A stretch of 64,000 nucleotides of DNA from contig NZ_SAIT01000019.1 in assembly GCF_004360145.1 (NCBI RefSeq), forward strand, positions 1 to 64,000, read 5' to 3'. Position 1 is the first letter of the stretch. The number at the start of each line of letters is the position of its first letter. This DNA comes from Aliiroseovarius marinus. Its GTDB lineage: Bacteria > Pseudomonadota > Alphaproteobacteria > Rhodobacterales > Rhodobacteraceae. The translations under genes and the position numbers were made by a program. Shown here one piece after another: positions 1-64,000 of this stretch. The notes below the pieces were generated by a model that saw only the letters and a list, made by a program, of their open reading frames with translations, made no database searches and was not told the DNA's origin.

Positions 1-1
1 G

Positions 2-1096
2 GCGGCGCTACCGTGGTCCAATATTGCGCCGCCCTTTATACTGTCGGCGATGGTTCGAAACCTGATCCGTATGCGCGGAACATATGACGAGATCATGCGC
101 CATCGCGACATCTCGGCCGAGTTTGGATGCGCCGAGGACGCGGCGAGCTTTGTTCCCGCAGCCCATATTGCCCTTGTCGCGCCGGAACCGGAACATGGGC
201 TTCTGTGGCGCCGAAAGCTTGGGCTCGAGCTTCCGCACCGCCTGGATGTACTGACAAAATCTCAGGCACTCAGCGACGTGAGCACCCTTAAGACTGCCCC
301 CGACGCCTTTGTGATAAGCGCGTCACTGGCGGGGGAGTCTGACGGTCTACGATTGGTGAGCGAGCTGCGCTCGCGCGTGCATACCCGTAACGCGATCATC
401 GTGGTCATCCATGACCGGGATCGCCCTCATGATGGTGCGATGGCCTTGGATCTGGGGGCGGATGCGATCCTGAATTGCGGGTTCGATGCGACAGAGCTTG
501 CCGTGCGCCTGAAAACCCTTCTGGCACGCAAACGAGAGCTGGATGCCCTACGCAAACGCTTTGACCACAACCTGTCACTGGCGGTGCAGGATCCGCTGAC
601 CGGGCTGCACAATCGCCGCTACGCACAAAGCTATCTGAACCGGCTGGAGCAAGAGGCGCTGACCAACGGGCAGCCCTATGCGATTATGGTGCTGGATCTG
701 GACCACTTCAAATCCATCAACGACCGGTTCGGCCATGGTGTCGGCGATCAGGTGCTGATCGAGGTCGCAAACCGTCTGCGCGACAATCTACGTGCCTTCG
801 ACCTTCTGGCGCGGTTTGGTGGCGAGGAGTTCATGGTCGCCCTGCCCGATGTCAGCCAAAAAGATGTGATCGCCATGGCTGAACGTTTGCGCCGCGCCAT
901 CGGGGATCAGCCGATTTACGTCGCCGAGGCCACTTTCCCGATCGCAGTGACGGTCTCGGTCGGGGTTGCGGTTTGGGGTGATCAGCCGAACGACGCGCGC
1001 AGCGCCCATGAGCTGACACAGGCTGCGGATCAAGCGCTATATGCTTCGAAATCCGACGGCCGCAACGTGGTCACCTTCGGGCGATCTGCGGCCTAA
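2..1096 (+). CDS. pleD: PleD-like GGDEF response regulator (diguanylate cyclase), 5' end outside window
   Basis: Makes the second messenger cyclic di-GMP from GTP in the cytoplasm. The frame is open to the window edge with no stop, so the ATG at 50 is probably internal and the first receiver domain lies upstream. Visible residues about 53-165 form a second receiver-like domain in which the usual phospho-acceptor Asp is replaced (FVISASLAGESDG), so it is probably a non-phosphorylated adaptor receiver as in Caulobacter PleD. The GGDEF domain follows. Its active-site loop is GGEEF (visible residues 273-277), with an RxxD (RAFD) inhibitory I-site ending five residues before it, so catalysis and product inhibition both look intact. 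It converges with the downstream minus-strand gene with only 36 bp between stops. The assignment to PleD rather than another REC-GGDEF protein is inferred from the degenerate second receiver. Confidence 0.85.
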   Translation, partial: AALPWSNIAPPFILSAMVRNLIRMRGTYDEIMRHRDISAEFGCAEDAASFVPAAHIALVAPEPEHGLLWRRKLGLELPHRLDVLTKSQALSDVSTLKTAPDAFVISASLAGESDGLRLVSELRSRVHTRNAIIVVIHDRDRPHDGAMALDLGADAILNCGFDATELAVRLKTLLARKRELDALRKRFDHNLSLAVQDPLTGLHNRRYAQSYLNRLEQEALTNGQPYAIMVLDLDHFKSINDRFGHGVGDQVLIEVANRLRDNLRAFDLLARFGGEEFMVALPDVSQKDVIAMAERLRRAIGDQPIYVAEATFPIAVTVSVGVAVWGDQPNDARSAHELTQAADQALYASKSDGRNVVTFGRSAA

Positions 1097-1132
1097 GCAG
1101 ACGGGCCACGTACAGACGCAGCCCACCTGAAA

Positions 1133-1657
1133 TTAACGATCCTTGGGCCTCGGCCCGCGATCCACAGCGCTTTCCAAGCGATCGGCAAAGGCCTTGCGGT
1201 CTGCCACGGACATGCCGTCGATCTGCTCGACAAGAAGATGCCGCAAGGTCTCGCCGCGCAGACGCAGACGTTCGGCCTGCTGAGCCAACGTGGCTTCAAA
1301 AGCAGCCGCGTCGAAACTGTCACTGCGCAACAGCTGCAGAAGCATCACAAAATCCCGCTCGAGCACCGCGCGATTGTCCTTGAACGATCCGCTTTCACGC
1401 CGAAACGCGCGACCGATTTCGCGCCGGTCCTTGTGATCCAGTGCTTTGGCAATTGGGCCAAACCCCAGATCGCGGATCGCACCACGCTCGGGGCCGCGGT
1501 GATCAAACTCTTCCCCACGATGGCCCGAAACTTTGGCGCCCACGATCAATCCCAGAACCAGAAGGTTCAGCGTCAACGAGACCACAAGTACCACGCGCGT
1601 CCAGCGTCGGGGTGCGCGCGGATCCGAGGTCGGTGTCTGCGGTGTCTGATCTGACAT
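1133..1657 (-). CDS. CnrX-like periplasmic heavy-metal-resistance family protein
   Basis: A 174-residue membrane-anchored protein. Residues 1-20 are hydrophilic and presumably cytoplasmic, residues about 21-43 form one membrane segment, and the rest is an Arg/Glu/Leu-rich helical periplasmic domain. This architecture matches the Metal_resist family (CnrX, Spy/CpxP-like). Possible metal ligands are His46, His53, His75 and His140; whether they bind metal is unknown. It is the last gene of an operon, 2 bp after the anti-sigma candidate and behind an ECF sigma factor. That is the same set of parts as the CnrH-CnrY-CnrX nickel/cobalt system, where the periplasmic protein senses the signal and controls sigma release. 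The sensing role here is inferred from context. Other Spy-like functions, such as an envelope chaperone, remain possible. Confidence 0.7.
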   Translation of the reverse strand: MSDQTPQTPTSDPRAPRRWTRVVLVVSLTLNLLVLGLIVGAKVSGHRGEEFDHRGPERGAIRDLGFGPIAKALDHKDRREIGRAFRRESGSFKDNRAVLERDFVMLLQLLRSDSFDAAAFEATLAQQAERLRLRGETLRHLLVEQIDGMSVADRKAFADRLESAVDRGPRPKDR

Positions 1658-1659
1658 GG

Positions 1660-2067
1660 TTATCCCTCATCCTCTGCAAAGAGTGTCGTTCCCAAATATC
1701 CGGGCGCAAGGTCTTCCAGCGCGTAAGACGTATCCGTGGTGACATAATCCCCGGCCAGCACCAGCCCGCCAGAAAGCGTTTCAAGTTGCACGGGCTGCGT
1801 GAATCCAATCCAGACACCAGCCACGGTTGCCGTCGCAAGGCTGGCCGCAGCCGGCAGCCCGCCAATTGCGCTCCAGATAGAGGCGAACACCCCCTTCGTC
1901 TGCGCTTTCGGTGCGGGCAGTGGATCGACCACAGGCATATGTGCCTGCGCGTCGGCCATGATCGCCGCCATCAGCGCATCAGTGGGCGCTGCCACATCCT
2001 GCCGGGCCGCCTCAAAGAACAGGTCCAGCTCGTCGTCTTGCATCGGCTGATTATCAGTCTTCGCCAT
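1660..2067 (-). CDS. Single-pass membrane protein, candidate anti-sigma factor
   Basis: A 135-residue protein whose start overlaps the end of the ECF sigma gene by 14 bp, so translation is probably coupled and the two products made in proportion. The N-terminal ~60 residues are acidic and hydrophilic (cytoplasmic). A membrane segment lies around residues 68-90 (Ala/Gly-rich, ending near FTQPV), followed by a short acidic periplasmic tail. There is no zinc anti-sigma motif (HxxxCxxC) and no cysteine, so it is not a ZAS-type protein. Position and topology suggest it holds the sigma factor at the membrane, as CnrY does. No sequence family was recognised, so the function is inferred from context only. 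Confidence 0.6.
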   Translation of the reverse strand: MAKTDNQPMQDDELDLFFEAARQDVAAPTDALMAAIMADAQAHMPVVDPLPAPKAQTKGVFASIWSAIGGLPAAASLATATVAGVWIGFTQPVQLETLSGGLVLAGDYVTTDTSYALEDLAPGYLGTTLFAEDEG

Positions 2068-2641
2068 ATCCCAACTCCTCTCGTCGCCCGGCCAGATCCT
2101 TGGCCAGAGCCCTTTTTCCCCTTGCGGTCAGGCTTTCCACCGCTTCGACGCTGATGCCCAGGATCTGGGCGATCTCGGGGTTCGTTGCCCCTTCTATATG
2201 TCGAAGCGTCACCGCAACTTTCTGTCGATCCGGCAAGCGGTTCAGCGCGTCTTGCAGCGCCGTCGCCCGATCGACATCCATCATGTTTTCAACCGCCGAG
2301 GGCTGACCATCTTCCGGGTCACCCGCCGCGTCCAGATCAACGGTCCGGCGTTTCCGCAGCCGGTCCGTGCAGAGGTTCGACACCACTCGATACAGCCAGG
2401 TCGAGACCTGAGCCTCGCCGCTGCGCCAGCTTGCGGCCTGTTTCCACAGACGCAACATCGCTTCTTGCGTGACGTCCTCGGCCTCGGCGCGATCCCCGCC
2501 CAGAAGGCGTGTCGCAAAGCCCAAGACGCGCGGTGCCAGCCGATGGGTCAGCAGCTGCGCTGCCATAGGGTCGCCATTGCCGTAAAGCACCAGCAACGCC
2601 TCATCCGAAGCACCTTCATACGCGTCCAAGGCCATGTTCAT
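2054..2641 (-). CDS. ECF-type RNA polymerase sigma factor
   Basis: A 195-residue sigma-70 family protein of extracytoplasmic-function size. Region 2 covers about residues 25-100, including AEDVTQEAMLRLWK (region 2.2) and a Trp/Arg-rich 2.3-2.4 stretch ending in RLRKRR. Region 4 covers about residues 128-185, with LPDRQKVAVTLRHIEG and a helix-turn-helix around EIAQILGISVEAVES. There is no region 3, as expected for ECF factors. It is the first gene of a sigma/anti-sigma/sensor set. An ATG two codons inside (2635) is an alternative start; neither has a strong ribosome binding site. The target promoters are unknown. The EF-hand gene upstream on the same strand is an obvious candidate member of the regulon. 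Confidence 0.92.
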   Translation of the reverse strand: MNMALDAYEGASDEALLVLYGNGDPMAAQLLTHRLAPRVLGFATRLLGGDRAEAEDVTQEAMLRLWKQAASWRSGEAQVSTWLYRVVSNLCTDRLRKRRTVDLDAAGDPEDGQPSAVENMMDVDRATALQDALNRLPDRQKVAVTLRHIEGATNPEIAQILGISVEAVESLTARGKRALAKDLAGRREELGYGED

Positions 2642-2681
2642 ATACCCTGCCTAGCCCGTTCCCTGACCCATGACAATGTGC

Positions 2682-2711
2682 GGATGCCCCACCCCGTCAG
2701 GCGGGGCATCC
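2682..2711. repeat. 9-bp inverted repeat between EF-hand gene and sigma operon
   Basis: GGATGCCCC (2682-2690) and GGGGCATCC (2703-2711) are perfect complements separated by 12 nt. The hairpin begins 10 bp after the EF-hand stop codon on the minus strand. No T-run follows it, so it is not a standard intrinsic terminator. It could protect the 3' end or partly attenuate read-through into the sigma factor gene. Confidence 0.5.
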
Positions 2712-2720
2712 ACGTCAGGT

Positions 2721-3302
2721 TTAGCCCTTGCGGTCGCGGTTTTTACCGCCATGACGCATGAACATCTCTTTCTGGGCCGCATCGAACTCGGCCGCCGAAA
2801 TCGCGTTGTCATCGTCCGTGTCGAACCGGTCGATCATACGCTCAAGCTTGGCCTGATCAGGCGACATTTCATCAAAGCTCAGGCTGCCATTGCCGTCCGC
2901 GTCTTTCTTGGCCAGCATGTCTTCCAGCTTCCAGCCCATGCGCTTTTGGAACATCTTGCCTTTGCCGTCACCCTTACCGTCGCCTTTTGCAGCCATACGA
3001 TCTGCCATGCGCTTTTCGGCCTGGGCTTTTAGCTCGTCCAACGTCAGTGCGCCGTCACCATTGGCATCAGCCGTATCAAACCGTGCCTTGGCAGCGGCCT
3101 GCAGGTCCTCGACGGTGATTTGACCGTTCTTATCCAGATCAACATCGACGAACTCCATCTGCATGAACCCGCCTTTACGGCCCATCGGGCCACGGTCGCC
3201 GTCTTTGCCCCCAAACGCCATGGCAGCGGTCGAGGTCAACGTCAGCGCGGCACCCAGGCCCAGAGCAATGGCGGTCGCAGCAGTTTTCTTGTTCAGTTTC
3301 AT
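2721..3302 (-). CDS. Secreted EF-hand calcium-binding protein
   Basis: A 193-residue protein with an N-terminal Sec signal peptide (KK, hydrophobic core, cleavage likely after AMA at about residue 29). Four EF-hand loops follow: DLDKNGQITVED (55-66), DANGDGALTLDE (79-90), DADGNGSLSFDE (134-145) and DTDDDNAISAAE (161-172). The first three have full acidic ligand sets ending in E or D. The fourth has an Asn-Ala in place of the usual Gly turn, so it may bind more weakly. Pairs 1-2 and 3-4 are separated by a Lys/Gly/Asp repeat (about 107-117). A good AGGAGA ribosome site precedes the ATG. It is likely a periplasmic calcium buffer or sensor. It lies upstream of, and in the same direction as, the ECF sigma operon, with 79 bp and an inverted repeat between them. 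Confidence 0.85.
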   Translation of the reverse strand: MKLNKKTAATAIALGLGAALTLTSTAAMAFGGKDGDRGPMGRKGGFMQMEFVDVDLDKNGQITVEDLQAAAKARFDTADANGDGALTLDELKAQAEKRMADRMAAKGDGKGDGKGKMFQKRMGWKLEDMLAKKDADGNGSLSFDEMSPDQAKLERMIDRFDTDDDNAISAAEFDAAQKEMFMRHGGKNRDRKG

Positions 3303-3340
3303 AACGATCTCCTAAGATTTCTTGCCTCTTGCAACACCGT

Positions 3341-3368
3341 GTTTCTGTGTCGCTGTTTCTGTGTCGCT
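3341..3368. repeat. Tandem 14-bp direct repeat upstream of EF-hand gene
   Basis: GTTTCTGTGTCGCT occurs twice back to back (3341-3354 and 3355-3368) with no mismatch, 39-66 bp upstream of the EF-hand start. The position suits a regulator binding site or promoter element for the minus-strand gene. No matching regulator consensus was recognised. Confidence 0.6.
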
Positions 3369-3510
3369 ATGTATCTTCAACGCGTGGGCGTCAGCTTTCC
3401 GTCGCCGTTCTGCGCATTTTTCCGCGACATCCCGACGCAAGCGTGTTTCTGGGCCTGATTTACATGTGAAGTTCTGTATGATGGTCTGACGCGCGATAAA
3501 GGATTCCCAG

Positions 3511-3930
3511 ATGACCGAGAACGCCCAGATGACTGCGGATGACGTAATGCCAACGCTGACCGACGCTGAACGCGAGATGAAACCCGCCCTGCGCAAGGGC
3601 TGGGCGAAGCGGTGCCCGAACTGTGGCACGGGCAAACTTTTTCAGGGCTATCTAAAGGTCCATCATGACTGCACCGTCTGCGGAGAAGAGCTGCACCACC
3701 AGCGCGCAGATGATGGCCCGGCCTATCTGACCATCATTCTTGTCGGCCACGTCATGGCCCCGCTACTACACGTCTTTTATGTGCATATCGTGCAGGACCC
3801 TCTGATCCTCGCCACGATCTTTACGGTCGGGACTGTCGCTGCGTCACTTTACCTTCTGCCCCGTTTCAAGGGCTTTATGATTGCCTTTCAGTGGGCGAAA
3901 CGTATGCATGGGTTTGCTGGACCGAAATAA
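3511..3930 (+). CDS. DUF983 family membrane protein with zinc-ribbon
   Basis: A 139-residue protein. Residues about 31-60 hold two CxxC pairs (CPNCGTGKLF and CTVCGEEL), a likely zinc ribbon. Two hydrophobic membrane segments follow (about 70-92 and 95-115). The layout matches the DUF983 family, which is widespread in Alphaproteobacteria and of unproven function. An AAGGA ribosome site lies 7 bp before the ATG. The NUDIX gene begins 22 bp downstream on the same strand, so the two are probably co-transcribed. No substrate or partner can be named. Confidence 0.85.
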   Translation: MTENAQMTADDVMPTLTDAEREMKPALRKGWAKRCPNCGTGKLFQGYLKVHHDCTVCGEELHHQRADDGPAYLTIILVGHVMAPLLHVFYVHIVQDPLILATIFTVGTVAASLYLLPRFKGFMIAFQWAKRMHGFAGPK

Positions 3931-3952
3931 CAGAACACACTCAGGGGCCGAC

Positions 3953-4654
3953 ATGGACAAATCCAAGATCATCCGCGACGCAGCAACCGTCATTCTGATC
4001 CGGGACAAGGCCACCCGCCCCCAAGTTCTGATGGGACAGCGCGGCGCAAAGGCCGCTTTCATGCCCAACAAATTCGTCTTTCCCGGTGGTGCGTTGGACG
4101 CCACCGACGCACAAGTGCCTTTGGCAGACGCCGGAGCCGAGCCCTGCCTGACCCGTCTGGGCGAACAGGCGGATGCCTCGAAAGCGCAGGCGCTTTTGGT
4201 CGCAGCCATTCGCGAATTGTGGGAAGAAACCGGTCAGATTTTGGGCGAGGCTGGCGCGTGGTCCGGCGACATCCCCGGCGATTGGCAGAGCTTCGCAGAT
4301 GCGGGCTTTATCCCATCCGCCAAGGGCATGTCCTTTGTTTTTCGCGCCATCACGCCCAAAGGCCGTCCGCGCCGCTTTGATGCGCGCTTCTTTGCGGTGG
4401 ACGCGGACGAGCTACAGACAGACATCGACGATTTCTCGCGCGCGTCGGACGAGTTGAGCCACCTGCAATGGATCCCGCTCGATGACGTCCGCCGCTTTGA
4501 CCTGCCCTTCATCACCGAAGTTGTGCTGGCCGAAATCGTGGGCAACCTGCCCAACCTCGGCGCGCCTGCGCAGGTGCCGTTCTTCAACAACTCGGACGAA
4601 GAAAGCCTGTTTGAGCGTCTGGGCGGTGTCGGCCCGCTGTCCGCCACGCTGTAA
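3953..4654 (+). CDS. NUDIX hydrolase
   Basis: A 233-residue hydrolase of nucleoside-diphosphate-linked substrates. The start at 3953 (MDKSKIIRDAATV) is preferred over the in-frame ATG at 3881 because it directly precedes the conserved first strand, has an AGGGG ribosome site, and avoids overlap with the DUF983 gene. The Nudix core appears as RELWEETG (about residues 86-93), with the catalytic Glu residues present. A long insertion separates it from the upstream Gly (FPGGALD), as in the NUDT19/CoA-diphosphatase-like branch. The substrate is not decided by the sequence. It ends 5 bp from the convergent EamA gene. Its stop codon lies in the loop of a 6-bp inverted repeat (ACGCTG, 4646-4651, and CAGCGT, 4655-4660). 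Confidence 0.85.
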   Translation: MDKSKIIRDAATVILIRDKATRPQVLMGQRGAKAAFMPNKFVFPGGALDATDAQVPLADAGAEPCLTRLGEQADASKAQALLVAAIRELWEETGQILGEAGAWSGDIPGDWQSFADAGFIPSAKGMSFVFRAITPKGRPRRFDARFFAVDADELQTDIDDFSRASDELSHLQWIPLDDVRRFDLPFITEVVLAEIVGNLPNLGAPAQVPFFNNSDEESLFERLGGVGPLSATL

Positions 4655-4659
4655 CAGCG

Positions 4660-5562
4660 TTATTTCAGGTACAGAACCAGCACCAGAACCGAGGCGAGGA
4701 TCAACGCGGTCCCCGCATATTCACGCCCGCTGACCTTTTCGCGGAACACGAACAGTGTAGCAGCGTAGGAAAACAACAACTCGATCTGGCCCAGAGCTTT
4801 CACGAGAGCTGCGTTTTGCAGCGTGAAGGCGGTGAACCAGCAAAAGCTGCCGATCATCGAGCTGAGCCCAACCAGAACACCCACGCGCCATGCGGCAAAC
4901 ACGCGGGTGACCTCGCCCTTTTCGCGCAGGACCATCCAACCTGCCATGACCAGCGATTGAAACGCGGTGACAACCGCCAAGGTAAAGCCTGCGCGCGCCA
5001 CCACATCCTCGACGCCCAGCGACAGGGACGCGCCGCGATAACCGATGGCGGAAAAGGAAAAGAGCAGCCCCGCCCCCAGCCCCAGCGCAGCGGCCTTATT
5101 AAAGAAGCGCCGCCAGCCCTGCCCGCCTTCGGGTGGGTCGGACAGCAAGATCAGCCCGAAGAACCCGATGCCAATCGCCAGCGCCCCAGCCATGCCGACG
5201 CCCTCGCCCAGCACAAGAAGGCCAGTCAGGGCCGTTAGCACCACTTCGGTTTTCTTGAAGGTGATCCCAACCGCAAAATTACGCTCAGCAAACAGCGCCA
5301 CCACGCAGATCGTTGCCAAAATTTGGGCAATCCCTCCGGTGAAGGCAAAGGCAAAGAACCGGGCGTCAGGGCGTGGCACCTCCACCCCCGTGACCGCGAA
5401 ATAGCCCGCCATCAGAACGGCGACCAGCGGCGCGGAATAGACAAACCGCGCGAAAGTGGCCCCGGTTGCGCTGAGCCGCGTGTCCTTCAGCCGCTTTTGC
5501 AGCATGAAGCGCAGGTTTTGCGAGAACGCGGCCAATATGGTGATGGGGATCCAAGCTTGCAT
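4660..5562 (-). CDS. EamA/DMT-superfamily membrane transporter
   Basis: A 300-residue, strongly hydrophobic protein with about ten membrane segments arranged as two EamA repeats. Each repeat ends in the Gly/Ala/Leu-rich helix typical of drug/metabolite transporters (for example LTALTGLLVLGEG about residue 110, and a C-terminal segment ending VLVLYLK). It sits in the inner membrane and probably exports or exchanges small metabolites; the substrate cannot be read from sequence. The likely start is MQAWIPITILAAF. The downstream neighbour converges with almost no gap, and the upstream lipocalin gene is 44 bp away on the same strand. Confidence 0.85.
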   Translation of the reverse strand: MQAWIPITILAAFSQNLRFMLQKRLKDTRLSATGATFARFVYSAPLVAVLMAGYFAVTGVEVPRPDARFFAFAFTGGIAQILATICVVALFAERNFAVGITFKKTEVVLTALTGLLVLGEGVGMAGALAIGIGFFGLILLSDPPEGGQGWRRFFNKAAALGLGAGLLFSFSAIGYRGASLSLGVEDVVARAGFTLAVVTAFQSLVMAGWMVLREKGEVTRVFAAWRVGVLVGLSSMIGSFCWFTAFTLQNAALVKALGQIELLFSYAATLFVFREKVSGREYAGTALILASVLVLVLYLK

Positions 5563-5606
5563 GCAAACGGCTTCGCACGTCCCGCGCCCCTTCGCAAGCG
5601 CGGGGC

Positions 5607-6128
5607 TTACCGCGTTTGCAGCCGGTCCGTGGCGTATCCGTTAAAGGCCAGCATGTCGGCAGCCGCCTTGATGCGATCCGCGCCGCCAGTGCGCTTTCGG
5701 TCGATGATCCAGCCGAAGCTGCCCGACGGCGTGCCAATCGCTGCGGTGCGATAGTCTGCATCCACCCAAAGCACCCAGTATTCGGTCCCGAACGGTGGCG
5801 TGCCCACGACAATCCGGCCCGGCGTTTTCATCTGCGCGTCATAGCGCTCGCGCGAACTGGCCGCGTTGCTGAGCGTGATGCCTGTGATGCCCCGTGCGCC
5901 ATGTTCAATGGACACCTTGCCATAAAGCGGTGTTTCGTCGGGATGAACGAACTCACCCCGGATCACCCAGTCCCCAGCGAACCGCGCCGCGTCAAACCGC
6001 GTGGTCGAACTGATGGGGCGGCGGGTGTTGCGATGAAACTCGATCCCGCCGCCACCGACGCAGGCCGTGACCAAAGTGGGCGCAACAGCGGCCACACCAA
6101 GTTTCAGCACAGTACGTCGGTCTATCAT
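5607..6128 (-). CDS. Lipocalin-family lipoprotein
   Basis: A 173-residue protein with a lipoprotein signal: MIDRRTVLKLG then a hydrophobic stretch and the lipobox LVTAC (Cys23). The first lipocalin-type signature is at about residues 47-56 (ARFAGDWVIRGEF). Later strands YWVLWVDADYRTAAIG and FGWIIDRK match the Blc-like pattern, so a small beta-barrel that binds lipid-like ligands at the membrane is expected. It lies 10 bp downstream of an aldo/keto reductase gene on the same strand. E. coli Blc is the best-known relative; the ligand here is unknown. Confidence 0.75.
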   Translation of the reverse strand: MIDRRTVLKLGVAAVAPTLVTACVGGGGIEFHRNTRRPISSTTRFDAARFAGDWVIRGEFVHPDETPLYGKVSIEHGARGITGITLSNAASSRERYDAQMKTPGRIVVGTPPFGTEYWVLWVDADYRTAAIGTPSGSFGWIIDRKRTGGADRIKAAADMLAFNGYATDRLQTR

Positions 6129-6138
6129 ATTGGTTTCC

Positions 6139-7197
6139 TTAGAACGGCATCGGATGCGCGCGATGCGCGGCGTCGATATCGGCCAGAACCTCGTCCGACA
6201 AGACCAGATCCTTGCTATCCAAGATAAGCCCCAGCTGCTCCATCGAGGATGCGCCGAAGATCGTCGAGCCCATGAAGGGCCGCGAGACCGAGAACGCCAG
6301 CGCCATCTGAACCAGATCTAGCCCATGCTTGTCAGCCACCGCCTGATAAGCATCCACGGCAGGGAAGGCTTGGTCTGTGATACGTCCGCCCAAATCCGGA
6401 TAGCCGTTCTTCGCCGCGATCTCGAGACGCGAGCCAGCAGGCACTGCGCCGTTTTGATATTTGCCGGTCAGAAGCCCTGTTGCCAGTGGCGAATAGGACA
6501 GAACCCGCGGGCCTTCGTTCATGCAGAGCTCGGCCAGATCGGTGTCCGCCAAGCGGCACATCAGGCTGTATTCGTTCTGGATCGAGATCACCTCGGGCGC
6601 GCCCATGTCGCGGGCAATGCGCAGCCATTGCGCGGTGCCCCACGCGCTTTCGTTGGACAGACCGAAATGGCGGACCTTGCCGGCGGCTACGACCTCGGCC
6701 ATAGCGGTCAGCACGTCGCGCATATGCGCTTCGGTTTCTTCGCGGTTCTGCTTTGACGGATCAAAAGTCCAGTTCTGGCGGAAGGCATAGCTGCCGCGCA
6801 GTGGCCAATGGGTTTGATAAATGTCGATATAGTCGGTCTGCAGCTTCTCAAGCGACTCGTCCACCGCCTGATGAATAACCGCACCGTCATAGCCCTTGCC
6901 GTCCCGTTTCCAGCCCGGATTGTCGCCCGAAACTTTGGTGGCGATGACCACCTCGTCACGGCGCCCCGATTTGGCCAGCCAAGTGCCGATAACGGCCTCC
7001 GACGCGCCACAGCGCTCGGCCTTGATGGGGTTCACCGGGTACATCTCGGCCGTATCGATGAAGTTGCCGCCATGATCCAGGAACATGTCGATCTGCGCGT
7101 GACCCTCGGCCTCGGTATTCGTTGACCCCCACAGCATCGAGCCAAGAGAAAGCGCGCTGACCTCGAGCGCGCCACCGGCAAGTTTATTCATTCGCAT
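6139..7197 (-). CDS. Tas-like NADP(H)-dependent aldo/keto reductase
   Basis: A 352-residue cytosolic TIM-barrel oxidoreductase. The start at 7197 (MRMNKLAGGALEV) is chosen because GGAGAA lies just upstream and the family begins here; the frame is open further but encodes nothing conserved. Characteristic segments are LGSMLWG (about 18-24), GGNFIDTAEMYPVNP with the catalytic Asp and Tyr, KVSG with the catalytic Lys, and the His in YQTHWP. C-terminal phosphate-binding residues lie around STIFGASSMEQL. The sequence follows E. coli Tas closely through AEMYP, LQTDYIDIYQTHWP and SIQNEYSL. The physiological substrate is unknown. Confidence 0.9.
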   Translation of the reverse strand: MRMNKLAGGALEVSALSLGSMLWGSTNTEAEGHAQIDMFLDHGGNFIDTAEMYPVNPIKAERCGASEAVIGTWLAKSGRRDEVVIATKVSGDNPGWKRDGKGYDGAVIHQAVDESLEKLQTDYIDIYQTHWPLRGSYAFRQNWTFDPSKQNREETEAHMRDVLTAMAEVVAAGKVRHFGLSNESAWGTAQWLRIARDMGAPEVISIQNEYSLMCRLADTDLAELCMNEGPRVLSYSPLATGLLTGKYQNGAVPAGSRLEIAAKNGYPDLGGRITDQAFPAVDAYQAVADKHGLDLVQMALAFSVSRPFMGSTIFGASSMEQLGLILDSKDLVLSDEVLADIDAAHRAHPMPF

Positions 7198-7286
7198 GAC
7201 AATTCTCCGTCTAAGCTCGTAATCTTGTTGGGGGTAGGTAAGCGGACCGGCGCAAAGCTCAAGCCCCGGCCCGTTGAAATGTTGGG

Positions 7287-8066
7287 TTAAATGGTTGCGT
7301 TCACGCCGCCGCCATCCAGCAGGACGTTCTGCCCGACCATAAAGCCCGCATGCTGAGAGCACAGAAAGGCGCAGGTTGCGCCAAACTCTTCCCGCGTGCC
7401 ATAGCGCCCGGCGGGAATGGTCGCCATACGCTGGGCGCGCGCTTCGTCCATGGTGATCCCTTGTGCCTCGGTGGCGCCTTTGTCCAGGGCCGCAGCGCGA
7501 TCAGTATCGTGCAGCCCTGGCAGCAGGTTGTTGATAATTACACCCTGCCCCGCCACCTGACGCGCAGTGCCCGCAACAAAGCCCGTCAATCCGGTACGGG
7601 CCGTGTTGGACAGGCCCAGAACCGCAATTGGTGCTTTCACCGATTGGCTGGTGATGTTCACCACGCGGCCCCAGCCCCGGTCGATCATCCCCGGCATCAG
7701 TGCCTGCATCAGCGCGATCGGCGTCAGCATGTTGGCATCAAACGCGTCGATGAAATCATCGCGGCTCCAGTCCGACCACATGCCGGGGGGCGGACCGCCT
7801 GCATTGGTCACAAGGATATCGACCTCGCCCGCCGCCTTCAGAACCTCTGCGCGCCCGTCTTCCGAGGTGATGTCGGCGGCAACCGTCACAACCTCGACAC
7901 CAGTTTCCGCGCGGATCGCGTCAGCTGCCTCTAACAAAGGCCCCTCAGTCCGCGCATTCATCACCAACGACACGCCCTCGCGCGCCAGAGCTTGCGCACA
8001 ACCAAAGCCCAAGCCTTTGGACGATGCACAGACCAGCGCCTTCTTTCCCGAAATTCCCAGATCCAT
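7287..8066 (-). CDS. Short-chain dehydrogenase/reductase (SDR)
   Basis: A 259-residue Rossmann-fold oxidoreductase. The ATG at 8066 (MDLGISGKKALV) has a GGAGG ribosome site and starts right at the first strand. The cofactor loop is ASSKGLGFG (about residues 14-22) and the NAG motif appears as VTNAGG. The catalytic Ser is in NITSQS. Where a YxxxK is expected the sequence reads LSNTARTGLTGF, so the catalytic Tyr/Lys pair is not in the classical form, as in a subgroup of 3-oxoacyl-reductase-like SDRs. The C-terminus (VGQNVLLDGGGVNATI) is typical. It is divergent from prfC with about 95 bp between starts. Substrate unknown. Confidence 0.85.
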   Translation of the reverse strand: MDLGISGKKALVCASSKGLGFGCAQALAREGVSLVMNARTEGPLLEAADAIRAETGVEVVTVAADITSEDGRAEVLKAAGEVDILVTNAGGPPPGMWSDWSRDDFIDAFDANMLTPIALMQALMPGMIDRGWGRVVNITSQSVKAPIAVLGLSNTARTGLTGFVAGTARQVAGQGVIINNLLPGLHDTDRAAALDKGATEAQGITMDEARAQRMATIPAGRYGTREEFGATCAFLCSQHAGFMVGQNVLLDGGGVNATI

Positions 8067-8161
8067 GTGACCCTCCGCTGCATTTGTTGTTGTCCAACAC
8101 CTAGCGGTCCACGCTGTGGGAACGCAACCTGCATGTTGCGCGCCCCTGCCCGCGTCGCTAT

Positions 8162-9778
8162 ATGCGACCCATGTTGGATACGAACACAAACCGCCCCGAA
8201 TTGCCGCCCGAGATTGCGCGCCGTCGCACCTTTGCGATCATCAGCCACCCGGACGCCGGCAAGACGACCCTGACCGAGAAATTCCTTCTGTATGGTGGCG
8301 CCATTCAGATGGCCGGACAGGTGCGCGCCAAGGGCGAGGCACGTCGCACGCGATCCGACTTCATGAAGATGGAACAGGACCGGGGCATCTCGGTTTCGGC
8401 TTCGGCCATGTCGTTTGATTTCGGCAAGTATCGCTTCAATCTGGTCGACACGCCCGGCCACTCGGACTTCTCGGAAGACACCTATCGCACGCTGACCGCA
8501 GTGGACGCCGCCGTCATGGTGATCGACGGGGCGAAAGGTGTGGAAAGCCAGACGCAGAAACTGTTCGAGGTCTGCCGCCTGCGCGATCTTCCGATCCTGA
8601 CCTTCTGTAACAAGATGGACCGGGAAAGCCGCGACACGTTTGATATCATTGATGAAATTCAAGAAAACCTCGCCATCGACGTGACGCCCGCCAGCTGGCC
8701 GATCGGGATGGGGCGTGATTTCATGGGGTGCTATGACCTGCTGAATGATCGTCTGGAACTGATGGACCGCGCCGACCGGAACGTCGTCGCCGAAACCATC
8801 GAGATCAACGGTCTGGACGATCCCAAACTGGCCGAGCATGTGCCCGAACACCTGCTTGAAAAGTTTCTGGAAGAGGTCGAGATGGCGAAAGAGCTTCTGC
8901 CCACGCTCGACCCCAAATCCGTGCTGGAAGGCCACATGACGCCGATCTGGTTCGGCTCGGCCATCAACTCGTTCGGCGTGCAAGAGCTGATGCAGGGCAT
9001 CGCGAATTACGGCCCGGAACCGCAGCCGCAACAGGCCGATCCCCGCGCCATCGCGCCCGAGGAAAAGAAGGTCGCCGGTTTCGTCTTCAAGGTTCAGGCC
9101 AACATGGACCCGAAACACCGCGACCGGGTGGCGTTCATGCGTCTGGCCTCGGGCCACTTTAAGCGCGGTATGAAACTGACCCATGTGCGTTCGAAAAAAC
9201 CGATGGCGGTGTCGAACCCGGTTCTGTTTCTCGCCTCGGACCGTGAGTTGGCGGAAGAGGCTTGGGCGGGCGACATCATCGGTATTCCGAACCACGGCCA
9301 GCTGCGCATCGGCGACACGCTGACCGAGGGCGAGATGATCCGCGCCACAGGCATTCCGTCCTTTGCGCCGGAACTGCTTCAGGGTGTCCGCGCGGGCGAC
9401 CCGATGAAAGCCAAGCACCTTGAGAAAGCGCTGATGCAGTTTGCTGAAGAAGGCGCTGCAAAGGTGTTCAAACCGAACATCGGTTCCGGCTTCATCGTCG
9501 GCGTCGTCGGCGCGCTGCAGTTCGAAGTCCTCGCCAGTCGGATCGAGCTGGAATACGGCCTGCCCGTGCGCTTTGAACAGTCGCAATTCACCTCGGCCCG
9601 CTGGATCCTTGGCGACAAGGACGAGGTCGAAAAGTTGGTGAATGCCAACAAGCAGCACATCGCGCACGACAATGACGGAGATCCGGTGTTTTTGACGCGT
9701 CTTCAATGGGATATCGACCGTGTTGAACGCGACTATCCGCACCTGAGACTGTCAGCCACCAAGGAAATGATGGTCTGA
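8162..9778 (+). CDS. prfC: Peptide chain release factor 3
   Basis: A ~538-residue translational GTPase that recycles RF1/RF2 from the ribosome after termination. GTP-binding motifs are G1 SHPDAGKTT (about residue 28), switch I with RGISVSASAM, G3 DTPGHSDF, and G4 NKMD. The size and domain order (G domain, domain II, C-terminal RF3 domain) match bacterial RF3, and the G domain carries RF3-type rather than EF-G-type residues. An alternative start three codons later (8171, MLDTNTNRPELPP) is about equally likely; neither ATG has a clear ribosome site. The next gene begins 3 bp after the stop. Confidence 0.96.
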   Translation: MRPMLDTNTNRPELPPEIARRRTFAIISHPDAGKTTLTEKFLLYGGAIQMAGQVRAKGEARRTRSDFMKMEQDRGISVSASAMSFDFGKYRFNLVDTPGHSDFSEDTYRTLTAVDAAVMVIDGAKGVESQTQKLFEVCRLRDLPILTFCNKMDRESRDTFDIIDEIQENLAIDVTPASWPIGMGRDFMGCYDLLNDRLELMDRADRNVVAETIEINGLDDPKLAEHVPEHLLEKFLEEVEMAKELLPTLDPKSVLEGHMTPIWFGSAINSFGVQELMQGIANYGPEPQPQQADPRAIAPEEKKVAGFVFKVQANMDPKHRDRVAFMRLASGHFKRGMKLTHVRSKKPMAVSNPVLFLASDRELAEEAWAGDIIGIPNHGQLRIGDTLTEGEMIRATGIPSFAPELLQGVRAGDPMKAKHLEKALMQFAEEGAAKVFKPNIGSGFIVGVVGALQFEVLASRIELEYGLPVRFEQSQFTSARWILGDKDEVEKLVNANKQHIAHDNDGDPVFLTRLQWDIDRVERDYPHLRLSATKEMMV

Positions 9779-9781
9779 TCC

Positions 9782-10405
9782 ATGTGCCCGCCACGCACCT
9801 CGCCCCTGCAAAACCGTGTTTTGCCAACGGGCGAGGTTGTGGCGGATCCCGCACGTGGAATGTTCACCGGAAATCGCGGCATTCTGCCCTTTACCGAGGG
9901 GCGGCTTGGCACCTCCCGCTGGAAACATCAGCATTGGATCATTTGCGATCTGACCCACCCCAAAGGCCGCTATCACGGGCCCATGCCGGCGCGGGCATGG
10001 ACGCCTCTGTTCTTTCTGGATGAGGCCGTCGGCCTTGCCGCTGGCCATCGCCCCTGCGCCTATTGTCGCCCCGATGCTTATCGTCGTTTCAAAGCCGCAT
10101 GGGCCACGGCGCATGGCCCGATGGGACACCAAGACATGGATCGCTTGCTGCACACCTCCCGCGTGACCCGCAATCGTCAGCAAGTTCGGCACAGTGCCGA
10201 ATGCTCGGTTCTACCAGACGGAACATTCATTCTGCACGACAATCAACCTCACCTGCTGATCGGGAATGTCGCACGCCGTTTTACGCTGAAAGGATACGAT
10301 GCCCCGACGGATCGCCCAACTGCGATAGTCGAGGTCCTGACCCCGGCCCCAACCGTCGCGACTCTTCGCGCCGGGTATCAACCTGAACTGCATCCAAGCG
10401 CGTGA
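9782..10405 (+). CDS. Conserved hypothetical protein with CxxC motif
   Basis: A 207-residue protein of no family I can name. It starts 3 bp after the prfC stop, which suggests co-transcription. There is no signal peptide or membrane segment, so it is cytosolic. Notable segments are FFLDEAVGLAAGHRPCAYCRPDAYRRF (Cys92 and Cys95, with His and Arg around them, possibly a metal site) and a C-terminal half rich in Asp/His/Pro. The central Trp/His-rich stretch (SRWKHQHWIICD) also looks functional. Codon use is like its neighbours. No function is proposed. Confidence 0.7.
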   Translation: MCPPRTSPLQNRVLPTGEVVADPARGMFTGNRGILPFTEGRLGTSRWKHQHWIICDLTHPKGRYHGPMPARAWTPLFFLDEAVGLAAGHRPCAYCRPDAYRRFKAAWATAHGPMGHQDMDRLLHTSRVTRNRQQVRHSAECSVLPDGTFILHDNQPHLLIGNVARRFTLKGYDAPTDRPTAIVEVLTPAPTVATLRAGYQPELHPSA

Positions 10406-10582
10406 TCCGTGCAACAGCGGCACGTTTTCGGCCACAATTCACGCAAACTGCCCCATGTCATTGACCCTAGCGCCTTTTTTCTTTAGGCACTTCTTCATCA
10501 GAGAGGGACGCGAAAGCGCACGCCATCCGGGCCTCCCTCGTTCAGCCGCACGGGCGCAGGATGTCCGTGATACAGGACATAC

Positions 10583-12001
10583 ATGACCAAATTTTCTGAC
10601 TTGAAACTCAGCCCCAAGGTGCTGAAAGCTATTGACGAAGCGGGCTATGAAAGCCCGACCCCCATTCAGGCAGGCGCAATCCCCCCTGCCCTCGAAGGCC
10701 GCGATGTGCTGGGCATTGCCCAGACCGGCACCGGCAAGACAGCCTCGTTCACACTGCCGATGATTTCGGCCTTGGCCCGTGGCCGCGCCCGCGCACGGAT
10801 GCCGCGCTCGCTGGTACTTTGCCCGACGCGCGAGCTTGCTGCGCAGGTTGCCGAAAACTTCGACGTGTACGCCAAACACGTGAAACTGACCAAAGCCCTT
10901 CTGATCGGCGGTGTCAGCTTCAAAGAACAGGATCAGCTGATCGACCGTGGCGTTGACGTTCTGATCGCTACCCCCGGCCGCCTTCTGGACCATTTCGAAC
11001 GCGGCAAGCTCTTGCTGACCGGCGTGCAGATCATGGTTGTGGACGAAGCCGACCGGATGCTGGACATGGGCTTTATCCCTGACATCGAACGCATCTTTGG
11101 CCTGACCCCGTTCACGCGCCAGACGCTTTTCTTCTCGGCCACGATGGCACCGGAAATTGAGCGGATCACCAATACCTTCCTGTCGAATCCCGAACGGATC
11201 GAGGTTGCCCGTCAGGCCACCACATCCGAGACGATCACGCAGGAACTGTGCATGTTCAAGGCCTCGCGCCGCGACCGTGCCTCGTCTGAGAAGCGCAAGC
11301 TGCTGCGCGCGCTGATCGACCGCGAGGGCGAAAAATGCACCAACGCGATCATCTTCTGCAACCGCAAGACCGATGTGGATATCTGCGCGAAATCGCTGAA
11401 GAAATACGGCTATAACGCGGCGCCCATTCACGGCGATCTGGACCAATCCAAGCGCATGGAAGTTCTGGACGGGTTCCGCGCTGGTACGCTTCAATTCCTC
11501 TGCGCCTCGGACGTGGCCGCACGCGGGTTGGACATTCCGAATGTCAGCCACGTGTTCAACTATGATGTACCCGGGCATGCGGAAGACTATGTTCACCGCA
11601 TCGGTCGTACCGGGCGTGCCGGACGTGAAGGCAAAGCCATCATGATCTGCGAGCCGCGTGACGAAAAGAATCTGGATGCCGTTGAGCGTCTAATCGAAAA
11701 AGAAGTGCCGCGCGTCGACAGTCCGCTGAAAGACGAAAAGCCCAAGCGTAGCCGTGCGAAAGCGGACGAAGAGAAGGCCGAAAAGCCTGCCCGTCAGCGC
11801 AAGAGCGCCAAGCCGAAGGACGAGGTGGTCGAGGCCGCCCCCACTGAGCAGTCGAAGCCCGAAGCCAAGCCCGAGCGCAACGATCGCAACAAATCGCGTG
11901 GCCGTGGTAACAATCGCGGTGGCGGCAACAAGGTCGTTGGCATGGGCGATCACCTGCCCGAGTTCATCGCCAAAAGCTTTGAAGAGCGCCGCGCAGGATA
12001 A
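10583..12001 (+). CDS. DEAD-box ATP-dependent RNA helicase (RhlE-like)
   Basis: A 472-residue RNA helicase that unwinds short duplexes in ribosome assembly or mRNA turnover. The Q motif is at about residues 19-40 (ESPTPIQAGAIP). Motif I is AQTGTGKT, motif II DEAD, motif III SAT, and motif VI HRIGRTGRAGREG. After about residue 375 comes a low-complexity Lys/Glu/Ala then Arg/Gly/Asn-rich tail, typical of RhlE/CsdA-type proteins and probably RNA-binding. The 177-bp upstream gap shows no clear cold-shock element. It converges with RNase J; both enzymes act on RNA and share one terminator. The RhlE subgroup is likely but not proven. Confidence 0.93.
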   Translation: MTKFSDLKLSPKVLKAIDEAGYESPTPIQAGAIPPALEGRDVLGIAQTGTGKTASFTLPMISALARGRARARMPRSLVLCPTRELAAQVAENFDVYAKHVKLTKALLIGGVSFKEQDQLIDRGVDVLIATPGRLLDHFERGKLLLTGVQIMVVDEADRMLDMGFIPDIERIFGLTPFTRQTLFFSATMAPEIERITNTFLSNPERIEVARQATTSETITQELCMFKASRRDRASSEKRKLLRALIDREGEKCTNAIIFCNRKTDVDICAKSLKKYGYNAAPIHGDLDQSKRMEVLDGFRAGTLQFLCASDVAARGLDIPNVSHVFNYDVPGHAEDYVHRIGRTGRAGREGKAIMICEPRDEKNLDAVERLIEKEVPRVDSPLKDEKPKRSRAKADEEKAEKPARQRKSAKPKDEVVEAAPTEQSKPEAKPERNDRNKSRGRGNNRGGGNKVVGMGDHLPEFIAKSFEERRAG

Positions 12002-12025
12002 TCCCTGCCCCGCCCTACGCACAAA

Positions 12026-12059
12026 AAAAACGCGACGCCTGATCGGGCGTCGCGTTTTT
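12026..12059. terminator. Bidirectional intrinsic terminator between helicase and rnj
   Basis: CGCGACGCC (12031-12039) pairs with GGCGTCGCG (12046-12054) around a 6-nt loop. An A-run (12023-12030) flanks one side and a T-run (12055-12059) the other, so it works as a hairpin plus U-tract on both strands. It ends the helicase transcript (plus) and the nuo-birA-coaX-rnj transcript (minus). Confidence 0.92.
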
Positions 12060-12080
12060 GTTTCAGCGCGTGCGCGTGGA

Positions 12081-13742
12081 TCACTCCAAGCGGCTGACCA
12101 CAACCGTGACTTCCGGCTTGCGCCCGATCTCGTCATTGGTGGATTTGCGCGCGATGCGTTTCAGTTCATCCGCCAGTTTGTCTTCGTCGCGCAGCGTCTT
12201 GTTCGCGGCGCGCATCAGGAACTGGCCCAAATCTTCTTCAAGCACATCGACCAGCGGCGCGTTAGAATGGCCGACCTCGGGCAGGCCCATCAGCTCGACC
12301 CACGGTTCGCCCAGCGGCTCATCGCCGTCCAGAATGACGTTGACGATCACATGGCCGTTCAGCGCGAGACGAATTCGGTCGCGGACGATCCCGTCCAGCG
12401 CACCGATCAGGATGTCTCCGTCCAGATAAATACGATCCGTTTCAACATGTTCCACCACATGCGGCACGTCCCCGGTCAGGTCACAAACGGCACCATTCAC
12501 GACAACCATCGAAGGCCGCCCGCCCTTCTCGGCCAGTTTGGCATGTTCGCGCAGATGGCGGTGTTCGCCGTGCATCGGGATGACCATTTCGGGGTTGATG
12601 ATCTCGTGCACACGTTGCAGATCGGGGCAGTTCGCGTGGCCCGAAACGTGATAGCGGTCGTTCTCGGCAACCAGTTCCACACCCATTTCCGAGAACGCAT
12701 TCATGATGCGGATCACACCGCGCTCGTTGCCCGGAATGGTCTTGGAGGAAAACAGGAACATGTCCCCTTCCGCCATCGACAGGCCCATATATTTGCCCCG
12801 CGCCAGTTGGGCCGAGGCCGCGCGGCGCTCGCCTTGCGATCCGGTCACGATCAGCATCAGGTTTTCCCGCGGGATGTCGCGCGCGTCTTCCGGCGTCACA
12901 GTGGTCGGGAAGTCGTCCAGCACGCCGGTTTCGATCCCGGCTTGGATCATCCGGCGCATAGCGCGGCCCAACAGGCAGATCGAGCGCCCAGCAGCCTTGC
13001 CAGCGTCAGCCAGTTGCTTCACACGTGCCACGTTCGACGCAAAGGTGGTTGCCACGACCATATGCGGCGCGTCTTTCAGCAATTCGATCAGCTCAGGACC
13101 GACCTCGGCCTCGGACCTGCCCGGCGCAGGCGAGAATACGTTGGTTGAATCGCAGACCAGTGCCTTCACGCCCGGTTTTGCCACCTCGCGCCACAGATCC
13201 TCGTCAAACGCATCGCCCAGAACTGGGGTTTCATCCAACTTGAAGTCGCCCGTGTGCACGATGCGACCTGCGGGCGTGTCGATGATCAGACCTGCGCTTT
13301 CGGGGATCGAGTGGCTGAGCGGCAGATAGCTGACCTTGAACGGTCCGGCCTCGATCACCTGCGGATATACGCCTGCGGTCACGACGACCTCGGGCACCTG
13401 CCCGGCTTCCTCCAGCTTGCGCTGCGCATGGTAGCGGGTGAAGGGGCGTGCGTGGATCGGCGCCTTCAGTTTCGAATAGAGCCGTCCCACCGCGCCCACG
13501 TGATCTTCGTGCGCGTGGGTGATGAAAATGGCTTCCAGCCGGTCGACGTTTTCCACCAGCCAAGAGATGTCCGGCATAATCAGGTTTACGCCCGGTGTCG
13601 TATCCATATCCGGGAAGGTCACGCCCAGATCCACAAGGATCAAACGTTCCTTGCCGGGCTTGCCATAGCCATAGACATAGGCGTTCATGCCGATCTCGCC
13701 GGCGCCCCCTAGCGGGAGGTAAATCAGACGGTCAGCGCTCAT
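12081..13742 (-). CDS. rnj: Ribonuclease J
   Basis: A 553-residue metallo-beta-lactamase/beta-CASP ribonuclease for mRNA decay and rRNA maturation. The metal site HAHEDHVGA is at about residues 75-83. Further metal and beta-CASP motifs are HTGDFKLDE, CDSTNVF (about residue 188), and the distal GHANCPDLQ and PMHGEHRHL. The C-terminal RNase J domain is present. Its start overlaps coaX by ATGA, so translation is coupled. It is the last gene of the long nuo transcript, the order seen in several alphaproteobacterial genomes. Confidence 0.95.
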   Translation of the reverse strand: MSADRLIYLPLGGAGEIGMNAYVYGYGKPGKERLILVDLGVTFPDMDTTPGVNLIMPDISWLVENVDRLEAIFITHAHEDHVGAVGRLYSKLKAPIHARPFTRYHAQRKLEEAGQVPEVVVTAGVYPQVIEAGPFKVSYLPLSHSIPESAGLIIDTPAGRIVHTGDFKLDETPVLGDAFDEDLWREVAKPGVKALVCDSTNVFSPAPGRSEAEVGPELIELLKDAPHMVVATTFASNVARVKQLADAGKAAGRSICLLGRAMRRMIQAGIETGVLDDFPTTVTPEDARDIPRENLMLIVTGSQGERRAASAQLARGKYMGLSMAEGDMFLFSSKTIPGNERGVIRIMNAFSEMGVELVAENDRYHVSGHANCPDLQRVHEIINPEMVIPMHGEHRHLREHAKLAEKGGRPSMVVVNGAVCDLTGDVPHVVEHVETDRIYLDGDILIGALDGIVRDRIRLALNGHVIVNVILDGDEPLGEPWVELMGLPEVGHSNAPLVDVLEEDLGQFLMRAANKTLRDEDKLADELKRIARKSTNDEIGRKPEVTVVVSRLE

Positions 13743-14518
13743 ATGTTGCCCTGTTCCTTATTGTAATCATAGATGCGCACAAGCCCGTGCATGGTCAGAT
13801 CTTCATCGATCTCGTCGTATAGATGCGCGCCTTGTTCAAAGAGCGGCGCGAGCCCTCCGGTTCCGATGACCTTCATGGGAAGGCCGTATTCGTCTTTCAC
13901 TTTTTGCACCAGCCCTTGCACAAGGCCCACATAGCCCCAGAAGATGCCGGACTGAATGCAGCCCACGGTGTTGGTGCCAATCACCTTGTCGGGTTGGGTC
14001 ACATCCACATGAGGCAGCGCGGCGGCGCCTTGGTGCAGGGCTTCCAGCGACAGGTTCACGCCGGGGGCGATCACGCCGCCGATATAGGCCCCATCATGGG
14101 CCACCACGTCGATATTCGTCGCAGTCCCGAAATCGACAACCATGCAGTCGCCGCCATAGCGTTCAAACCCAGCCACAGCGTTGGCCAGACGGTCGGGACC
14201 GGGCGTCGTGCCCTGATCCACGCGCGGGGCGACGGGCAGCAGGCAGTCAGGTTTGCCCACAACCAGCGGACGCAAGCCAAAGAAACGATCTGCGAAAACG
14301 CGCAAGTTCCACACAACGCGCGGCACGGTCGAGCTGATCACCACACCCGTAATCTGGGGATCAATCTTGTAGTGATTGATCAGCGTCGAGAACCACGTGA
14401 AATACGCATCCGCGGTCCGCGAATGGTGGGTCGATGTTCTGAGCGTGCACAGAAATTTTTCGCCATCCCAGATCGAGAAAACGGTGTTCGTGTTGCCGCA
14501 GTCAATGGCCAGAAGCAT
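13739..14518 (-). CDS. coaX: Type III pantothenate kinase
   Basis: A 259-residue enzyme for the first step of coenzyme A synthesis (pantothenate + ATP to 4'-phosphopantothenate). ASKHA-fold signatures are the N-terminal phosphate loop AIDCGNTNTVF, the central GPDRLANAVA (pantothenate-binding region), and DFGTATNID with the second phosphate loop. Length and start match CoaX. It lies between birA and rnj, 11 bp after birA and overlapping rnj by 4 bp. Confidence 0.95.
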   Translation of the reverse strand: MLLAIDCGNTNTVFSIWDGEKFLCTLRTSTHHSRTADAYFTWFSTLINHYKIDPQITGVVISSTVPRVVWNLRVFADRFFGLRPLVVGKPDCLLPVAPRVDQGTTPGPDRLANAVAGFERYGGDCMVVDFGTATNIDVVAHDGAYIGGVIAPGVNLSLEALHQGAAALPHVDVTQPDKVIGTNTVGCIQSGIFWGYVGLVQGLVQKVKDEYGLPMKVIGTGGLAPLFEQGAHLYDEIDEDLTMHGLVRIYDYNKEQGNI

Positions 14519-14529
14519 GGGCCACTCCT

Positions 14530-15297
14530 TCAGAAAAATATCTCGGCCGCGGGGATGACCTCGCGGGATCTTGCTGTTGATAGGACAAGGTTGCCCTGCG
14601 CGTCCACTGTTTCAAATCGTCCCACGTATTCGTCGCGGGTGGTGCGGGCGGTAATGACCTCGCCCAGACGGGCTGCGCGGGCCAACCAAGCCTCGCGGAT
14701 GGGCTCGAACCCGTAAGTGGTGAACTGGGTCTCGTAATGCTGATAGGCCGGCGCCAAGAAGCCCAGAAACTCTTCTGGGGTGAGCTGTACGCCCGTTTCG
14801 CCTGCCAGACTGACCGGGGCTACGGCGGTAGCTTCGACCTGCTGGGTCTGCGGGGCGTCGATCAGGTTGACGCCGATCCCGATGGCGATGTGGCTGACCT
14901 GACCGCCAGCAAGACCCGCGCTTTCCAACAGGATGCCAGCCACCTTGCCGCCATTCAAAAGCACGTCATTGGGCCATTTCAACGACAGCCCGCTGGTGCG
15001 CCCGGTGGCCGTGGCGAAGGCATCGTAAAGCGCCAAAGACGCAACGAAGCTGCGCAGCGCAACCTGATCCGGGGTTTCATTCGGGCGCATGACCAGCGTG
15101 GCCGAGAAGTGACCACGTGGCGCGGCCCACGGCCTGCCCCGGCGCCCGCGCCCGGCTGTTTGCTCATGCGCAAGCACCCATGTGGGGCCCAAAAGGCCCG
15201 GCGCAATACGCCGGGCCTCTTCATTGGTGCTGTCCACACTGGCCAGAACGCGTTTCTCAACACTTTCAGGCCATTTGGGCAGGGCTTTATTTGACAA
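14530..15297 (-). CDS. birA: Biotin--[acetyl-CoA-carboxylase] ligase (monofunctional BirA)
   Basis: A 255-residue biotin protein ligase that charges the biotin carrier proteins, including the MccA subunit encoded elsewhere in this window. Catalytic motifs are GRGRRGRPW (biotinyl-AMP loop, about residues 49-57) and [19 protein letters not shown] (about 103-121). There is no N-terminal winged helix, so it is the enzyme-only form and not a transcriptional repressor. The first 11 bp overlap the end of nuoN, which couples it to the complex I operon. Confidence 0.94.
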
Positions 15298-16723
15298 GGG
15301 CTTCAGCAGCCGCAGCAGCGGCGCCTTCGATGCCGAAGAAGTTTACGACACCCAACAGGATGATCGCAGCCGATCCCATTAGAGCCGCCCAAGCCGCGGG
15401 AGACATGTTCAGCTCGACGCCCTCTCCTTCTTCACCGAAATACATGAAGTACACGATGCGCAGGTAGTAGAAGGCACCGATCACCGAGGCGATCACACCC
15501 GCCACGGCCAGCCACGCCATTCCGGCCTGAACGGCGGCGATCAGCACACCGTATTTGGCGAAGAAGCCAAGCATCGGCGGCACACCCGCCAGCGAGAACA
15601 GAAGGATCAGCATCGCCAGCCCCTTCAGCTTGTCGTTCACGGCAAACTGGTTCAGCGCTGAGATGTCAGTGACGGGGCGGCCATCCCGTTCCATCGACAT
15701 GATGAAGGCGAAGGTGCCGATGTTCATGGTCAAGTAAACGGCCATGTACAGAAGCATCGCCTGCACACCATATGCACTGCCTGCGGCCAGACCCAGCAGG
15801 GCAAAGCCCATATGGGCGATCGACGAGAACGCCATCAGACGTTTGATGTTGGTTTGACCAATCGCGGCCACAGCGCCCAGGAACATGGACAGGACAGCCA
15901 GCAGCGCGATGATCTGCTGCCAGTCGCCAACGGCCTGACCGAAGGCGTCGAACAGCACACGGGCGAACAGGCCCATTGCGGCCAGTTTCGGTGCGGTGGC
16001 GAAGAAGGCTGTGACCGGGGTCGGTGCGCCCTCGTACACGTCCGGGGTCCACATGTGGAACGGCACGGCCGAGACTTTGAAGGCCAGACCGGCGGTCACA
16101 AACACCAGACCGATAAGAAGGCCAAGGCCAACCTGACCGTGGTTTGCAGCCTCGATAATGCCCGAGAACAGCGTGGTACCCGAATAGCCATAGACCAGCG
16201 ACGAACCATAGAGCAGCAGACCCGAGGACAAGGCGCCCAGCACGAAGTATTTCAGACCGGCTTCGGTCGACTTCACGCTATCACGGTTCAGCGACGCCAC
16301 AACGTAAAGCGACAGCGACTGCAGTTCGAGGCCCATATAGAGCGTCATCAGATCGCCAGCCGAAACCATGACCATCATGCCAACTGTGGCGAGCGTCACA
16401 AGGATCGGGTACTCGAACTTCAAAAGACCCCGGCGCGACATGGTTGCCTCGCCCATGACCAGAACTGCAGCGGCGGCCAGAAGGATCGCAACCTTGGCGA
16501 AGCGCGAATACGCGTCGTCCAGGAACATGCCGCCAAAGGCCGCTGTGTTGCCGTCTCCGCCCGCGACCATCAGGGCCACAAGCACCATGACACCGCCAGT
16601 GATCCAAGTGATCGGCTTGGCCAGCCCGTCCTTCGACGTATAGACCGCGCCCAGAAGCGCCACCATCGCATAGACCGCAAGGATCAGCTCAGGCAGAACC
16701 GTTTGAATATCAACAGAGCTCAT
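15287..16723 (-). CDS. nuoN: NADH-quinone oxidoreductase subunit N
   Basis: A 478-residue polytopic membrane subunit (about 14 helices) of the antiporter-like arm of complex I. It shows the proton-channel signature: a conserved Glu in the membrane helix near [16 protein letters not shown] (about residues 127-142), a Lys in the discontinuous helix region, and [23 protein letters not shown]. Length is standard. It is the last nuo gene and overlaps birA by 11 bp. Confidence 0.96.
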
Positions 16724-16735
16724 CTTTCGCTCTCC

Positions 16736-18277
16736 TTAATGCGCTGCGGCCTGAGCCATCTCTGCATCAGCAGGGATAGCGGCGTGGAAGTTGGTCAGAA
16801 GTGCCTCGACCGAGGGGCCAATGATGTCCGTGACCAGCGAGGGGTAGACACCCAGAAGCAGGGTCATGAAGACGAGCGGTGCGAAGATCGCTTTCTCGCG
16901 GCTGTTCATCTCGGTGATCGACTTCAGGCTTTCCTTGATCAGGTCACCAAAGACGACGCGGCGATAGAGGTACAGCGCATACGCGGCCGAGAAGATCACG
17001 CCCGAGGTAGCAACCAGAGCCACCCAGGTGTTGGCTTTGAACATGCCGACCAGCGTCAGGAATTCACCGACGAAGCCCGAGGTGCCCGGCAGACCCACAT
17101 TTGCCATGGTGAAGAACATGAAGATCAGCGCGTAAGCCGGCATGCGGTTCACAAGGCCTCCGTACGCGTCGATCTCGCGGGTGTGCATGCGGTCATAGAT
17201 GACGCCCACACACAGGAAGAGCGCGCCCGAGATAAAGCCGTGGCTGATCATCTGGAAGATCGCCCCGTCCAGACCTTGCTGGTTCAGCGCGAAGATACCG
17301 GCGGTCACATAGCCCATGTGGGCGACCGACGAATACGCAATCAGCTTTTTCATGTCTTCCTGCACCAGTGCCACCAGCGAGGTATAGACAATCGCAATCG
17401 CCGACATCCACAGGACGAAGCAGGCCATGGTGTCTGCGCCGATGGGGAACATCGGCAAGCTGAAACGCAGGAAGCCATAGCCGCCCATTTTCAGAAGGAT
17501 CGCAGCCAGAACAACCGAACCGGCGGTAGGCGCCTGAACGTGTGCATCCGGCAACCAGGTGTGGACAGGCCACATCGGCATTTTCACCGCGAAGCTTGCG
17601 AAGAAGGCGAGGAACAGAAGCGTCTGCGCGCCACCTACGATCTGAATTCCCAGCAGGCTGAAGTCTTCTGAACCAAAGCTGTGGTTCATCAGCGTCGGGA
17701 TATCCGTCGTGCCCGCATCGACGAACATATAGATCATCGCGACCAGCATCAGGACCGAGCCCAAGAAGGTGTAGAGGAAGAACTTGAAGGACGCATAGAT
17801 GCGGTCCTTGCCGCCCCAGATCCCGATGATCAGGAACATCGGGATCAGGCCTGCTTCGAAGAACAGGTAGAATAGCACCAGATCCAACGCCATGAAGACA
17901 CCCAGCATCAGGGTCTCAAGCAGCAGGAAGGCAATCATGTATTCCTTCACGCGCGCGGTCACGCCCCAGCTGGCCCAGATGGTCAGCGGCATCATGAAGG
18001 TGGTGAGCATCACAAACAGGACCGAGATCCCGTCGACGCCCATTTTGTACTTCAGCCCCATGATCCACTCGCCCTCTTCCACAAACTGGAAGCCGGTGTC
18101 GGCGGGATCAAACCCGACAAGCACCAGAAGCGAGAAAAGGAAAGTTGCAACCGTCGCTGCCAGCGCAAGATATTTCGCGTTACGCCCGGCCGCTTCGTCA
18201 TCGCCGCGCAAGAACAGCGCGAGGATCACCGCCGCGACCAGCGGCAGGAAGGTGATGATGGAAAGCAGGTTGTTCAT
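16736..18277 (-). CDS. nuoM: NADH-quinone oxidoreductase subunit M
   Basis: A 513-residue antiporter-like membrane subunit of complex I that pumps one proton. The key Glu is in [13 protein letters not shown] (about residues 137-149). Channel Lys residues lie around [23 protein letters not shown] (about 231-253). Length is typical. The start overlaps the nuoL stop by one base (TAATG), so the two are translationally coupled. Confidence 0.96.
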
Positions 18278-20445
18278 TAGTGCGCTCCACCGCTGAAGAT
18301 AATCATGATTGTCACCAAGGCGACGATGCCAAGGACCATCGCGAAGGCATAAGAGAAGAGGTAACCGGTCTGTGCGCGGCCAGCCTGCTTGGTGAACCAG
18401 GGCACGATGCCCATCGCCACGCCATTCAGGAAGCCGTCAATCACGTTGCCGTCACCGCGTTTCCACAGGAACCGTCCAACCATGAACGCGGGTTTGACGA
18501 AAAGGATGTCGTAGATCTCGTCGAAGTACCATTTGTTCAGAAGGAAGTTGTAGACATGCGGGAAGGTTTCGGCCAGGCGCTTCGGCAGGCTCGGGTTCTT
18601 GATGTAGAACCAGAACGCCGTCACGAACCCAATGATCATCGCCACGAAGGGCGAAAGCTTGACCCATTTCGGCACATAGTGCGCGTCATGCAGGACGTGG
18701 TTGTCCGGGTGCATGAAGATCGCACCTTTCGGGGCTTCGCCGTGATGGGCAGCGGCAACCGCCGCATGTGCTGGGTCGGCCATGGTTTCAGCATGTGCTT
18801 CATCCGTGGCATGGGCTGCGTCGTCATGGCTGTGATCGTCCGCATGCGTATCTGCGGCGTGATCATCACCGTGACCGTCAGCGGCTTCGCCGTGATCGTC
18901 ATGATGCGCGCTTGCATGGGCTTCGATGCCGAAGAACTGGTTCACTTTATCTTCTTTGCCGAAGAACGGGCCGTACCAAATCATACCAGCAAAGATCGCA
19001 CCGATCGCCAAAACACCCAGCGGGATGGTCATGACCAAGGGGCTTTCATGGGCGTGCTCATGCGTGTGCTTGTCGCCGCGCGCCTTGCCGTAGAAAGTCA
19101 TGAACATCAGACGCCAGCTATAGAAGCTGGTGAACAGCGCCGCGATGACCAGCATCCAGAAGGCGTAGCCTCCGTTCGTGCCGGCAAAGGCGCTTTCAAT
19201 CACGGCGTCTTTCGACAGGAAGCCTGCAAAGCCGATGGTGGTCAGCGGGATGCCGACACCGGTGATGGCCAGCGTGCCGATCATCATCGCCCAGAAGGTG
19301 ATGGGAAGCTTCTTCCGCAGGTCGCCGTAGTTGCGCATGTCCTGCTCGTGATGCATCCCGTGGATGACCGAACCGGCGCCAAGGAACAGCATCGCCTTGA
19401 AGAAGGCGTGGGTGAACAGGTGGAACATGGCGACCGAGTAGACGCCGACGCCAGCGGCCACAAACATATAGCCCAGCTGCGAACAGGTCGAATAGGCGAT
19501 CACGCGTTTGATGTCGTTTTGCACAAGACCCACGGTGGCCGCGAAGAACGCGGTAGTGGCGCCAAGGAAGACGATGAAATTGGTGGCCTCGGGCGCGTAT
19601 TCCATCAGGGGCGACATGCGGCAGACCAAGAAGACACCGGCGGTCACCATGGTCGCGGCGTGGATCAGCGCCGACACTGGAGTCGGGCCCTCCATCGCGT
19701 CCGGCAGCCAGGTGTGCAGGATCAGCTGCGCCGATTTACCCATCGCACCGACGAACAACAGGAAGGCCAGCAAGTTTGCGGCGTTCCAGTCGGTCCACAG
19801 GAAGTGGATGTTGGTTTCCGCCAGCGCGGGCGCTGCAGCGAACACATCGTCAAAGCGGATGCTGTCGGTCATGTAGAACAGGCCGAAGATGCCCAGAGCG
19901 AAACCAAAGTCACCTACACGGTTCACCACGAAAGCTTTGATCGCCGCCGCGTTGGCCGAGGGTTTCTTATAGTAAAAGCCGATCAACAGATACGAGGCCA
20001 CGCCCACGCCTTCCCAACCGAAGAACATCTGCAACAAGTTGTCTGAGGTCACCAGCATCAACATGGTGAAGGTGAAGAAGGACAGATAGGCGAAGAAACG
20101 GGGACGATAGCTTTCGCCCTCGAACTGCGGATCATGGGCCATGTAGCCCATAGAATACAGGTGAACCAGCGACGAAACGCTCGTCACCACGACCAGCATG
20201 ATCGCGGTTAGGCGGTCCAGACGGATCGACCAGTCAACGCTCAGCGAGCCCGACTGCACCCAATCCATCAGGTGAATGATCTGCGTCTCGGACCCCAGTC
20301 CGAAGAAGGTGATCCACGACAGGAAGGCCGACCAGAACAGCAGGGCTGTTGTCAGAATCTGCGCGCCCTTGTCTCCGATGAACCGGTGGCCGAAGCCAGC
20401 GACCAACGCGCCAAAAAGCGGGGCAAAAAGGATGAACTGTACCAT
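18277..20445 (-). CDS. nuoL: NADH-quinone oxidoreductase subunit L, with His-rich insertion
   Basis: The 722-residue distal proton-pumping subunit of complex I. The key Glu is in [18 protein letters not shown], and the channel segment [28 protein letters not shown] is present. It is about 110 residues longer than E. coli NuoL. Most of the excess is a hydrophilic loop at about residues 508-590 carrying some 18 histidines among Asp, Ala and Gly, just before the helix at [12 protein letters not shown]. The loop lies between membrane segments and may face the periplasm or cytoplasm; its side is not determined here. The histidines suggest metal or proton buffering, which is inference. The C-terminal segment that anchors the lateral helix is present. 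Confidence 0.96.
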
Positions 20446-20451
20446 TCTTGG

Positions 20452-20757
20452 TTAGCCTTTCATCACGTTGACATCTTCGACAGCGATTGTGCCGCGGTTG
20501 CGGAAGAAGCTGACAAGGATCGCCAGACCGATGGCAGCTTCAGCAGCAGCCACGGTCAAAACAAAGAGCGTGAAAACCTGCCCCGTCAGATCGCCCAGAT
20601 AGGACGAGAACGCGACAAGGTTGATGTTCACGGAAAGAAGCATCAATTCGATCGACATCAAAAGGATGATGACGTTCTTACGGTTCAGGAAGAGCCCGAA
20701 AATGCCGATGACGAACAGCGCCGCACCAACTGCGAGATAATGTTCAAGACCTACCAT
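20452..20757 (-). CDS. nuoK: NADH-quinone oxidoreductase subunit K
   Basis: A 101-residue, three-helix membrane subunit of complex I ([11 protein letters not shown] start). The conserved acidic residues lie in [17 protein letters not shown] (helix 2) and in [12 protein letters not shown] (helix 3), both part of the proton path. An earlier in-frame start at 20796 adds a non-conserved basic stretch and is rejected. nuoL follows 6 bp later. Confidence 0.95.
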
Positions 20758-20774
20758 TTTGTCCCTTCCATTCC

Positions 20775-20794
20775 GGGCGCATCGTCTCGCGCCC
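20775..20794. repeat. Stem-loop between nuoJ and nuoK
   Basis: GGGCGC (20775-20780) and GCGCCC (20789-20794) can pair around an 8-nt loop in the 68-bp gap between nuoJ and nuoK. No U-tract follows, so it is more likely an RNA-stability or translation element than a terminator. Confidence 0.4.
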
Positions 20795-20825
20795 ACATCG
20801 TTTTATTCTTGTTCATCTCAGCCTC

Positions 20826-21440
20826 TTAAAGCCCCTGCCCCGGTTTTACGTCGATGATCTCCATCGCTTTGGCCGGGTCGCGGTGCATCTGGGCCATGAC
20901 GTTCTGGCGCTTCACATTCGTGCGGTGGCGCAGGGTCAGAACAATGGCGCCGATCATGGCGACCAGCAGGATCAGACCTGCCAGCTGGAAGAGCAGGATG
21001 TATTGGGTGTAAAGGATCTGGCCCAGAGCCTCGGTGTTGTGGGCCACGTCCAGCGCGGGGGTGACAGCAACGCGTGCGGCCTCGGCCCCGTCAGCGAATT
21101 GCCAAACGCCGAAGATGGTGCCCAGTTCCATCAGAAGGATCACACCGATCAGCAGCGCCAGCGGCAGAGACTTCGACATCTCGGCCTTCAGGGCGGCGAA
21201 ATCCACGTCCAGCATCATGACGACGAACAGGAACAGCACCGCAACCGCGCCCACATAGACGATCATCAGAAGCATCGCCACGAACTCGGCGCCCAAGAGG
21301 ACGAACAGGCCCGTTGCGCCGATGAAGGCGGTGATCAGCCACAGGACCGAGTGGACGGGGTGCCGTGCCATCACGGTAAAGAACCCGCCGACCACGGTGG
21401 TCAGGGCAAAGAGGTAAAAGGCGAAATCGGCAACGCTCAT
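20826..21440 (-). CDS. nuoJ: NADH-quinone oxidoreductase subunit J
   Basis: A 204-residue, five-helix membrane subunit of complex I. The N-terminus ([20 protein letters not shown]) and the third helix ([25 protein letters not shown]) carry the conserved pi-bulge-forming Tyr/Gly region of NuoJ. The start overlaps the preceding CMD-family gene by ATGA, and a GGAGGGGG ribosome site lies in that gene's end. Confidence 0.95.
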
Positions 21441-21844
21441 GCGTCCCCCTCCTCGTTTTCGTCAAAGACGGCTTGCGCTTCTTCCAGCGCCCGGTTCATC
21501 GCCGGCAGGCCGCCCAACATGGACATTTGATAGATCACTTCCGAGATCTCTTTTTCGGTGGCGCCGGCCTCGATGGCGTGGCGCACGGTCACTTTCAGCT
21601 GAGGTCCGGCCTGCGCGCCCGCGGCCACCAGCCCGGCAAGGGCCACCAGCATGCGGGTCTTCGCGTCCAGACCATCCTTGTTGAAGGTGTTGCCAAACAT
21701 CATGTCCATCATGTCTTTCGGCATGGTGGGCATCAGCTTGTCCAAACCCTCGGGAACGAACTTCTCGAGCGCAGGGTTGAAGGCGCGGAGCATCAAGGTG
21801 CCCTGCTCCAGCATTTCAGCGTATTTTTTTGATAGTTCGTCCAT
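21437..21844 (-). CDS. Carboxymuconolactone-decarboxylase-family protein within nuo operon
   Basis: A 135-residue helical protein. Residues about 58-125 match the CMD/AhpD-like fold: [21 protein letters not shown], then [33 protein letters not shown]. It contains no cysteine, so it cannot be an AhpD-type disulfide reductase. It also lacks the genes of protocatechuate breakdown around it, so gamma-carboxymuconolactone decarboxylation is unlikely. It is placed between nuoI (10 bp upstream) and nuoJ (4-bp overlap), so it is made together with complex I. A role in complex I assembly or stability is possible but unproven. Confidence 0.8.
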
Positions 21845-21853
21845 GGGATTTCC

Positions 21854-22345
21854 TTAGCGGTAAGGCGCGTCGAGTTCGATGTTGCGCGCGATCTCGGCTT
21901 CCCAGCGTTCGCCGTTCTCAAGCAGTTTTGCCTTGTCATAGAACAGCTCTTCGCGGGTTTCCGTCGCGAACTCGAAATTCGGACCTTCGACAATCGCATC
22001 TACCGGGCAAGCTTCCTGACAGAAGCCGCAATAGATGCACTTGGTCATGTCGATGTCATAGCGCGTGGTGCGGCGCGAGCCGTCGTCGCGGGGTTCCGCG
22101 TCGATGGTGATCGCTTGCGCGGGGCAGATCGCCTCGCAGAGTTTACATGCGATGCAACGCTCTTCCCCGTTGGGATAGCGGCGCAGCGCGTGTTCCCCAC
22201 GGAAACGTGGGCTGAGCGGGCCCTTCTCGAACGGGTAGTTGATCGTTGCCTTCTTGGCGAAGAAGTACTTCAGGCCCAGCTGGAACCCTTTGATGAAGTC
22301 CGTCAGCAGGAAGTACTTCGTAGCGCGTGCGTAATCAAAAGCCAT
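21854..22345 (-). CDS. nuoI: NADH-quinone oxidoreductase subunit I
   Basis: A 163-residue peripheral subunit of complex I holding two [4Fe-4S] clusters (N6a and N6b). The two ferredoxin motifs are [12 protein letters not shown] (about residues 63-74) and [12 protein letters not shown] (about 102-113). The N-terminal amphipathic helix ([18 protein letters not shown]) docks to the membrane arm. nuoH ends 3 bp away from its start. Confidence 0.96.
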
Positions 22346-22348
22346 TGA

Positions 22349-23386
22349 TCAGCCCCCCACAGTCCAGCGGGCATAAGCGCCCCAGAATGCCCCGTATTGG
22401 GCGAAGAATGCGACCAGCACGACCCAAGCCAGCGACAACGGCAGGAAGACTTTCCAGCCAATGCGCATCAGTTGGTCATAGCGGTAGCGCGGAGTGATGG
22501 CCTTCACCATCGAGAAGACGAAGAAGAAGAAGAAGATCTTCGCGAACAGCCACAGGATGCCGTCCGGTAGGCCTTCCACGGGCGACAGCCAGCCGCCGAA
22601 GAACAGGATCGAGATCAGCGTACACATCAGAACGATGGCCACATATTCACCGATCATGAACAGCAGGAAGGGCGTCGACGAGTATTCGACCTGATAGCCC
22701 GCCACCAGTTCCGATTCCGCTTCGGGAAGGTCGAAGGGCGGGCGGTTGGTCTCTGCCAGTGCCGAGATCAAGAACAGGAAGACCATCGGGAAGTGCGGCA
22801 GCCAGTACCAGCTGAACAGACCCGCGCCGTCTTGTGCGTTCACGATGTCTCCAAAGTTCATCGAGCCGGTCGAGATGATCACACCGATGATGATCAGGCC
22901 GATCGAGACTTCGTAAGAAATCATCTGTGCGGCCGAGCGCAGCGAGCCAAGGAACGGGTATTTCGAGTTCGAGGCCCAGCCGCCCATGATCACGCCGTAG
23001 ACCTCAAGCGAGGAGACCGCGAAGACGAACAGGATCGCCACGTTCACGTCTGCCAGAACCCAGCCGTCGTTAAACGGGATAACCGACCACGCGACCATTG
23101 CCAGCACGAAGCTCAGCATCGGGGCCAGCATGAAGACAAACCGGTCCGCGCCCGCAGGCACGACGATTTCCTTCAGCACGTATTTCAGGAAGTCCGCAAA
23201 GGATTGCAGCACGCCGAAAGCACCAACCACGTTGGGCCCTTTGCGCAGCTGAACGGCTGCCCAGACCTTGCGGTCGAAGTAGAGCAGAAAGGCCAGCGCC
23301 ACCAGAAGTGGGACCACGATCAGCAGACACTGACCGATGATCAAAAGCGCGATGCCTAAGTTTGTTGTGGTGAAGAATTCATACAT
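22349..23386 (-). CDS. nuoH: NADH-quinone oxidoreductase subunit H
   Basis: A 345-residue membrane subunit of complex I (about eight helices) forming the quinone entry chamber. Conserved loops are [19 protein letters not shown] (about residues 37-55) and [18 protein letters not shown] (about 218-235), which hold the acidic residues that couple quinone reduction to pumping. Length and start are standard. A 36-bp gap separates it from nuoG. Confidence 0.96.
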
Positions 23387-23422
23387 ATCTCTTCATGCCC
23401 TCAGACCGTAGGTATTCCATAT

Positions 23423-25444
23423 TCATTCAGCAGCCAGCGACGTGCCGGTGCGGGCGCGCGCTTGTGCGGACAGTTCAGCCATCACTTCCGACGCCCGAGC
23501 GATCGGGTTGGTCAGGTAGAAATCGCCAATCACATAGCGGAAGGACGCGTTGCCCATCTTCTCGACCGGCAGCGGCTGCCATTCATTGTCAGCGACTTGA
23601 TCAACGCCACCCAGAACCGGAGCCGCTTCAACCATTGCGCGGCGCAGGCCGGCTTGGGTGTCCCACGGCAGGGTCGCACCCAGTTCAGCCGACAGTGCAC
23701 GCAGGATGGCCCAGTTTTCCTTGGCCTCGCCCGGTGCGAAGTTGGCGCGCAGCGCGACCTGCGGGCGGCCCTCGGTGTTCACGAACAGACCGCTTTCTTC
23801 CGTGTAGGCTGCGCCCGGCAGGATCACGTCGGCGCGCATTGCGCCACGATCACCGTGGCTGCCCTGATAGATCACGAAGGGACCATCAGCGATTTCGATC
23901 TCATCCGCGCCCATGTTGAAGAAAACGTCAGCGCCTGTGGTGGCGGCTTCCATGCCGCCTTCGGTCACAGCGCCCAGATCCATTGCGCCAACGCGGCCAG
24001 CGGCAGTGTGCAGGATCATCAGCTTCGAGCCGGTATCCTCGGCCAGTTTCATCGCGTTCGACAGAACGGCCAGACCGTCCGCTTCACGCAGGGCGCCCTG
24101 CCCGACGATCACCACAGACGGCGCGTCTTTCACAGCGCCATAGTCTTTGCCCACGATGCTGTCCAGCGCGGCGCGGTCATTGCCCACATGCGCGTAATCG
24201 TAGGTCAGATCAACGGCTTCACCGACCAGCCCAACCTCGGCACCTTTCAGCCACGCCTTGCGGATGCGGGCGTTCAGAACCGGCGCTTCAACACGCGGGT
24301 TGGTGCCAATGAGCTGGATGAATTTGGCGTTGTCGATGTCTTCGATCGATGCCGTGCCGACATAACCCGAGCGGTTGCCAATCGGCAGGCGCGCGTTGTC
24401 GGTGCGGCATTCCACGTTGCCACCCAGACCTTCAACGATGGTCTTCAGGCTGAAGGTCGCCTCGGCCGAGGCCAGATCACCGATCAGACCAGCAACTTTA
24501 TCGGCACCTTTCAGTGCCTCGGCAGCTTTCGACAGAGCCTCCCCCCAGGTGGCTTTGCGCAATTTGCCGTTTTCGCGGATGTAAGGCACGTCCAGACGCT
24601 GGCGGCGCAGACCGTCCCAGATGAAACGCGTCTTGTCGGAAATCCATTCCTCGTTCACGCCGTCATGGTTGCGCGGCAGCACGCGCATGACTTCGCGGCC
24701 CTTGGTGTCCACGCGGATGTTCGAACCAAGCGCGTCCATCACGTCGATGGTTTCGGTCTTGGTCAGTTCCCACGGACGGGCAGTGAACGCATAGGGTTTC
24801 GAGGTCAAGGCACCTACCGGACACAGGTCGATGATGTTGCCCTGCATATTCGAGTCCAGCGTCTGGTTCAGATAGCTGGTAATCTCGGCGTCTTCGCCGC
24901 GACCGGTCTGGCCCATCTGGCTGATGCCCGCGACCTCGGTCGTGAAGCGCACGCAGCGGGTGCAGGAAATGCAGCGGGTCATCGCGGTCGACACCAGCGG
25001 ACCCAGATCCAGATCATCCACCGAGCGCTTCATCTCGTTGAAACGTGTACCGGACATGCCGTAAGCCATCGCCTGATCCTGCAGGTCGCATTCGCCACCC
25101 TGGTCGCAGATCGGGCAATCCAGAGGGTGGTTGATCAGCATGAACTCCATCACGCCTTCGCGGGCCTTCTTGACCATGGGCGAGTTGGTTTTCACGACCG
25201 GCGGTTGACCTTCCGGACCGGGGCGCAGATCGCGCACCTGCATCGCACAAGACGCTGCCGGCTTGGGCGGACCGCCCACGACCTCGACCAGACACATGCG
25301 GCAGTTGCCCGCAATCGACAGACGTTCGTGATAGCAGAAACGCGGAACCTCGATCCCGGCCACTTCACATGCCTGGATCAGCGTCATCGCGCCGTCCACC
25401 TCGATTTCCATGTCGTCAATGACGATCTTTTTCAGGTCGCTCAT
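23423..25444 (-). CDS. nuoG: NADH-quinone oxidoreductase subunit G
   Basis: A 673-residue iron-sulfur subunit of complex I. The start at 25444 ([11 protein letters not shown]) follows an AAAAAGGG ribosome site; the longer open frame is not conserved. The [2Fe-2S] cluster N1b uses Cys37, Cys48 and Cys51 plus a later Cys. The His-Cys motif [18 protein letters not shown] binds N5, and [10 protein letters not shown] binds N4. The C-terminal molybdopterin-oxidoreductase-like domain is degenerate, as in mitochondrial NDUFS1, and shorter than in E. coli. It lacks the extra N7 cluster cysteines. Confidence 0.95.
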
Positions 25445-25464
25445 CACGGTCCCTTTTTCGTTCC

Positions 25465-25489
25465 GCGGGCCGGGTTTTCCCGGTCCCGC
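25465..25489. promoter_or_regulatory. GC-rich stem-loop upstream of nuoG
   Basis: GCGGGCCGGG (25465-25474) pairs with CCCGG (25479-25483) and CCCGC (25485-25489), with one bulged T (25484) and a 4-nt loop. It occupies the 58-bp gap between the DUF5333-like gene and nuoG and lies 21 bp before the nuoG ATG. On the transcribed strand it is followed by an A/G-rich stretch, so it is not a terminator. An RNA-processing or stability barrier is likely. Confidence 0.65.
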
Positions 25490-25502
25490 ACATGTCAGCC
25501 CC

Positions 25503-25916
25503 TCAACGCTCGTACAGTAACGAGCCGGCAAAGGTGCCTTTTTCCATCTCCGCACGGCCTACCGTGCAATAGGTTTCTTCCTGGCCCGCAACCACACCTT
25601 TCGACGCCAACAGAGGCTCGGCGATGGCGCGGAAACGGTCCTGTTCAGTTTCGCTGTCGACATAGGCCATGACCTCGCCATGCGAGAAGCCCAGCGACAT
25701 GGCGTGCTTGCGCAGCGAAAACGCCTTGTTCAGAAGGCGCAGCTTGCGCAATTTCAGCGCATCACAGTTTTCGTCGATCAGATAGGCGACCGACGCCCCC
25801 AGCAGCTCGGAATGCATCCGCGCATCCTTGCGCAGCGGATCGTAATCGGTGGCCTGTGCCACACCGGCAGCCAGAGACAGGCCAGCGGCCAGAAAAACAG
25901 TGCGAATACTCATCAT
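25503..25916 (-). CDS. Secreted hypothetical protein (DUF5333-like) within nuo operon
   Basis: A 137-residue exported protein. The Sec signal peptide is at residues 1-22 (hydrophobic [11 protein letters not shown], cleavage after AQA). The mature part is helical and charged, with two Cys ([15 protein letters not shown] and [12 protein letters not shown]) that may form a disulfide. From memory it resembles the DUF5333 proteins of Rhodobacteraceae, whose function is unknown. The start at 25916 is set by an AAAGGAGAT ribosome site 7 bp upstream; that site is locked in a perfect 10-bp hairpin (25922-25945). The location between nuoF and nuoG is odd for a periplasmic protein, since both neighbours are cytoplasmic. 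Its role in complex I biogenesis is conjecture. Confidence 0.75.
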
Positions 25917-25921
25917 GACAA

Positions 25922-25945
25922 ATCTCCTTTGTGTCCAAAGGAGAT
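25922..25945 (-). promoter_or_regulatory. Shine-Dalgarno-sequestering hairpin of the DUF5333-like gene
   Basis: On the minus strand ATCTCCTTTG, a 4-nt loop (GACA), then CAAAGGAGAT form a perfect 10-bp stem. The 3' arm contains the whole ribosome binding site of the gene at 25503-25916, and the 5' arm is a mimic of the 16S rRNA anti-SD. Translation should be low unless the stem is opened. Candidate openers are a ribosome, a protein, RNA cleavage or temperature. Confidence 0.75.
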
Positions 25946-25980
25946 GGTGATGCAGAGCGCTGTCATGCAATAACAACGCG

Positions 25981-26011
25981 CTGAAACGGGCGTGAAACCG
26001 CCTGTTTTCAG
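25981..26011. repeat. Imperfect stem-loop after nuoF
   Basis: CTGAAAC (25981-25987) with GTTTTCAG (26004-26011), and inner GGCG (25989-25992) with CGCC (25999-26002), form an interrupted hairpin in the 146-bp gap between nuoF and the DUF5333-like gene. It lacks a U-tract on the minus strand. Confidence 0.45.
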
Positions 26012-26062
26012 TATGTTGCGTTGCTTGATCATGATCCGGCCTCTATCCCGTCTATCGCCCGC

Positions 26063-27358
26063 TTACTCAGCAGCGATGCTGACTTTGCCCTGTTTATTCA
26101 CACGAATACGGTCTTCGATTTCATCGCGGAAGTTGTTGATCAGGCCTTGGATCGGCCAAGCCGCCGCATCCCCCAGCGCACAGATCGTGTGGCCTTCGAC
26201 CTGTTTGGTCACGTCCCACAGCATGTCGATCTCTTCCACGTCGGCCTCGCCTTTCACCAGACGATCCATCACGCGCATCATCCAGCCAGTACCTTCGCGG
26301 CACGGCGTACACTGGCCGCAGCTTTCGTGCTTATAGAATTTCGACAGGCGCCAGATGGCTTTGATGATGTCGGTGGACTGGTCCATGACGATCACAGCCG
26401 CGGTACCAAGGCCCGAGCCCAGCTCGCCGCGCAGATAGTCGAAATCCATGATCGCATCGCGCATGTTTTCGGCGCGCACACAGGGAACTGAGGACCCGCC
26501 CGGAATAACCGCTTTCAGGTTGTCCCAGCCGCCGCGAATGCCGCCGCAGTGCTTTTCGATCAGTTCTTCAAAGCTGATCGACATCGCCTCTTCCACCACG
26601 CACGGGTTGTTCACGTGGCCCGAGATGCCAAAAAGCTTGGTGCCAGCGTTGTTGGCGCGGCCAAAGCCCGCAAACCACTCGGGGCCACGGCGCAGGATGG
26701 TCGGAACGACAGCAATCGATTCCACGTTGTTCACGGTGGTCGGGCAGCCATACAGACCCGCACCCGCCGGGAATGGCGGCTTCATGCGGGGCATGCCCTT
26801 TTTGCCTTCAAGGCTTTCGATCAGCGCAGTTTCTTCACCACAGATATAGGCGCCTGCCCCGTGATGCAGGAACAGGTCGAAATCCCAACCGGATTTCGCA
26901 GCATTCTTGCCCAACAGACCCGCATCATAGGCTTCGTCGATGGCCGCTTGCAGCGCTTCACGCTCGCGGATGAATTCGCCGCGGATATAGATGTACGCGG
27001 TGTTGGCACCCATCGCGAAGGACGCGATCAGCGCGCCTTCGATCAGCGTGTGCGGATCATGGCGCATGATCTCGCGGTCTTTACAGGTGCCGGGTTCGGA
27101 TTCATCGGCGTTAATGACCAGATAGGCCGGACGTCCGTCGCTTTCCTTCGGCATGAAGGACCACTTCAGACCGGTCGGGAAGCCCGCCCCGCCACGACCC
27201 CGCAGGCCCGAGGCCTTCATCTGATCGATAATCCAGTCGCGACCCTTTTTGATGATCCCGGCTGTGCCGTCCCAGTGACCACGCGCTTTGGCGCCCGCAA
27301 GGGTGCGTTCGTGCATGCCATAGAGGTTGGTAAAGATCCGGTCTTTATCCTGCAGCAT
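26063..27358 (-). CDS. nuoF: NADH-quinone oxidoreductase subunit F
   Basis: A 431-residue NADH-oxidising subunit of complex I. The NADH/FMN-binding segments are [13 protein letters not shown] (about residues 54-66) and the Gly-rich [19 protein letters not shown] (about 168-186). The [4Fe-4S] cluster N3 is bound by [10 protein letters not shown] (about 345-354) and a Cys about 40 residues later (HTICALGD). It reads into a 146-bp gap holding two stem-loops before the next gene. Confidence 0.96.
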
Positions 27359-27364
27359 TCGCTT

Positions 27365-27589
27365 CTATCCTTCATCCGTCTGACGCGCGCGCCAGATCCG
27401 ATACGTTACAACCAGTCCGAAAACGAAACCGGCCAGCGCCAGCATGTCGACCAAGGCCATAGTCCGGTTGGACCAGCCAAGGCTGTTGCCAGCAAACGTG
27501 CCGCCAACCCACAACAGACCGGTCGCAGCGATGACGAGTGCCGCCAAACGCCCCTGCTGTCCGATGTTGTTTTGCGGGTCAGTTGCCAT
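27365..27589 (-). CDS. Small two-helix membrane protein (DUF5337-like) in nuo operon
   Basis: A 74-residue protein with two membrane segments (about residues 15-33 and 44-63) joined by a short SLGWSNRT loop and a charged C-terminus (RIWRARQTDEG). From memory it resembles the DUF5337 family of Rhodobacteraceae. It lies between nuoE (9 bp) and nuoF (6 bp), so it belongs to the complex I transcript. Its size and topology recall accessory membrane subunits or assembly factors, but nothing in the sequence proves this. Confidence 0.75.
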   Translation of the reverse strand: MATDPQNNIGQQGRLAALVIAATGLLWVGGTFAGNSLGWSNRTMALVDMLALAGFVFGLVVTYRIWRARQTDEG

Positions 27590-27598
27590 GTTTATCCC

Positions 27599-28783
27599 TT
27601 AGTAAACCTTGCCCTTTTTGACCTTGGACGAGAATTCGGTTTCTCCGCCCTCGGCCAGGATCTTGGCTTGCTCAATCCAGCCGTCCCGTTCGATCCGGCC
27701 TTTGAATTTCAGGTTGTCGTCAACCCATGCGATCTCGTCCGCGCCCCATTTGGCGATCTGGTCGAAATGCCAAAAGCCCAGCTCGTTCAGGGTCTGCTCA
27801 AGCTTCGGACCAACGCCCTTCAGCTGTTTCAGATCGTCAGCACCTGCCTTGCGGGGGGCTTTCATGGTGCGAGGTTTCTTCGCCTTGCCGGTCGCCGCGG
27901 GGGCTGCGTCAGCCTTGGTCGCCTTGGTAGGCGCTTTAGCGGAGGTTTTTTTCGGGGTTGCCTTCTTCGGCTCGGCTTTCTTAGCGGCCGGTTTGGCCTG
28001 CTGGGCCGCCGGTTTGCCGGTCGCAGGCGCTTTCGGGGTCGGCGCGGCGGCGTTGCGGCCAGCCACAACACCGTCTTTGCCGATCCACGGCGTCAGCAGC
28101 GGAACTTCGGTGCCGTCGATGCGCTTCACGGTGTCACCAATGTCGGTGGCCAGCTGAACCGATGCGTTATACTGCGTTTTGCCGCTGTCATATTCGGTCA
28201 GCGAGGTCAGACCCGACAGAGGCTCGGCCGCATAACGACCGTTCTGCGGGCCGGGCGTGGGCACATTGCCGGCGCGCAGCTCGTCCACGATCTTGGCAAA
28301 GCTCTCGGCCGTCAGATCTTCGTAGTAATCCTTGCCAATTTGGGCCATCGGCGCGTTGGTGCACGAGCCCAAGCACTCGACCTCTTCCCAGCTCAGCTTG
28401 CCATCGTCCGAGACAACATGCGGCTTGTCGGCGATCTTTTCACGACAGACAGCGATCAGGTCTTCCGCGCCGCAGATCATGCAGCCTGTGGTGCCGCAAA
28501 TCTGGATATGCGCGACCGAGCCAACCGGCTGCAGTTGGAACATGAAATAGAACGAGGCGACTTCCAGCACGCGGATATAGGCCATACCCAGCATGTCGGC
28601 CACTGCTTCAATCGCGGGCTTGGTCAGCCAGCCTTCTTGTTCCTGTGCCCGCCACAAAAGCGGGATCACCGCCGAGGCCTGACGCCCCTCGGGATATTTC
28701 GTGATCTGCCCTTCCGCCCACGCAAGGTTGGCTGGCGTGAAAGCAAAGCTTTCGGGCTGTTCATGATGCAAACGGCGGAGCAT
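27599..28783 (-). CDS. nuoE: NADH-quinone oxidoreductase subunit E with C-terminal helix-hairpin-helix fusion
   Basis: A 394-residue protein whose first ~180 residues are the 24-kDa complex I subunit. The [2Fe-2S] cluster N1a ligands are Cys96, Cys101, Cys137 and Cys141 (CGTTGC and CLGSC). Typical NuoE is 160-240 residues, so about 150-200 are extra. Residues about 244-312 are a Lys/Ala/Pro linker like those of histone H1-like tails. Residues about 313-385 form a small domain beginning [22 protein letters not shown], which reads as a helix-hairpin-helix. Such domains usually bind DNA or protein partners. The start overlaps the nuoD stop region by 1 bp. Confidence 0.93.
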
Positions 28784-30006
28784 TAGCGGTCGATCTCCCC
28801 AAACACGATGTCCATGGTGCCGATGATGGCGGCAACGTCGGCCAGTTGGTGGCCACCGGCCACATAGTCCATGGCCTGAAGATGCAGGAACCCGGGCGCG
28901 CGGATTTTCGAGCGGTAGGGTTTGTTCGATCCGTCCGACACCAGATAGACGCCGAATTCGCCTTTCGGCGCTTCAACGGCGGCGTAGACTTCACCCTCGG
29001 GCAGCTTGAAGCCTTCGGTGTAAAGCTTGAAGTGGTGGATCAGGCTTTCCATCGACTGCTTCATGTCGCTACGCTTGGGCGGGGTCAGCTTGCCACGGGC
29101 CAGCACATCGCCCTGCCCTTCCGGCGCGCGCAGTTTGTCGACACACTGCAGGATGATCGACAGCGACTGGCGCATCTCTTCCATGCGGACGAGGTAGCGG
29201 TCATAGCAGTCGCCGTTCTTGCCGACGGGGATCTGGAACTCGAACTCGTCATAGCATTCATAGGGCTGCGCGCGACGCAGGTCCCATGCCAGACCCGAGC
29301 CACGAACCATCACGCCCGAGAAGCCCCAATCCAGAATGTCCTGCTCATCGACCACACCAATGTCAGCGTTGCGCTGCTTGAAGATGCGGTTTTCGGTCAG
29401 AAGCTCGTCCAGATCCTTGATGCGGGTCGGGAAGTGGTGGGCCCATGTCTCGATATCGTCGATCAGTTCGGGCGGCAGGTCCTGGTGGACACCGCCGGGA
29501 CGGAAATAGTTGGCGTGCAGACGCGCGCCACAGGCACGTTCGTAAAAGCCCATAAGCGCTTCACGCTCGACAAAGCCCCAGAGCGGCGGGGTCAATGCGC
29601 CCACGTCCATCGCCTGCGTGGTCACGTTCAGCAGGTGGTTCAGCACACGACCGATTTCCGAGAACAGAACGCGGATCAGCTGACCACGACGCGGCACTTC
29701 GACACCGGCCAGTTTCTCGATCGCCAGACACCACGCGTGTTCCTGGTTCATCGGGGCCACATAGTCCAGACGGTCGAAATACGGCAGGTTCTGCAGATAG
29801 GTGCGGCTTTCCATCAGCTTTTCGGTGCCACGGTGCAGAAGGCCGATATGCGGGTCGGCCCGCTCGACAATCTCGCCATCCAGCTCAAGCACCATACGCA
29901 GCACGCCGTGTGCCGCCGGGTGCTGAGGCCCGAAGTTGATGTTAAAGTTTCGGATCTTCTGTTCGCCGGTTTTGGCGTCTTCGAAGTTGTTGGATCCGTC
30001 CATCAT
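28783..30006 (-). CDS. nuoD: NADH-quinone oxidoreductase subunit D
   Basis: A ~407-residue subunit (49 kDa homologue) that forms the quinone pocket with NuoB. Conserved parts are [28 protein letters not shown] and [17 protein letters not shown], and the family's GxDxxLRRxxPY pattern near [10 protein letters not shown]. The start is ATGATG: the first ATG (30006) overlaps the sulfotransferase stop by ATGA, the second begins at 30003; both fit. No hydrogenase-type cysteines are present, as expected. Position downstream of a sulfotransferase rather than nuoC is unusual. Confidence 0.95.
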
Positions 30007-30860
30007 ACGCTCACCATCTTCTGGGTCCATTCCGACGGAAGTTCACCCATGAACTTCTCGACGAAATTGTATTGCGGTTTAAGGGCTGCTTGCAGCTGGG
30101 CCCGTTGGGCTGCTGGCAGGTCGGCAGACACGCTGCGATGCACCACGCGGTCAAACTGTGCCGGTTCATGGGTGATCCCCAAAAACGCACAAAGGCGCGC
30201 GATTGCGTCAGGCGTGAACAGCCGTTCGTAAAATTCAATGTGAAACATCCCAGTCGGCACAGCGGCGCTGAGACGGTTCAGAGTGCGGCGATAGTTCGAC
30301 CGCTCAAGGATGTTCGTGGCCGTCCCGTCCAGAACGCCCTTGATTTTGGCGTCCAAGGCAGCGCGTCCGCCCTGTCCTGCGACCATGCGGATGTTCGACC
30401 AGATGCGTTCCACCGGGTCACGCATCAAATAGACAAAGCGCACTTTGTCGGTCAGCCCGGCCATCGCACGGAAGGTTGCCTCTTTCAGCATGCCATAGGC
30501 CGGGGTGAAGTCCCCGATCAGTTTGGCATCGCCCGAGGCTTTCTGGACAAAGCTCAGATAGGCGGCGTCGTCGCGGGTTTCCCCGTCAAACGTGTCCAGC
30601 CAAGCCTCGCCATCCGCCAGCAGGCGTTGCTGATGCGGCTTCGGAGTGTCCTCTGCCGCCAGTCGGGCGCGCACGCCGTCCAGACGCTCTTCCAGCTGCT
30701 TGCGGTGCCAAGCTCCGCTGCCATGCTCAAGCGCGTCGAAATAGTGAAGCTCCTTCACCGCCGGAAGCTGACACTCCCGGTGCGCATTCAGGTAGTCGTA
30801 CAGCCAGCTTGTGCCAGCCTTCGTCGCCCCAACGCAGAATATGAAGGTTTGCCCACTCAT
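30003..30860 (-). CDS. Sulfotransferase-family protein inserted between nuoC and nuoD
   Basis: A 285-residue protein with the PAPS-dependent sulfotransferase fold. The 5'-phosphosulfate loop is [14 protein letters not shown] (residues 11-24, Lys14). The 3'-phosphate-binding segment is [16 protein letters not shown] (about residues 135-150). An LxxHxx-like KELHYFD at about residue 37 resembles the acceptor side of heparan-type enzymes. The start at 30860 ([11 protein letters not shown]) is 5 bp after nuoC and its end overlaps nuoD by ATGA, so it is translated as part of the nuo operon. There is no signal peptide. The acceptor (polysaccharide, lipid or other) is unknown. It is not a complex I subunit. 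Confidence 0.85.
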
Positions 30861-30865
30861 CAGGA

Positions 30866-31477
30866 TCAGCCTTTGGCCTCTTCCGTTTTCTCGTCGCCGG
30901 GCAGGATATAGTTTGCACCTTCCCACGGGGACATGAAGTCGAACTGGCGGTAATCTTGGGTCAGGGTTACGGGTTCATACACCACGCGCTTCTCGACCTC
31001 GTCATACCGCACTTCGGTATAGCCGGTGGTCGGGAAATCCTTGCGCAGCGGGAAGCCGCGGAAACCATAGTCGGTCAGGATGCGACGCAGATCCGGGTGG
31101 CCTGTGAACAGGATGCCGAACATGTCGAACACTTCACGCTCGAACCAGTTGGCCGATTTGTGGACTTCGGTGATCGAGGGCACCATCTCGTCCTCGCGCA
31201 CGGCCACTTTCACGCGGATGCGCTGGTTCGTGTACATGGACAGGAAGTGGTAAACCACGTCGAAACGGGCTTCACGCTCGGGATGGTCGACGGCGGTGAT
31301 ATCCACCAACGTCGAGAACTTGCAGCCGTTGTCGGTCTTCAGGAACTCGATAAAGGCCACAATACCCGACAGCGGTACGTTCACGGTCAGCTCGCCATAG
31401 GCGACATCCCAGTTCAGGACACAGTCGGGACGTTTGGCTTCAATGGTTGCGCCAAGTTCTTTCAGGGCTTCGCTCAT
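30866..31477 (-). CDS. nuoC: NADH-quinone oxidoreductase subunit C
   Basis: A 203-residue peripheral subunit (30 kDa homologue) of complex I, separate from NuoD here rather than fused as in E. coli. The family signature [31 protein letters not shown] is present from about residue 114. Start MSEALKELG; nuoB ends 3 bp upstream. Confidence 0.96.
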
Positions 31478-31480
31478 CGC

Positions 31481-32005
31481 TTACCTCACAATCGTGCCGG
31501 TGCGGCGGATTTTGCGTTGCAGCTGCAGGATGCCATACAGCAGTGCCTCTGCAGTCGGAGGGCAGCCGGGTACGTAAACGTCCACGGGCACGATGCGGTC
31601 ACATCCACGCACCACCGAGTAGGAATAGTGATAGTAACCACCACCGTTCGCGCAGGATCCCATCGAGATCACATAGCGCGGATCGGGCATCTGGTCGTAC
31701 ACTTTGCGCAGCGCCGGGGCCATCTTGTTGGTCAGCGTGCCGGCCACAATCATCAGGTCCGACTGACGCGGGGACGCACGCGGGGCGGTCCCGAAACGCT
31801 CGAGGTCATAGTGGGCCATCGCCGAGTGCATCATTTCAACCGCGCAGCAGGCCAGACCAAAGGTCATCCAGTGCAGTGAGCCAGTACGGGCCCAGTTGAT
31901 GATGTCATCCGTGGTGGTCAGCAGAAAGCCCTTGTCGGCCAGCTGATCATTCAGAAGACGGGTCGCGTGTTCGCGGTCACCGCCTGCCGTGTTGGCTCCG
32001 GTCAT
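31481..32005 (-). CDS. nuoB: NADH-quinone oxidoreductase subunit B
   Basis: A 174-residue subunit holding the terminal [4Fe-4S] cluster N2 that reduces quinone. Cluster ligands are the tandem CysCys in [11 protein letters not shown], the Cys in MGSCANGGG, and the Cys in VPGCPP. The start MTGANTAGG (32005) overlaps the nuoA stop as TGATG; an ATG three codons upstream (32014) with an AGGTG ribosome site is an alternative. It contacts NuoD and NuoI. Confidence 0.96.
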
Positions 32006-32370
32006 CACTCCCATTCCAGCGCACCTTTCTTCCATTCATAAGCAAAGCCGATCGTCAGAACGGCCAAGAACACCATCATCGACCAGAACCCGACCAACCC
32101 GACATCCTTGAAGGCCACGGCCCAAGGGAACAGGAAGGCAATTTCCAGATCGAAAATGATGAACAGGATCGCCACCAGGTAAAACCGGCTGTCAAATTTC
32201 ATCCGTGCGTCATCGAAGGCATTGAAACCGCATTCGTAAGCACTAAGTTTTTCGGGGTCGGGATTGCGGACTGCCAGCACAACGGCTGCGAGGATCAGAA
32301 CAAGTCCGATAACAATGGCGAGTCCGAGGAAAATGATGATGGGGAGGTATTCCCGGAGAAGATCTTCCAC
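32005..32370 (-). CDS. nuoA: NADH-quinone oxidoreductase subunit A
   Basis: A 121-residue, three-helix membrane subunit, first gene of the complex I operon. The conserved loop is [36 protein letters not shown] (about residues 40-75), which includes the Cys next to the quinone pocket. The start codon is GTG (complement of 32368-32370), preceded by AAGGAG; no in-frame ATG gives a better N-terminus. Confidence 0.95.
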
Positions 32371-32681
32371 GTGTGGCTCCTTATAAAGCGGATTTACCGC
32401 CTTTCGCTAGCTATGTGCGGTTTACCGCCGCACCGATGCAGGGTCAACCGACAGGCCATCGCATTCAATCATTTGAATTCGAGGCCGCATACCGTCACAA
32501 AACGGTCGCAATAGCGTTGAAAGTAAGGGGCGTGAGCGCTACCCGCGCTGCAGGATCATTCAAAAATTCCATCACGTGTTAAGCAATTTTCCTTGTCGTC
32601 TTTTCGCCCGTCCGAGCATCTGCAGCATTTCCGCTTCTGTGACGGGTCAGAAAAGAGACTCACCGGGGCGTGCGTCGTCGC
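32371..32681. other. Intergenic leader of the nuo operon (311 bp, no gene)
   Basis: No convincing reading frame lies here. It holds the putative nuo promoter (32419-32447), the nuoA ribosome site (AAGGAG), and a short GCGG/CCGC stem at 32388-32400. The rest, next to the stop of the minus-strand gene at 32682, shows nothing I can name. Confidence 0.6.
32419..32447 (-). promoter_or_regulatory. Putative sigma-70 promoter of the nuo operon
   Basis: On the minus strand TTGACC (complement of 32442-32447) lies 17 nt upstream of TAAACC (complement of 32419-32424). The -35 matches well and the -10 poorly. Expected start is near 32411, giving a leader of about 40 nt before the nuoA GTG. Confidence 0.4.
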
Positions 32682-33047
32682 CTAGCTAAACGCAAGTCGC
32701 AGGGCGCAAATTGTCAGCACGACAGTCACCGGTCCCCACAAAAAACGCTCGGCGCGCGAAGGAGTGGCCAGATTGGCTATCGTCGTGGCAATTGTGACGG
32801 CAAAGGCGGCCCAAAAAGTCCAGTTTGGCCAGTCTGGTACAATGCCGGCGCGTGCCGCCATCGCGGTTCCCATGAAAGCCAGAAGAGCCCCCTGCCCGAT
32901 GGCCGCCATGCGCATGGCCGGAGGCAAACGACCGCGCCAGCGACCGCCGTTTGCCAGATGCCCCCACGGTGCCCCCAACGCCATGCAGGCTTGGAAGCAC
33001 ACAAGGATCGCGATCAGCGCGACGTATATCCAGCCAGCCCAGATCAT
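32682..33047 (-). CDS. Small four-helix membrane protein
   Basis: A 121-residue hydrophobic protein with about four membrane segments (residues 5-25, 45-65, 75-92 and 100-118) and short Arg-rich loops. A GAPWGHLANGGRWRGRLPPAMR loop between segments 1 and 2 is the most distinctive part. I do not recognise a family with certainty. It lies 17 bp after the enoyl-CoA hydratase gene on the same strand, so it may be the last gene of the liu transcript, but nothing ties it to leucine breakdown. Confidence 0.65.
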   Translation of the reverse strand: MIWAGWIYVALIAILVCFQACMALGAPWGHLANGGRWRGRLPPAMRMAAIGQGALLAFMGTAMAARAGIVPDWPNWTFWAAFAVTIATTIANLATPSRAERFLWGPVTVVLTICALRLAFS

Positions 33048-33064
33048 GTGCGGAGGCTAGCAGG

Positions 33065-33847
33065 TTACGCCCAACTTGGCTTCTCTTTTGCGAAGAAGGC
33101 CGCGATGCCTTCCTGCGCCTCGGCGCTTTCCCAGCGCGCGACCAGACCAGCAATGGTTTCGTCGATGATCTCTTCCGTGATGGGCGGACCAAGACGGCGG
33201 GCCAATGCTTTGGCTTCGGCCACAGCGCCCGGAGCCACGGAGAGGTAAGGCTTCACTTCCGCTTCGACGGCGGCATCCAAATCCTCGGGCGCGACGGCCT
33301 TGGCCAGAAGGCCCAGTGTCACAGCCTCGTCCGCATCGAAAATGCGCGCCGACATGAAGACACGGCGCGCCATCGCCTCGCCCAGACGGGCCAGAACGTA
33401 GGGTCCGATGGTGGCCGGGATCAGGCCCAGACGGGTTTCGGTCAGGCCAAACTTTGCCCCCTGAACACCGATCGAAACATCGGACACCGAGGCCATGCCA
33501 ACCCCACCACCAAATGCCTGCCCCTGCACGCGTGCAATCAAGGGCTTGGGCATTTCATTCAATGCGTTCAACATCATAGCCAGCTTCTTGGCCTCGACCC
33601 CACGGGTCACCGGGTCCGCCGCCATCTGGTCCTGCATCCAGCGCAAATCCCCGCCCGCGCAGAAGCTTTTGCCGTCGCCGGTCAGGATCACGACTCGTAC
33701 CGCGTCATCCGCACCCAGCTTGTGGGCGGCGTCCGTCAGCTCTTCAATCATCTGAGCCGACATGGCATTGTGCTTGTCCGCACGATCCAGAAGCAGTGTG
33801 GCTACGCCGCGTTCGTCCGTGCTGATCGAAATGGTTTCGTAGGCCAT
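33065..33847 (-). CDS. liuC: Enoyl-CoA hydratase family, likely methylglutaconyl-CoA hydratase
   Basis: A 260-residue crotonase. In the leucine/isovalerate pathway the enzyme at this position hydrates 3-methylglutaconyl-CoA to HMG-CoA. Oxyanion-hole segments are SFCAGGDLRWM (about residues 62-72) and AFGGGVGMASVSDV (about 107-120), with a Glu in the TETRLGLIPA stretch. The ATG at 33847 is preceded by GGGGAG at 5 bp; a GTG at 33853 overlapping the upstream stop is less likely. The substrate follows from the neighbours (HMG-CoA lyase, methylcrotonyl-CoA carboxylase, isovaleryl-CoA dehydrogenase). Confidence 0.85.
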   Translation of the reverse strand: MAYETISISTDERGVATLLLDRADKHNAMSAQMIEELTDAAHKLGADDAVRVVILTGDGKSFCAGGDLRWMQDQMAADPVTRGVEAKKLAMMLNALNEMPKPLIARVQGQAFGGGVGMASVSDVSIGVQGAKFGLTETRLGLIPATIGPYVLARLGEAMARRVFMSARIFDADEAVTLGLLAKAVAPEDLDAAVEAEVKPYLSVAPGAVAEAKALARRLGPPITEEIIDETIAGLVARWESAEAQEGIAAFFAKEKPSWA

Positions 33848-33849
33848 GG

Positions 33850-34704
33850 TCACTCCCCTGCCCGCATTTGCCGCGCCATGACGGCGGCTTTTTCAAGAAT
33901 GTCCCGGTCCAGCCCGGTGGTGTAGCCCAGCGCAGTCACACGGTCATGCACGGCCTCAGTCGCCACGTTGCCCTGCGCGCCCGGCGCGTAAGGACAGCCG
34001 CCCAGCCCGCCGACAGCCGCGTCAAACACGCGAATGCCCTTGGCCAAGGACGCCTCGACATTGTCACAGGCCCGACCGCTGGTGTCGTGATAGTGGCCAG
34101 CAAACTTCGCCGCGTCGCCCTCGCCCAACACGGCGTCCAGCATGGCCGAGATACTCTCGGGCGTCGCTTGCCCAATCGTATCACCCAGCGAGATTTCGTA
34201 GCAGCCCATCGCCAGAAGCTCTTTCGCGACCCACGCCACCTGCGCGGGGTCGGTCGGCCCATCGTAAGGGCAGTCCGTCACGCACGAGATATAGCCACGC
34301 ATCGGAAGGCCTGCCGCCTTGGCCGCTTCGGCCACCGGTTGGAACCGTTCAAGGCTTTCGGCAATCGTGCAGTTGATGTTGGCTTTCGAAAATCCTTCCG
34401 AAGCCGAGCCGAAAATCGCAATCTCGTCGGCCTTCGCCGCCACTGCGCCTTCAAACCCGCGCATGTTCGGTGTTAGCGCCGCATAGGACACGCCCGGCGC
34501 GCGGGTGATACCCGCAAGAACATCTGCGCTATCGGCCATTTGCGGCACCCATTTGGGGCTAACAAAGCTGGCAATCTCGATCCGCTTGAAGCCCGCGCCA
34601 GACAGCAGGTCGACCAGAGCGATCTTCTCTTCGGTCGGGATCTGACGCTTTTCGTTTTGCAACCCGTCACGCGGGCCGACTTCGAAAATTTCAACATATT
34701 CCAT
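33850..34704 (-). CDS. liuE: Hydroxymethylglutaryl-CoA lyase
   Basis: A 284-residue TIM-barrel lyase that splits HMG-CoA into acetyl-CoA and acetoacetate, the last step of leucine catabolism. The N-terminal motif EVGPRDGLQNEK (about residues 7-18) and the signature GLGGCPYAPGAQGN with the catalytic Cys (about 234-247) are complete. Metal-binding Asp and His residues (GHYHDTSG) are present. It abuts liuC (stop 33850) and starts 3 bp after the GST gene ends. Confidence 0.93.
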   Translation of the reverse strand: MEYVEIFEVGPRDGLQNEKRQIPTEEKIALVDLLSGAGFKRIEIASFVSPKWVPQMADSADVLAGITRAPGVSYAALTPNMRGFEGAVAAKADEIAIFGSASEGFSKANINCTIAESLERFQPVAEAAKAAGLPMRGYISCVTDCPYDGPTDPAQVAWVAKELLAMGCYEISLGDTIGQATPESISAMLDAVLGEGDAAKFAGHYHDTSGRACDNVEASLAKGIRVFDAAVGGLGGCPYAPGAQGNVATEAVHDRVTALGYTTGLDRDILEKAAVMARQMRAGE

Positions 34705-34707
34705 GAC

Positions 34708-35385
34708 TTACTCCTCAGGCACGGGATAGAAATCCTGCGCATAGAAACGCTGTTCACCTTCACGGGCGACGGTGCGCTGATAGGACGGCAAGGCTTCGAT
34801 CCGCGCTTTATAGGCCGTGACATTCGGGAACTCATCGAGCTTCACATAGTAAGGCGCGGCGAAGATGTTGAACCCCATCATGATATCGGCGGCCGAGAAT
34901 CCGCGATCCAACAGCCAGTCGCGTCCTTCAAGCCGTTTCTCAAGCCCCGCCAGCGTGTGGCGCAGACGCGCCACGTTCAGCTTCAGCACAATCGGGCTGG
35001 CCTTTGCAGGCGGACGCAGGAAAACCATCTGCATGTTTAGCTGTTCGATCAGGCTGGCCATGGTTTCGGTGTAGTGAATCCACTGCAGATAATCCGTGCG
35101 TTCCGGCTGGCCGGGGGCCACGCCCAGTTCGGGCGCATAGGTCTCGGTCAGGTACTCAACAATGGCCCCGCTTTCCGACATGGTGATGTCACCGATTTCC
35201 AGCGCCGGAATGCGGGTGGCGGGCGAGACCTTGCGCAACCCGCCTTCGAACATCTCTTTCGAGCCGATCTTGTACTCGACCACCTCAAGAGCCTCGCCGA
35301 GCTTGTCTTCCAACCCGATCTCTTCGATCAGCCACAGCACCCGGACCGAGCGCCCGTATTGCACATGGTGCAGACGGAACGTCAT
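34708..35385 (-). CDS. Glutathione S-transferase family protein inside the liu operon
   Basis: A 225-residue protein with the thioredoxin-like N-terminal domain (residues 1-85, SVRVLWLIEEIGLE and the glutathione-binding MSESGAIVEYL) and an all-helical C-terminal domain (RHTLAGLEKRLEGRDWLLDRGFSAADIMMGF). It is the usual length for bacterial GSTs. Translation overlaps mccA by ATGA, so it is co-expressed with the leucine pathway. It could protect against electrophilic acyl-CoA by-products, but this is inference; it is not a recognised pathway enzyme. Confidence 0.87.
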   Translation of the reverse strand: MTFRLHHVQYGRSVRVLWLIEEIGLEDKLGEALEVVEYKIGSKEMFEGGLRKVSPATRIPALEIGDITMSESGAIVEYLTETYAPELGVAPGQPERTDYLQWIHYTETMASLIEQLNMQMVFLRPPAKASPIVLKLNVARLRHTLAGLEKRLEGRDWLLDRGFSAADIMMGFNIFAAPYYVKLDEFPNVTAYKARIEALPSYQRTVAREGEQRFYAQDFYPVPEE

Positions 35386-37322
35386 GCCTCTTCCTCTTCG
35401 TCTTCCAGACGGATCAGCGGCGCGCCAGCTTCCACCTGATCGCCATCGGCGCAGAGGACTTCGGCAACCACACCGTCGCGCGCAGCTTCCAGCGAATGCT
35501 CCATCTTCATCGCTTCAAGGATCGCAAGGCGGTCGCCTTCCTTCACCTCTTGGCCTGCGGTGGCGAAGACGGCTTTCACAAGGCCCGGCATCGGCGCTTC
35601 GATCACACCCGCACCAGCACCGCTGTCAGCCATCTGATCCAAGGGATCGGCCACGTGGAATTCCAGACCCGATTGGGCAAAGACGGTAACCACATTGCCC
35701 GCTTTCGCCACGCGCGGGCCACGGTCGCCGCCCATTTTCCACTGACCGTTCAGGCACAGCGCCTCGATCTGGTCTTCGCCCACGGTGATCATGTGGCGAT
35801 CCGCGCCATAGGATGTCACGACCACGTCAAACTGTTCGTCCGCGTGGGTCAGGGTCACGAAATGGTTCAGCCCGCCCCACAGGGTAAAGCCCGTACCTTC
35901 GCGCTTCAGCAGGTCCAGAGCACACAGGGCCGCGGCGCCAATGTCACTTAGGCTTGGGCCCGGCTCGTCGGTCAGCGCTTCCAAATCACGTTCGATCAGG
36001 CCGGTGTCCACGTCGCCAGCGGCAAAGCCCTCGTGACGCGTCAGGGCGCCCAAGAAGGCAAGGTTGGTGACCGATCCCGCCACTTCCGTGTGCGACAGAG
36101 CCGAGGACAGCATCCGCAACGCAGCCGCACGCGAGCCCGCATGCACCGTTAGTTTCGCAATCATCGGGTCATAGAACGGGCTGATCGTATCCCCTGCCCG
36201 CACGCCGGTATCGGCGCGCGCGCCTTCAGGGAACTTCAGATGAGACAGCGTACCGGTCGCGGGCAGGAAGCCCTTCGGCACATCCTCTGCATAAAGTCGT
36301 GCTTCGAACGCGTGGCCGGTGATGGTCAACTCGTCTTGCTGCTTGGGTAGACCTTCGCCCGAGGCAACGCGCAGCTGCCATTCAACAAGGTCAACGCCCG
36401 TGATTTCTTCGGTCACGGGGTGTTCCACCTGCAGGCGGGTGTTCATTTCCATGAACCAGAAACCATCGGTCCGCAGACCATTGGCGCCGTCCACAATGAA
36501 TTCAACCGTACCTGCGCCCTTATAGCCGATGGCCTCGGCCGCGCGAACGCCTGCCATGCCCATCGCCTCGCGGACCTCTTCGGTCATGCCGGGCGCCGGA
36601 GCTTCTTCGATCACTTTCTGGTGGCGGCGCTGCAACGAGCAGTCGCGCTCGAACAGGTGCACCGCGTGGGTGCCGTCGCCGAAAACCTGCACCTCGATGT
36701 GACGGGGCGATAGGATGTATTTCTCGATCAACACGTCGGGGTTGCCGAAGGCGGTCTGTGCCTCGCCCTGTGCGCTGGCCAGAGCGTCTGCGAAATCCGC
36801 AGGATCGTCCACACGACGCATCCCCTTACCGCCGCCGCCAGCAACAGCCTTGATCAGCACCGGATAGCCGATGTCCTTTGCCTGATCTGCCAAGAACGCC
36901 GGATCCTGATTTTCGCCGTGATAGCCAGGCACGACCGGCACGCCAGCCTCTTCCATCAGCTTCTTGGCGGCATCCTTCAGACCCATCTTGCGGATCGCGT
37001 CTGAAGACGGGCCAATGAAGGTCAGGCCAGCTTTTTCAACCGCGTCCACGAAGTCGGGGTTTTCCGACAGGAAGCCATAGCCGGGGTGAATGCCTTGCGC
37101 ACCGGTGTCGAGCGCCACCTGAATGATCCGGTCGCCCAGAAGATAGGACTGCGCGGGCTGCGGCGGGCCAATGTGAACAGCTTCATCGGCCATCCGTACG
37201 TGACGCGCATTCGCATCGGCATCCGAGTACACCGCCACGGTGGCCACGCCCAGCTTTCGGGCGGTGTCGATGACGCGGCAGGCAATCTCGCCGCGGTTTG
37301 CAATCAGAATTTTCGTGAACAT
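35382..37322 (-). CDS. liuD: Methylcrotonyl-CoA carboxylase, biotin-containing alpha subunit
   Basis: A 646-residue protein that carboxylates its own biotin. Biotin carboxylase domain residues 1-450: KILIANRGEIACRV at the start, the ATP-grasp loop GGGGKGMRRV, and EMNTRLQVEHPVTE. A BT domain follows. The C-terminal biotinyl domain carries AMKMEH, with the biotin on Lys606, 41 residues from the end. The ATG at 37322 (MFTKILIANRG) fits the family. It pairs with the carboxyltransferase subunit 92 bp upstream. Biotin is attached by BirA (14530-15297). Confidence 0.93.
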   Translation of the reverse strand: MFTKILIANRGEIACRVIDTARKLGVATVAVYSDADANARHVRMADEAVHIGPPQPAQSYLLGDRIIQVALDTGAQGIHPGYGFLSENPDFVDAVEKAGLTFIGPSSDAIRKMGLKDAAKKLMEEAGVPVVPGYHGENQDPAFLADQAKDIGYPVLIKAVAGGGGKGMRRVDDPADFADALASAQGEAQTAFGNPDVLIEKYILSPRHIEVQVFGDGTHAVHLFERDCSLQRRHQKVIEEAPAPGMTEEVREAMGMAGVRAAEAIGYKGAGTVEFIVDGANGLRTDGFWFMEMNTRLQVEHPVTEEITGVDLVEWQLRVASGEGLPKQQDELTITGHAFEARLYAEDVPKGFLPATGTLSHLKFPEGARADTGVRAGDTISPFYDPMIAKLTVHAGSRAAALRMLSSALSHTEVAGSVTNLAFLGALTRHEGFAAGDVDTGLIERDLEALTDEPGPSLSDIGAAALCALDLLKREGTGFTLWGGLNHFVTLTHADEQFDVVVTSYGADRHMITVGEDQIEALCLNGQWKMGGDRGPRVAKAGNVVTVFAQSGLEFHVADPLDQMADSGAGAGVIEAPMPGLVKAVFATAGQEVKEGDRLAILEAMKMEHSLEAARDGVVAEVLCADGDQVEAGAPLIRLEDEEEEA

Positions 37323-37414
37323 ATTTCTGTTCCTTTTGTCGGGCGGAGGCTCCGGGGTTACGTGCCCTGCGGACCTCCGAGAGTATGTCCGGCCCAATGA
37401 CGGGCCGGGTCCGA

Positions 37415-39019
37415 TTACATGCGGAAGACGCCGAATTTGGTGTCTTCGATCGGCGCGTTCAGCGCGGCCAGCAGCGACAGGTACAGCACCTCGCGCGATT
37501 TACGCGGATCGATGATGCCGTCATCCCACAGACGCGCCGAGGCATAGAGCGGGTGGCTCTGTTCCTCGAACATGTCGATGGTGGGCTGCTTGAATTCGGC
37601 TTCCTCTTCCGCCGACCATTCCCCGCCCTGACGCTCGATCGCGTCACGTTTCACGGTGGCCAACACGCCAGCGGCCTGTTCGCCGCCCATCACGGAAATC
37701 CGCGAGTTCGGCCAGGTCCACATGAAGCGCGGCTGATAGGCGCGACCGGCCATGCCGTAGTTGCCTGCGCCATACGAGCCACCGACAACCATCGTCACTT
37801 TCGGGACGTTGGTGGTGGCCACCGCGGTCACCATCTTGGCGCCGTGACGGGCGATGCCCTCGTTTTCGTACTTGCGACCCACCATGAAGCCGGTGATGTT
37901 TTGCAGGAAGACCAGCGGGATATTGCGTTGGCTGCACAGTTCCACGAAATGCGCACCTTTCTGCGCGGCTTCCGAGAAGATCACGCCGTTGTTCGCGATG
38001 ATCCCGATGGGACAGCCTTTCAGGTGGGCAAAGCCGGTGACCAGCGTTTCGCCAAAGCGCGGTTTGAACTCGTCAAAGCGCGAGCCATCAACGATACGCA
38101 TGATGACTTCGCGAATGTCGTAAGGCGTCTTCAGATCGGCGGGGACCACGCCCAGCAGCTCTTCCGCGTCATAAAGCGGCTCTTCCGGTTCCTGCCATTT
38201 CACGGTGGCAGGACGCTCGCGGTTCAGGCTTTCAACCGCGCGACGGGCCAGCGCCAGAGCGTGGGCGTCGTCTTCGGCCAGATAGTCTGCCACACCGGAC
38301 AGACGGGTGTGGACATCGCCACCGCCGAGGTCTTCGGCCGACACAACCTCGCCGGTTGCGGCCTTCACCAAGGGCGGGCCTGCAAGGAAGATCGTCCCCT
38401 GCTCTTTCACGATGATGGTCACGTCCGACATGGCGGGCACGTAAGCGCCACCTGCGGTACAGGAGCCCATCACAACCGCGATCTGCGGGATGCCCTTCGC
38501 GGACATGCGCGCTTGGTTATAGAAGATGCGGCCAAAGTGGTCGCGATCCGGGAAGACCTCGTCCTGCTGCGGCAGGTTCGCGCCACCCGAGTCCACTAGA
38601 TAGATACAAGGCAGATTGCACTCTTCCGCGATCTCTTGCGCGCGCAGGTGCTTTTTCACGGTCATCGGATAGTAAGTGCCGCCCTTCACGGTGGCATCGT
38701 TACAGACGATCATGCACTCCTGACCGTGGACCTGACCGATCCCGGCAATCACACCGGCGCAGGGCGCGGCATTGTCATACATGTCGTGGGCGGCCGTCGC
38801 GCCGACCTCGAGGAACGGAGACCCCGGATCCAGCAGGTTCGACACGCGATCACGCGGCAGCATCTTGCCGCGGCTCAGGTGACGGTCGCGGGATTTCTGC
38901 CCACCACCGCCTACGGCGGCCTCGGCAGCATCTGCCACCACTTTCAGGGCATCCAGATGCCCTTCGCGGTTTGCTTTATACGCCTCGGACCCGGGCGTGG
39001 CTTGGGATTGAAGTTTCAT
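37415..39019 (-). CDS. liuB: Methylcrotonyl-CoA carboxylase, carboxyltransferase beta subunit
   Basis: A 534-residue carboxyltransferase that moves CO2 from biotin to 3-methylcrotonyl-CoA. It has the two crotonase-like halves; typical parts are [26 protein letters not shown] (about residues 49-74) and [26 protein letters not shown] (about 415-440), which mark MCC-beta rather than propionyl-CoA carboxylase. The start at 39019 follows an AAGGA site; the open frame continues upstream into the LprI-like gene and is rejected. Confidence 0.93.
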
Positions 39020-39020
39020 C

Positions 39021-39557
39021 TCAGCATCCTTCGTGGTTGCAGATTTGCGCGCCATAAGCGTTCAGGTCAGCTTCCAGCGACCAGGCTTGTCGGGCAGTTA
39101 TAAACAAGTGGCACGATGTGGCAGCCGGACCGCCGCCGGTGCCCCCACCCCATTTCGTGCGTTCATAATCGCACGAGGTGTCACGGAATGTGATCCATGC
39201 CCTTTGCATCTCGCGCAGCGCGGGGGCCTGCTTTGGTGCAGAGGAGCCCAGCGCCGCCATCTCTTCATCTTCGGCTTTCAGCTTTGTCATCAAAAGGCCG
39301 TAGGCGCGGTTCAGCCGACGATCCCAGTCTTGAAGCTCCAGCCCAAGACAGGTCGACATGCCAACAGTGCTCCACCCTCCTGGGGTGTTCTCCATGCAGG
39401 CGTTGGCAGCAGTGCCAAAACACTGATGTGCTTCGCCTTCGGGACCTTTTTCTGCAAGGCAATCGGTGGTCGGCGCAAAAGAATAGACCATGTCCTGCGC
39501 CGCGGCGGATTGCGCAACTGCACCGAACAGGATCACTGCGCCAACCAGAGCCTTCAT
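39021..39557 (-). CDS. Secreted LprI-family (DUF1311) protein inside the liu operon
   Basis: A 178-residue protein with a signal peptide (residues 1-21, cleavage after AAA-Q). The DUF1311/LprI region is at about residues 75-135 ([19 protein letters not shown] ... [20 protein letters not shown]), a family that includes lysozyme inhibitors. Eight cysteines suggest disulfides. The ATG overlaps the isovaleryl-CoA dehydrogenase stop, and the gene ends 1 bp before the liuB start, so it is embedded in the operon although the function is not metabolic. The actual role is unknown. Confidence 0.82.
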
Positions 39558-40717
39558 CACTGCGCGCTCATCAGTTCGCGGCCGATCAGCATGCGGCGGA
39601 TTTCCGAGGTGCCCGCGCCGATTTCCATCAGCTTGGCGTCGCGGAAGATGCGGCTCACGGGCGTTTCGTTCATGAAGCCCGCACCGCCCATGGCCTGAAC
39701 CGCTTGGTGCGCCTGCTTCATCGCTTCTTCCGAGGCATAAAGCACACAGGCCGCAGCGTCCTGACGGGTCACTTCACCACGGTCACAGGCCTTGGCAACT
39801 TCGTAAACATACGCACGGGCCGAGTTCATCGCGGTGTACATGTCGGCGATCTTCGCCTGCATCAGCTGGAAATCTCCGATCGGGCGACCAAACTGCTTGC
39901 GCTCTTTCATATAGGGCATGATTTCGTCCAGGCAGGCGGCCATGATGCCGGTGCCAATGCCCGACAGAACCACGCGTTCATAGTCCAGACCCGACATCAG
40001 AACGGCAACACCTTTGCCTTCCTCGCCCAGAATGTTTTCAAACGGCACTTCTACGTCTTCAAAGATCAGCTCGGCGGTGTTCGAACCGCGCATGCCCAGC
40101 TTGTCGAAATGTTCGGAGGTCGAGAAACCCTTCATGCCCTTTTCAATGATGAAGGTGGTGATGCCTTTGGGGCCAGCGTCCGGGTCGGTCTTGGCGTAAA
40201 CCACCAGCGTGTCCGCGTCGGGTCCGTTGGTGATCCAGAATTTGGTGCCGTTCAGAACGTAGTAGCCGTTGCGCTTTTCCGCGCGCAGCTTCATGCCCAC
40301 AACGTCCGAGCCTGCGCCGGCTTCCGACATGGCCAGTGCGCCGATATGCTCGCCCGAGCACAGTTTCGGCAGGTATTTCGCCTTCTGTTCGTCGGTGGCG
40401 TTGCGGCGGATCTGGTTCACGCAGAGGTTCGAGTGCGCACCGTACGACAGCGAAACCGAAGCCGAGGCGCGGGCGATCTCTTCCACCGCGATCACGTGCG
40501 CCAGATAGGACATGTCCGACCCGCCATATTCTTCCGGTGTGGTGACGCCCAAGAGGCCCAGCTCGCCGAACTCTTTCCACAATTCATTCGGGAACGCGTT
40601 TTTCTGGTCAACTTCGGCAGCGATCGGCTTGATCCGGTCCTGCGCAAAGCGGTGGACCATCTCGCGGATGGCGTTGACGTCTTCGCCCAGGTCGAAGTTC
40701 ATCGAGGTATTGAACAT
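39557..40717 (-). CDS. liuA: Isovaleryl-CoA dehydrogenase
   Basis: A 386-residue FAD-dependent acyl-CoA dehydrogenase; it oxidises isovaleryl-CoA to 3-methylcrotonyl-CoA, the first committed step of the pathway encoded downstream. It shows [16 protein letters not shown], the FAD-binding [18 protein letters not shown] (about residues 124-141), the catalytic Glu in [10 protein letters not shown] (about 244-253), and the C-terminal [12 protein letters not shown] and [15 protein letters not shown]. An AAAGGAAG ribosome site precedes the ATG. Confidence 0.95.
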
Positions 40718-40749
40718 GGCGGCTTCCTTTCGGATCTGGTATTCAGGAT

Positions 40750-40780
40750 CGCATTATTGAACGCTTGTTCAGTTAATGCG
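40750..40780. promoter_or_regulatory. Inverted-repeat operator of the liu operon
   Basis: Outer arms CGCATTA (40750-40756) and TAATGCG (40774-40780) are perfect complements. Inside lie TGAAC (40758-40762) and GTTCA (40767-40771), also complementary. The nested symmetry is typical of a dimeric repressor site (TetR or MerR type). It overlaps the predicted -10 of the liuA promoter, 33-63 bp before the ATG. No regulator gene is adjacent. Confidence 0.65.
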
Positions 40781-40802
40781 CCGAAAGCTCGATTCGCGTC
40801 AA
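40773..40802 (-). promoter_or_regulatory. Putative sigma-70 promoter of the liu operon
   Basis: On the minus strand TTGACG (complement of 40797-40802) is followed after 18 nt by CATTAA (complement of 40773-40778). The -35 is strong and the -10 weak. The operator begins in the -10, so binding would block transcription of liuA-liuB-liuD and the genes after it. Confidence 0.45.
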
Positions 40803-40870
40803 CAGCCGTGCAAATTCACGCAGCGTCACAAAACGCTGGTGCCTTTACTTTCCCTGAATTGTCGGAGGAT

Positions 40871-42073
40871 TCAGCCCGCCTGATGCACCCGCCCCACCAC
40901 GTCACGAATGATCCGCGCAATCAGCGCGCAATCGTCCAGCGAGAAGGTCAGCGGCAGGCGCAGGTCCAGAATGCCTTTCAGGATCCGGTCAGTCTTGGGC
41001 AGGCTGGGCGTGTCGGCATACCGCCAACTGTCATAGCGGCTGGTAAAGCCCGCAGGCTCGGCCCCGCCAAACCATTTCAGTTCGACGCCACGGTCGGCAC
41101 ATTGGCGGACCACCTCGGTCACCTTCGCGTCGGACCAGTCTAACAGAAGGAATTGGAACGAGGACATAACGTAGTCCTCAGCCGCCGGTCGTTCGATCAC
41201 CGTCAGGCCGGGGGTGTTGCCCAGCCCCTCTTCCACCACCCGATAGCGCACATTCCACGCCGCACATTGGTCATCCAACCTCGCCAATTGAGGCCGCAGG
41301 ATCGCCGCCCGCAGATTGTCCATCCGGCCCGAGATATTGGGGGTGATGTATTTCACGTTCTCAAACGCCTCGGGCGGGGGCCCCGCTAAGTGACGCTCAT
41401 ACAGCATATAGCTGCCAGACAAGATGATCGCGCGGGCCATCAGGTCGGGATCATCGGAAATCAACAACCCGCCCTCGCCGGAATTCACATGCTTATAGGT
41501 CTGGGTCGAATAGGCCGCCATCGCGCCGTGCCGCCCGGACAAGGTGCCGTTCCAGCGCGCGCCCATCGTGTGGGCGCAATCTTCGATCACCGTGACCCTG
41601 GCCCCGTCGCAGATCTGCATCAGGCGGTCCATGTCGCAGATATGCCCGCGCATATGGGACAGCAGCAAGACGCGCGGCGCGTCCTTTTCGGCCACAATCT
41701 GCGCCAAATGGTCCAGATCGATGGTCAGCGCCTCGGTCACCTCGACAAAGACCGGTTTCGCGCCAAGGGACGCAATCGCGCCCGGTACTGGGGCCAGTGT
41801 GAAGGCGTTGGTCAGAACGTGGTCACCCGCTTCGACCCCCACCGCACGCAGGGCTGTAGCAATCGCGTAGCCGCCAGACGATACAGCCAGCGCGTATTTC
41901 GATCCCATCTGGGCGGCAAATTCCTGCTCCAGCAAGGCGGCATGCGCGGTCTCGCCCTCGGCCACATTATAGCGGTGCAGGCGCCCATGACGCAGGACGT
42001 CCAAAGCCGCATTGATCCCCTCGTCGGGAATGGGTTCTTGCTGGGTAAAATTGCCGGTGAATCGTTCAGTCAT
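40871..42073 (-). CDS. DegT/DnrJ/EryC1/StrS-family PLP aminotransferase
   Basis: A 400-residue type-I-fold aminotransferase of the kind that puts amino groups on nucleotide sugars. The PLP-binding Lys is in STQTYKHVNSGEGG (about residues 190-203). VIEDCAHTMGARW (about 165-177) holds the Asp that binds the pyridine N, and the N-terminal segment SSGGYAIATALRAVGVEAGDHVLT is typical. No sugar dehydratase, epimerase or glycosyltransferase gene lies nearby, so the substrate cannot be inferred. A promoter of its own is not apparent. Activity on non-sugar substrates is possible. Confidence 0.85.
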   Translation of the reverse strand: MTERFTGNFTQQEPIPDEGINAALDVLRHGRLHRYNVAEGETAHAALLEQEFAAQMGSKYALAVSSGGYAIATALRAVGVEAGDHVLTNAFTLAPVPGAIASLGAKPVFVEVTEALTIDLDHLAQIVAEKDAPRVLLLSHMRGHICDMDRLMQICDGARVTVIEDCAHTMGARWNGTLSGRHGAMAAYSTQTYKHVNSGEGGLLISDDPDLMARAIILSGSYMLYERHLAGPPPEAFENVKYITPNISGRMDNLRAAILRPQLARLDDQCAAWNVRYRVVEEGLGNTPGLTVIERPAAEDYVMSSFQFLLLDWSDAKVTEVVRQCADRGVELKWFGGAEPAGFTSRYDSWRYADTPSLPKTDRILKGILDLRLPLTFSLDDCALIARIIRDVVGRVHQAG

Positions 42074-42117
42074 GGCGGCAGAGTGCGCAGCCCTGCCCGG
42101 AAGGTCAATGGAGTGGC

Positions 42118-42801
42118 TTAACCAATCAGCCGCGCGACGGTGTCGTCCAGATCGTCATAGTGGTTCAGCATCGCCTCAGGTTCCAACCGCGCAACGCCCG
42201 GTCCCTCGGGCCCGAAGCCTACAAGGATACAGGGCGCGTTGGCGGCGCGCGCGGTTTCACGGTCGGTCACGGTATCGCCCACCAACAGCGCGCGGGACGG
42301 ATCGCCCCCGGCTTGCACCGCCGCCGCAACAAAGGGGGCCGGATCAGGCTTACGGGTCGGTAGTGTATCGGCCCCGATAAGCGAGGTGAACTCGTCCAGA
42401 ATGCCAAGGCGCGTGAGAAGCAGCCGCGCCAGTCCCTCGGGCTTGTTGGTGCAAATTCCGACCGCATAGCCGGCCACATGCAGCCGCTCGACCGCTTCCA
42501 TTGTGCCGGGATAGATCACGGTATGCCGGTCGATATCAGCTTCATACGCAGTCAGAAGGTTGGGAAACTCGCGATCCACGTCGACCTCGTCCGCTGTGCC
42601 GTTCAACCTTTCAAAGCCTAAGCGCAGCATCGCACGCCCGCCATGAAACGCCGTCAATGCGTCCGCCACAGGGTCCAACAGCGCCCCATGCCCCAGCCCC
42701 TCGAAACAGGCATTTGCAGCGGCAATCAGGTCGCCTGACGTATCCGCCAGCGTGCCATCCAGATCAAAGATCACCGTGCGTTTTCCGTTGCCTTGCGCCA
42801 T
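42118..42801 (-). CDS. gph: HAD-superfamily hydrolase, phosphoglycolate-phosphatase-like
   Basis: A 227-residue HAD phosphatase. Motif I is FDLDGTLADTSGDL (nucleophile Asp13, residues about 11-24), motif II IC T NKPEG (about 118), and motif III/IV around GDTVTDRETARAANAP (about 175-190). The all-helical cap is of the Gph type, so phosphoglycolate from DNA repair or photorespiration-like metabolism is the likely substrate; other small phosphates cannot be excluded. It is divergent from glmU with 131 bp between starts. Confidence 0.85.
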   Translation of the reverse strand: MAQGNGKRTVIFDLDGTLADTSGDLIAAANACFEGLGHGALLDPVADALTAFHGGRAMLRLGFERLNGTADEVDVDREFPNLLTAYEADIDRHTVIYPGTMEAVERLHVAGYAVGICTNKPEGLARLLLTRLGILDEFTSLIGADTLPTRKPDPAPFVAAAVQAGGDPSRALLVGDTVTDRETARAANAPCILVGFGPEGPGVARLEPEAMLNHYDDLDDTVARLIG

Positions 42802-42932
42802 TCCTTAGATCCTTCTTTGGCAAATCCCCGCCGACCCTGTAACCTCGCGTAAGGTTAATTGAACGTCTTAGACTTGCGAGCCACGCCCCAAGGGGTAAAA
42901 CGGGCCAAAAGGAATTGAAAGAGCAGATCGAT

Positions 42933-44288
42933 ATGGCAACAGCCTTGATTGTCCTTGCCGCTGGCAAGGGAACACGGATGAATTCGGACCTTCCCAAGGT
43001 GATGCACGAGGTCGCAGGAGCGCCGCTGTTTGCGCATGCGCTGGCCTCGGGTGCGGCGCTAGAGCCCGAACGTGCCGTGCTGGTCGTCGGCCACGGGGCC
43101 GAGGTCGTGGGCAAAGCTGCCGCTGATCTGGATCCCGACATCACCATCGCCGTGCAGGAAGAACAGCTTGGCACCGGCCACGCCGTCGCCCAAGCCCGCC
43201 CCGCGCTGGACGGGTTCGATGGGGACGCAATTGTCCTTTATGGCGACACGCCCTTCATCCGCCCGGAAACGTTGGAGGCCATGGCCGCCGAACGCGCTGC
43301 GGGCGCCGATGTCGTCGTTCTGGGGTTTGAGGCCGCCGATCCCGGCCGTTATGGCCGCTTGATCGTGAATAACGGCGCCTTGGAGCGCATCGTTGAATTC
43401 AAGGACGCATCAGATGAAGAGCGCGCTGTAACCCTTTGCAATAGCGGCGTTGTCGCTGCGAATGCCCAAACCCTATTTGACCTGATCGACGGGGTTGGAA
43501 ACGACAATGCCTCGGGCGAGTATTACCTGACCGACATCGTGGAAGTCGCGCGTGCCAAGGGCCTGACCGCCCGCGTTGTCACCTGTGACGAAGCCGAGAC
43601 GCTGGGCATCAACTCGCGCGCTGAACTGGCCGCCGCGGAAGAGGTGTTCCAAGCCAACGCCCGCGCCTCCGCGATGGAAGATGGCGTCACGCTGATCGCC
43701 GCCGACACGGTCTATTTCGCGCATGACACGGTGATTGGTCGCGACACGGTCGTAGAACCCAACGTGGTCTTCGGCCCCGGCGTGACCGTGGAAAGCGAGG
43801 CCCGCATCCGCGCGTTCTCGCACCTGGAAGGCTGCCACGTGTCGCGCGGTGGGGTGGTCGGCCCCTATGCCCGTCTGCGCCCCGGCGCTGAGCTGGCCGA
43901 GCACGCAAAGATCGGCAATTTTGTCGAGATCAAGAACGCTCAGATCGAAGAAGGCGCGAAGGTGAACCACCTGTCCTATGTGGGCGATGCACGTGTGGGC
44001 GAAGGTGCCAACATCGGTGCGGGCACGATTACGTGCAACTATGATGGCGTCTCGAAACACCACACCGATATTGGCGCGCGCAGCTTCATCGGGTCGAATA
44101 CCTGTCTGGTTGCCCCCGTATCCGTCGGGGACGAGGCGATGACCGCCACCGGCACCGTGGTCACGAAAAACGTGCCCACAGGGGCGATGGCCGTCGCCCG
44201 CCCGAAGCTTGAGATCAAACCGGGCCTTGCCGTGAAATTGTTTGAAAAGTTAAGGGCGTCCAAAGCCCGTCGTCAGAAAGGATCCTGA
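42933..44288 (+). CDS. glmU: Bifunctional GlcN-1-P acetyltransferase / UDP-GlcNAc pyrophosphorylase
   Basis: A 451-residue enzyme making UDP-GlcNAc, the precursor for the wall genes at the end of the window. The N-terminal uridylyltransferase has LAAGKGTRM (about residues 8-16) and GDTPF. The C-terminal left-handed beta-helix (from about residue 245) has hexapeptide repeats and the catalytic His/Lys region (RPGAELAEHAKIGNFVE, GEGANIGAGTITCNYDG). The ATG at 42933 is used; a TTG at 42915 is not needed. glmS begins 2 bp after the stop. Confidence 0.96.
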   Translation: MATALIVLAAGKGTRMNSDLPKVMHEVAGAPLFAHALASGAALEPERAVLVVGHGAEVVGKAAADLDPDITIAVQEEQLGTGHAVAQARPALDGFDGDAIVLYGDTPFIRPETLEAMAAERAAGADVVVLGFEAADPGRYGRLIVNNGALERIVEFKDASDEERAVTLCNSGVVAANAQTLFDLIDGVGNDNASGEYYLTDIVEVARAKGLTARVVTCDEAETLGINSRAELAAAEEVFQANARASAMEDGVTLIAADTVYFAHDTVIGRDTVVEPNVVFGPGVTVESEARIRAFSHLEGCHVSRGGVVGPYARLRPGAELAEHAKIGNFVEIKNAQIEEGAKVNHLSYVGDARVGEGANIGAGTITCNYDGVSKHHTDIGARSFIGSNTCLVAPVSVGDEAMTATGTVVTKNVPTGAMAVARPKLEIKPGLAVKLFEKLRASKARRQKGS

Positions 44289-44290
44289 AA

Positions 44291-46111
44291 ATGTGTGGTA
44301 TTGTAGGGGTACTTGGCGATCACGAAGCAGCACCGATCCTTGTAGAAGCACTGAAACGGCTGGAATATCGCGGCTATGACAGCGCGGGCATTGCGACGAT
44401 CGACGCAGGCGGCAAGCTGGGCCGCCGCCGCGCGGTTGGCAAACTGGTGAACCTGTCAGACACGCTGGTCCATAACCCGCTGGCCGGCAAATCCGGCATT
44501 GGTCACACCCGCTGGGCCACCCACGGCGCGCCCACAACCGACAACGCCCACCCGCACCGCGCAGGCGACGTGGCCGTTGTCCATAACGGCATTATCGAAA
44601 ACTTCCGCGAGTTGCGCGATCAGCTTGCCGCCGACGGATTTGAGTTCTCGACCGAAACAGACACCGAAACCGTCGCCCTGCTGGCGCAAAGCTATGTGGC
44701 GCAGGGGAAGACCCCGAAAGAAGCGGTCGAGGCCACGCTGGCGAAGCTGGATGGCGCCTTTGCGCTGTGCTTCCTGTTTGACGGCGAACACGATCTGATG
44801 ATCGCCGCGCGCAAGGGCAGCCCCTTGGCCATCGGTCACGGAGACGGTGAAATGTTCGTGGGTTCGGACGCCATCGCGCTGGCGCCGATGACCGACAAGA
44901 TCACCTATCTGGAAGAAGGCGACTGGGCCGTCATCACCCGCGACGGGGCCGAGATCTATGACGCCGAAGGCCGCCGCGCCAACCGCCCCGTGAAGCAGGT
45001 CAAGCTGGACGCTGCCCGGATCGAGAAAGGCGGCTACAAGCACTATATGGCGAAGGAAATCGCCGAACAGCCGACCGTGGTCGGCAATGTGCTGAAGGCC
45101 TATACTGCGGGCGACAAGATCACCATGGATCTTGGCGGGGTGAATTTCGCTGACGTGGATCGCCTGTCCATCGTGGCCTGTGGTACGGCCTACTACGCCG
45201 GGTTGGTCGCGAAATACTGGTTCGAACACTACGCGCGCCTGCCCGTCGACATCGACGTCGCGTCCGAGTTCCGCTATCGCGAGGCACCCTTCTCGCCCAA
45301 GACCATCGGCCTGTTCGTCAGCCAGTCAGGCGAAACCGCCGACACTTTGGCCGCGCTGCGCTATTCGGCAGGGAAGGTCGACAAGATCGTCTCGCTGATC
45401 AACATGCCCGAAAGCTCGATCGCGCGGGAAAGCGATGTGGCGGTGGAAATCTATGCGGGCGTCGAGGTGTCTGTGGCCTCGACCAAAGCGTTCACCTGCC
45501 AGCTGGCCAGCTTTGCCATCATGGCCCTGAAAGCCGCCCATGATCGCGGCCATCTGGATGACGCGGCCCTTGCGAAGCACCTGACCGAGTTGCGCCAGCT
45601 GCCGGGCTTGATGAGCCACGCGCTGACCATCGACGCGGCCACCAAAAACATCGCCAGCCAACTGGCCGAGGCGCGTGACGTCCTGTTCCTTGGTCGCGGG
45701 CAAATGTTCCCGCTGGCCTTAGAAGGCGCACTAAAACTTAAGGAAATCAGCTATATCCACGCCGAAGGGTATGCGTCGGGCGAACTGAAGCATGGCCCCA
45801 TCGCGCTGGTTGACAAGGTCACACCGACGGTCGTCATGGCACCTCATGATGCGCTGTTCGACAAGACCGTGTCCAACATGCAAGAGGTCATGGCCCGCGG
45901 TGGCCGCGTCGTTCTGGTCTCTGACGCACGCGCCGCCCAAGAAGCAGGGGATGGCGTGTGGCAGTCGCTTGCGCTGCCGGAAGCCCCTGAATTGGTCCAA
46001 CCGATCCTTTATGCGATCCCGGCGCAGCTTTTGGCCTATCACACGGCGATCGCAAAGGGTACAGACGTGGATCAACCCCGCAATCTTGCCAAATCGGTGA
46101 CCGTAGAATGA
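44291..46111 (+). CDS. glmS: Glutamine--fructose-6-phosphate aminotransferase
   Basis: A 606-residue enzyme that makes glucosamine-6-phosphate, the first step before GlmU. The N-terminal nucleophile Cys2 (MCGIVGVLG) and the glutaminase motif GHTRWATHG are present. Two SIS sugar-binding domains follow (VACGTAYYAGL, SQSGETADTLAALR) and the C-terminus ends NLAKSVTVE, as required for activity. The full set fits GlmS. The upstream gap to glmU is 2 bp, so there is no room for a ribozyme. The next gene overlaps the stop by ATGA. Confidence 0.97.
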   Translation: MCGIVGVLGDHEAAPILVEALKRLEYRGYDSAGIATIDAGGKLGRRRAVGKLVNLSDTLVHNPLAGKSGIGHTRWATHGAPTTDNAHPHRAGDVAVVHNGIIENFRELRDQLAADGFEFSTETDTETVALLAQSYVAQGKTPKEAVEATLAKLDGAFALCFLFDGEHDLMIAARKGSPLAIGHGDGEMFVGSDAIALAPMTDKITYLEEGDWAVITRDGAEIYDAEGRRANRPVKQVKLDAARIEKGGYKHYMAKEIAEQPTVVGNVLKAYTAGDKITMDLGGVNFADVDRLSIVACGTAYYAGLVAKYWFEHYARLPVDIDVASEFRYREAPFSPKTIGLFVSQSGETADTLAALRYSAGKVDKIVSLINMPESSIARESDVAVEIYAGVEVSVASTKAFTCQLASFAIMALKAAHDRGHLDDAALAKHLTELRQLPGLMSHALTIDAATKNIASQLAEARDVLFLGRGQMFPLALEGALKLKEISYIHAEGYASGELKHGPIALVDKVTPTVVMAPHDALFDKTVSNMQEVMARGGRVVLVSDARAAQEAGDGVWQSLALPEAPELVQPILYAIPAQLLAYHTAIAKGTDVDQPRNLAKSVTVE

Positions 46112-46896
46112 CACTAGACGACGCGCTGGCCGCGCTGAAGGCCCAGATCGAACCGGGCCGCGCCGAAGGGCAGAAGGCCTATCACAAGCAAACCCGCGAA
46201 GTGTGGGGCATCCCGAACCCGGCGCTGAATGATCTGACCAAGGAATGGCGTCAGTCGCTGTCCGTGGACGAGCGCGTGGCGCTGGCTGATCAGCTGTGGA
46301 AAACCGATGTGTTCGAAGCCCGGATCGCCGCCGCTAAGCTGCTGACGCAGGCCCGTATCCGTCCGGATAATGCTGTGTGGGATCTGATCCAGAGCTGGGT
46401 GCCTGATTTCGATAGCTGGGCGATTGCCGATCACGTCTGCATGGCGGGGCAGAAACGACTGGTGGCCGATCCCTCGCGCCTTGATGACGTCGAGAAATGG
46501 ACCACGTCCGATCACATGTGGACCCGCCGCGCGGCGCTTGTGATCACCTTGCCCTGGACCAAGCAGAACAACCCGAAAGACGACGAGATTGCCATCCGCG
46601 ATCGCGTTTTGGGCTGGGCAGATGGCTATGTGAGCGACCCCGAATGGTTCATCCAGAAAGCGGTGGCTTGGTGGGTCCGTGATCTGTCCAAACACGACCC
46701 GGACCGCGCCCGCGCGTTCCTGAAACCGCACGCCAAAACGCTTCAGCCTTTCGCCCTGAAAGAGGCACGGAAATACCTGCCCCCGCCCGCCCAGCTTCAG
46801 AAAGAAGCCAAGGACAAGCGGAAGGCGGAACAGCGAAAGCTACGAGAAGAGCGCTGGGGCCGCGCGCGCCGCGATACACCTGACCGCGACAGCTAA
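46108..46896 (+). CDS. AlkD-like DNA alkylation repair protein
   Basis: A 262-residue, all-helical HEAT-like-repeat protein. It matches the AlkD/DNA_alkylation family, which removes N3- and N7-alkylated bases: EARIAAAKLLTQARI (about residues 70-84), SWAIADHVCM, and WTRRAALVITLPWTK (Trp/Arg-rich DNA-facing helix). Tail residues about 225-262 are very basic. Translation is coupled to glmS by a 4-bp overlap; the link between hexosamine synthesis and repair is not obvious. Enzymatic activity is assigned by family only. Confidence 0.85.
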   Translation: MTLDDALAALKAQIEPGRAEGQKAYHKQTREVWGIPNPALNDLTKEWRQSLSVDERVALADQLWKTDVFEARIAAAKLLTQARIRPDNAVWDLIQSWVPDFDSWAIADHVCMAGQKRLVADPSRLDDVEKWTTSDHMWTRRAALVITLPWTKQNNPKDDEIAIRDRVLGWADGYVSDPEWFIQKAVAWWVRDLSKHDPDRARAFLKPHAKTLQPFALKEARKYLPPPAQLQKEAKDKRKAEQRKLREERWGRARRDTPDRDS

Positions 46897-46918
46897 CCGC
46901 CCCAATCCTTCTTCTGGG

Positions 46919-46989
46919 CTTTTTCTTGTCCTAAATATCCCGGGGGAGTCTGACCTTTCACCGAAAGGTCGGACGGGGGCAGCGCCCCC
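46919..46989. repeat. Modular two-stem intergenic repeat, copy A
   Basis: T-rich start, then AAATATCCCGGGGGAG, a first stem GACCTTT (46952-46958) / AAAGGTC (46964-46970), and a second stem GGGGGC (46975-46980) / GCCCCC (46984-46989) with a 3-nt loop. It fills the gap between two convergent genes and ends next to the acyl-CoA synthetase stop. A second copy with the same layout is at 50226-50286. Confidence 0.7.
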
Positions 46990-46990
46990 T

Positions 46991-48652
46991 TTATCCCCGC
47001 AGCTCGCGCCGCATGATCTTGCCTGTGGCGGTCATGGGCAGCTGATCTACGAAGTCGACGCTTCTCGGCGCCACATGCGGGCTGATCCGATCACGGACCA
47101 GTTGGATCAGCGCCTTTTCCATCCCGTCAGACGCACAGCCGTCGCGCAGAACCACCACAGCCTTCACCGCCTCGGTCCTCAGCGGGTCCGGCACACCGAT
47201 TACCGCCGCCATCGTGACAGCCGGATGGGTCATCAGGCAGTTCTCGATCTCGCTAGGACCGATACGATACCCGGCCGAAGTGATCACGTCGTCATCGCGG
47301 CTGGCAAAGGTGAAATAGCCCGCCGTGTCGCGGGTCGCCAAATCCCCGGTACGCAGCCATTTGACCCCGTCCACATCATGGAACTTGTCTCGGGTTTTCT
47401 CTGGCAGGTTCCAATAGCGCAGAAACATCACGGGATCGGGGGCCTTCACGCAGATTTCGCCCATCTCACCGGGTTCAACAGGCCCTCCATCCTCGCCCAG
47501 CAACGTCACCTCGTGCCCCGGAATAGCCTGCCCCATGCTGCCCGGCTTGACCTCCATCGCACCGGCAACTGAGGACAGGACCAGATTGCATTCGGTCTGG
47601 CCGTAAAACTCATTGATCTTCACGCCCAGCGCTTGATCCGCCCAGTCGAGCAGCCCCGCCCCGAGGCTTTCTCCGCCGGACCCGATCGAGCGGATGTGCA
47701 CGCCGTCGGGTGTCGCGTCGGACTGCCGCAGCAGCTTCAGCGCAGTCGGAGGCATGAACAGGTTGCGCAGCTTGTGATCGGCCATCAGGCGATAGGCCAT
47801 GTCGGCCTCGAATTTGCGCATGCGGTGGCTGACGATGGGCACGCCGAAATAGAGAAACGGCAGCGCCAAATCCATCAGACCGCCAATCCACGCCCAGTCG
47901 GCGGGGGTCCAGCCTTTGTCGCCCGCCTGTGGGAAGTCCTCGTTGAAGGTCTCGACACAGGGCAGATGGCCCAACAGGAACCGATGGGCATGTAGCACCC
48001 CTTTCGGTGGGCCCGTGGTGCCGGAGGTATAGATCATCACCGCTGGATCTTCCGCCAGCGTATCGACCGGATCGGTCAGCGGATCGGCAGCGTTCAGCGC
48101 CTGCCATATATCCTCGGCCCCGTCGCAGGGCTTCACGGTGAACACCGCATGAAGCGTCGGCAGATCCGCGCGGATCTCGGCCAGTTTGGCCATATTGTCG
48201 GGGTCCGTAACCACCAGCTTGGCACCGCTGTCAGACAGACGATACGCCAAGGCGTCCGCACCAAAGAGCGTGAACATCGGCAATACCACCGCGCCCAGCT
48301 TGTAGGCCGCAAAATGGGTGATCAGAACCTCGGGCCCCTGCCCCAGCAACACGGCAATCCGGTCGCCTTTCTCAAGCCCCGCCGCGCGCAGAACCGTCGC
48401 AAACCGGTCCGAGGCCTCTTTCAAGCGGCCGAAACTCCAATCCTCGGCACTGCCGTCTTGGCGCACATGGGTCAGCGCGATCCGGTCGGGATCTAACGCC
48501 GCCCAACTGTCGCAGCAGCGCTCGCCAATGTTGAACTGTTCGGGAATATCCCATGAAAACCCGTCCTGCATGTCCCGCCATGGTCCCCAAGGCGAAACAA
48601 GCTTGCGGGCGCGGCCATGGGCCAGCCACGCCGCGTCTGTCACGGACGTCAC
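46991..48652 (-). CDS. AMP-forming acyl-CoA synthetase
   Basis: A 553-residue adenylate-forming ligase of the medium-chain (ACSM/MACS) type. It has YTSGTTGPPKGVLHAH (A3, about residues 209-224), NEFYGQTECN (A5), LRTGDLATRDTAGYFTFASRDDD (A8), and the C-terminal ATGKIMRREL holding the catalytic Lys. The start is a GTG (complement of 48650-48652) that overlaps the upstream lipoprotein stop. It activates a carboxylic acid with ATP and CoA; the chain length is not readable from sequence. Confidence 0.92.
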   Translation of the reverse strand: MTSVTDAAWLAHGRARKLVSPWGPWRDMQDGFSWDIPEQFNIGERCCDSWAALDPDRIALTHVRQDGSAEDWSFGRLKEASDRFATVLRAAGLEKGDRIAVLLGQGPEVLITHFAAYKLGAVVLPMFTLFGADALAYRLSDSGAKLVVTDPDNMAKLAEIRADLPTLHAVFTVKPCDGAEDIWQALNAADPLTDPVDTLAEDPAVMIYTSGTTGPPKGVLHAHRFLLGHLPCVETFNEDFPQAGDKGWTPADWAWIGGLMDLALPFLYFGVPIVSHRMRKFEADMAYRLMADHKLRNLFMPPTALKLLRQSDATPDGVHIRSIGSGGESLGAGLLDWADQALGVKINEFYGQTECNLVLSSVAGAMEVKPGSMGQAIPGHEVTLLGEDGGPVEPGEMGEICVKAPDPVMFLRYWNLPEKTRDKFHDVDGVKWLRTGDLATRDTAGYFTFASRDDDVITSAGYRIGPSEIENCLMTHPAVTMAAVIGVPDPLRTEAVKAVVVLRDGCASDGMEKALIQLVRDRISPHVAPRSVDFVDQLPMTATGKIMRRELRG

Positions 48653-49113
48653 GACCCGAAGACCACCAACTCATGTAGACCGGACAAGTCCAAGTCCAAC
48701 AACTGCAGCGCCGAAATTGAAATCCGGCTACCGCCAGTGGTGGTTGGCTTCAGCGTCACCTTCACTGTGCGTCCGGTCGCCTTGGATTGCACGCGGCCCT
48801 CGGTCTCGGTGGTGACAAGCGGGGTTTCCACCCAGAAGCCCGGAATGGTCGGGTCACCCAGATTGGCAACCGTCGTCCCCAGAGCACCCGCGGGTGTCGG
48901 GGTCGATGACAGCGCCGCCATCTTGTCGTCGTCGCTGGCGGTGTCGAACTCATCCGCCGTTGTTGCATCCGCAGGCGGCGCATCCGGGTTCACGATCGGC
49001 CCCGCTGGCGCCTGACGCAGATGGGGCGGCGACGGCCAAAGGGTGTTCACGTCCACACCGGCACAACCCGTGACGGCCAGACAGGTGGCGGTAAGAAGAA
49101 TAACCTGTTTCAT
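48649..49113 (-). CDS. Hypothetical lipoprotein
   Basis: A 154-residue protein with a lipobox: MKQVILLTATCLAVTGCAG, Cys17 after a hydrophobic core. The mature N-terminus is Pro/Ala/Asp-rich and disordered-looking (about residues 25-75). A compact, Thr-rich C-terminal domain follows with TGRTVKVTLKPTTTGG and a final hydrophobic strand. No family was recognised. Its last bases overlap the GTG of the acyl-CoA synthetase, so they form an operon, but no functional link is evident. It is divergent from moaA with 94 bp between starts. Confidence 0.75.
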   Translation of the reverse strand: MKQVILLTATCLAVTGCAGVDVNTLWPSPPHLRQAPAGPIVNPDAPPADATTADEFDTASDDDKMAALSSTPTPAGALGTTVANLGDPTIPGFWVETPLVTTETEGRVQSKATGRTVKVTLKPTTTGGSRISISALQLLDLDLSGLHELVVFGS

Positions 49114-49207
49114 ACAGGCAAACTGGCGCAATTCGCAGACGCATTCAACGCTTGAAATGACATAGCCGTGACTTGCGCACAGCTTTGCCCACGCTTAGGT
49201 TCATCGC

Positions 49208-50215
49208 ATGGAAATGTCCAAGCTTGTCGACCCGTTTCACCGCCCGGTGACCTATCTGCGCCTGTCTGTTACTGACCGGTGCGACTTCCGTTGCACCTAT
49301 TGCATGTCTGAAAACATGACCTTCCTGCCCAAGAAGGATCTTCTGACGCTCGAGGAATTGGATCGCCTGTGCACGGCCTTCATCGGGCTGGGCGTGCGCA
49401 AGCTGCGCATAACCGGCGGCGAGCCTCTGGTCCGTAAAGGCATCATGGGCTTTTTCGACGCGATGGGGCGGCATCTGGACAGCGGCGCGCTGGACGAGCT
49501 GACGCTGACCACCAATGGCTCGCAACTGCATCGCTTTGCCGATGATCTGTTCAAGGCAGGCGTGCGGCGGGTGAACATCTCGCTCGACACACTAGACGAG
49601 GACAAGTTTGCCGAAATCACGCGATGGGGCCGTTTGCAAAATGTAATCCGCGGCATCGACGCCGCCCAGAACGCCGGGCTGCGGGTCAAAATCAACGCCG
49701 TCGCGCTGAAGGGCTTCAACGATGACGAGGTCTTCGCCCTTGCCGACTGGTGCGCTGGCCGCGACATGGATCTGACCTTTATCGAGGTCATGCCGATGGG
49801 CGATATGGGCGAGGAAAACCGGCTGGATCAATACTGGCCCCTGACCGATCTGCGCGCGCATCTGGAAAGCAAGCTGACCCTGACCGATCTGGATCACAAT
49901 ACCGGCGGTCCCGCACGCTATGTGCGGGTCGAGGAAACCGGGCAGAAAATTGGCTTCATCACGCCGATGACCCATAATTTCTGCGAAAGCTGCAACCGTG
50001 TCCGGATGAGCTGCACCGGACAGTTTTACACCTGCCTCGGCCATGACGGCATGTCAGACCTGCGTGAGCCCTTGCGCGCATCTGAAAGCGACGCGGTGCT
50101 GATCGACGCCATCCACGCTGCGATCGGGCGCAAACCCAAGGGGCATGATTTCGACTATAGCCGTCAGGAAATCCGCGGCCAGACCATCCGGCACATGAAC
50201 CACACGGGCGGCTGA
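49208..50215 (+). CDS. moaA: GTP 3',8-cyclase (molybdenum cofactor synthesis)
   Basis: A 335-residue radical SAM enzyme, first step of molybdopterin synthesis. The SAM cluster is CDFRCTYCM (CxxxCxxC, about residues 24-32). The second, substrate-binding cluster is [11 protein letters not shown] plus a later Cys (CLG), and the C-terminal GlyGly needed for activity is present (HMNHTGG). Other moa genes are not nearby. The alternative ATG two codons later (49214) makes no difference to the motifs. It ends in front of the second modular repeat. Confidence 0.96.
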
Positions 50216-50225
50216 CTCCGGCCCG

Positions 50226-50286
50226 CTTTTTTCTTTTTTCAAGTATTCTGGGGTGAGGCCCAATCGGGCCGAGGGGCAACGCCCCT
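50226..50286. repeat. Modular two-stem intergenic repeat, copy B
   Basis: A T-rich start (CTTTTTTCTTTTTT), AAGTATTCTGGGGTGAG, a first stem GGCCC (50257-50261) / GGGCC (50266-50270), then a second stem AGGGGC (50272-50277) / GCCCCT (50281-50286) with a 3-nt loop. It has the same order and spacing as 46919-46989, although the first stem sequence differs completely. It lies between convergent moaA and the M20 gene. Confidence 0.7.
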
Positions 50287-50300
50287 CCCCCAATCTCACC

Positions 50301-51464
50301 TCAGCCAATCGGCATCCGACTTTCCGCCATTTCTGCCCACCACGAACAGCCCTGCGGGATGGCTTCGTCATTGAAGTTGTATTCCGGGTGATGGACCATG
50401 GCGGTGTCCCCGTTCCCCATCAGAATGTAGGCGCCGGGACGCTCTTCCAGCATGAAGGCGAAATCTTCGCCGCCCATCACGTAGGGCGCTTCGCTGCACT
50501 CTCCCGAGACTTTGCGCGCAGCCTCGGCAGCAAACTCTGTCTCGTCGCCGTGGTTCACCATCACCGGATAGTTCCGCTCGTAGCGCACCTTGGCCTCGCC
50601 GCCAAAGGTCGCCGCGATCCCATTGCAGATCTCAGTGATGCGGGTTTCGGCCAGATCGCGGATCTCAGGCGACAGGGTGCGCACCGTGCCTTTCAGTTGC
50701 ACGGATTGCGGGATTACGTTGAACGTGGTCGAGGACGTCTCGACCGAGGTGATCGAGACCACCACCTGCAACGTCGGATCCGCATTGCGCGAGGCAATGG
50801 TCTGAAGCGCGGTCACTGCCTGCGCGGCCATTACCACGGGGTCGATTGTGTCATGAGGTTTCGCCGCATGCCCGCCACGCCCGATGAACTGGATGTCCAG
50901 AAGATCGGCCGCCGCAAAGAACGGGCCGGGGCGGATGGCAAATGCCCCCAATGGCTGGCCCGGCCAGTTGTGCATGCCATACACCTCTTGCACGCCGAAC
51001 CGATCCATCAGCCCGTCTTCACACATCACACGGCCACCGCCCCCACCTTCCTCGGCGGGCTGGAAGATCACGACACAGGTGCCATCGAAATTCCGGGTCT
51101 CGGCCAGATACTGCGCGGCGCCCAACAGCATCGCGGTGTGCCCATCATGGCCACAGGCATGCATCTTTCCGGGCATCTTGGATGCATAGTCCAACCCGGT
51201 TTCTTCATGGATTGGCAGCGCATCCATATCGGCCCGCAGACCGACCACCTTGCCCGACCCGGTCTTGCGCCCGCGGATCACGCCAACGACGCCCGTGCGT
51301 CCGATCCCTTCAACCACCTCGTCGCAGCCAAACGCGCGCAGCTTCTCGGCCACAATGCCGGACGTGCGGTGGGTATCGAACAGCAGCTCGGGATGTTCGT
51401 GGAAATCCTGACGCCACGCGGTGATGTCCTTGTGAAGCTCGGCAAAACGGTTTCGGATCGGCAA
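50301..51464 (-). CDS. M20-family amidohydrolase (hippurate-hydrolase-like)
   Basis: A 387-residue di-metal amidohydrolase. Metal-binding motifs are MHACGHDGHTAMLLG (about residues 100-114) and FQPAEEGGGG with the catalytic Glu (about 133-142), and a His near the C-terminus in MGGEDFAFMLE. The start codon is TTG (complement of 51462-51464), since no in-frame ATG exists upstream and AAGGA lies 6 bp before it; MPIRNRFAELHKDI is a typical N-terminus of this family. Likely substrates are N-acyl amino acids; the exact one is unknown. Confidence 0.9.
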   Translation of the reverse strand: MPIRNRFAELHKDITAWRQDFHEHPELLFDTHRTSGIVAEKLRAFGCDEVVEGIGRTGVVGVIRGRKTGSGKVVGLRADMDALPIHEETGLDYASKMPGKMHACGHDGHTAMLLGAAQYLAETRNFDGTCVVIFQPAEEGGGGGRVMCEDGLMDRFGVQEVYGMHNWPGQPLGAFAIRPGPFFAAADLLDIQFIGRGGHAAKPHDTIDPVVMAAQAVTALQTIASRNADPTLQVVVSITSVETSSTTFNVIPQSVQLKGTVRTLSPEIRDLAETRITEICNGIAATFGGEAKVRYERNYPVMVNHGDETEFAAEAARKVSGECSEAPYVMGGEDFAFMLEERPGAYILMGNGDTAMVHHPEYNFNDEAIPQGCSWWAEMAESRMPIG

Positions 51465-51839
51465 AGGATCATCCTTTTCGTTAGGGTTGGTCGCGGCTGA
51501 TGCGCCTTGCAGACGACAATGCCCAGAAACCCACGGCGGCTCAAGACACGTCTCTGCGATACCCCCGCGAATAGCGCCGCTGAATGGTCGAACTTGTGGC
51601 CCGCTACACCTTTGAATTCTACCAAAATTAGAAATGCAACAGCAGGGGGAATTCCCGCAAACCCACGAACACCCCCTTGCAACCGCCCAGCATTAAGGTG
51701 TCATATTGCCCTCAAGTTTGGCAGCGCGCGACACGGGTGTTTGAGTTTGTTTTCTGCCACAAACAATCGAACTTGCACTGCTATCTCTCTGTGTACAGCA
51801 GGGATGGCTTGCGGAATGACCTAGGGAAGCGACGAAGAA
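51465..51839. other. Intergenic region, 375 bp, no gene recognised
   Basis: Between the minus-strand amidohydrolase and the plus-strand ABC binding protein. It presumably holds both promoters, but I found no -35/-10 pair good enough to report. No inverted repeat, tRNA or riboswitch pattern was seen. Confidence 0.5.
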
Positions 51840-53549
51840 ATGCCTCCTGTTTTCAAACATATACCCCTTGCAGCACTCAGTGTTTCAGCCTTTACCACCG
51901 CCGCCTACGCCGAGCGCGGCGCGCAGGGGGATCTGAACCTGATCTATTGGCAGGCGCCGACGCTATTGAACCCCTACCTTGCCTCTGGCCCCAAGGATTC
52001 CGAGCCCGCGTCGCTGGTACTGGAACCTCTCGCCCGCCATGACGAAACCGGAAAAATGGTCCCATGGCTGGCTCAGGCGATTCCAACCTTGGATAATGGT
52101 GGCATTGCTGCGGATTTGCAGTCGATTACGTGGGTTCTAAAGCCCGGGATCATGTGGTCAGATGGCAGTGAATTCACTGCCGATGACGTGGTCTTTACTG
52201 CGAATTACTGTATGGATGCCGAGAGCGGTTGCCAGATGACCGCCAAGTTCACAGACGTCGAAAAGGTCGAGGCTCTGGATCCCCATACGGTGAAAATCAG
52301 CTTCTCAAAGCCCAAACCCTATCCCTATGCGCCCTTCGTGGGCCTTGAGATTCCTGTTCTGCAGGCTGCCCAGTTTGCGGATTGTATGGGGCCAAATGCG
52401 CTGAACTGTTCGGCCCAGAACCTCGCTCCGATTGGCACTGGCCCCTATCAGATCACCGATTTCAAGCCGGGCGATGTCGTGACCTATGACATCAACCCCC
52501 ACTACCGCGACGGGGACAAGCCGGGCTTTGCCAAAGTGACCATCAAAGGCGGCGGCGATGCCTCGGGCGCGGCCCGCGCTGTGCTGGAAACTGGCGAGTT
52601 TGACTATGCGTGGAACCTGCAACTGGACCCGCAAGTGCTGGCCCAAATGAAATCTGCGGGCAAAGGTCAAGTCGTGTCCTCGTTCGGGACCGCTGTGGAA
52701 CGCCTGCAGGTCAACCTGACCAATTCGGCAGCCGATCTGGGCGACGCACGCTCGACCCGTGACGGCGGCGCGCACCCCTTCCTCGCCGATCCGCGCGTGA
52801 CGAAAGCCCTGTCGCTGGCAATCGACCGCAGCACCTTGATCGACATCGCCTACGGTGACGCCGGCCGCCCCACCTGTGATGTGCTTGCCGCCCCAGCCAT
52901 CTATGCCTCGGGCGCAAATGATGCCTGCCTGACACAAGACCTGAACGCCGCCCGCGCCCTGCTGGACGAGGCAGGCTGGACCGACACGGACGGTGACGGA
53001 ATCCGCGATAAGGATGGTGTCTCGATGACCATGCTGTATCAGACCTCGGTCAACCCGGTACGCCAGACCACGCAGGATCTACTGAAAGCTTGGTGGGCCG
53101 AAATCGGCGTCGCGGCCGAGCTGCGCGCCATTGCGCCTTCCGTCTTTTTTGGTGGCGACCAGTCCAGCCCGGACACCTATCAGAAGTTCTATGCCGATTT
53201 GGAAATGTTCACCAATTTCTTCCCCGGCAACGACCCTGAACCCTATCTGAACAACTGGGCCTGCACCGCGATCCCGACGCCCGAAAACGGCTGGTCCGGC
53301 ATGAACGTCCCGCGGTATTGTGACCCGGACTATGACGCCATGCTGGCCAAGCTAGGCAATACGGTGGACATCGAAGAACGGATCGCGATCTCGAAACAGC
53401 TGAACGACATGCTGATGCAGGCGGGCGCGCTGATCCCGCTGGTGCACCGAGGCGAGGTTTCGGCCCATGCCAATTCGCTTGAAGGCGTGCGGATGAATGT
53501 CTGGGACAGCGAACTTTGGAACATCGCGGACTGGACCCGCGCCAAGTAA
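51840..53549 (+). CDS. Peptide/solute ABC transporter substrate-binding protein
   Basis: A 569-residue periplasmic protein of the SBP_bac_5 family. Sec signal peptide at residues 1-24, cleavage after AYA. The family pattern LVLEPLARHDETGKMVPWLAQ and WVLKPGIMWSDGSEFTADDVVFT (about residues 50-120) is clear, and domain 2 has the usual LSLAIDRSTLIDIAYG. It binds oligopeptides, dipeptides or similar solutes; the ligand is not readable. Two permease genes follow at 66 bp; no ATPase gene is present. Confidence 0.92.
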   Translation: MPPVFKHIPLAALSVSAFTTAAYAERGAQGDLNLIYWQAPTLLNPYLASGPKDSEPASLVLEPLARHDETGKMVPWLAQAIPTLDNGGIAADLQSITWVLKPGIMWSDGSEFTADDVVFTANYCMDAESGCQMTAKFTDVEKVEALDPHTVKISFSKPKPYPYAPFVGLEIPVLQAAQFADCMGPNALNCSAQNLAPIGTGPYQITDFKPGDVVTYDINPHYRDGDKPGFAKVTIKGGGDASGAARAVLETGEFDYAWNLQLDPQVLAQMKSAGKGQVVSSFGTAVERLQVNLTNSAADLGDARSTRDGGAHPFLADPRVTKALSLAIDRSTLIDIAYGDAGRPTCDVLAAPAIYASGANDACLTQDLNAARALLDEAGWTDTDGDGIRDKDGVSMTMLYQTSVNPVRQTTQDLLKAWWAEIGVAAELRAIAPSVFFGGDQSSPDTYQKFYADLEMFTNFFPGNDPEPYLNNWACTAIPTPENGWSGMNVPRYCDPDYDAMLAKLGNTVDIEERIAISKQLNDMLMQAGALIPLVHRGEVSAHANSLEGVRMNVWDSELWNIADWTRAK

Positions 53550-53564
53550 GACCGCTAGACTGGC

Positions 53565-53589
53565 GGCGCGGCTGGTGTCAGGCCGCGCC
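53565..53589. repeat. Stem-loop between binding protein and first permease
   Basis: GGCGCGGC (53565-53572) and GCCGCGCC (53582-53589) form a perfect 8-bp stem with a 9-nt loop, 15 bp after the binding-protein stop. Such intercistronic hairpins often protect the upstream mRNA, giving more binding protein than permease. Confidence 0.65.
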
Positions 53590-53615
53590 CCGGAACCAAA
53601 GGCCGTCGACCGCCC

Positions 53616-54626
53616 ATGTTAACCTATTGTTTGCGCAGGCTTGCTTTCTCGGTTCCCGTGCTGATCTTCATCAGCTTCGCCATCTTCCTTCTGATGGATA
53701 TGGCCCCGAACGACCCCACCGCCAACCTGCCCATGTCGATCCCATCTGAGACCCGCGCACAACTGCGCGAGGCATTGGGCATAGGGGATCCGCTGGTGAC
53801 CCGCTATCTTCTGTGGTGCAAACAGTTTTTCATCCATGAACCGCTGAATTGGCTGAGCGACTTGACCGGCCTTAGCTTCGGAGACCCCGACCGCCTGCGC
53901 GTCCTCAGCTGGGCCTCGCGCGCGCCGGTGGTCGAGCTGATTGCGGACCGCCTTCCCCAGACCCTTTGGGTCGTGAGCCTGTCCTATGTCATCGGCATCC
54001 TGATCGCCCTACCCGTTGGCATCTATTCGGCCTACCGGCAACACGGCTGGTTCGACCATCTGGGCAGCTTCATCTCGATGATCGGTTATTCCGTGCCATC
54101 CTTCTTTCTGGGCGTCGTGATGATCGTGATCTTCGCGGTGAAACTGAATTGGTTCCCGTCGGTCTATGACACGACGTTGACCGTCACGGGCTGGGACAGC
54201 CTATTGGCCCAACTACGCCAGATGGTCATGCCGGTTACGATCCTTGCGCTCTATAACGCCGCACAAATCAGCCGCTACATGCGCGCGTCTATGTTGGAGA
54301 ACCTGCACCACGATTACGTCCGCACCGCCCGTGCGAAAGGCGCGTCCGAGCGCCGCGTGGTTCTGGCCCATGTGGCCCGCAACTCGCTTCTGCCCGTGGT
54401 GACCGTGATCGCCTTGGGCATCCCGCAGGTACTGGCCGGCGCCATCATCACTGAGCAGATTTTCAAGATCAACGGGATCGGCGCGCTTCTGATTTCATCG
54501 ATCCAAAGCGGCGATCTGCCCGTCGTGCAGACGCTGACCTTCTTGTTCGCGGTGCTGATCGTGTTGTTCAACCTTCTGGCCGACATCGCCTATGGCCTGT
54601 TGGATCCGAGGATCAGCTATGACTGA
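53616..54626 (+). CDS. ABC transporter permease (DppB-like)
   Basis: A 336-residue inner-membrane permease with six helices. The N-terminal DppB segment (LTYCLRRLAFSVPVLIFISFAIFLLMD) and the EAA loop, around ARAKGASERRVVLAHVARNSLLPVV (about residues 233-257), are typical of peptide-type importers. It overlaps the second permease by 8 bp. An AAAGG site lies rather far upstream (13 bp). Confidence 0.92.
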   Translation: MLTYCLRRLAFSVPVLIFISFAIFLLMDMAPNDPTANLPMSIPSETRAQLREALGIGDPLVTRYLLWCKQFFIHEPLNWLSDLTGLSFGDPDRLRVLSWASRAPVVELIADRLPQTLWVVSLSYVIGILIALPVGIYSAYRQHGWFDHLGSFISMIGYSVPSFFLGVVMIVIFAVKLNWFPSVYDTTLTVTGWDSLLAQLRQMVMPVTILALYNAAQISRYMRASMLENLHHDYVRTARAKGASERRVVLAHVARNSLLPVVTVIALGIPQVLAGAIITEQIFKINGIGALLISSIQSGDLPVVQTLTFLFAVLIVLFNLLADIAYGLLDPRISYD

Positions 54627-55518
54627 CTTGTCCACCTTGAACGCCCCACCCAACGGGTTCTGGCGGCGGTTTCAGCGGCATAAGGGCGCTATGATCGGCG
54701 GCGGTGTGCTGGCACTGATCCTTCTTGCCGTCCTGATCGGCCCAATCCTGTGGCCGCACGCAGCGGGACAGATCAACGTCACAGCCCGTAACCTTGGTCC
54801 CAGCCTGTCGCACCCGATGGGTACCGACCATCTTGGGCGCGATCTGTTCGCCGCCGTCCTGCAAGGTGGCCGTGTGACGATCTTGGTGGGTGTGGTCGCG
54901 ATGGGCTTGTCAATTCTGATCGGCGCAGCAGTCGGCATTCTGGCGGGCATGGTCCGCTGGCTGGACGCCCCCTTGATGCGCCTCACCGACCTGTTTCTGG
55001 CCCTGCCCGTCCTGCCCCTGCTTCTGGTCACGATCATGCTGTGGCGCGACAGTCTGCGCAGCCTCTTCGGGGCCGAGGCCGGGATCTTCCTTCTGATCGT
55101 TACAATGATCGGCCTGACCAGCTGGATGCAAACAGCACGGATCCTGCGCGCCGAAGTTTTGGCCTTGAAAAAGCGCGAGTTCGTTACCGCCGCCACCGCT
55201 CTTGGTCTGCGGCCATGGGGGCTGATCCGGCGTCATATCCTGCCCAACGTGATGGGAGTGATCATCGTCTCGGCCACGCTGGGACTGGCGAACGCGATCA
55301 TCATCGAAAGCGCGCTCAGCTTCCTTGGCCTCGGCTTCCCGCCAGATCACCCAACCTGGGGACGGCTGCTGTTTGACGGGACCGAGTATCTGACGCTGAC
55401 CCCCGCCCGCGCGATCTGGCCGGGGTTGATGATCACGCTGACCGTTCTGTGCGCCAATTACCTTGGCGACGGGCTGCGGGATGCGCTGGACCCGCGTGGC
55501 GGTTTGGGGCGCAAATAA
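54619..55518 (+). CDS. ABC transporter permease (DppC-like)
   Basis: A 299-residue partner permease. It has the DppC N-terminal domain (FWRRFQRHKGAMIGGGVLALILLAVLIGP), the HPMGTDHLGRDLFAAVLQG signature (about residues 65-84), and an EAA loop (KKREFVTAATALGLRPWGLIRRHILPNVMG). The ATG at 54619 overlaps the DppB-like gene. The next gene downstream is unrelated, so the ATPase subunits must be encoded elsewhere or supplied by another transporter. Confidence 0.92.
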   Translation: MTDLSTLNAPPNGFWRRFQRHKGAMIGGGVLALILLAVLIGPILWPHAAGQINVTARNLGPSLSHPMGTDHLGRDLFAAVLQGGRVTILVGVVAMGLSILIGAAVGILAGMVRWLDAPLMRLTDLFLALPVLPLLLVTIMLWRDSLRSLFGAEAGIFLLIVTMIGLTSWMQTARILRAEVLALKKREFVTAATALGLRPWGLIRRHILPNVMGVIIVSATLGLANAIIIESALSFLGLGFPPDHPTWGRLLFDGTEYLTLTPARAIWPGLMITLTVLCANYLGDGLRDALDPRGGLGRK

Positions 55519-55714
55519 GGACAAGGGTCAGCGCCGCGCGCGCCGCTTTAGACCGCCAATCCGAACACATCGCGCCTAGAGGTCCATTATTCCAAGACAG
55601 CCCCGTAGTCAGAACTTTTTCCCACACCACTCACACGAAGCGCCCATTATAAGGGTTGCGAAACACCACTTCCCGCGCCAAATGGAACATATTCCCAAAT
55701 TCGGAGACGTGAAG

Positions 55715-56779
55715 ATGTTTGAGACCTTCGGTTTTGAGACCCTGACCCCACGCACAGCCTCGATCCTGTTCGGGCTGGGCCTTGGTGCTGCCTTCGGCAT
55801 TCTGGCCGAGGTCACGCGCTTCTGTCTACGTCGTGGTGTGATCGGGGCCGGCATCGAAGGCCGTCAGGCGCTGGCCGTCTGGCTGACCGCTTTGGCCGTT
55901 GCGGTGATCGGCACGCAAGGCGCGGTCTGGGCAGGCTGGATCAGCTTCGCAGACCACCGCTTTCACGCGCCCACCCTTCCGATCCTCTCGCTCGTCGTTG
56001 GTGGCCTGATGTTCGGCGCCGGCATGGTCCTGACCCGCGGTTGCCTGTCGCGACTGGTCGTTCTGGGGTCCTCGGGCAATCTGCGCGCGATCGTCGTGCT
56101 GGGCGTGGCCGCGCTGGCCGCCCTTGCCACCATGAAAGGCGTGTTTGCCCCGCTTCGAAACTCCCTGGGGGCGGTTGAGTTCGCTGCCCCTTCCCTGCCA
56201 GCCCTGGGCGCGCTCCTGCCCCTCGTTCTGGCCGCTGTCTTTATCGCGCAAGCTCGTCCCAAGTTGCGCGTGCTGGTACCGGCGGTTTTGCTTGGGGCAC
56301 TTGTGCCTCTGGGCTGGCTGGGAACCGGATTGGTCCTGATGGACGAATTCGACCCCATCGCCGTGGAAAGCCTGTCCTTCACCGCACCTTTGGCTGATAC
56401 GCTCTTTTGGACCGCTGCTGCCAGCGCGGTTGGCGGCAACTTCGGCACCGGCCTGATCGGAGGCGTCATCGCAGGCGCTGCCCTGTCCGCCCTGATCGCC
56501 GGGCGCTTTGCATGGCAGGGCTTTGACGGCGCAGGCCAGATGGGCCGCTATCTGTCAGGCGGAGTACTGATGGGCATGGGCGGCGTGTTGGCCGGGGGCT
56601 GCACCGTGGGTGCGGGCCTTTCGGGCGTCGCAACGCTGTCGACGTCAGCTGTAATTGCGCTGCTGGCCATCATCGCGGGCGCTTGGGTGGCGGCCCGCGT
56701 CGATGCGCGCGTTAGTGGCCGAGCGACTTCCGAATTCGACGCACCGACAGCCACACCAGAAGCACCACAGGCAGCGTAA
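55715..56779 (+). CDS. YeeE/YedE-family sulfur-compound transporter
   Basis: A 354-residue membrane protein with about ten helices. The start at 55715 (MFETFGFETLTPRTA) is set by GGAG 8 bp upstream; the ATG at 55682 is less likely. Family cysteines are in FCLRRGVIG, LTRGCLSRLVVLG and GGCTVGAGLSG, the last near the C-terminus; YeeE uses such Cys to pass thiosulfate. It likely imports thiosulfate or a related sulfur compound. Its last 68 bp overlap the convergent DUF3422 gene. Confidence 0.87.
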   Translation: MFETFGFETLTPRTASILFGLGLGAAFGILAEVTRFCLRRGVIGAGIEGRQALAVWLTALAVAVIGTQGAVWAGWISFADHRFHAPTLPILSLVVGGLMFGAGMVLTRGCLSRLVVLGSSGNLRAIVVLGVAALAALATMKGVFAPLRNSLGAVEFAAPSLPALGALLPLVLAAVFIAQARPKLRVLVPAVLLGALVPLGWLGTGLVLMDEFDPIAVESLSFTAPLADTLFWTAAASAVGGNFGTGLIGGVIAGAALSALIAGRFAWQGFDGAGQMGRYLSGGVLMGMGGVLAGGCTVGAGLSGVATLSTSAVIALLAIIAGAWVAARVDARVSGRATSEFDAPTATPEAPQAA

Positions 56780-57998
56780 GCATCGCCGTCAGCGTTCCTT
56801 TGGACATGTTCAGCGCGCCTGCCAGCGGATAGAATAGGTACCCCGCCAGCGATACGGCGTAATAGCTGATCGCGACGACGGACAGGCCTTCTACCGTTTC
56901 CTGCAGACGCAGCTGCACCTTGGCGCGGGCATCCATGCTTTCCAGCAACGCCTGGTTTTGCTCGGCCCGCTCAACATCGACACGGGTACGCAACAGCTCG
57001 CCCGCGCGGGCGGCCCGAGCCGCCATGGTTTCCAACTGCGTCGCCGCACTTTTGGTGGTGCGCATCGCGGGATCATAGCGGCGCATCATAAACTCGCTCA
57101 ATGTCTGACGCCCGCGGAACCGCTCTTCCCTAAGCGCGCCAATGCGCTGGTTCAGAATAGCTTCATAAGCGCGTGTCGCCCCCATCCGGAACGAAGTCGA
57201 GGCCATCAGCTCTTCCAGCTCAGCCGAAATCGACAATAGCTCGCTGAGCGTCGCCTCGGCGGGTTCGTCCCCGCGCTTCATCGTGCCGACCAGATGGGTC
57301 AGCTCGCCGTCCACATTGCGCAGCTGGCGATGGATGTCACGCGCCACCGGGAAGCCTAGCATGGACATGGTCTTGTAAGTTTCAATCTCGCATAGGCGTT
57401 GCACAATCCGACCGATCCGGCGTTTGCCGGTGCCCTCGGAAACGAAGGCGACGAACCGCATGTGGCCCGCCGGATCTATGCGGAAATCGCCCGCGATCAT
57501 TGCAGAACGATCAATCACCCAAGTCGAGGCGATGCTTTCCGACACGAACCACTCGCGAACCAGCTTGTCCATGTCCTTTTCGACAGACGGCATCTGCTGA
57601 ACTCGAATATGGGCTGACGTAATCCGTGCGCCCGGCGCATCGGCCAGCCAATCATCTGGGAAGACATCAAACGCCGCTGGATCAAACGCCCGTGACGAGA
57701 TCCCGTCCGAGAATACCGTGTAGCTGACGAATTCGTTATGCTGTTCCCATTTCAGGTGATAGCGGCCGATTTCGCCGAAATAGTGGTTCGATCCCGGGCT
57801 AGGATGCGGCGCGCCGAACCGATCCAGAAGTGCAATCAGATGCTGGCGATCCGCCTCGCGATCCCGGTTCGCCGCGTTTTGCGGACGTTTGATTGCCAGA
57901 TAGACAGCAGTCCCCGGCGCGCTGATCGCGGGCGAAGGGCGAGCGTGCAGCTCGTTCGCAAGGTCATAGCGGTCCGGATGGTCGATCAAATTCATCAT
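56712..57998 (-). CDS. DUF3422 family membrane protein
   Basis: A 428-residue protein of the DUF3422 family. Most of it is a cytoplasmic, Arg/Glu-rich helical region; two membrane helices lie at the C-terminus (about residues 364-388 and 392-415), ending VRRIRKSLGH. The start MMNLIDHPDRYDLANELHARP at 57998 has AGGAG 8 bp upstream. It resembles a membrane-anchored coiled-coil protein; no activity is known. It overlaps the YeeE gene by 68 bp tail to tail. Confidence 0.88.
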   Translation of the reverse strand: MMNLIDHPDRYDLANELHARPSPAISAPGTAVYLAIKRPQNAANRDREADRQHLIALLDRFGAPHPSPGSNHYFGEIGRYHLKWEQHNEFVSYTVFSDGISSRAFDPAAFDVFPDDWLADAPGARITSAHIRVQQMPSVEKDMDKLVREWFVSESIASTWVIDRSAMIAGDFRIDPAGHMRFVAFVSEGTGKRRIGRIVQRLCEIETYKTMSMLGFPVARDIHRQLRNVDGELTHLVGTMKRGDEPAEATLSELLSISAELEELMASTSFRMGATRAYEAILNQRIGALREERFRGRQTLSEFMMRRYDPAMRTTKSAATQLETMAARAARAGELLRTRVDVERAEQNQALLESMDARAKVQLRLQETVEGLSVVAISYYAVSLAGYLFYPLAGALNMSKGTLTAMLTLPVVLLVWLSVRRIRKSLGH

Positions 57999-58107
57999 GC
58001 GCGTGTCTCCTACGCGCAAAGTCGTAACAGAGACGTGACACATTGCAACCCCCTTAAAAACAAGGGGTTTTTGAGATTTTTCGCATACCGCGGAATACCG
58101 GTAACGC

Positions 58108-59514
58108 TCACATATCCTGAAGGCGATCCTGAACCAGCCGGGTGAAGTCCTCGCCCCGCTTCTCAAAATCGGGATACTGATCAAAGCTGGCCGCCGCAGG
58201 GGCCAGCAACACGGTGTCGCCAGATTGGGCGTCATTTGCAGCCGCCGCGACGGCGTTTTCCATCGTCTCGCAGATCTCGTAGGGCACATCGCCCAGCTGC
58301 AGAGCGAACTCGCGCGCCGAATGACCGATCAGATAGGCTTTGGTCACATTGCCAAGTGCGTCAGATAGGCTGTCGATCCCGCCATCCTTGCCCAGCCCGC
58401 CCGCGATCCAGCGGATGTTGCTGAAGGCACCAAGGGCGGCGCGGGCGCTGTCCACATTGGTGGCTTTCGAGTCATTCACAAAGGCCACGCCGTCCTTCTC
58501 GCCCACCAGTTGCGAGCGGTGGGGAAGACCTTTGAAGGCATGAAATGCGGCCTCGATCACCTTGGGGGCCAGCCCGATCGTGCGGCACACCGCATAGGCC
58601 GCACAGGCGTTCTGATGGTTATGACTGCCGGGCAGCCCCTTCACAGCCCGCAGATCGACGGAAGCGATCTGGCGCCCCTTGCGATATTCGGACAGAAACC
58701 CTTTGCGGGCGAAGACCTGCCAGCCCGGCCCAGTCAGCTTGCGATCGACCGAGATGCGGATCACGCGGTCATCTGCCGCGCCTTCGGACAATTGGCCCGC
58801 CAGATAGGCGCCTTCGGCCTCGTCCACGCCGATCACGGCGCGGTCTGGGCCACCCTCGGCAAAGAGGCGGCGCTTGGCCGCGAAATAGCCACCCATGCCG
58901 CCGTGACGGTCCAGATGATCGGGCGACAGGTTGGTGAAGACCGCGATGTCCGGGGTCAGCGAACGGGCCAGATCGGTCTGATAGCTCGACAGCTCAAGCA
59001 CCACGACCTCGCCATCGTGGGCAGGGTCGATGTCCAAGACCCCACGTCCGATATTGCCCGCCAGTTGCGTGGGCTTGCCCGCGTGCTCCAACACGTGGTG
59101 GATCAGCGCCGAGGTGGTGGACTTCCCGTTCGACCCCGTCACCGCCACGATGCGCGGCAGAGTGTCGAAATTATCCCATTCCTGATCTGCAAAGCTGCGG
59201 AAGAAGAGGCCAATGTCATTATCCACGGGCACGCCCGCCTCCATCGCGCGGGCGATCAGCTTGTTGGGTTCGGGGTACAGATGCGGAATGCCTGGGCTCA
59301 CGATCAGAGCGGCGACGTCTTCCCAAGCGTTACCCTTGTTCAGGTCGTGCAGGATCAGCCCCTGCCCTTCGGCACGTTCGCGGGCTTCTTGCCCATCATC
59401 CCAGCACAGCGCCTCGGCCCCGCCAGCTTCCAGCGCATGGGCCGTGGCCAACCCCGAGCGCCCAAGCCCCAGAACCGCAACCTTGCGCCCTTCGTAACCT
59501 TTCACCGGGATCAT
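58108..59514 (-). CDS. murD: UDP-N-acetylmuramoylalanine--D-glutamate ligase
   Basis: A 468-residue ATP-dependent ligase adding D-Glu to UDP-MurNAc-L-Ala. The ATP loop is [12 protein letters not shown] (about residues 125-136), and [14 protein letters not shown] and the [10 protein letters not shown] region are typical. The ATG at 59514 has a perfect AGGAGG at 6 bp. It lies downstream of an intrinsic terminator that ends mraY, so it probably has its own promoter. Confidence 0.95.
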
Positions 59515-59560
59515 GCGTGCCTCCTGCATTCGTCCGTTTTATGGCTAAAGGGTTTGGCCC

Positions 59561-59591
59561 AAAAACAAAAGCCCCGCCGGATAGGCGGGGC
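59561..59591 (-). terminator. Intrinsic terminator after mraY
   Basis: On the minus strand GCCCCGCC, a 5-nt loop, GGCGGGGC (stem 59571-59578 / 59584-59591), then TTTTGTTTTT. This is a textbook hairpin plus U-run, starting 24 bp after the mraY stop and 47 bp before the murD start. Confidence 0.88.
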
Positions 59592-59614
59592 GTATGGAAG
59601 ACGTTTGATGACGC

Positions 59615-60697
59615 TTAGCGAACCTTCAGAGTGGCCAGACCGATCAGCGCCAGGATCAGCGAGATGATCCAGAAGCGGATGACGATCTGGGGCTCTTGCC
59701 AGCCTTTATGCTCGAAATGGTGGTGGATCGGCGCCATCAGGAAGACACGCTTTCCGGTCTTCTTGTAGTACAGCACTTGGATAATGACCGATAGCGCCTC
59801 GACCACAAAGAGCCCGCCCACGATGGCCAGCACGATCTCGTGCTTGGTGGCAACCGCGATGGCCCCCAAAGCGCCACCAAGGGCCAGAGACCCGGTGTCG
59901 CCCATGAACACGGCGGCGGGCGGTGCGTTGTACCACAGGAAGCCCAAGCCGCCTCCGATCAGGGCCGAGGTGAAAACAAAGAGCTCACCTGTACCCGGCA
60001 CATAGTGCACGTCCAGATATTCGGTGAAGTCGACACGGCCAACGGCATAAGCGATTACGCCCAGCGTGCCTGCCGCGATCATCACCGGCATGATGGCCAG
60101 ACCGTCCAGACCGTCCGTCAGGTTCACTGCATTCGCAGAGCCGACAATCACAATCATCACGAAGGGAATGAAGAAAAAGCCCATGTTCAGAAGCGTGTCT
60201 TTGAAAACCGGGAAAGCCAGCTGGTATTGCAGCCCCTCAGGATGCACGCTGGACGCCCAGAAGCCCGCGATGGCTGCAATCGCCAGACCAATCGCCAGCC
60301 GGACCTTGCCCGAAACGCCTGCCGTGTTGTTCTTCGACACTTTGGCGAAATCATCCGCAAAGCCAATCAAACCAAAGCCATAGGTCACAAACAGTGTGAT
60401 CCATACATAGGGATTATCCAGTCGCGCCCACATCAGGGTGGCCACCAGAAGCGCCGACAGGATCAACAACCCACCCATGGTCGGCGTGCCTTGTTTTTCC
60501 TTATGGCTTTCAGGGCCATCATCGCGGATTGGCTGCCCCTTGCCCTGCTTGCGGCGCAAGATGTTGATCAGGGGTTTGCCGAACATGAAGCCGAAAATCA
60601 GCGCGGTAAAGAACGCCCCGCCCGAGCGGAAAGTGATGTAGCGAAACAGGTTGAAGACATCGCCACCATCCGAAAACTCGGTCAACCAATACAACAT
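59615..60697 (-). CDS. mraY: Phospho-N-acetylmuramoyl-pentapeptide transferase
   Basis: A 360-residue, ten-helix membrane enzyme that makes lipid I from UDP-MurNAc-pentapeptide and undecaprenyl phosphate. The conserved motifs are [12 protein letters not shown] (about residues 67-78), FADDFAKV (catalytic Asp pair), [13 protein letters not shown] (about 187-199), and [11 protein letters not shown], with the HHHFE near the C-terminus. It is 20 bp from murF and ends in a terminator. Confidence 0.97.
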
Positions 60698-60717
60698 ATT
60701 GTGGGCCCTTTTGCTTG

Positions 60718-62133
60718 TTAGCCTTGCGCTTGGCTCATTTTGCGGATCGCGTCAACAGCTTTGGAGACCAGCGACCCTTTGGATCCTTTGACCAGCACGA
60801 CATCGCCAGCGTCGATCAGGCTGTGCACCTGCGCGGCCATGTCCTCGGCGGTTTCGGTATAGATTCCTTGCTTGCCGCCCGGCAGACGCTCCCACAGGGA
60901 TTTCATCAGCGGGCCCGAGCAATGGACCACGTCGATCTCGGCCACGAAGGGCAGATCGGCGATCTGGGCATGCAGCGCGGCCTCGTCCGGCCCCAGTTCC
61001 AGCATGTCGCCCAGAATGGCCATCCGGCGCCCCTTGTGGATCCTGCCGACGCCATCTACGGGCTGAGCCGCCGCCAGAACCTCAAGCGAGGCCGCCATCG
61101 AGGTCGGATTGGCGTTGAACGCGTCGTCGATCAGCGTCAGGGTCAAGCCTTCGGGCGCATCCAGCAGGATGTCTTCATGTGTGCCGCGCCCGGATGGGGG
61201 CAGCCAATGGCTGATGTCGCGGGCGACCAAGGTTACGTCCCCGCCCAAGGCGCGAGTGGCGACCAGAACCGCCAGCGCGTTCATTGCGAAATGCCGCCCG
61301 ACGCTTGCTATTTTCAACAAATGCTCCTGCCCGGCCACGTTGGCTTTGCAGATCGTGGCGTCGGGGCTTAGGACAACGTGGACCAGATGGTGAACGTCGC
61401 TGCGTTTAGCGCTGAAGCTTTGGATGTCGAACCCTTCAGCAGCGTCACGGAGGATCTGCGTATTGTCCAAATCGGCATTGACGATGGCAATGCCACCCGG
61501 CTCTAATCCCTTGAAGATAGAACCCTTTTCACGGGCGATACCGTCCAAATCGTCGAAAGCCTCAAGATGCGCAGGGGCCACGGTGGTCACCAGCGCCACA
61601 TGTGGGCGGGCCATTCGGGCCAAGGGTTCGATCTCGCCGGGGTTGCTCATCCCAATCTCGATCACAGCGAAGTCTGCATCCGCAGGCATCCGTGCCAAGG
61701 TCAGCGGCACACCCCAATGGTTGTTATAGCTCGCCTCGGCCGCGTGGGTCTTGCCCTGCCGCTGCAGAACGGTGCGCAGCATTTCTTTGGTCGAGGTTTT
61801 ACCGACCGAGCCGGTCACCGCCACCACGCGTGCCTTGGTGCGCGCACGGGCGGCACGGCCCAGATCTTCGAGCGCTTTCAGAACGTCGTCCACGATCAAC
61901 AACGGCGCGTCCTCGGCAACGCCCTCGGGCACATGGCTGACCAACGCGGCCCCTGCGCCCTTTTCCAGCGCCTGCGCCACGAAGTCATGCCCATCACGGG
62001 CGGCTTTCAGCGCGACAAACAGATCGCCAGCCTCGATGGTGCGGGTGTCGATGGACACGCCCGTTACAGCCCAGTCGCCGCGAACCTCTCCCCCAGTGGC
62101 CTCGGCGGCCTCTTTCGCTGTCCAAAGGCTCAT
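60718..62133 (-). CDS. murF: UDP-N-acetylmuramoyl-tripeptide--D-alanyl-D-alanine ligase
   Basis: A 471-residue Mur ligase adding D-Ala-D-Ala. ATP loop [12 protein letters not shown] (about residues 106-117), the carbamylated-Lys region, and [11 protein letters not shown] and [10 protein letters not shown] are typical of MurF; the last confirms it is not MurC. The start overlaps the murE stop by ATGA. Confidence 0.95.
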
Positions 62134-63620
62134 GCCAAACGCCCTTCCAAAGCAGCCACCGCGACCGAGGCCTGTTCCACGTCATCAAAGGGCAGCACAT
62201 CATTGCCAACGGTCTGGCCGGTCTCGTGCCCCTTGCCTGCGATCAACAGCGTGTCGCCCGGCCCCAGAGCGTCGACACCACGCAGGATGGCTTCGGCACG
62301 GTCGCCAACATTCATCGCCTCGGGACAGCCTTCCATCACCATGGCGCGGATCAAATCGGGATCTTCGGTGCGCGGATTGTCGTCGGTGACAAACACCACG
62401 TCTGCGTTTTCAGCCGCCGCCTGCCCCATCAAAATCCGTTTCGAGGTATCGCGATCCCCACCCGCGCCAAACACCACGACAAGACGGCCCAGAACATGCG
62501 GACGCATCGCACGCAGCGCGGTTTTCAGCGCATCGGGCGTATGGGCATAGTCCACAAATACAGCGGCCCCATTTTCACGGGTCGCGGCGTGTTGCATCCG
62601 GCCACGCACAGTCTCTAGATCCTTGAACGTCTCGAACACATGCTCCGGCTCGGCCCCGCAGCCGATGACCAGCCCTGCGGCGGCCAAGACGTTTTCGGCC
62701 TGAAAACCACCGATCAGGTTCAGCCGCGCGGTGTAGGGCTTGCCCAGCCAGCTGAACATCAACTCTTGCCCGGTGGCGTCATAGCGGCGCGCCTTGAGTT
62801 GCAACTCGCAACCCTCGGACTGCCCCACGCGGATCAGCTTCTGGCTGCGCGCTTCGGCGATGGTCGCCATCTCGGCGCCCTTCGGGTCGTCCATGTTGAT
62901 CACGGCGGTGCCGTCTTCGGGCAGCACGCGGGCGAAGAGGCCAGCTTTGGCGGCGAAGTATTCGTCGAAGGTTTCGTGATAATCCAAATGGTCTTGCGTG
63001 AAGTTGGTAAATGCGGCGGCGGACAAGCGCACCCCGTCCAAGCGGCGCTGCGCAAGCCCGTGGCTGGACGCTTCCATCGCGGCGTGCGTCACGCCCGCGC
63101 CCGCCATGTCGGCCAGTGTTTTGTGCAGGGTGATGGGCTCAGGCGTGGTGTGCGATAGCGGCGCGGTAAACGCGCCTTCTACACCCGTTGTCCCCAAATT
63201 CGCGGCCTTGATGCCCAGAAGCGTCCAAATCTGCCGGGTGAAGCTCGCGACCGAGGTCTTTCCGTTGGTGCCCGTTGCTGCAACCATATGTTCGGGCTGG
63301 GTGCCGAACCACAGCGCGGCGGCATAGGCCAGCGCCATGCGAGGATCCTCGGTCACAACAAGCGCGGCGTCCGACGCGGTCAGTTCGGCCTCGGCAATCT
63401 TTGCGCCTTCAGGGTCAGTCAGGATGGCCGCCGCGCCCATACGCAGGGCGTATTGGATGAACTCTCCGCCATGCATCTTGGCGCCTGGAAGGGCTGCAAA
63501 CAGATGGCCCGGCTTCACCAGACGACTGTCCACCGACAGCCCGGTTACCTGCGCATCACGCCCCGCCCGGGCGCTGAGCCCCAGTTCACCCAGGGATTTC
63601 GTTACCATCTCAGCACCCAT
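62130..63620 (-). CDS. murE: UDP-N-acetylmuramoyl-L-alanyl-D-glutamate--2,6-diaminopimelate ligase
   Basis: A 496-residue Mur ligase adding meso-diaminopimelate. ATP loop GTNGKTSVASF (about residues 117-127). The DAP-specific motif is DNPRTEDP (about 404-411); Lys-type MurE lacks this Arg. HTPDAL and GKGHETGQ are also typical. The start MGAEMVTKSLGELG is taken; an ATG four codons inside (63608) is possible. ftsI ends 19 bp upstream. Confidence 0.95.
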   Translation of the reverse strand: MGAEMVTKSLGELGLSARAGRDAQVTGLSVDSRLVKPGHLFAALPGAKMHGGEFIQYALRMGAAAILTDPEGAKIAEAELTASDAALVVTEDPRMALAYAAALWFGTQPEHMVAATGTNGKTSVASFTRQIWTLLGIKAANLGTTGVEGAFTAPLSHTTPEPITLHKTLADMAGAGVTHAAMEASSHGLAQRRLDGVRLSAAAFTNFTQDHLDYHETFDEYFAAKAGLFARVLPEDGTAVINMDDPKGAEMATIAEARSQKLIRVGQSEGCELQLKARRYDATGQELMFSWLGKPYTARLNLIGGFQAENVLAAAGLVIGCGAEPEHVFETFKDLETVRGRMQHAATRENGAAVFVDYAHTPDALKTALRAMRPHVLGRLVVVFGAGGDRDTSKRILMGQAAAENADVVFVTDDNPRTEDPDLIRAMVMEGCPEAMNVGDRAEAILRGVDALGPGDTLLIAGKGHETGQTVGNDVLPFDDVEQASVAVAALEGRLA

Positions 63621-63639
63621 CAGTTTGTAATCCGCCTTA

Positions 63640-64000
63640 TCAGTTCGACGTGAGTGTTACCCCAGATGCATCCAAAGGTTCAACGCGGGTTTCGCGCGGT
63701 TTCATGCCCAAAAGGGGTGCCACGCGCTCGATGATCGTGGCGGCAACCGGAACGGCCGTCCAACCGGCGGTGCGGCGTGGCTTGGTGCCCGAGGTCTCGA
63801 CCGGTTCGTCCAGCGTCACGATCAGCACATATTTCGGGTTATCCACCGGGAACATGCTGGCAAACGTGTTGATCACCTTGTCATCGTAATAGCCACCGCG
63901 CGGCTTCGGCTTGTCCGCCGTACCGGTTTTGCCTCCGACCAAATAGCCCGGAACCTCGCCAAAACTGGCGGTGCCTTCGGTGACCACCTTGCGCAACATA
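63640..64000 (-). CDS. ftsI: Peptidoglycan transpeptidase FtsI (PBP3), C-terminal part
   Basis: Only the last ~120 residues are inside the window; the frame runs off the right edge. GGKTGTADKP contains the KTGT box of the penicillin-binding transpeptidase domain, near visible residue 24. The following strands (TFASMFPVDNPKYVLIVTLDEP) fit FtsI. It is followed by murE, as in the standard division/cell-wall cluster order. Confidence 0.92.
   Translation of the reverse strand, partial: MLRKVVTEGTASFGEVPGYLVGGKTGTADKPKPRGGYYDDKVINTFASMFPVDNPKYVLIVTLDEPVETSGTKPRRTAGWTAVPVAATIIERVAPLLGMKPRETRVEPLDASGVTLTSN

Follow-up and report, generated by a model that had tools for sequence, protein, structure and literature searches.

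A hairpin over the start of a DUF5333 gene in the nuo operon of Aliiroseovarius and its possible role as a read-through lock

Between nuoF and nuoG of Aliiroseovarius marinus, the Shine-Dalgarno sequence (SD) of a gene for a DUF5333 protein is wholly enclosed in a perfect hairpin, and a 15-bp palindrome lies a short distance upstream. We propose that the DUF5333 gene has its own promoter within the nuo operon, marked by the palindrome over its -35 region, and that transcription from this promoter begins in the loop of the hairpin. The short mRNA would then begin past the 5' arm and leave the SD free, and the read-through mRNA from the nuo promoter would bear both arms and keep the SD shut; in this way the hairpin would uncouple DUF5333 from complex I expression. 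We regard this combination of own promoter, loop start and read-through lock as the best explanation of the data, with a chance of being right that falls just short of even. The same type of promoter appears to be common to other, mostly exported-looking proteins of the bacterial family. More tentatively, we posit a previously undescribed regulator of the Rhodobacteraceae acting at TGnTATTGMATAnCA over the -35 region of exported-protein promoters, some of them leaderless; one of its targets would sit inside the complex I operon, where a hairpin found in this genus would silence read-through so that the gene obeys its own regulator only. In what follows, the window is the whole 64,000-nucleotide stretch of DNA that was analysed.

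The hairpin at the DUF5333 start

The DUF5333 gene lies on the minus strand in the nuoF-nuoG interval, and the original prediction, which spoke of a DUF5333-like gene in the nuo operon, is borne out by a match to PF17267 (E value 9.5e-28, 97 bits, residues 27 to 134) that passes the gathering cut-off of 27 bits. The gene is present in 20 of 21 Aliiroseovarius genomes, the one without it being 56% complete, and four named relatives in the genus show 80 to 88% identity; in the family, 175 of 248 genomes have DUF5333 matches. The loci read were 130 from the family (the window's own included) and 19 more from the genus, 149 together, of which five without a tblastn start were left out, leaving 144 placed starts; when each genus is counted once there are 125 loci, and L002 stands for Aliiroseovarius. 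Literature searches found no paper naming DUF5333 and none joining the nuo operon, Rhodobacter capsulatus and URF, and the matches for TGTTATTG with Rhodobacter were unrelated, as judged by title. Two further non-nuo genes were seen in the cluster, both on the minus strand: a sulfotransferase-like ORF (by eye) at 30003-30926 and a gene for a carboxymuconolactone-decarboxylase-family protein at 21437-21844.

Read directly, the plus strand at 25922-25945 is ATCTCCTTTG-TGTC-CAAAGGAGAT, and on the mRNA (minus strand) the order is ATCTCCTTTG-GACA-CAAAGGAGAT-TTGTC-ATG. The 10-bp perfect complement with its 4-nt loop, the inclusion of the whole SD (AAAGGAG) in the 3' arm and the distance of 7 nt from GGAG to the ATG at 25916 are all exactly as originally described; the ATG stands 5 nt past the 3' arm. 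With the 10-nt arms fixed and any 4-nt loop allowed, the 24-base pattern occurs a single time in the 3.13-Mb assembly. A search of the window for perfect stems of 10 bp or longer with 3- to 8-nt loops gave five matches, two of them at one place, whereas 12 dinucleotide shuffles averaged 0.58. The other places, at 12029-12056, 15194-15218 and 17819-17846, have perfect repeats that reach 10 bp or more around a loop of 5 to 8 nt.

On the long mRNA, the computed cost of opening the DUF5333 SD is 12.8 kcal/mol, the highest among 17 starts of the cluster (the next is 7.4), in a comparison where the SD hexamers were picked by a script and are doubtful for some genes and where one of the 17 coordinates has no start codon. 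The 214-nt stretch around the hairpin has a folding z of -3.9. Rfam gave no match at threshold in the window or in 20 related loci, and the best match to a 221-base region (E 3.9) was far below threshold; a scan for intrinsic terminators over 25850-26120 found none.

Table 1. Positions of the features discussed, in window coordinates
Feature	Position	Strand	Remarks
Hairpin enclosing the SD (predicted lock)	25922..25945	minus	perfect 10-bp stem; loop GACA (25935-25932)
Shine-Dalgarno sequence of DUF5333 gene	25924..25930	minus	AAAGGAG, within hairpin 3' arm
DUF5333 (PF17267) gene	25503..25916	minus	137 aa; N-terminus signal-peptide-like by eye
39-codon ORF	25913..26032	minus	MIKQRNILK...RCYCMT...KGDLS; stop included; coding status uncertain
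Predicted transcription start	25934..25935	minus	in hairpin loop, within a few nt either way
-10-like hexamer	25942..25947	minus	CCATCT, weak; conserved base is the last T
Putative -35-like element	25965..25970	minus	TTGCAT inside palindrome, 17 nt ahead of -10-like hexamer
15-bp palindrome	25961..25975	minus	TGTTATTGCATGACA, member of TGnTATTGMATAnCA; DNA operator-like
Second hairpin	25981..26011	minus	upstream of the predicted promoter; expected in read-through mRNA only

Within Aliiroseovarius, at least eight of the ten stem pairs are kept in 16 of 20 genomes, and the computed SD opening energy is at least 5.9 kcal/mol in 17 of 20; in L021 this comes from a shifted stem. The 3' arm coincides with the SD in 17 of the 20 members, the 5' arm CTCCTTT, most of which lies beyond the -10-like hexamer, is retained in 15, and the loop sequence is variable. 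Three members (L009, L010 and L017) have lost the stem and retained the gene, so the stem is dispensable; the original prediction had staked itself on the pairing persisting wherever relatives keep the gene, and in these three it does not. That prediction also looked to compensatory changes, and these are found at the inner pair, the only one that passes. Among 19 distinct genus sequences the inner pair is T-A in seven, G-C in five, C-G in two and unpaired in five; seven cells have both sides changed, a result as high in 0 of 500 shuffles, and the covariation score is 0.089, with a slid control at -3 columns scoring higher, at 0.102. The other stem pairs are mostly near-invariant in the genus and tell us little. 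In other genera, three loci (L022, L023 and L202) have eight or nine of the stem pairs.

The upstream palindrome and the predicted promoter

A weight-matrix search places the pattern TGnTATTGMATAnCA at 95 of 125 DUF5333 loci (one locus per genus). Its distance to the start codon is 42-147 nt (median 66), and its central G, its outer G and C and most core positions are near-invariant. In its strict form the pattern has 25 sites among 21 genus genomes, of which 19 lie at DUF5333 (reversed control, 1), and 52 sites among 120 family genomes, of which 18 lie at DUF5333 matches (reversed control, 2); at DUF5333 it stands on the gene's strand in 19 of 19 genus sites and 18 of 18 family sites. The palindrome behaves like an operator-like DNA element and not like an RNA stem, because pair 3 has G-T mismatches about as often as A-C ones (7 and 7 of 87; 8 and 9 of 95) and covariation is significant at pairs -1 and 2 only. 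On these grounds a covarying RNA hairpin (TGATATTGAATATCA, TGCTATTGAATAGCA) was set aside, and a structured RNA likewise found no Rfam family at threshold, with weak matches only.

How might such an element be read by the transcription machinery? Inside the palindrome lies a -35-like TTGMAT, and the T at offset 33 from the first base of the palindrome, which ends the -10-like hexamer, does not vary among the 19 distinct genus sequences and is present in 60% of the 95 DUF5333 palindrome sites, which makes for a poor hexamer. A scan for the sigma-70 consensus around the locus returned no promoter match, so any promoter here would be weak or activator-dependent. Taking TTGMAT as the -35 element, a spacer of 17 nt and T33 as position -7 would put the start at offset 40, which in the window is 25935, the first base of the hairpin loop. 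The predicted start rests on this geometry and on the placement of the ATG in nine leaderless-like genes, described below. The conserved palindrome, the promoter-like geometry and the small ORF that crosses the hairpin had all been overlooked in the original prediction.

The computed energies set the two predicted transcripts apart. An RNA starting at 25935 is without the 5' arm and needs 2.5 kcal/mol to open the SD, and the six start points from 25940 to 25933 give 2.5-3.4 kcal/mol; with starts at 25942, 25945 and 25948 the lock is restored, at 6.7-10.3 kcal/mol. Over the genus (n = 20) the medians are 9.0 kcal/mol for the read-through RNA and 2.1 kcal/mol from the predicted start.

Away from known DUF5333 matches, 39 strict sites were read, with one (G042) of the 34 family ones left out. 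By eye, 30 of the 39 precede an ORF that looks like a signal-peptide protein or lipoprotein and nine do not; the ORFs behind the palindrome include a small protein with a CYADYKAK motif, glycine-zipper proteins, a cytochrome c, lipoproteins and others, and one of the 30 (L278) is apparently itself a DUF5333 relative. A Pfam scan of seven such proteins, trimmed to at most 110 residues, placed two above the cut-off (a glycine zipper and a cytochrome c) and one glycine zipper just below it, and left four without a family.

At nine of the 30 (L241, L242, L244, L245, L248, L264, L276, L279 and L282), the ATG stands at offset 40-41, counted from where the palindrome begins, which leaves no space for an SD after the hexamer. 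An ATG at the predicted transcription start of nine small exported-protein genes suggests leaderless mRNAs. These nine genes carry A at offset 29 in eight and T at offset 33 in eight; in the other 21 of the 30, T33 is present in 17 and A29 in only seven. The nine are not nine independent tests, since eight of them belong to one family (CYADYKAK) from different genera, whose one scanned member has no Pfam match, and since an ortholog of that family, L250, differs: its likely ATG lies about 30 nt further on, behind an SD-like stretch (by eye).

A second hairpin lies between nuoF and the predicted promoter; counted with an outer 4-bp helix, 90.2% of its cells in the genus pair, and the changes are mostly one-sided G-U wobbles, a pattern that hints at an RNA stem in the nuo mRNA. 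Its covariation score does not stand out from shuffled alignments, 216 of 500 of which score at least as high.

Alternative readings and the reach of the model

The main rival to the read-through lock is translational coupling, in which ribosomes on a 39-codon ORF of the nuo mRNA would open the stem and start again at the overlapping ATGA, making DUF5333 output proportional to that of the leader ORF. This ORF starts shortly after nuoF, spans the palindrome and the hairpin and has a stop that overlaps the DUF5333 ATG, and across the genus the stop overlaps that ATG or sits within a few nt of it. The frame runs without interruption to the downstream start in 20 of 20 genus genomes, and the 19 distinct sequences have no stop in it where column shuffling leads one to expect 3.2 (P 0.01). 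A profile of the ORF matches 20 of 21 genus genomes at an E value of at most 3e-14, the profile having been built mostly from the same genomes; in the family it matches 40 of 295 genomes at E <= 0.1, ten of them, the window included, just upstream of DUF5333 and the others elsewhere or unplaced. Against coupling, the peptide gives no sign of selection, as its pN/pS of 0.67 differs little from the 0.81 and 0.72 of the other two frames; its CYC(M) core is the palindrome itself, which, counting one locus per genus, closes the ORF frame with a stop codon in 41 of 95; and ORFs in some frame cross the spot as well without a strong stem (57 of 63 loci) as with one (31 of 32). We consider coupling unlikely, if far from negligible, and it could operate alongside the read-through lock. 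The idea that CYCMT is a conserved leader-peptide motif is weakened on the same grounds, namely the identity of the motif with the palindrome and a pN/pS that gives it no support.

Is the hairpin special at all, or is it one of the common intercistronic hairpins of the nuo operon, with the SD included by chance? Loss of the stem in three genus members agrees with the latter, as does the behavior of nuoG in other genera: strong stems are as frequent at its start (7 of 30) as at that of DUF5333 (28 of 94; P 0.64), and outside the genus the DUF5333 SD is no harder to open than that of nuoG (5.1 and 4.3 kcal/mol; n = 20, P 0.33). Inside the genus the picture changes, for over one set of 20 genomes the median cost is 9.0 kcal/mol for the DUF5333 SD and 0.7 for that of nuoG; together with the compensatory inner pair and the retention of CTCCTTT, this leads us to hold a hairpin of no special function improbable. 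Decidedly improbable, in our estimate, is a DNA-level operator, that is, an inverted repeat at the start point that binds a repressor, with the RNA stem a by-product. The repeat does lie between the -10-like hexamer and the start codon, and elsewhere different inverted repeats appear near the same place, 21 of 94 loci having the loop centre at offset 37-46 where column shuffling predicts 2.6. These repeats nonetheless vary in sequence among genera (about five types by eye), the 3' arm coincides with the SD in most of the genus, and strong stems are rare at the other palindrome sites (2 of 25, against 32 of 94 at DUF5333; P 0.012).

The original prediction favored a stem opened by a signal, such as an RNA thermometer, and the full pairing of the SD, the retention of the stem in most of the genus and the compensatory inner pair would all suit it. 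RNA thermometer stems typically contain mismatches. This stem is perfect, its loop sequence varies, it has no Rfam match at threshold, and its computed opening energy falls only from 13.0 kcal/mol at 37 C to 12.1 at 42 C and 10.6 at 50 C, so that the melting in the physiological range that characterizes ROSE and fourU elements is not seen in the computation. We consider this reading very unlikely. The broader claim that DUF5333 is switched separately from the rest of complex I is probably right, by way of an own promoter with a read-through lock and not a thermometer.

How far beyond Aliiroseovarius would a read-through lock extend? Outside the genus, the median SD opening energies are 5.1 kcal/mol for the long RNA and 3.1 for the short one (n = 94, with some short values undefined). 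Strong stems lie near the DUF5333 start at 32 of 94 loci, where column shuffling would give 5.4, and 15 of these 32 have at least three SD bases in the 3' arm; the genera are related, which keeps such counts from being independent of one another. Where a genus has a CTCTCC/GGAGAG stem, the 5' arm contains the predicted start, and the short RNA would retain some of the pairing (in L199, for example, 10.5 against 9.1). Because the nuoG control matches DUF5333 outside the genus, in the frequency of strong stems and in SD opening alike, we dropped a family-wide start-point hairpin lock and limit the predicted lock to Aliiroseovarius and the three loci L022, L023 and L202. At L191, L207 and L214, the hexamer region (CCATCTGC or CCATCTCC) pairs with a downstream copy that lies upstream of the SD or partly over it.

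Meaning and comparison with known systems

If the read-through lock is real, it would represent a general route to separate control inside a housekeeping operon, in which a transcription start point splits a hairpin that locks the SD, and it would account for an exported protein living among complex I genes. It would also tie DUF5333 to a candidate exported-protein regulon, whose motif could be used to find the regulator.

Rhodobacter sphaeroides belongs to the same bacterial family as the window's organism. In its CenR regulon, the targets are largely envelope and exported proteins and the motif is a TGA-N8-TGA direct repeat (PMC9275681). The genes behind the palindrome likewise look largely exported; unlike the CenR repeat, the element here is a 15-bp palindrome centred near -33, a mismatch on which CenR was rejected as the regulator. 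Elsewhere, a short ORF with a Cys motif reportedly lies upstream of a gene under copper control. A copper-responsive upstream ORF is described in PMC9426467. A short Cys-containing ORF also lies upstream of DUF5333, although here, unlike in that case, the DNA palindrome accounts for the Cys codons and the peptide shows no sign of selection.

Similar protection against read-through exists in IS10 and IS50, on which our literature search found no paper. The closest parallel is gene e (lysozyme) of phage T4, for which long upstream transcripts have the SD in a hairpin, late promoters lying just upstream and over the 5' part of the structure yield short, well-translated transcripts without it, and 5' ends, structure and a 100-fold effect are reported; T4 soc, 49 and I-TevI are shut by structure likewise (PMC3014915). 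T4 is a phage with timed promoters, whereas the present case concerns a chromosomal respiratory operon in which the lock is predicted only. In both, the SD is inaccessible on the long transcript (here by computation, at 12.8 kcal/mol in the window with a genus median of 9.0). In the present case a start at 25935, predicted from promoter geometry and nine leaderless-like genes, eight of them from one family, at a site lacking a sigma-70 consensus, would leave the 5' arm of the hairpin out of the short transcript.
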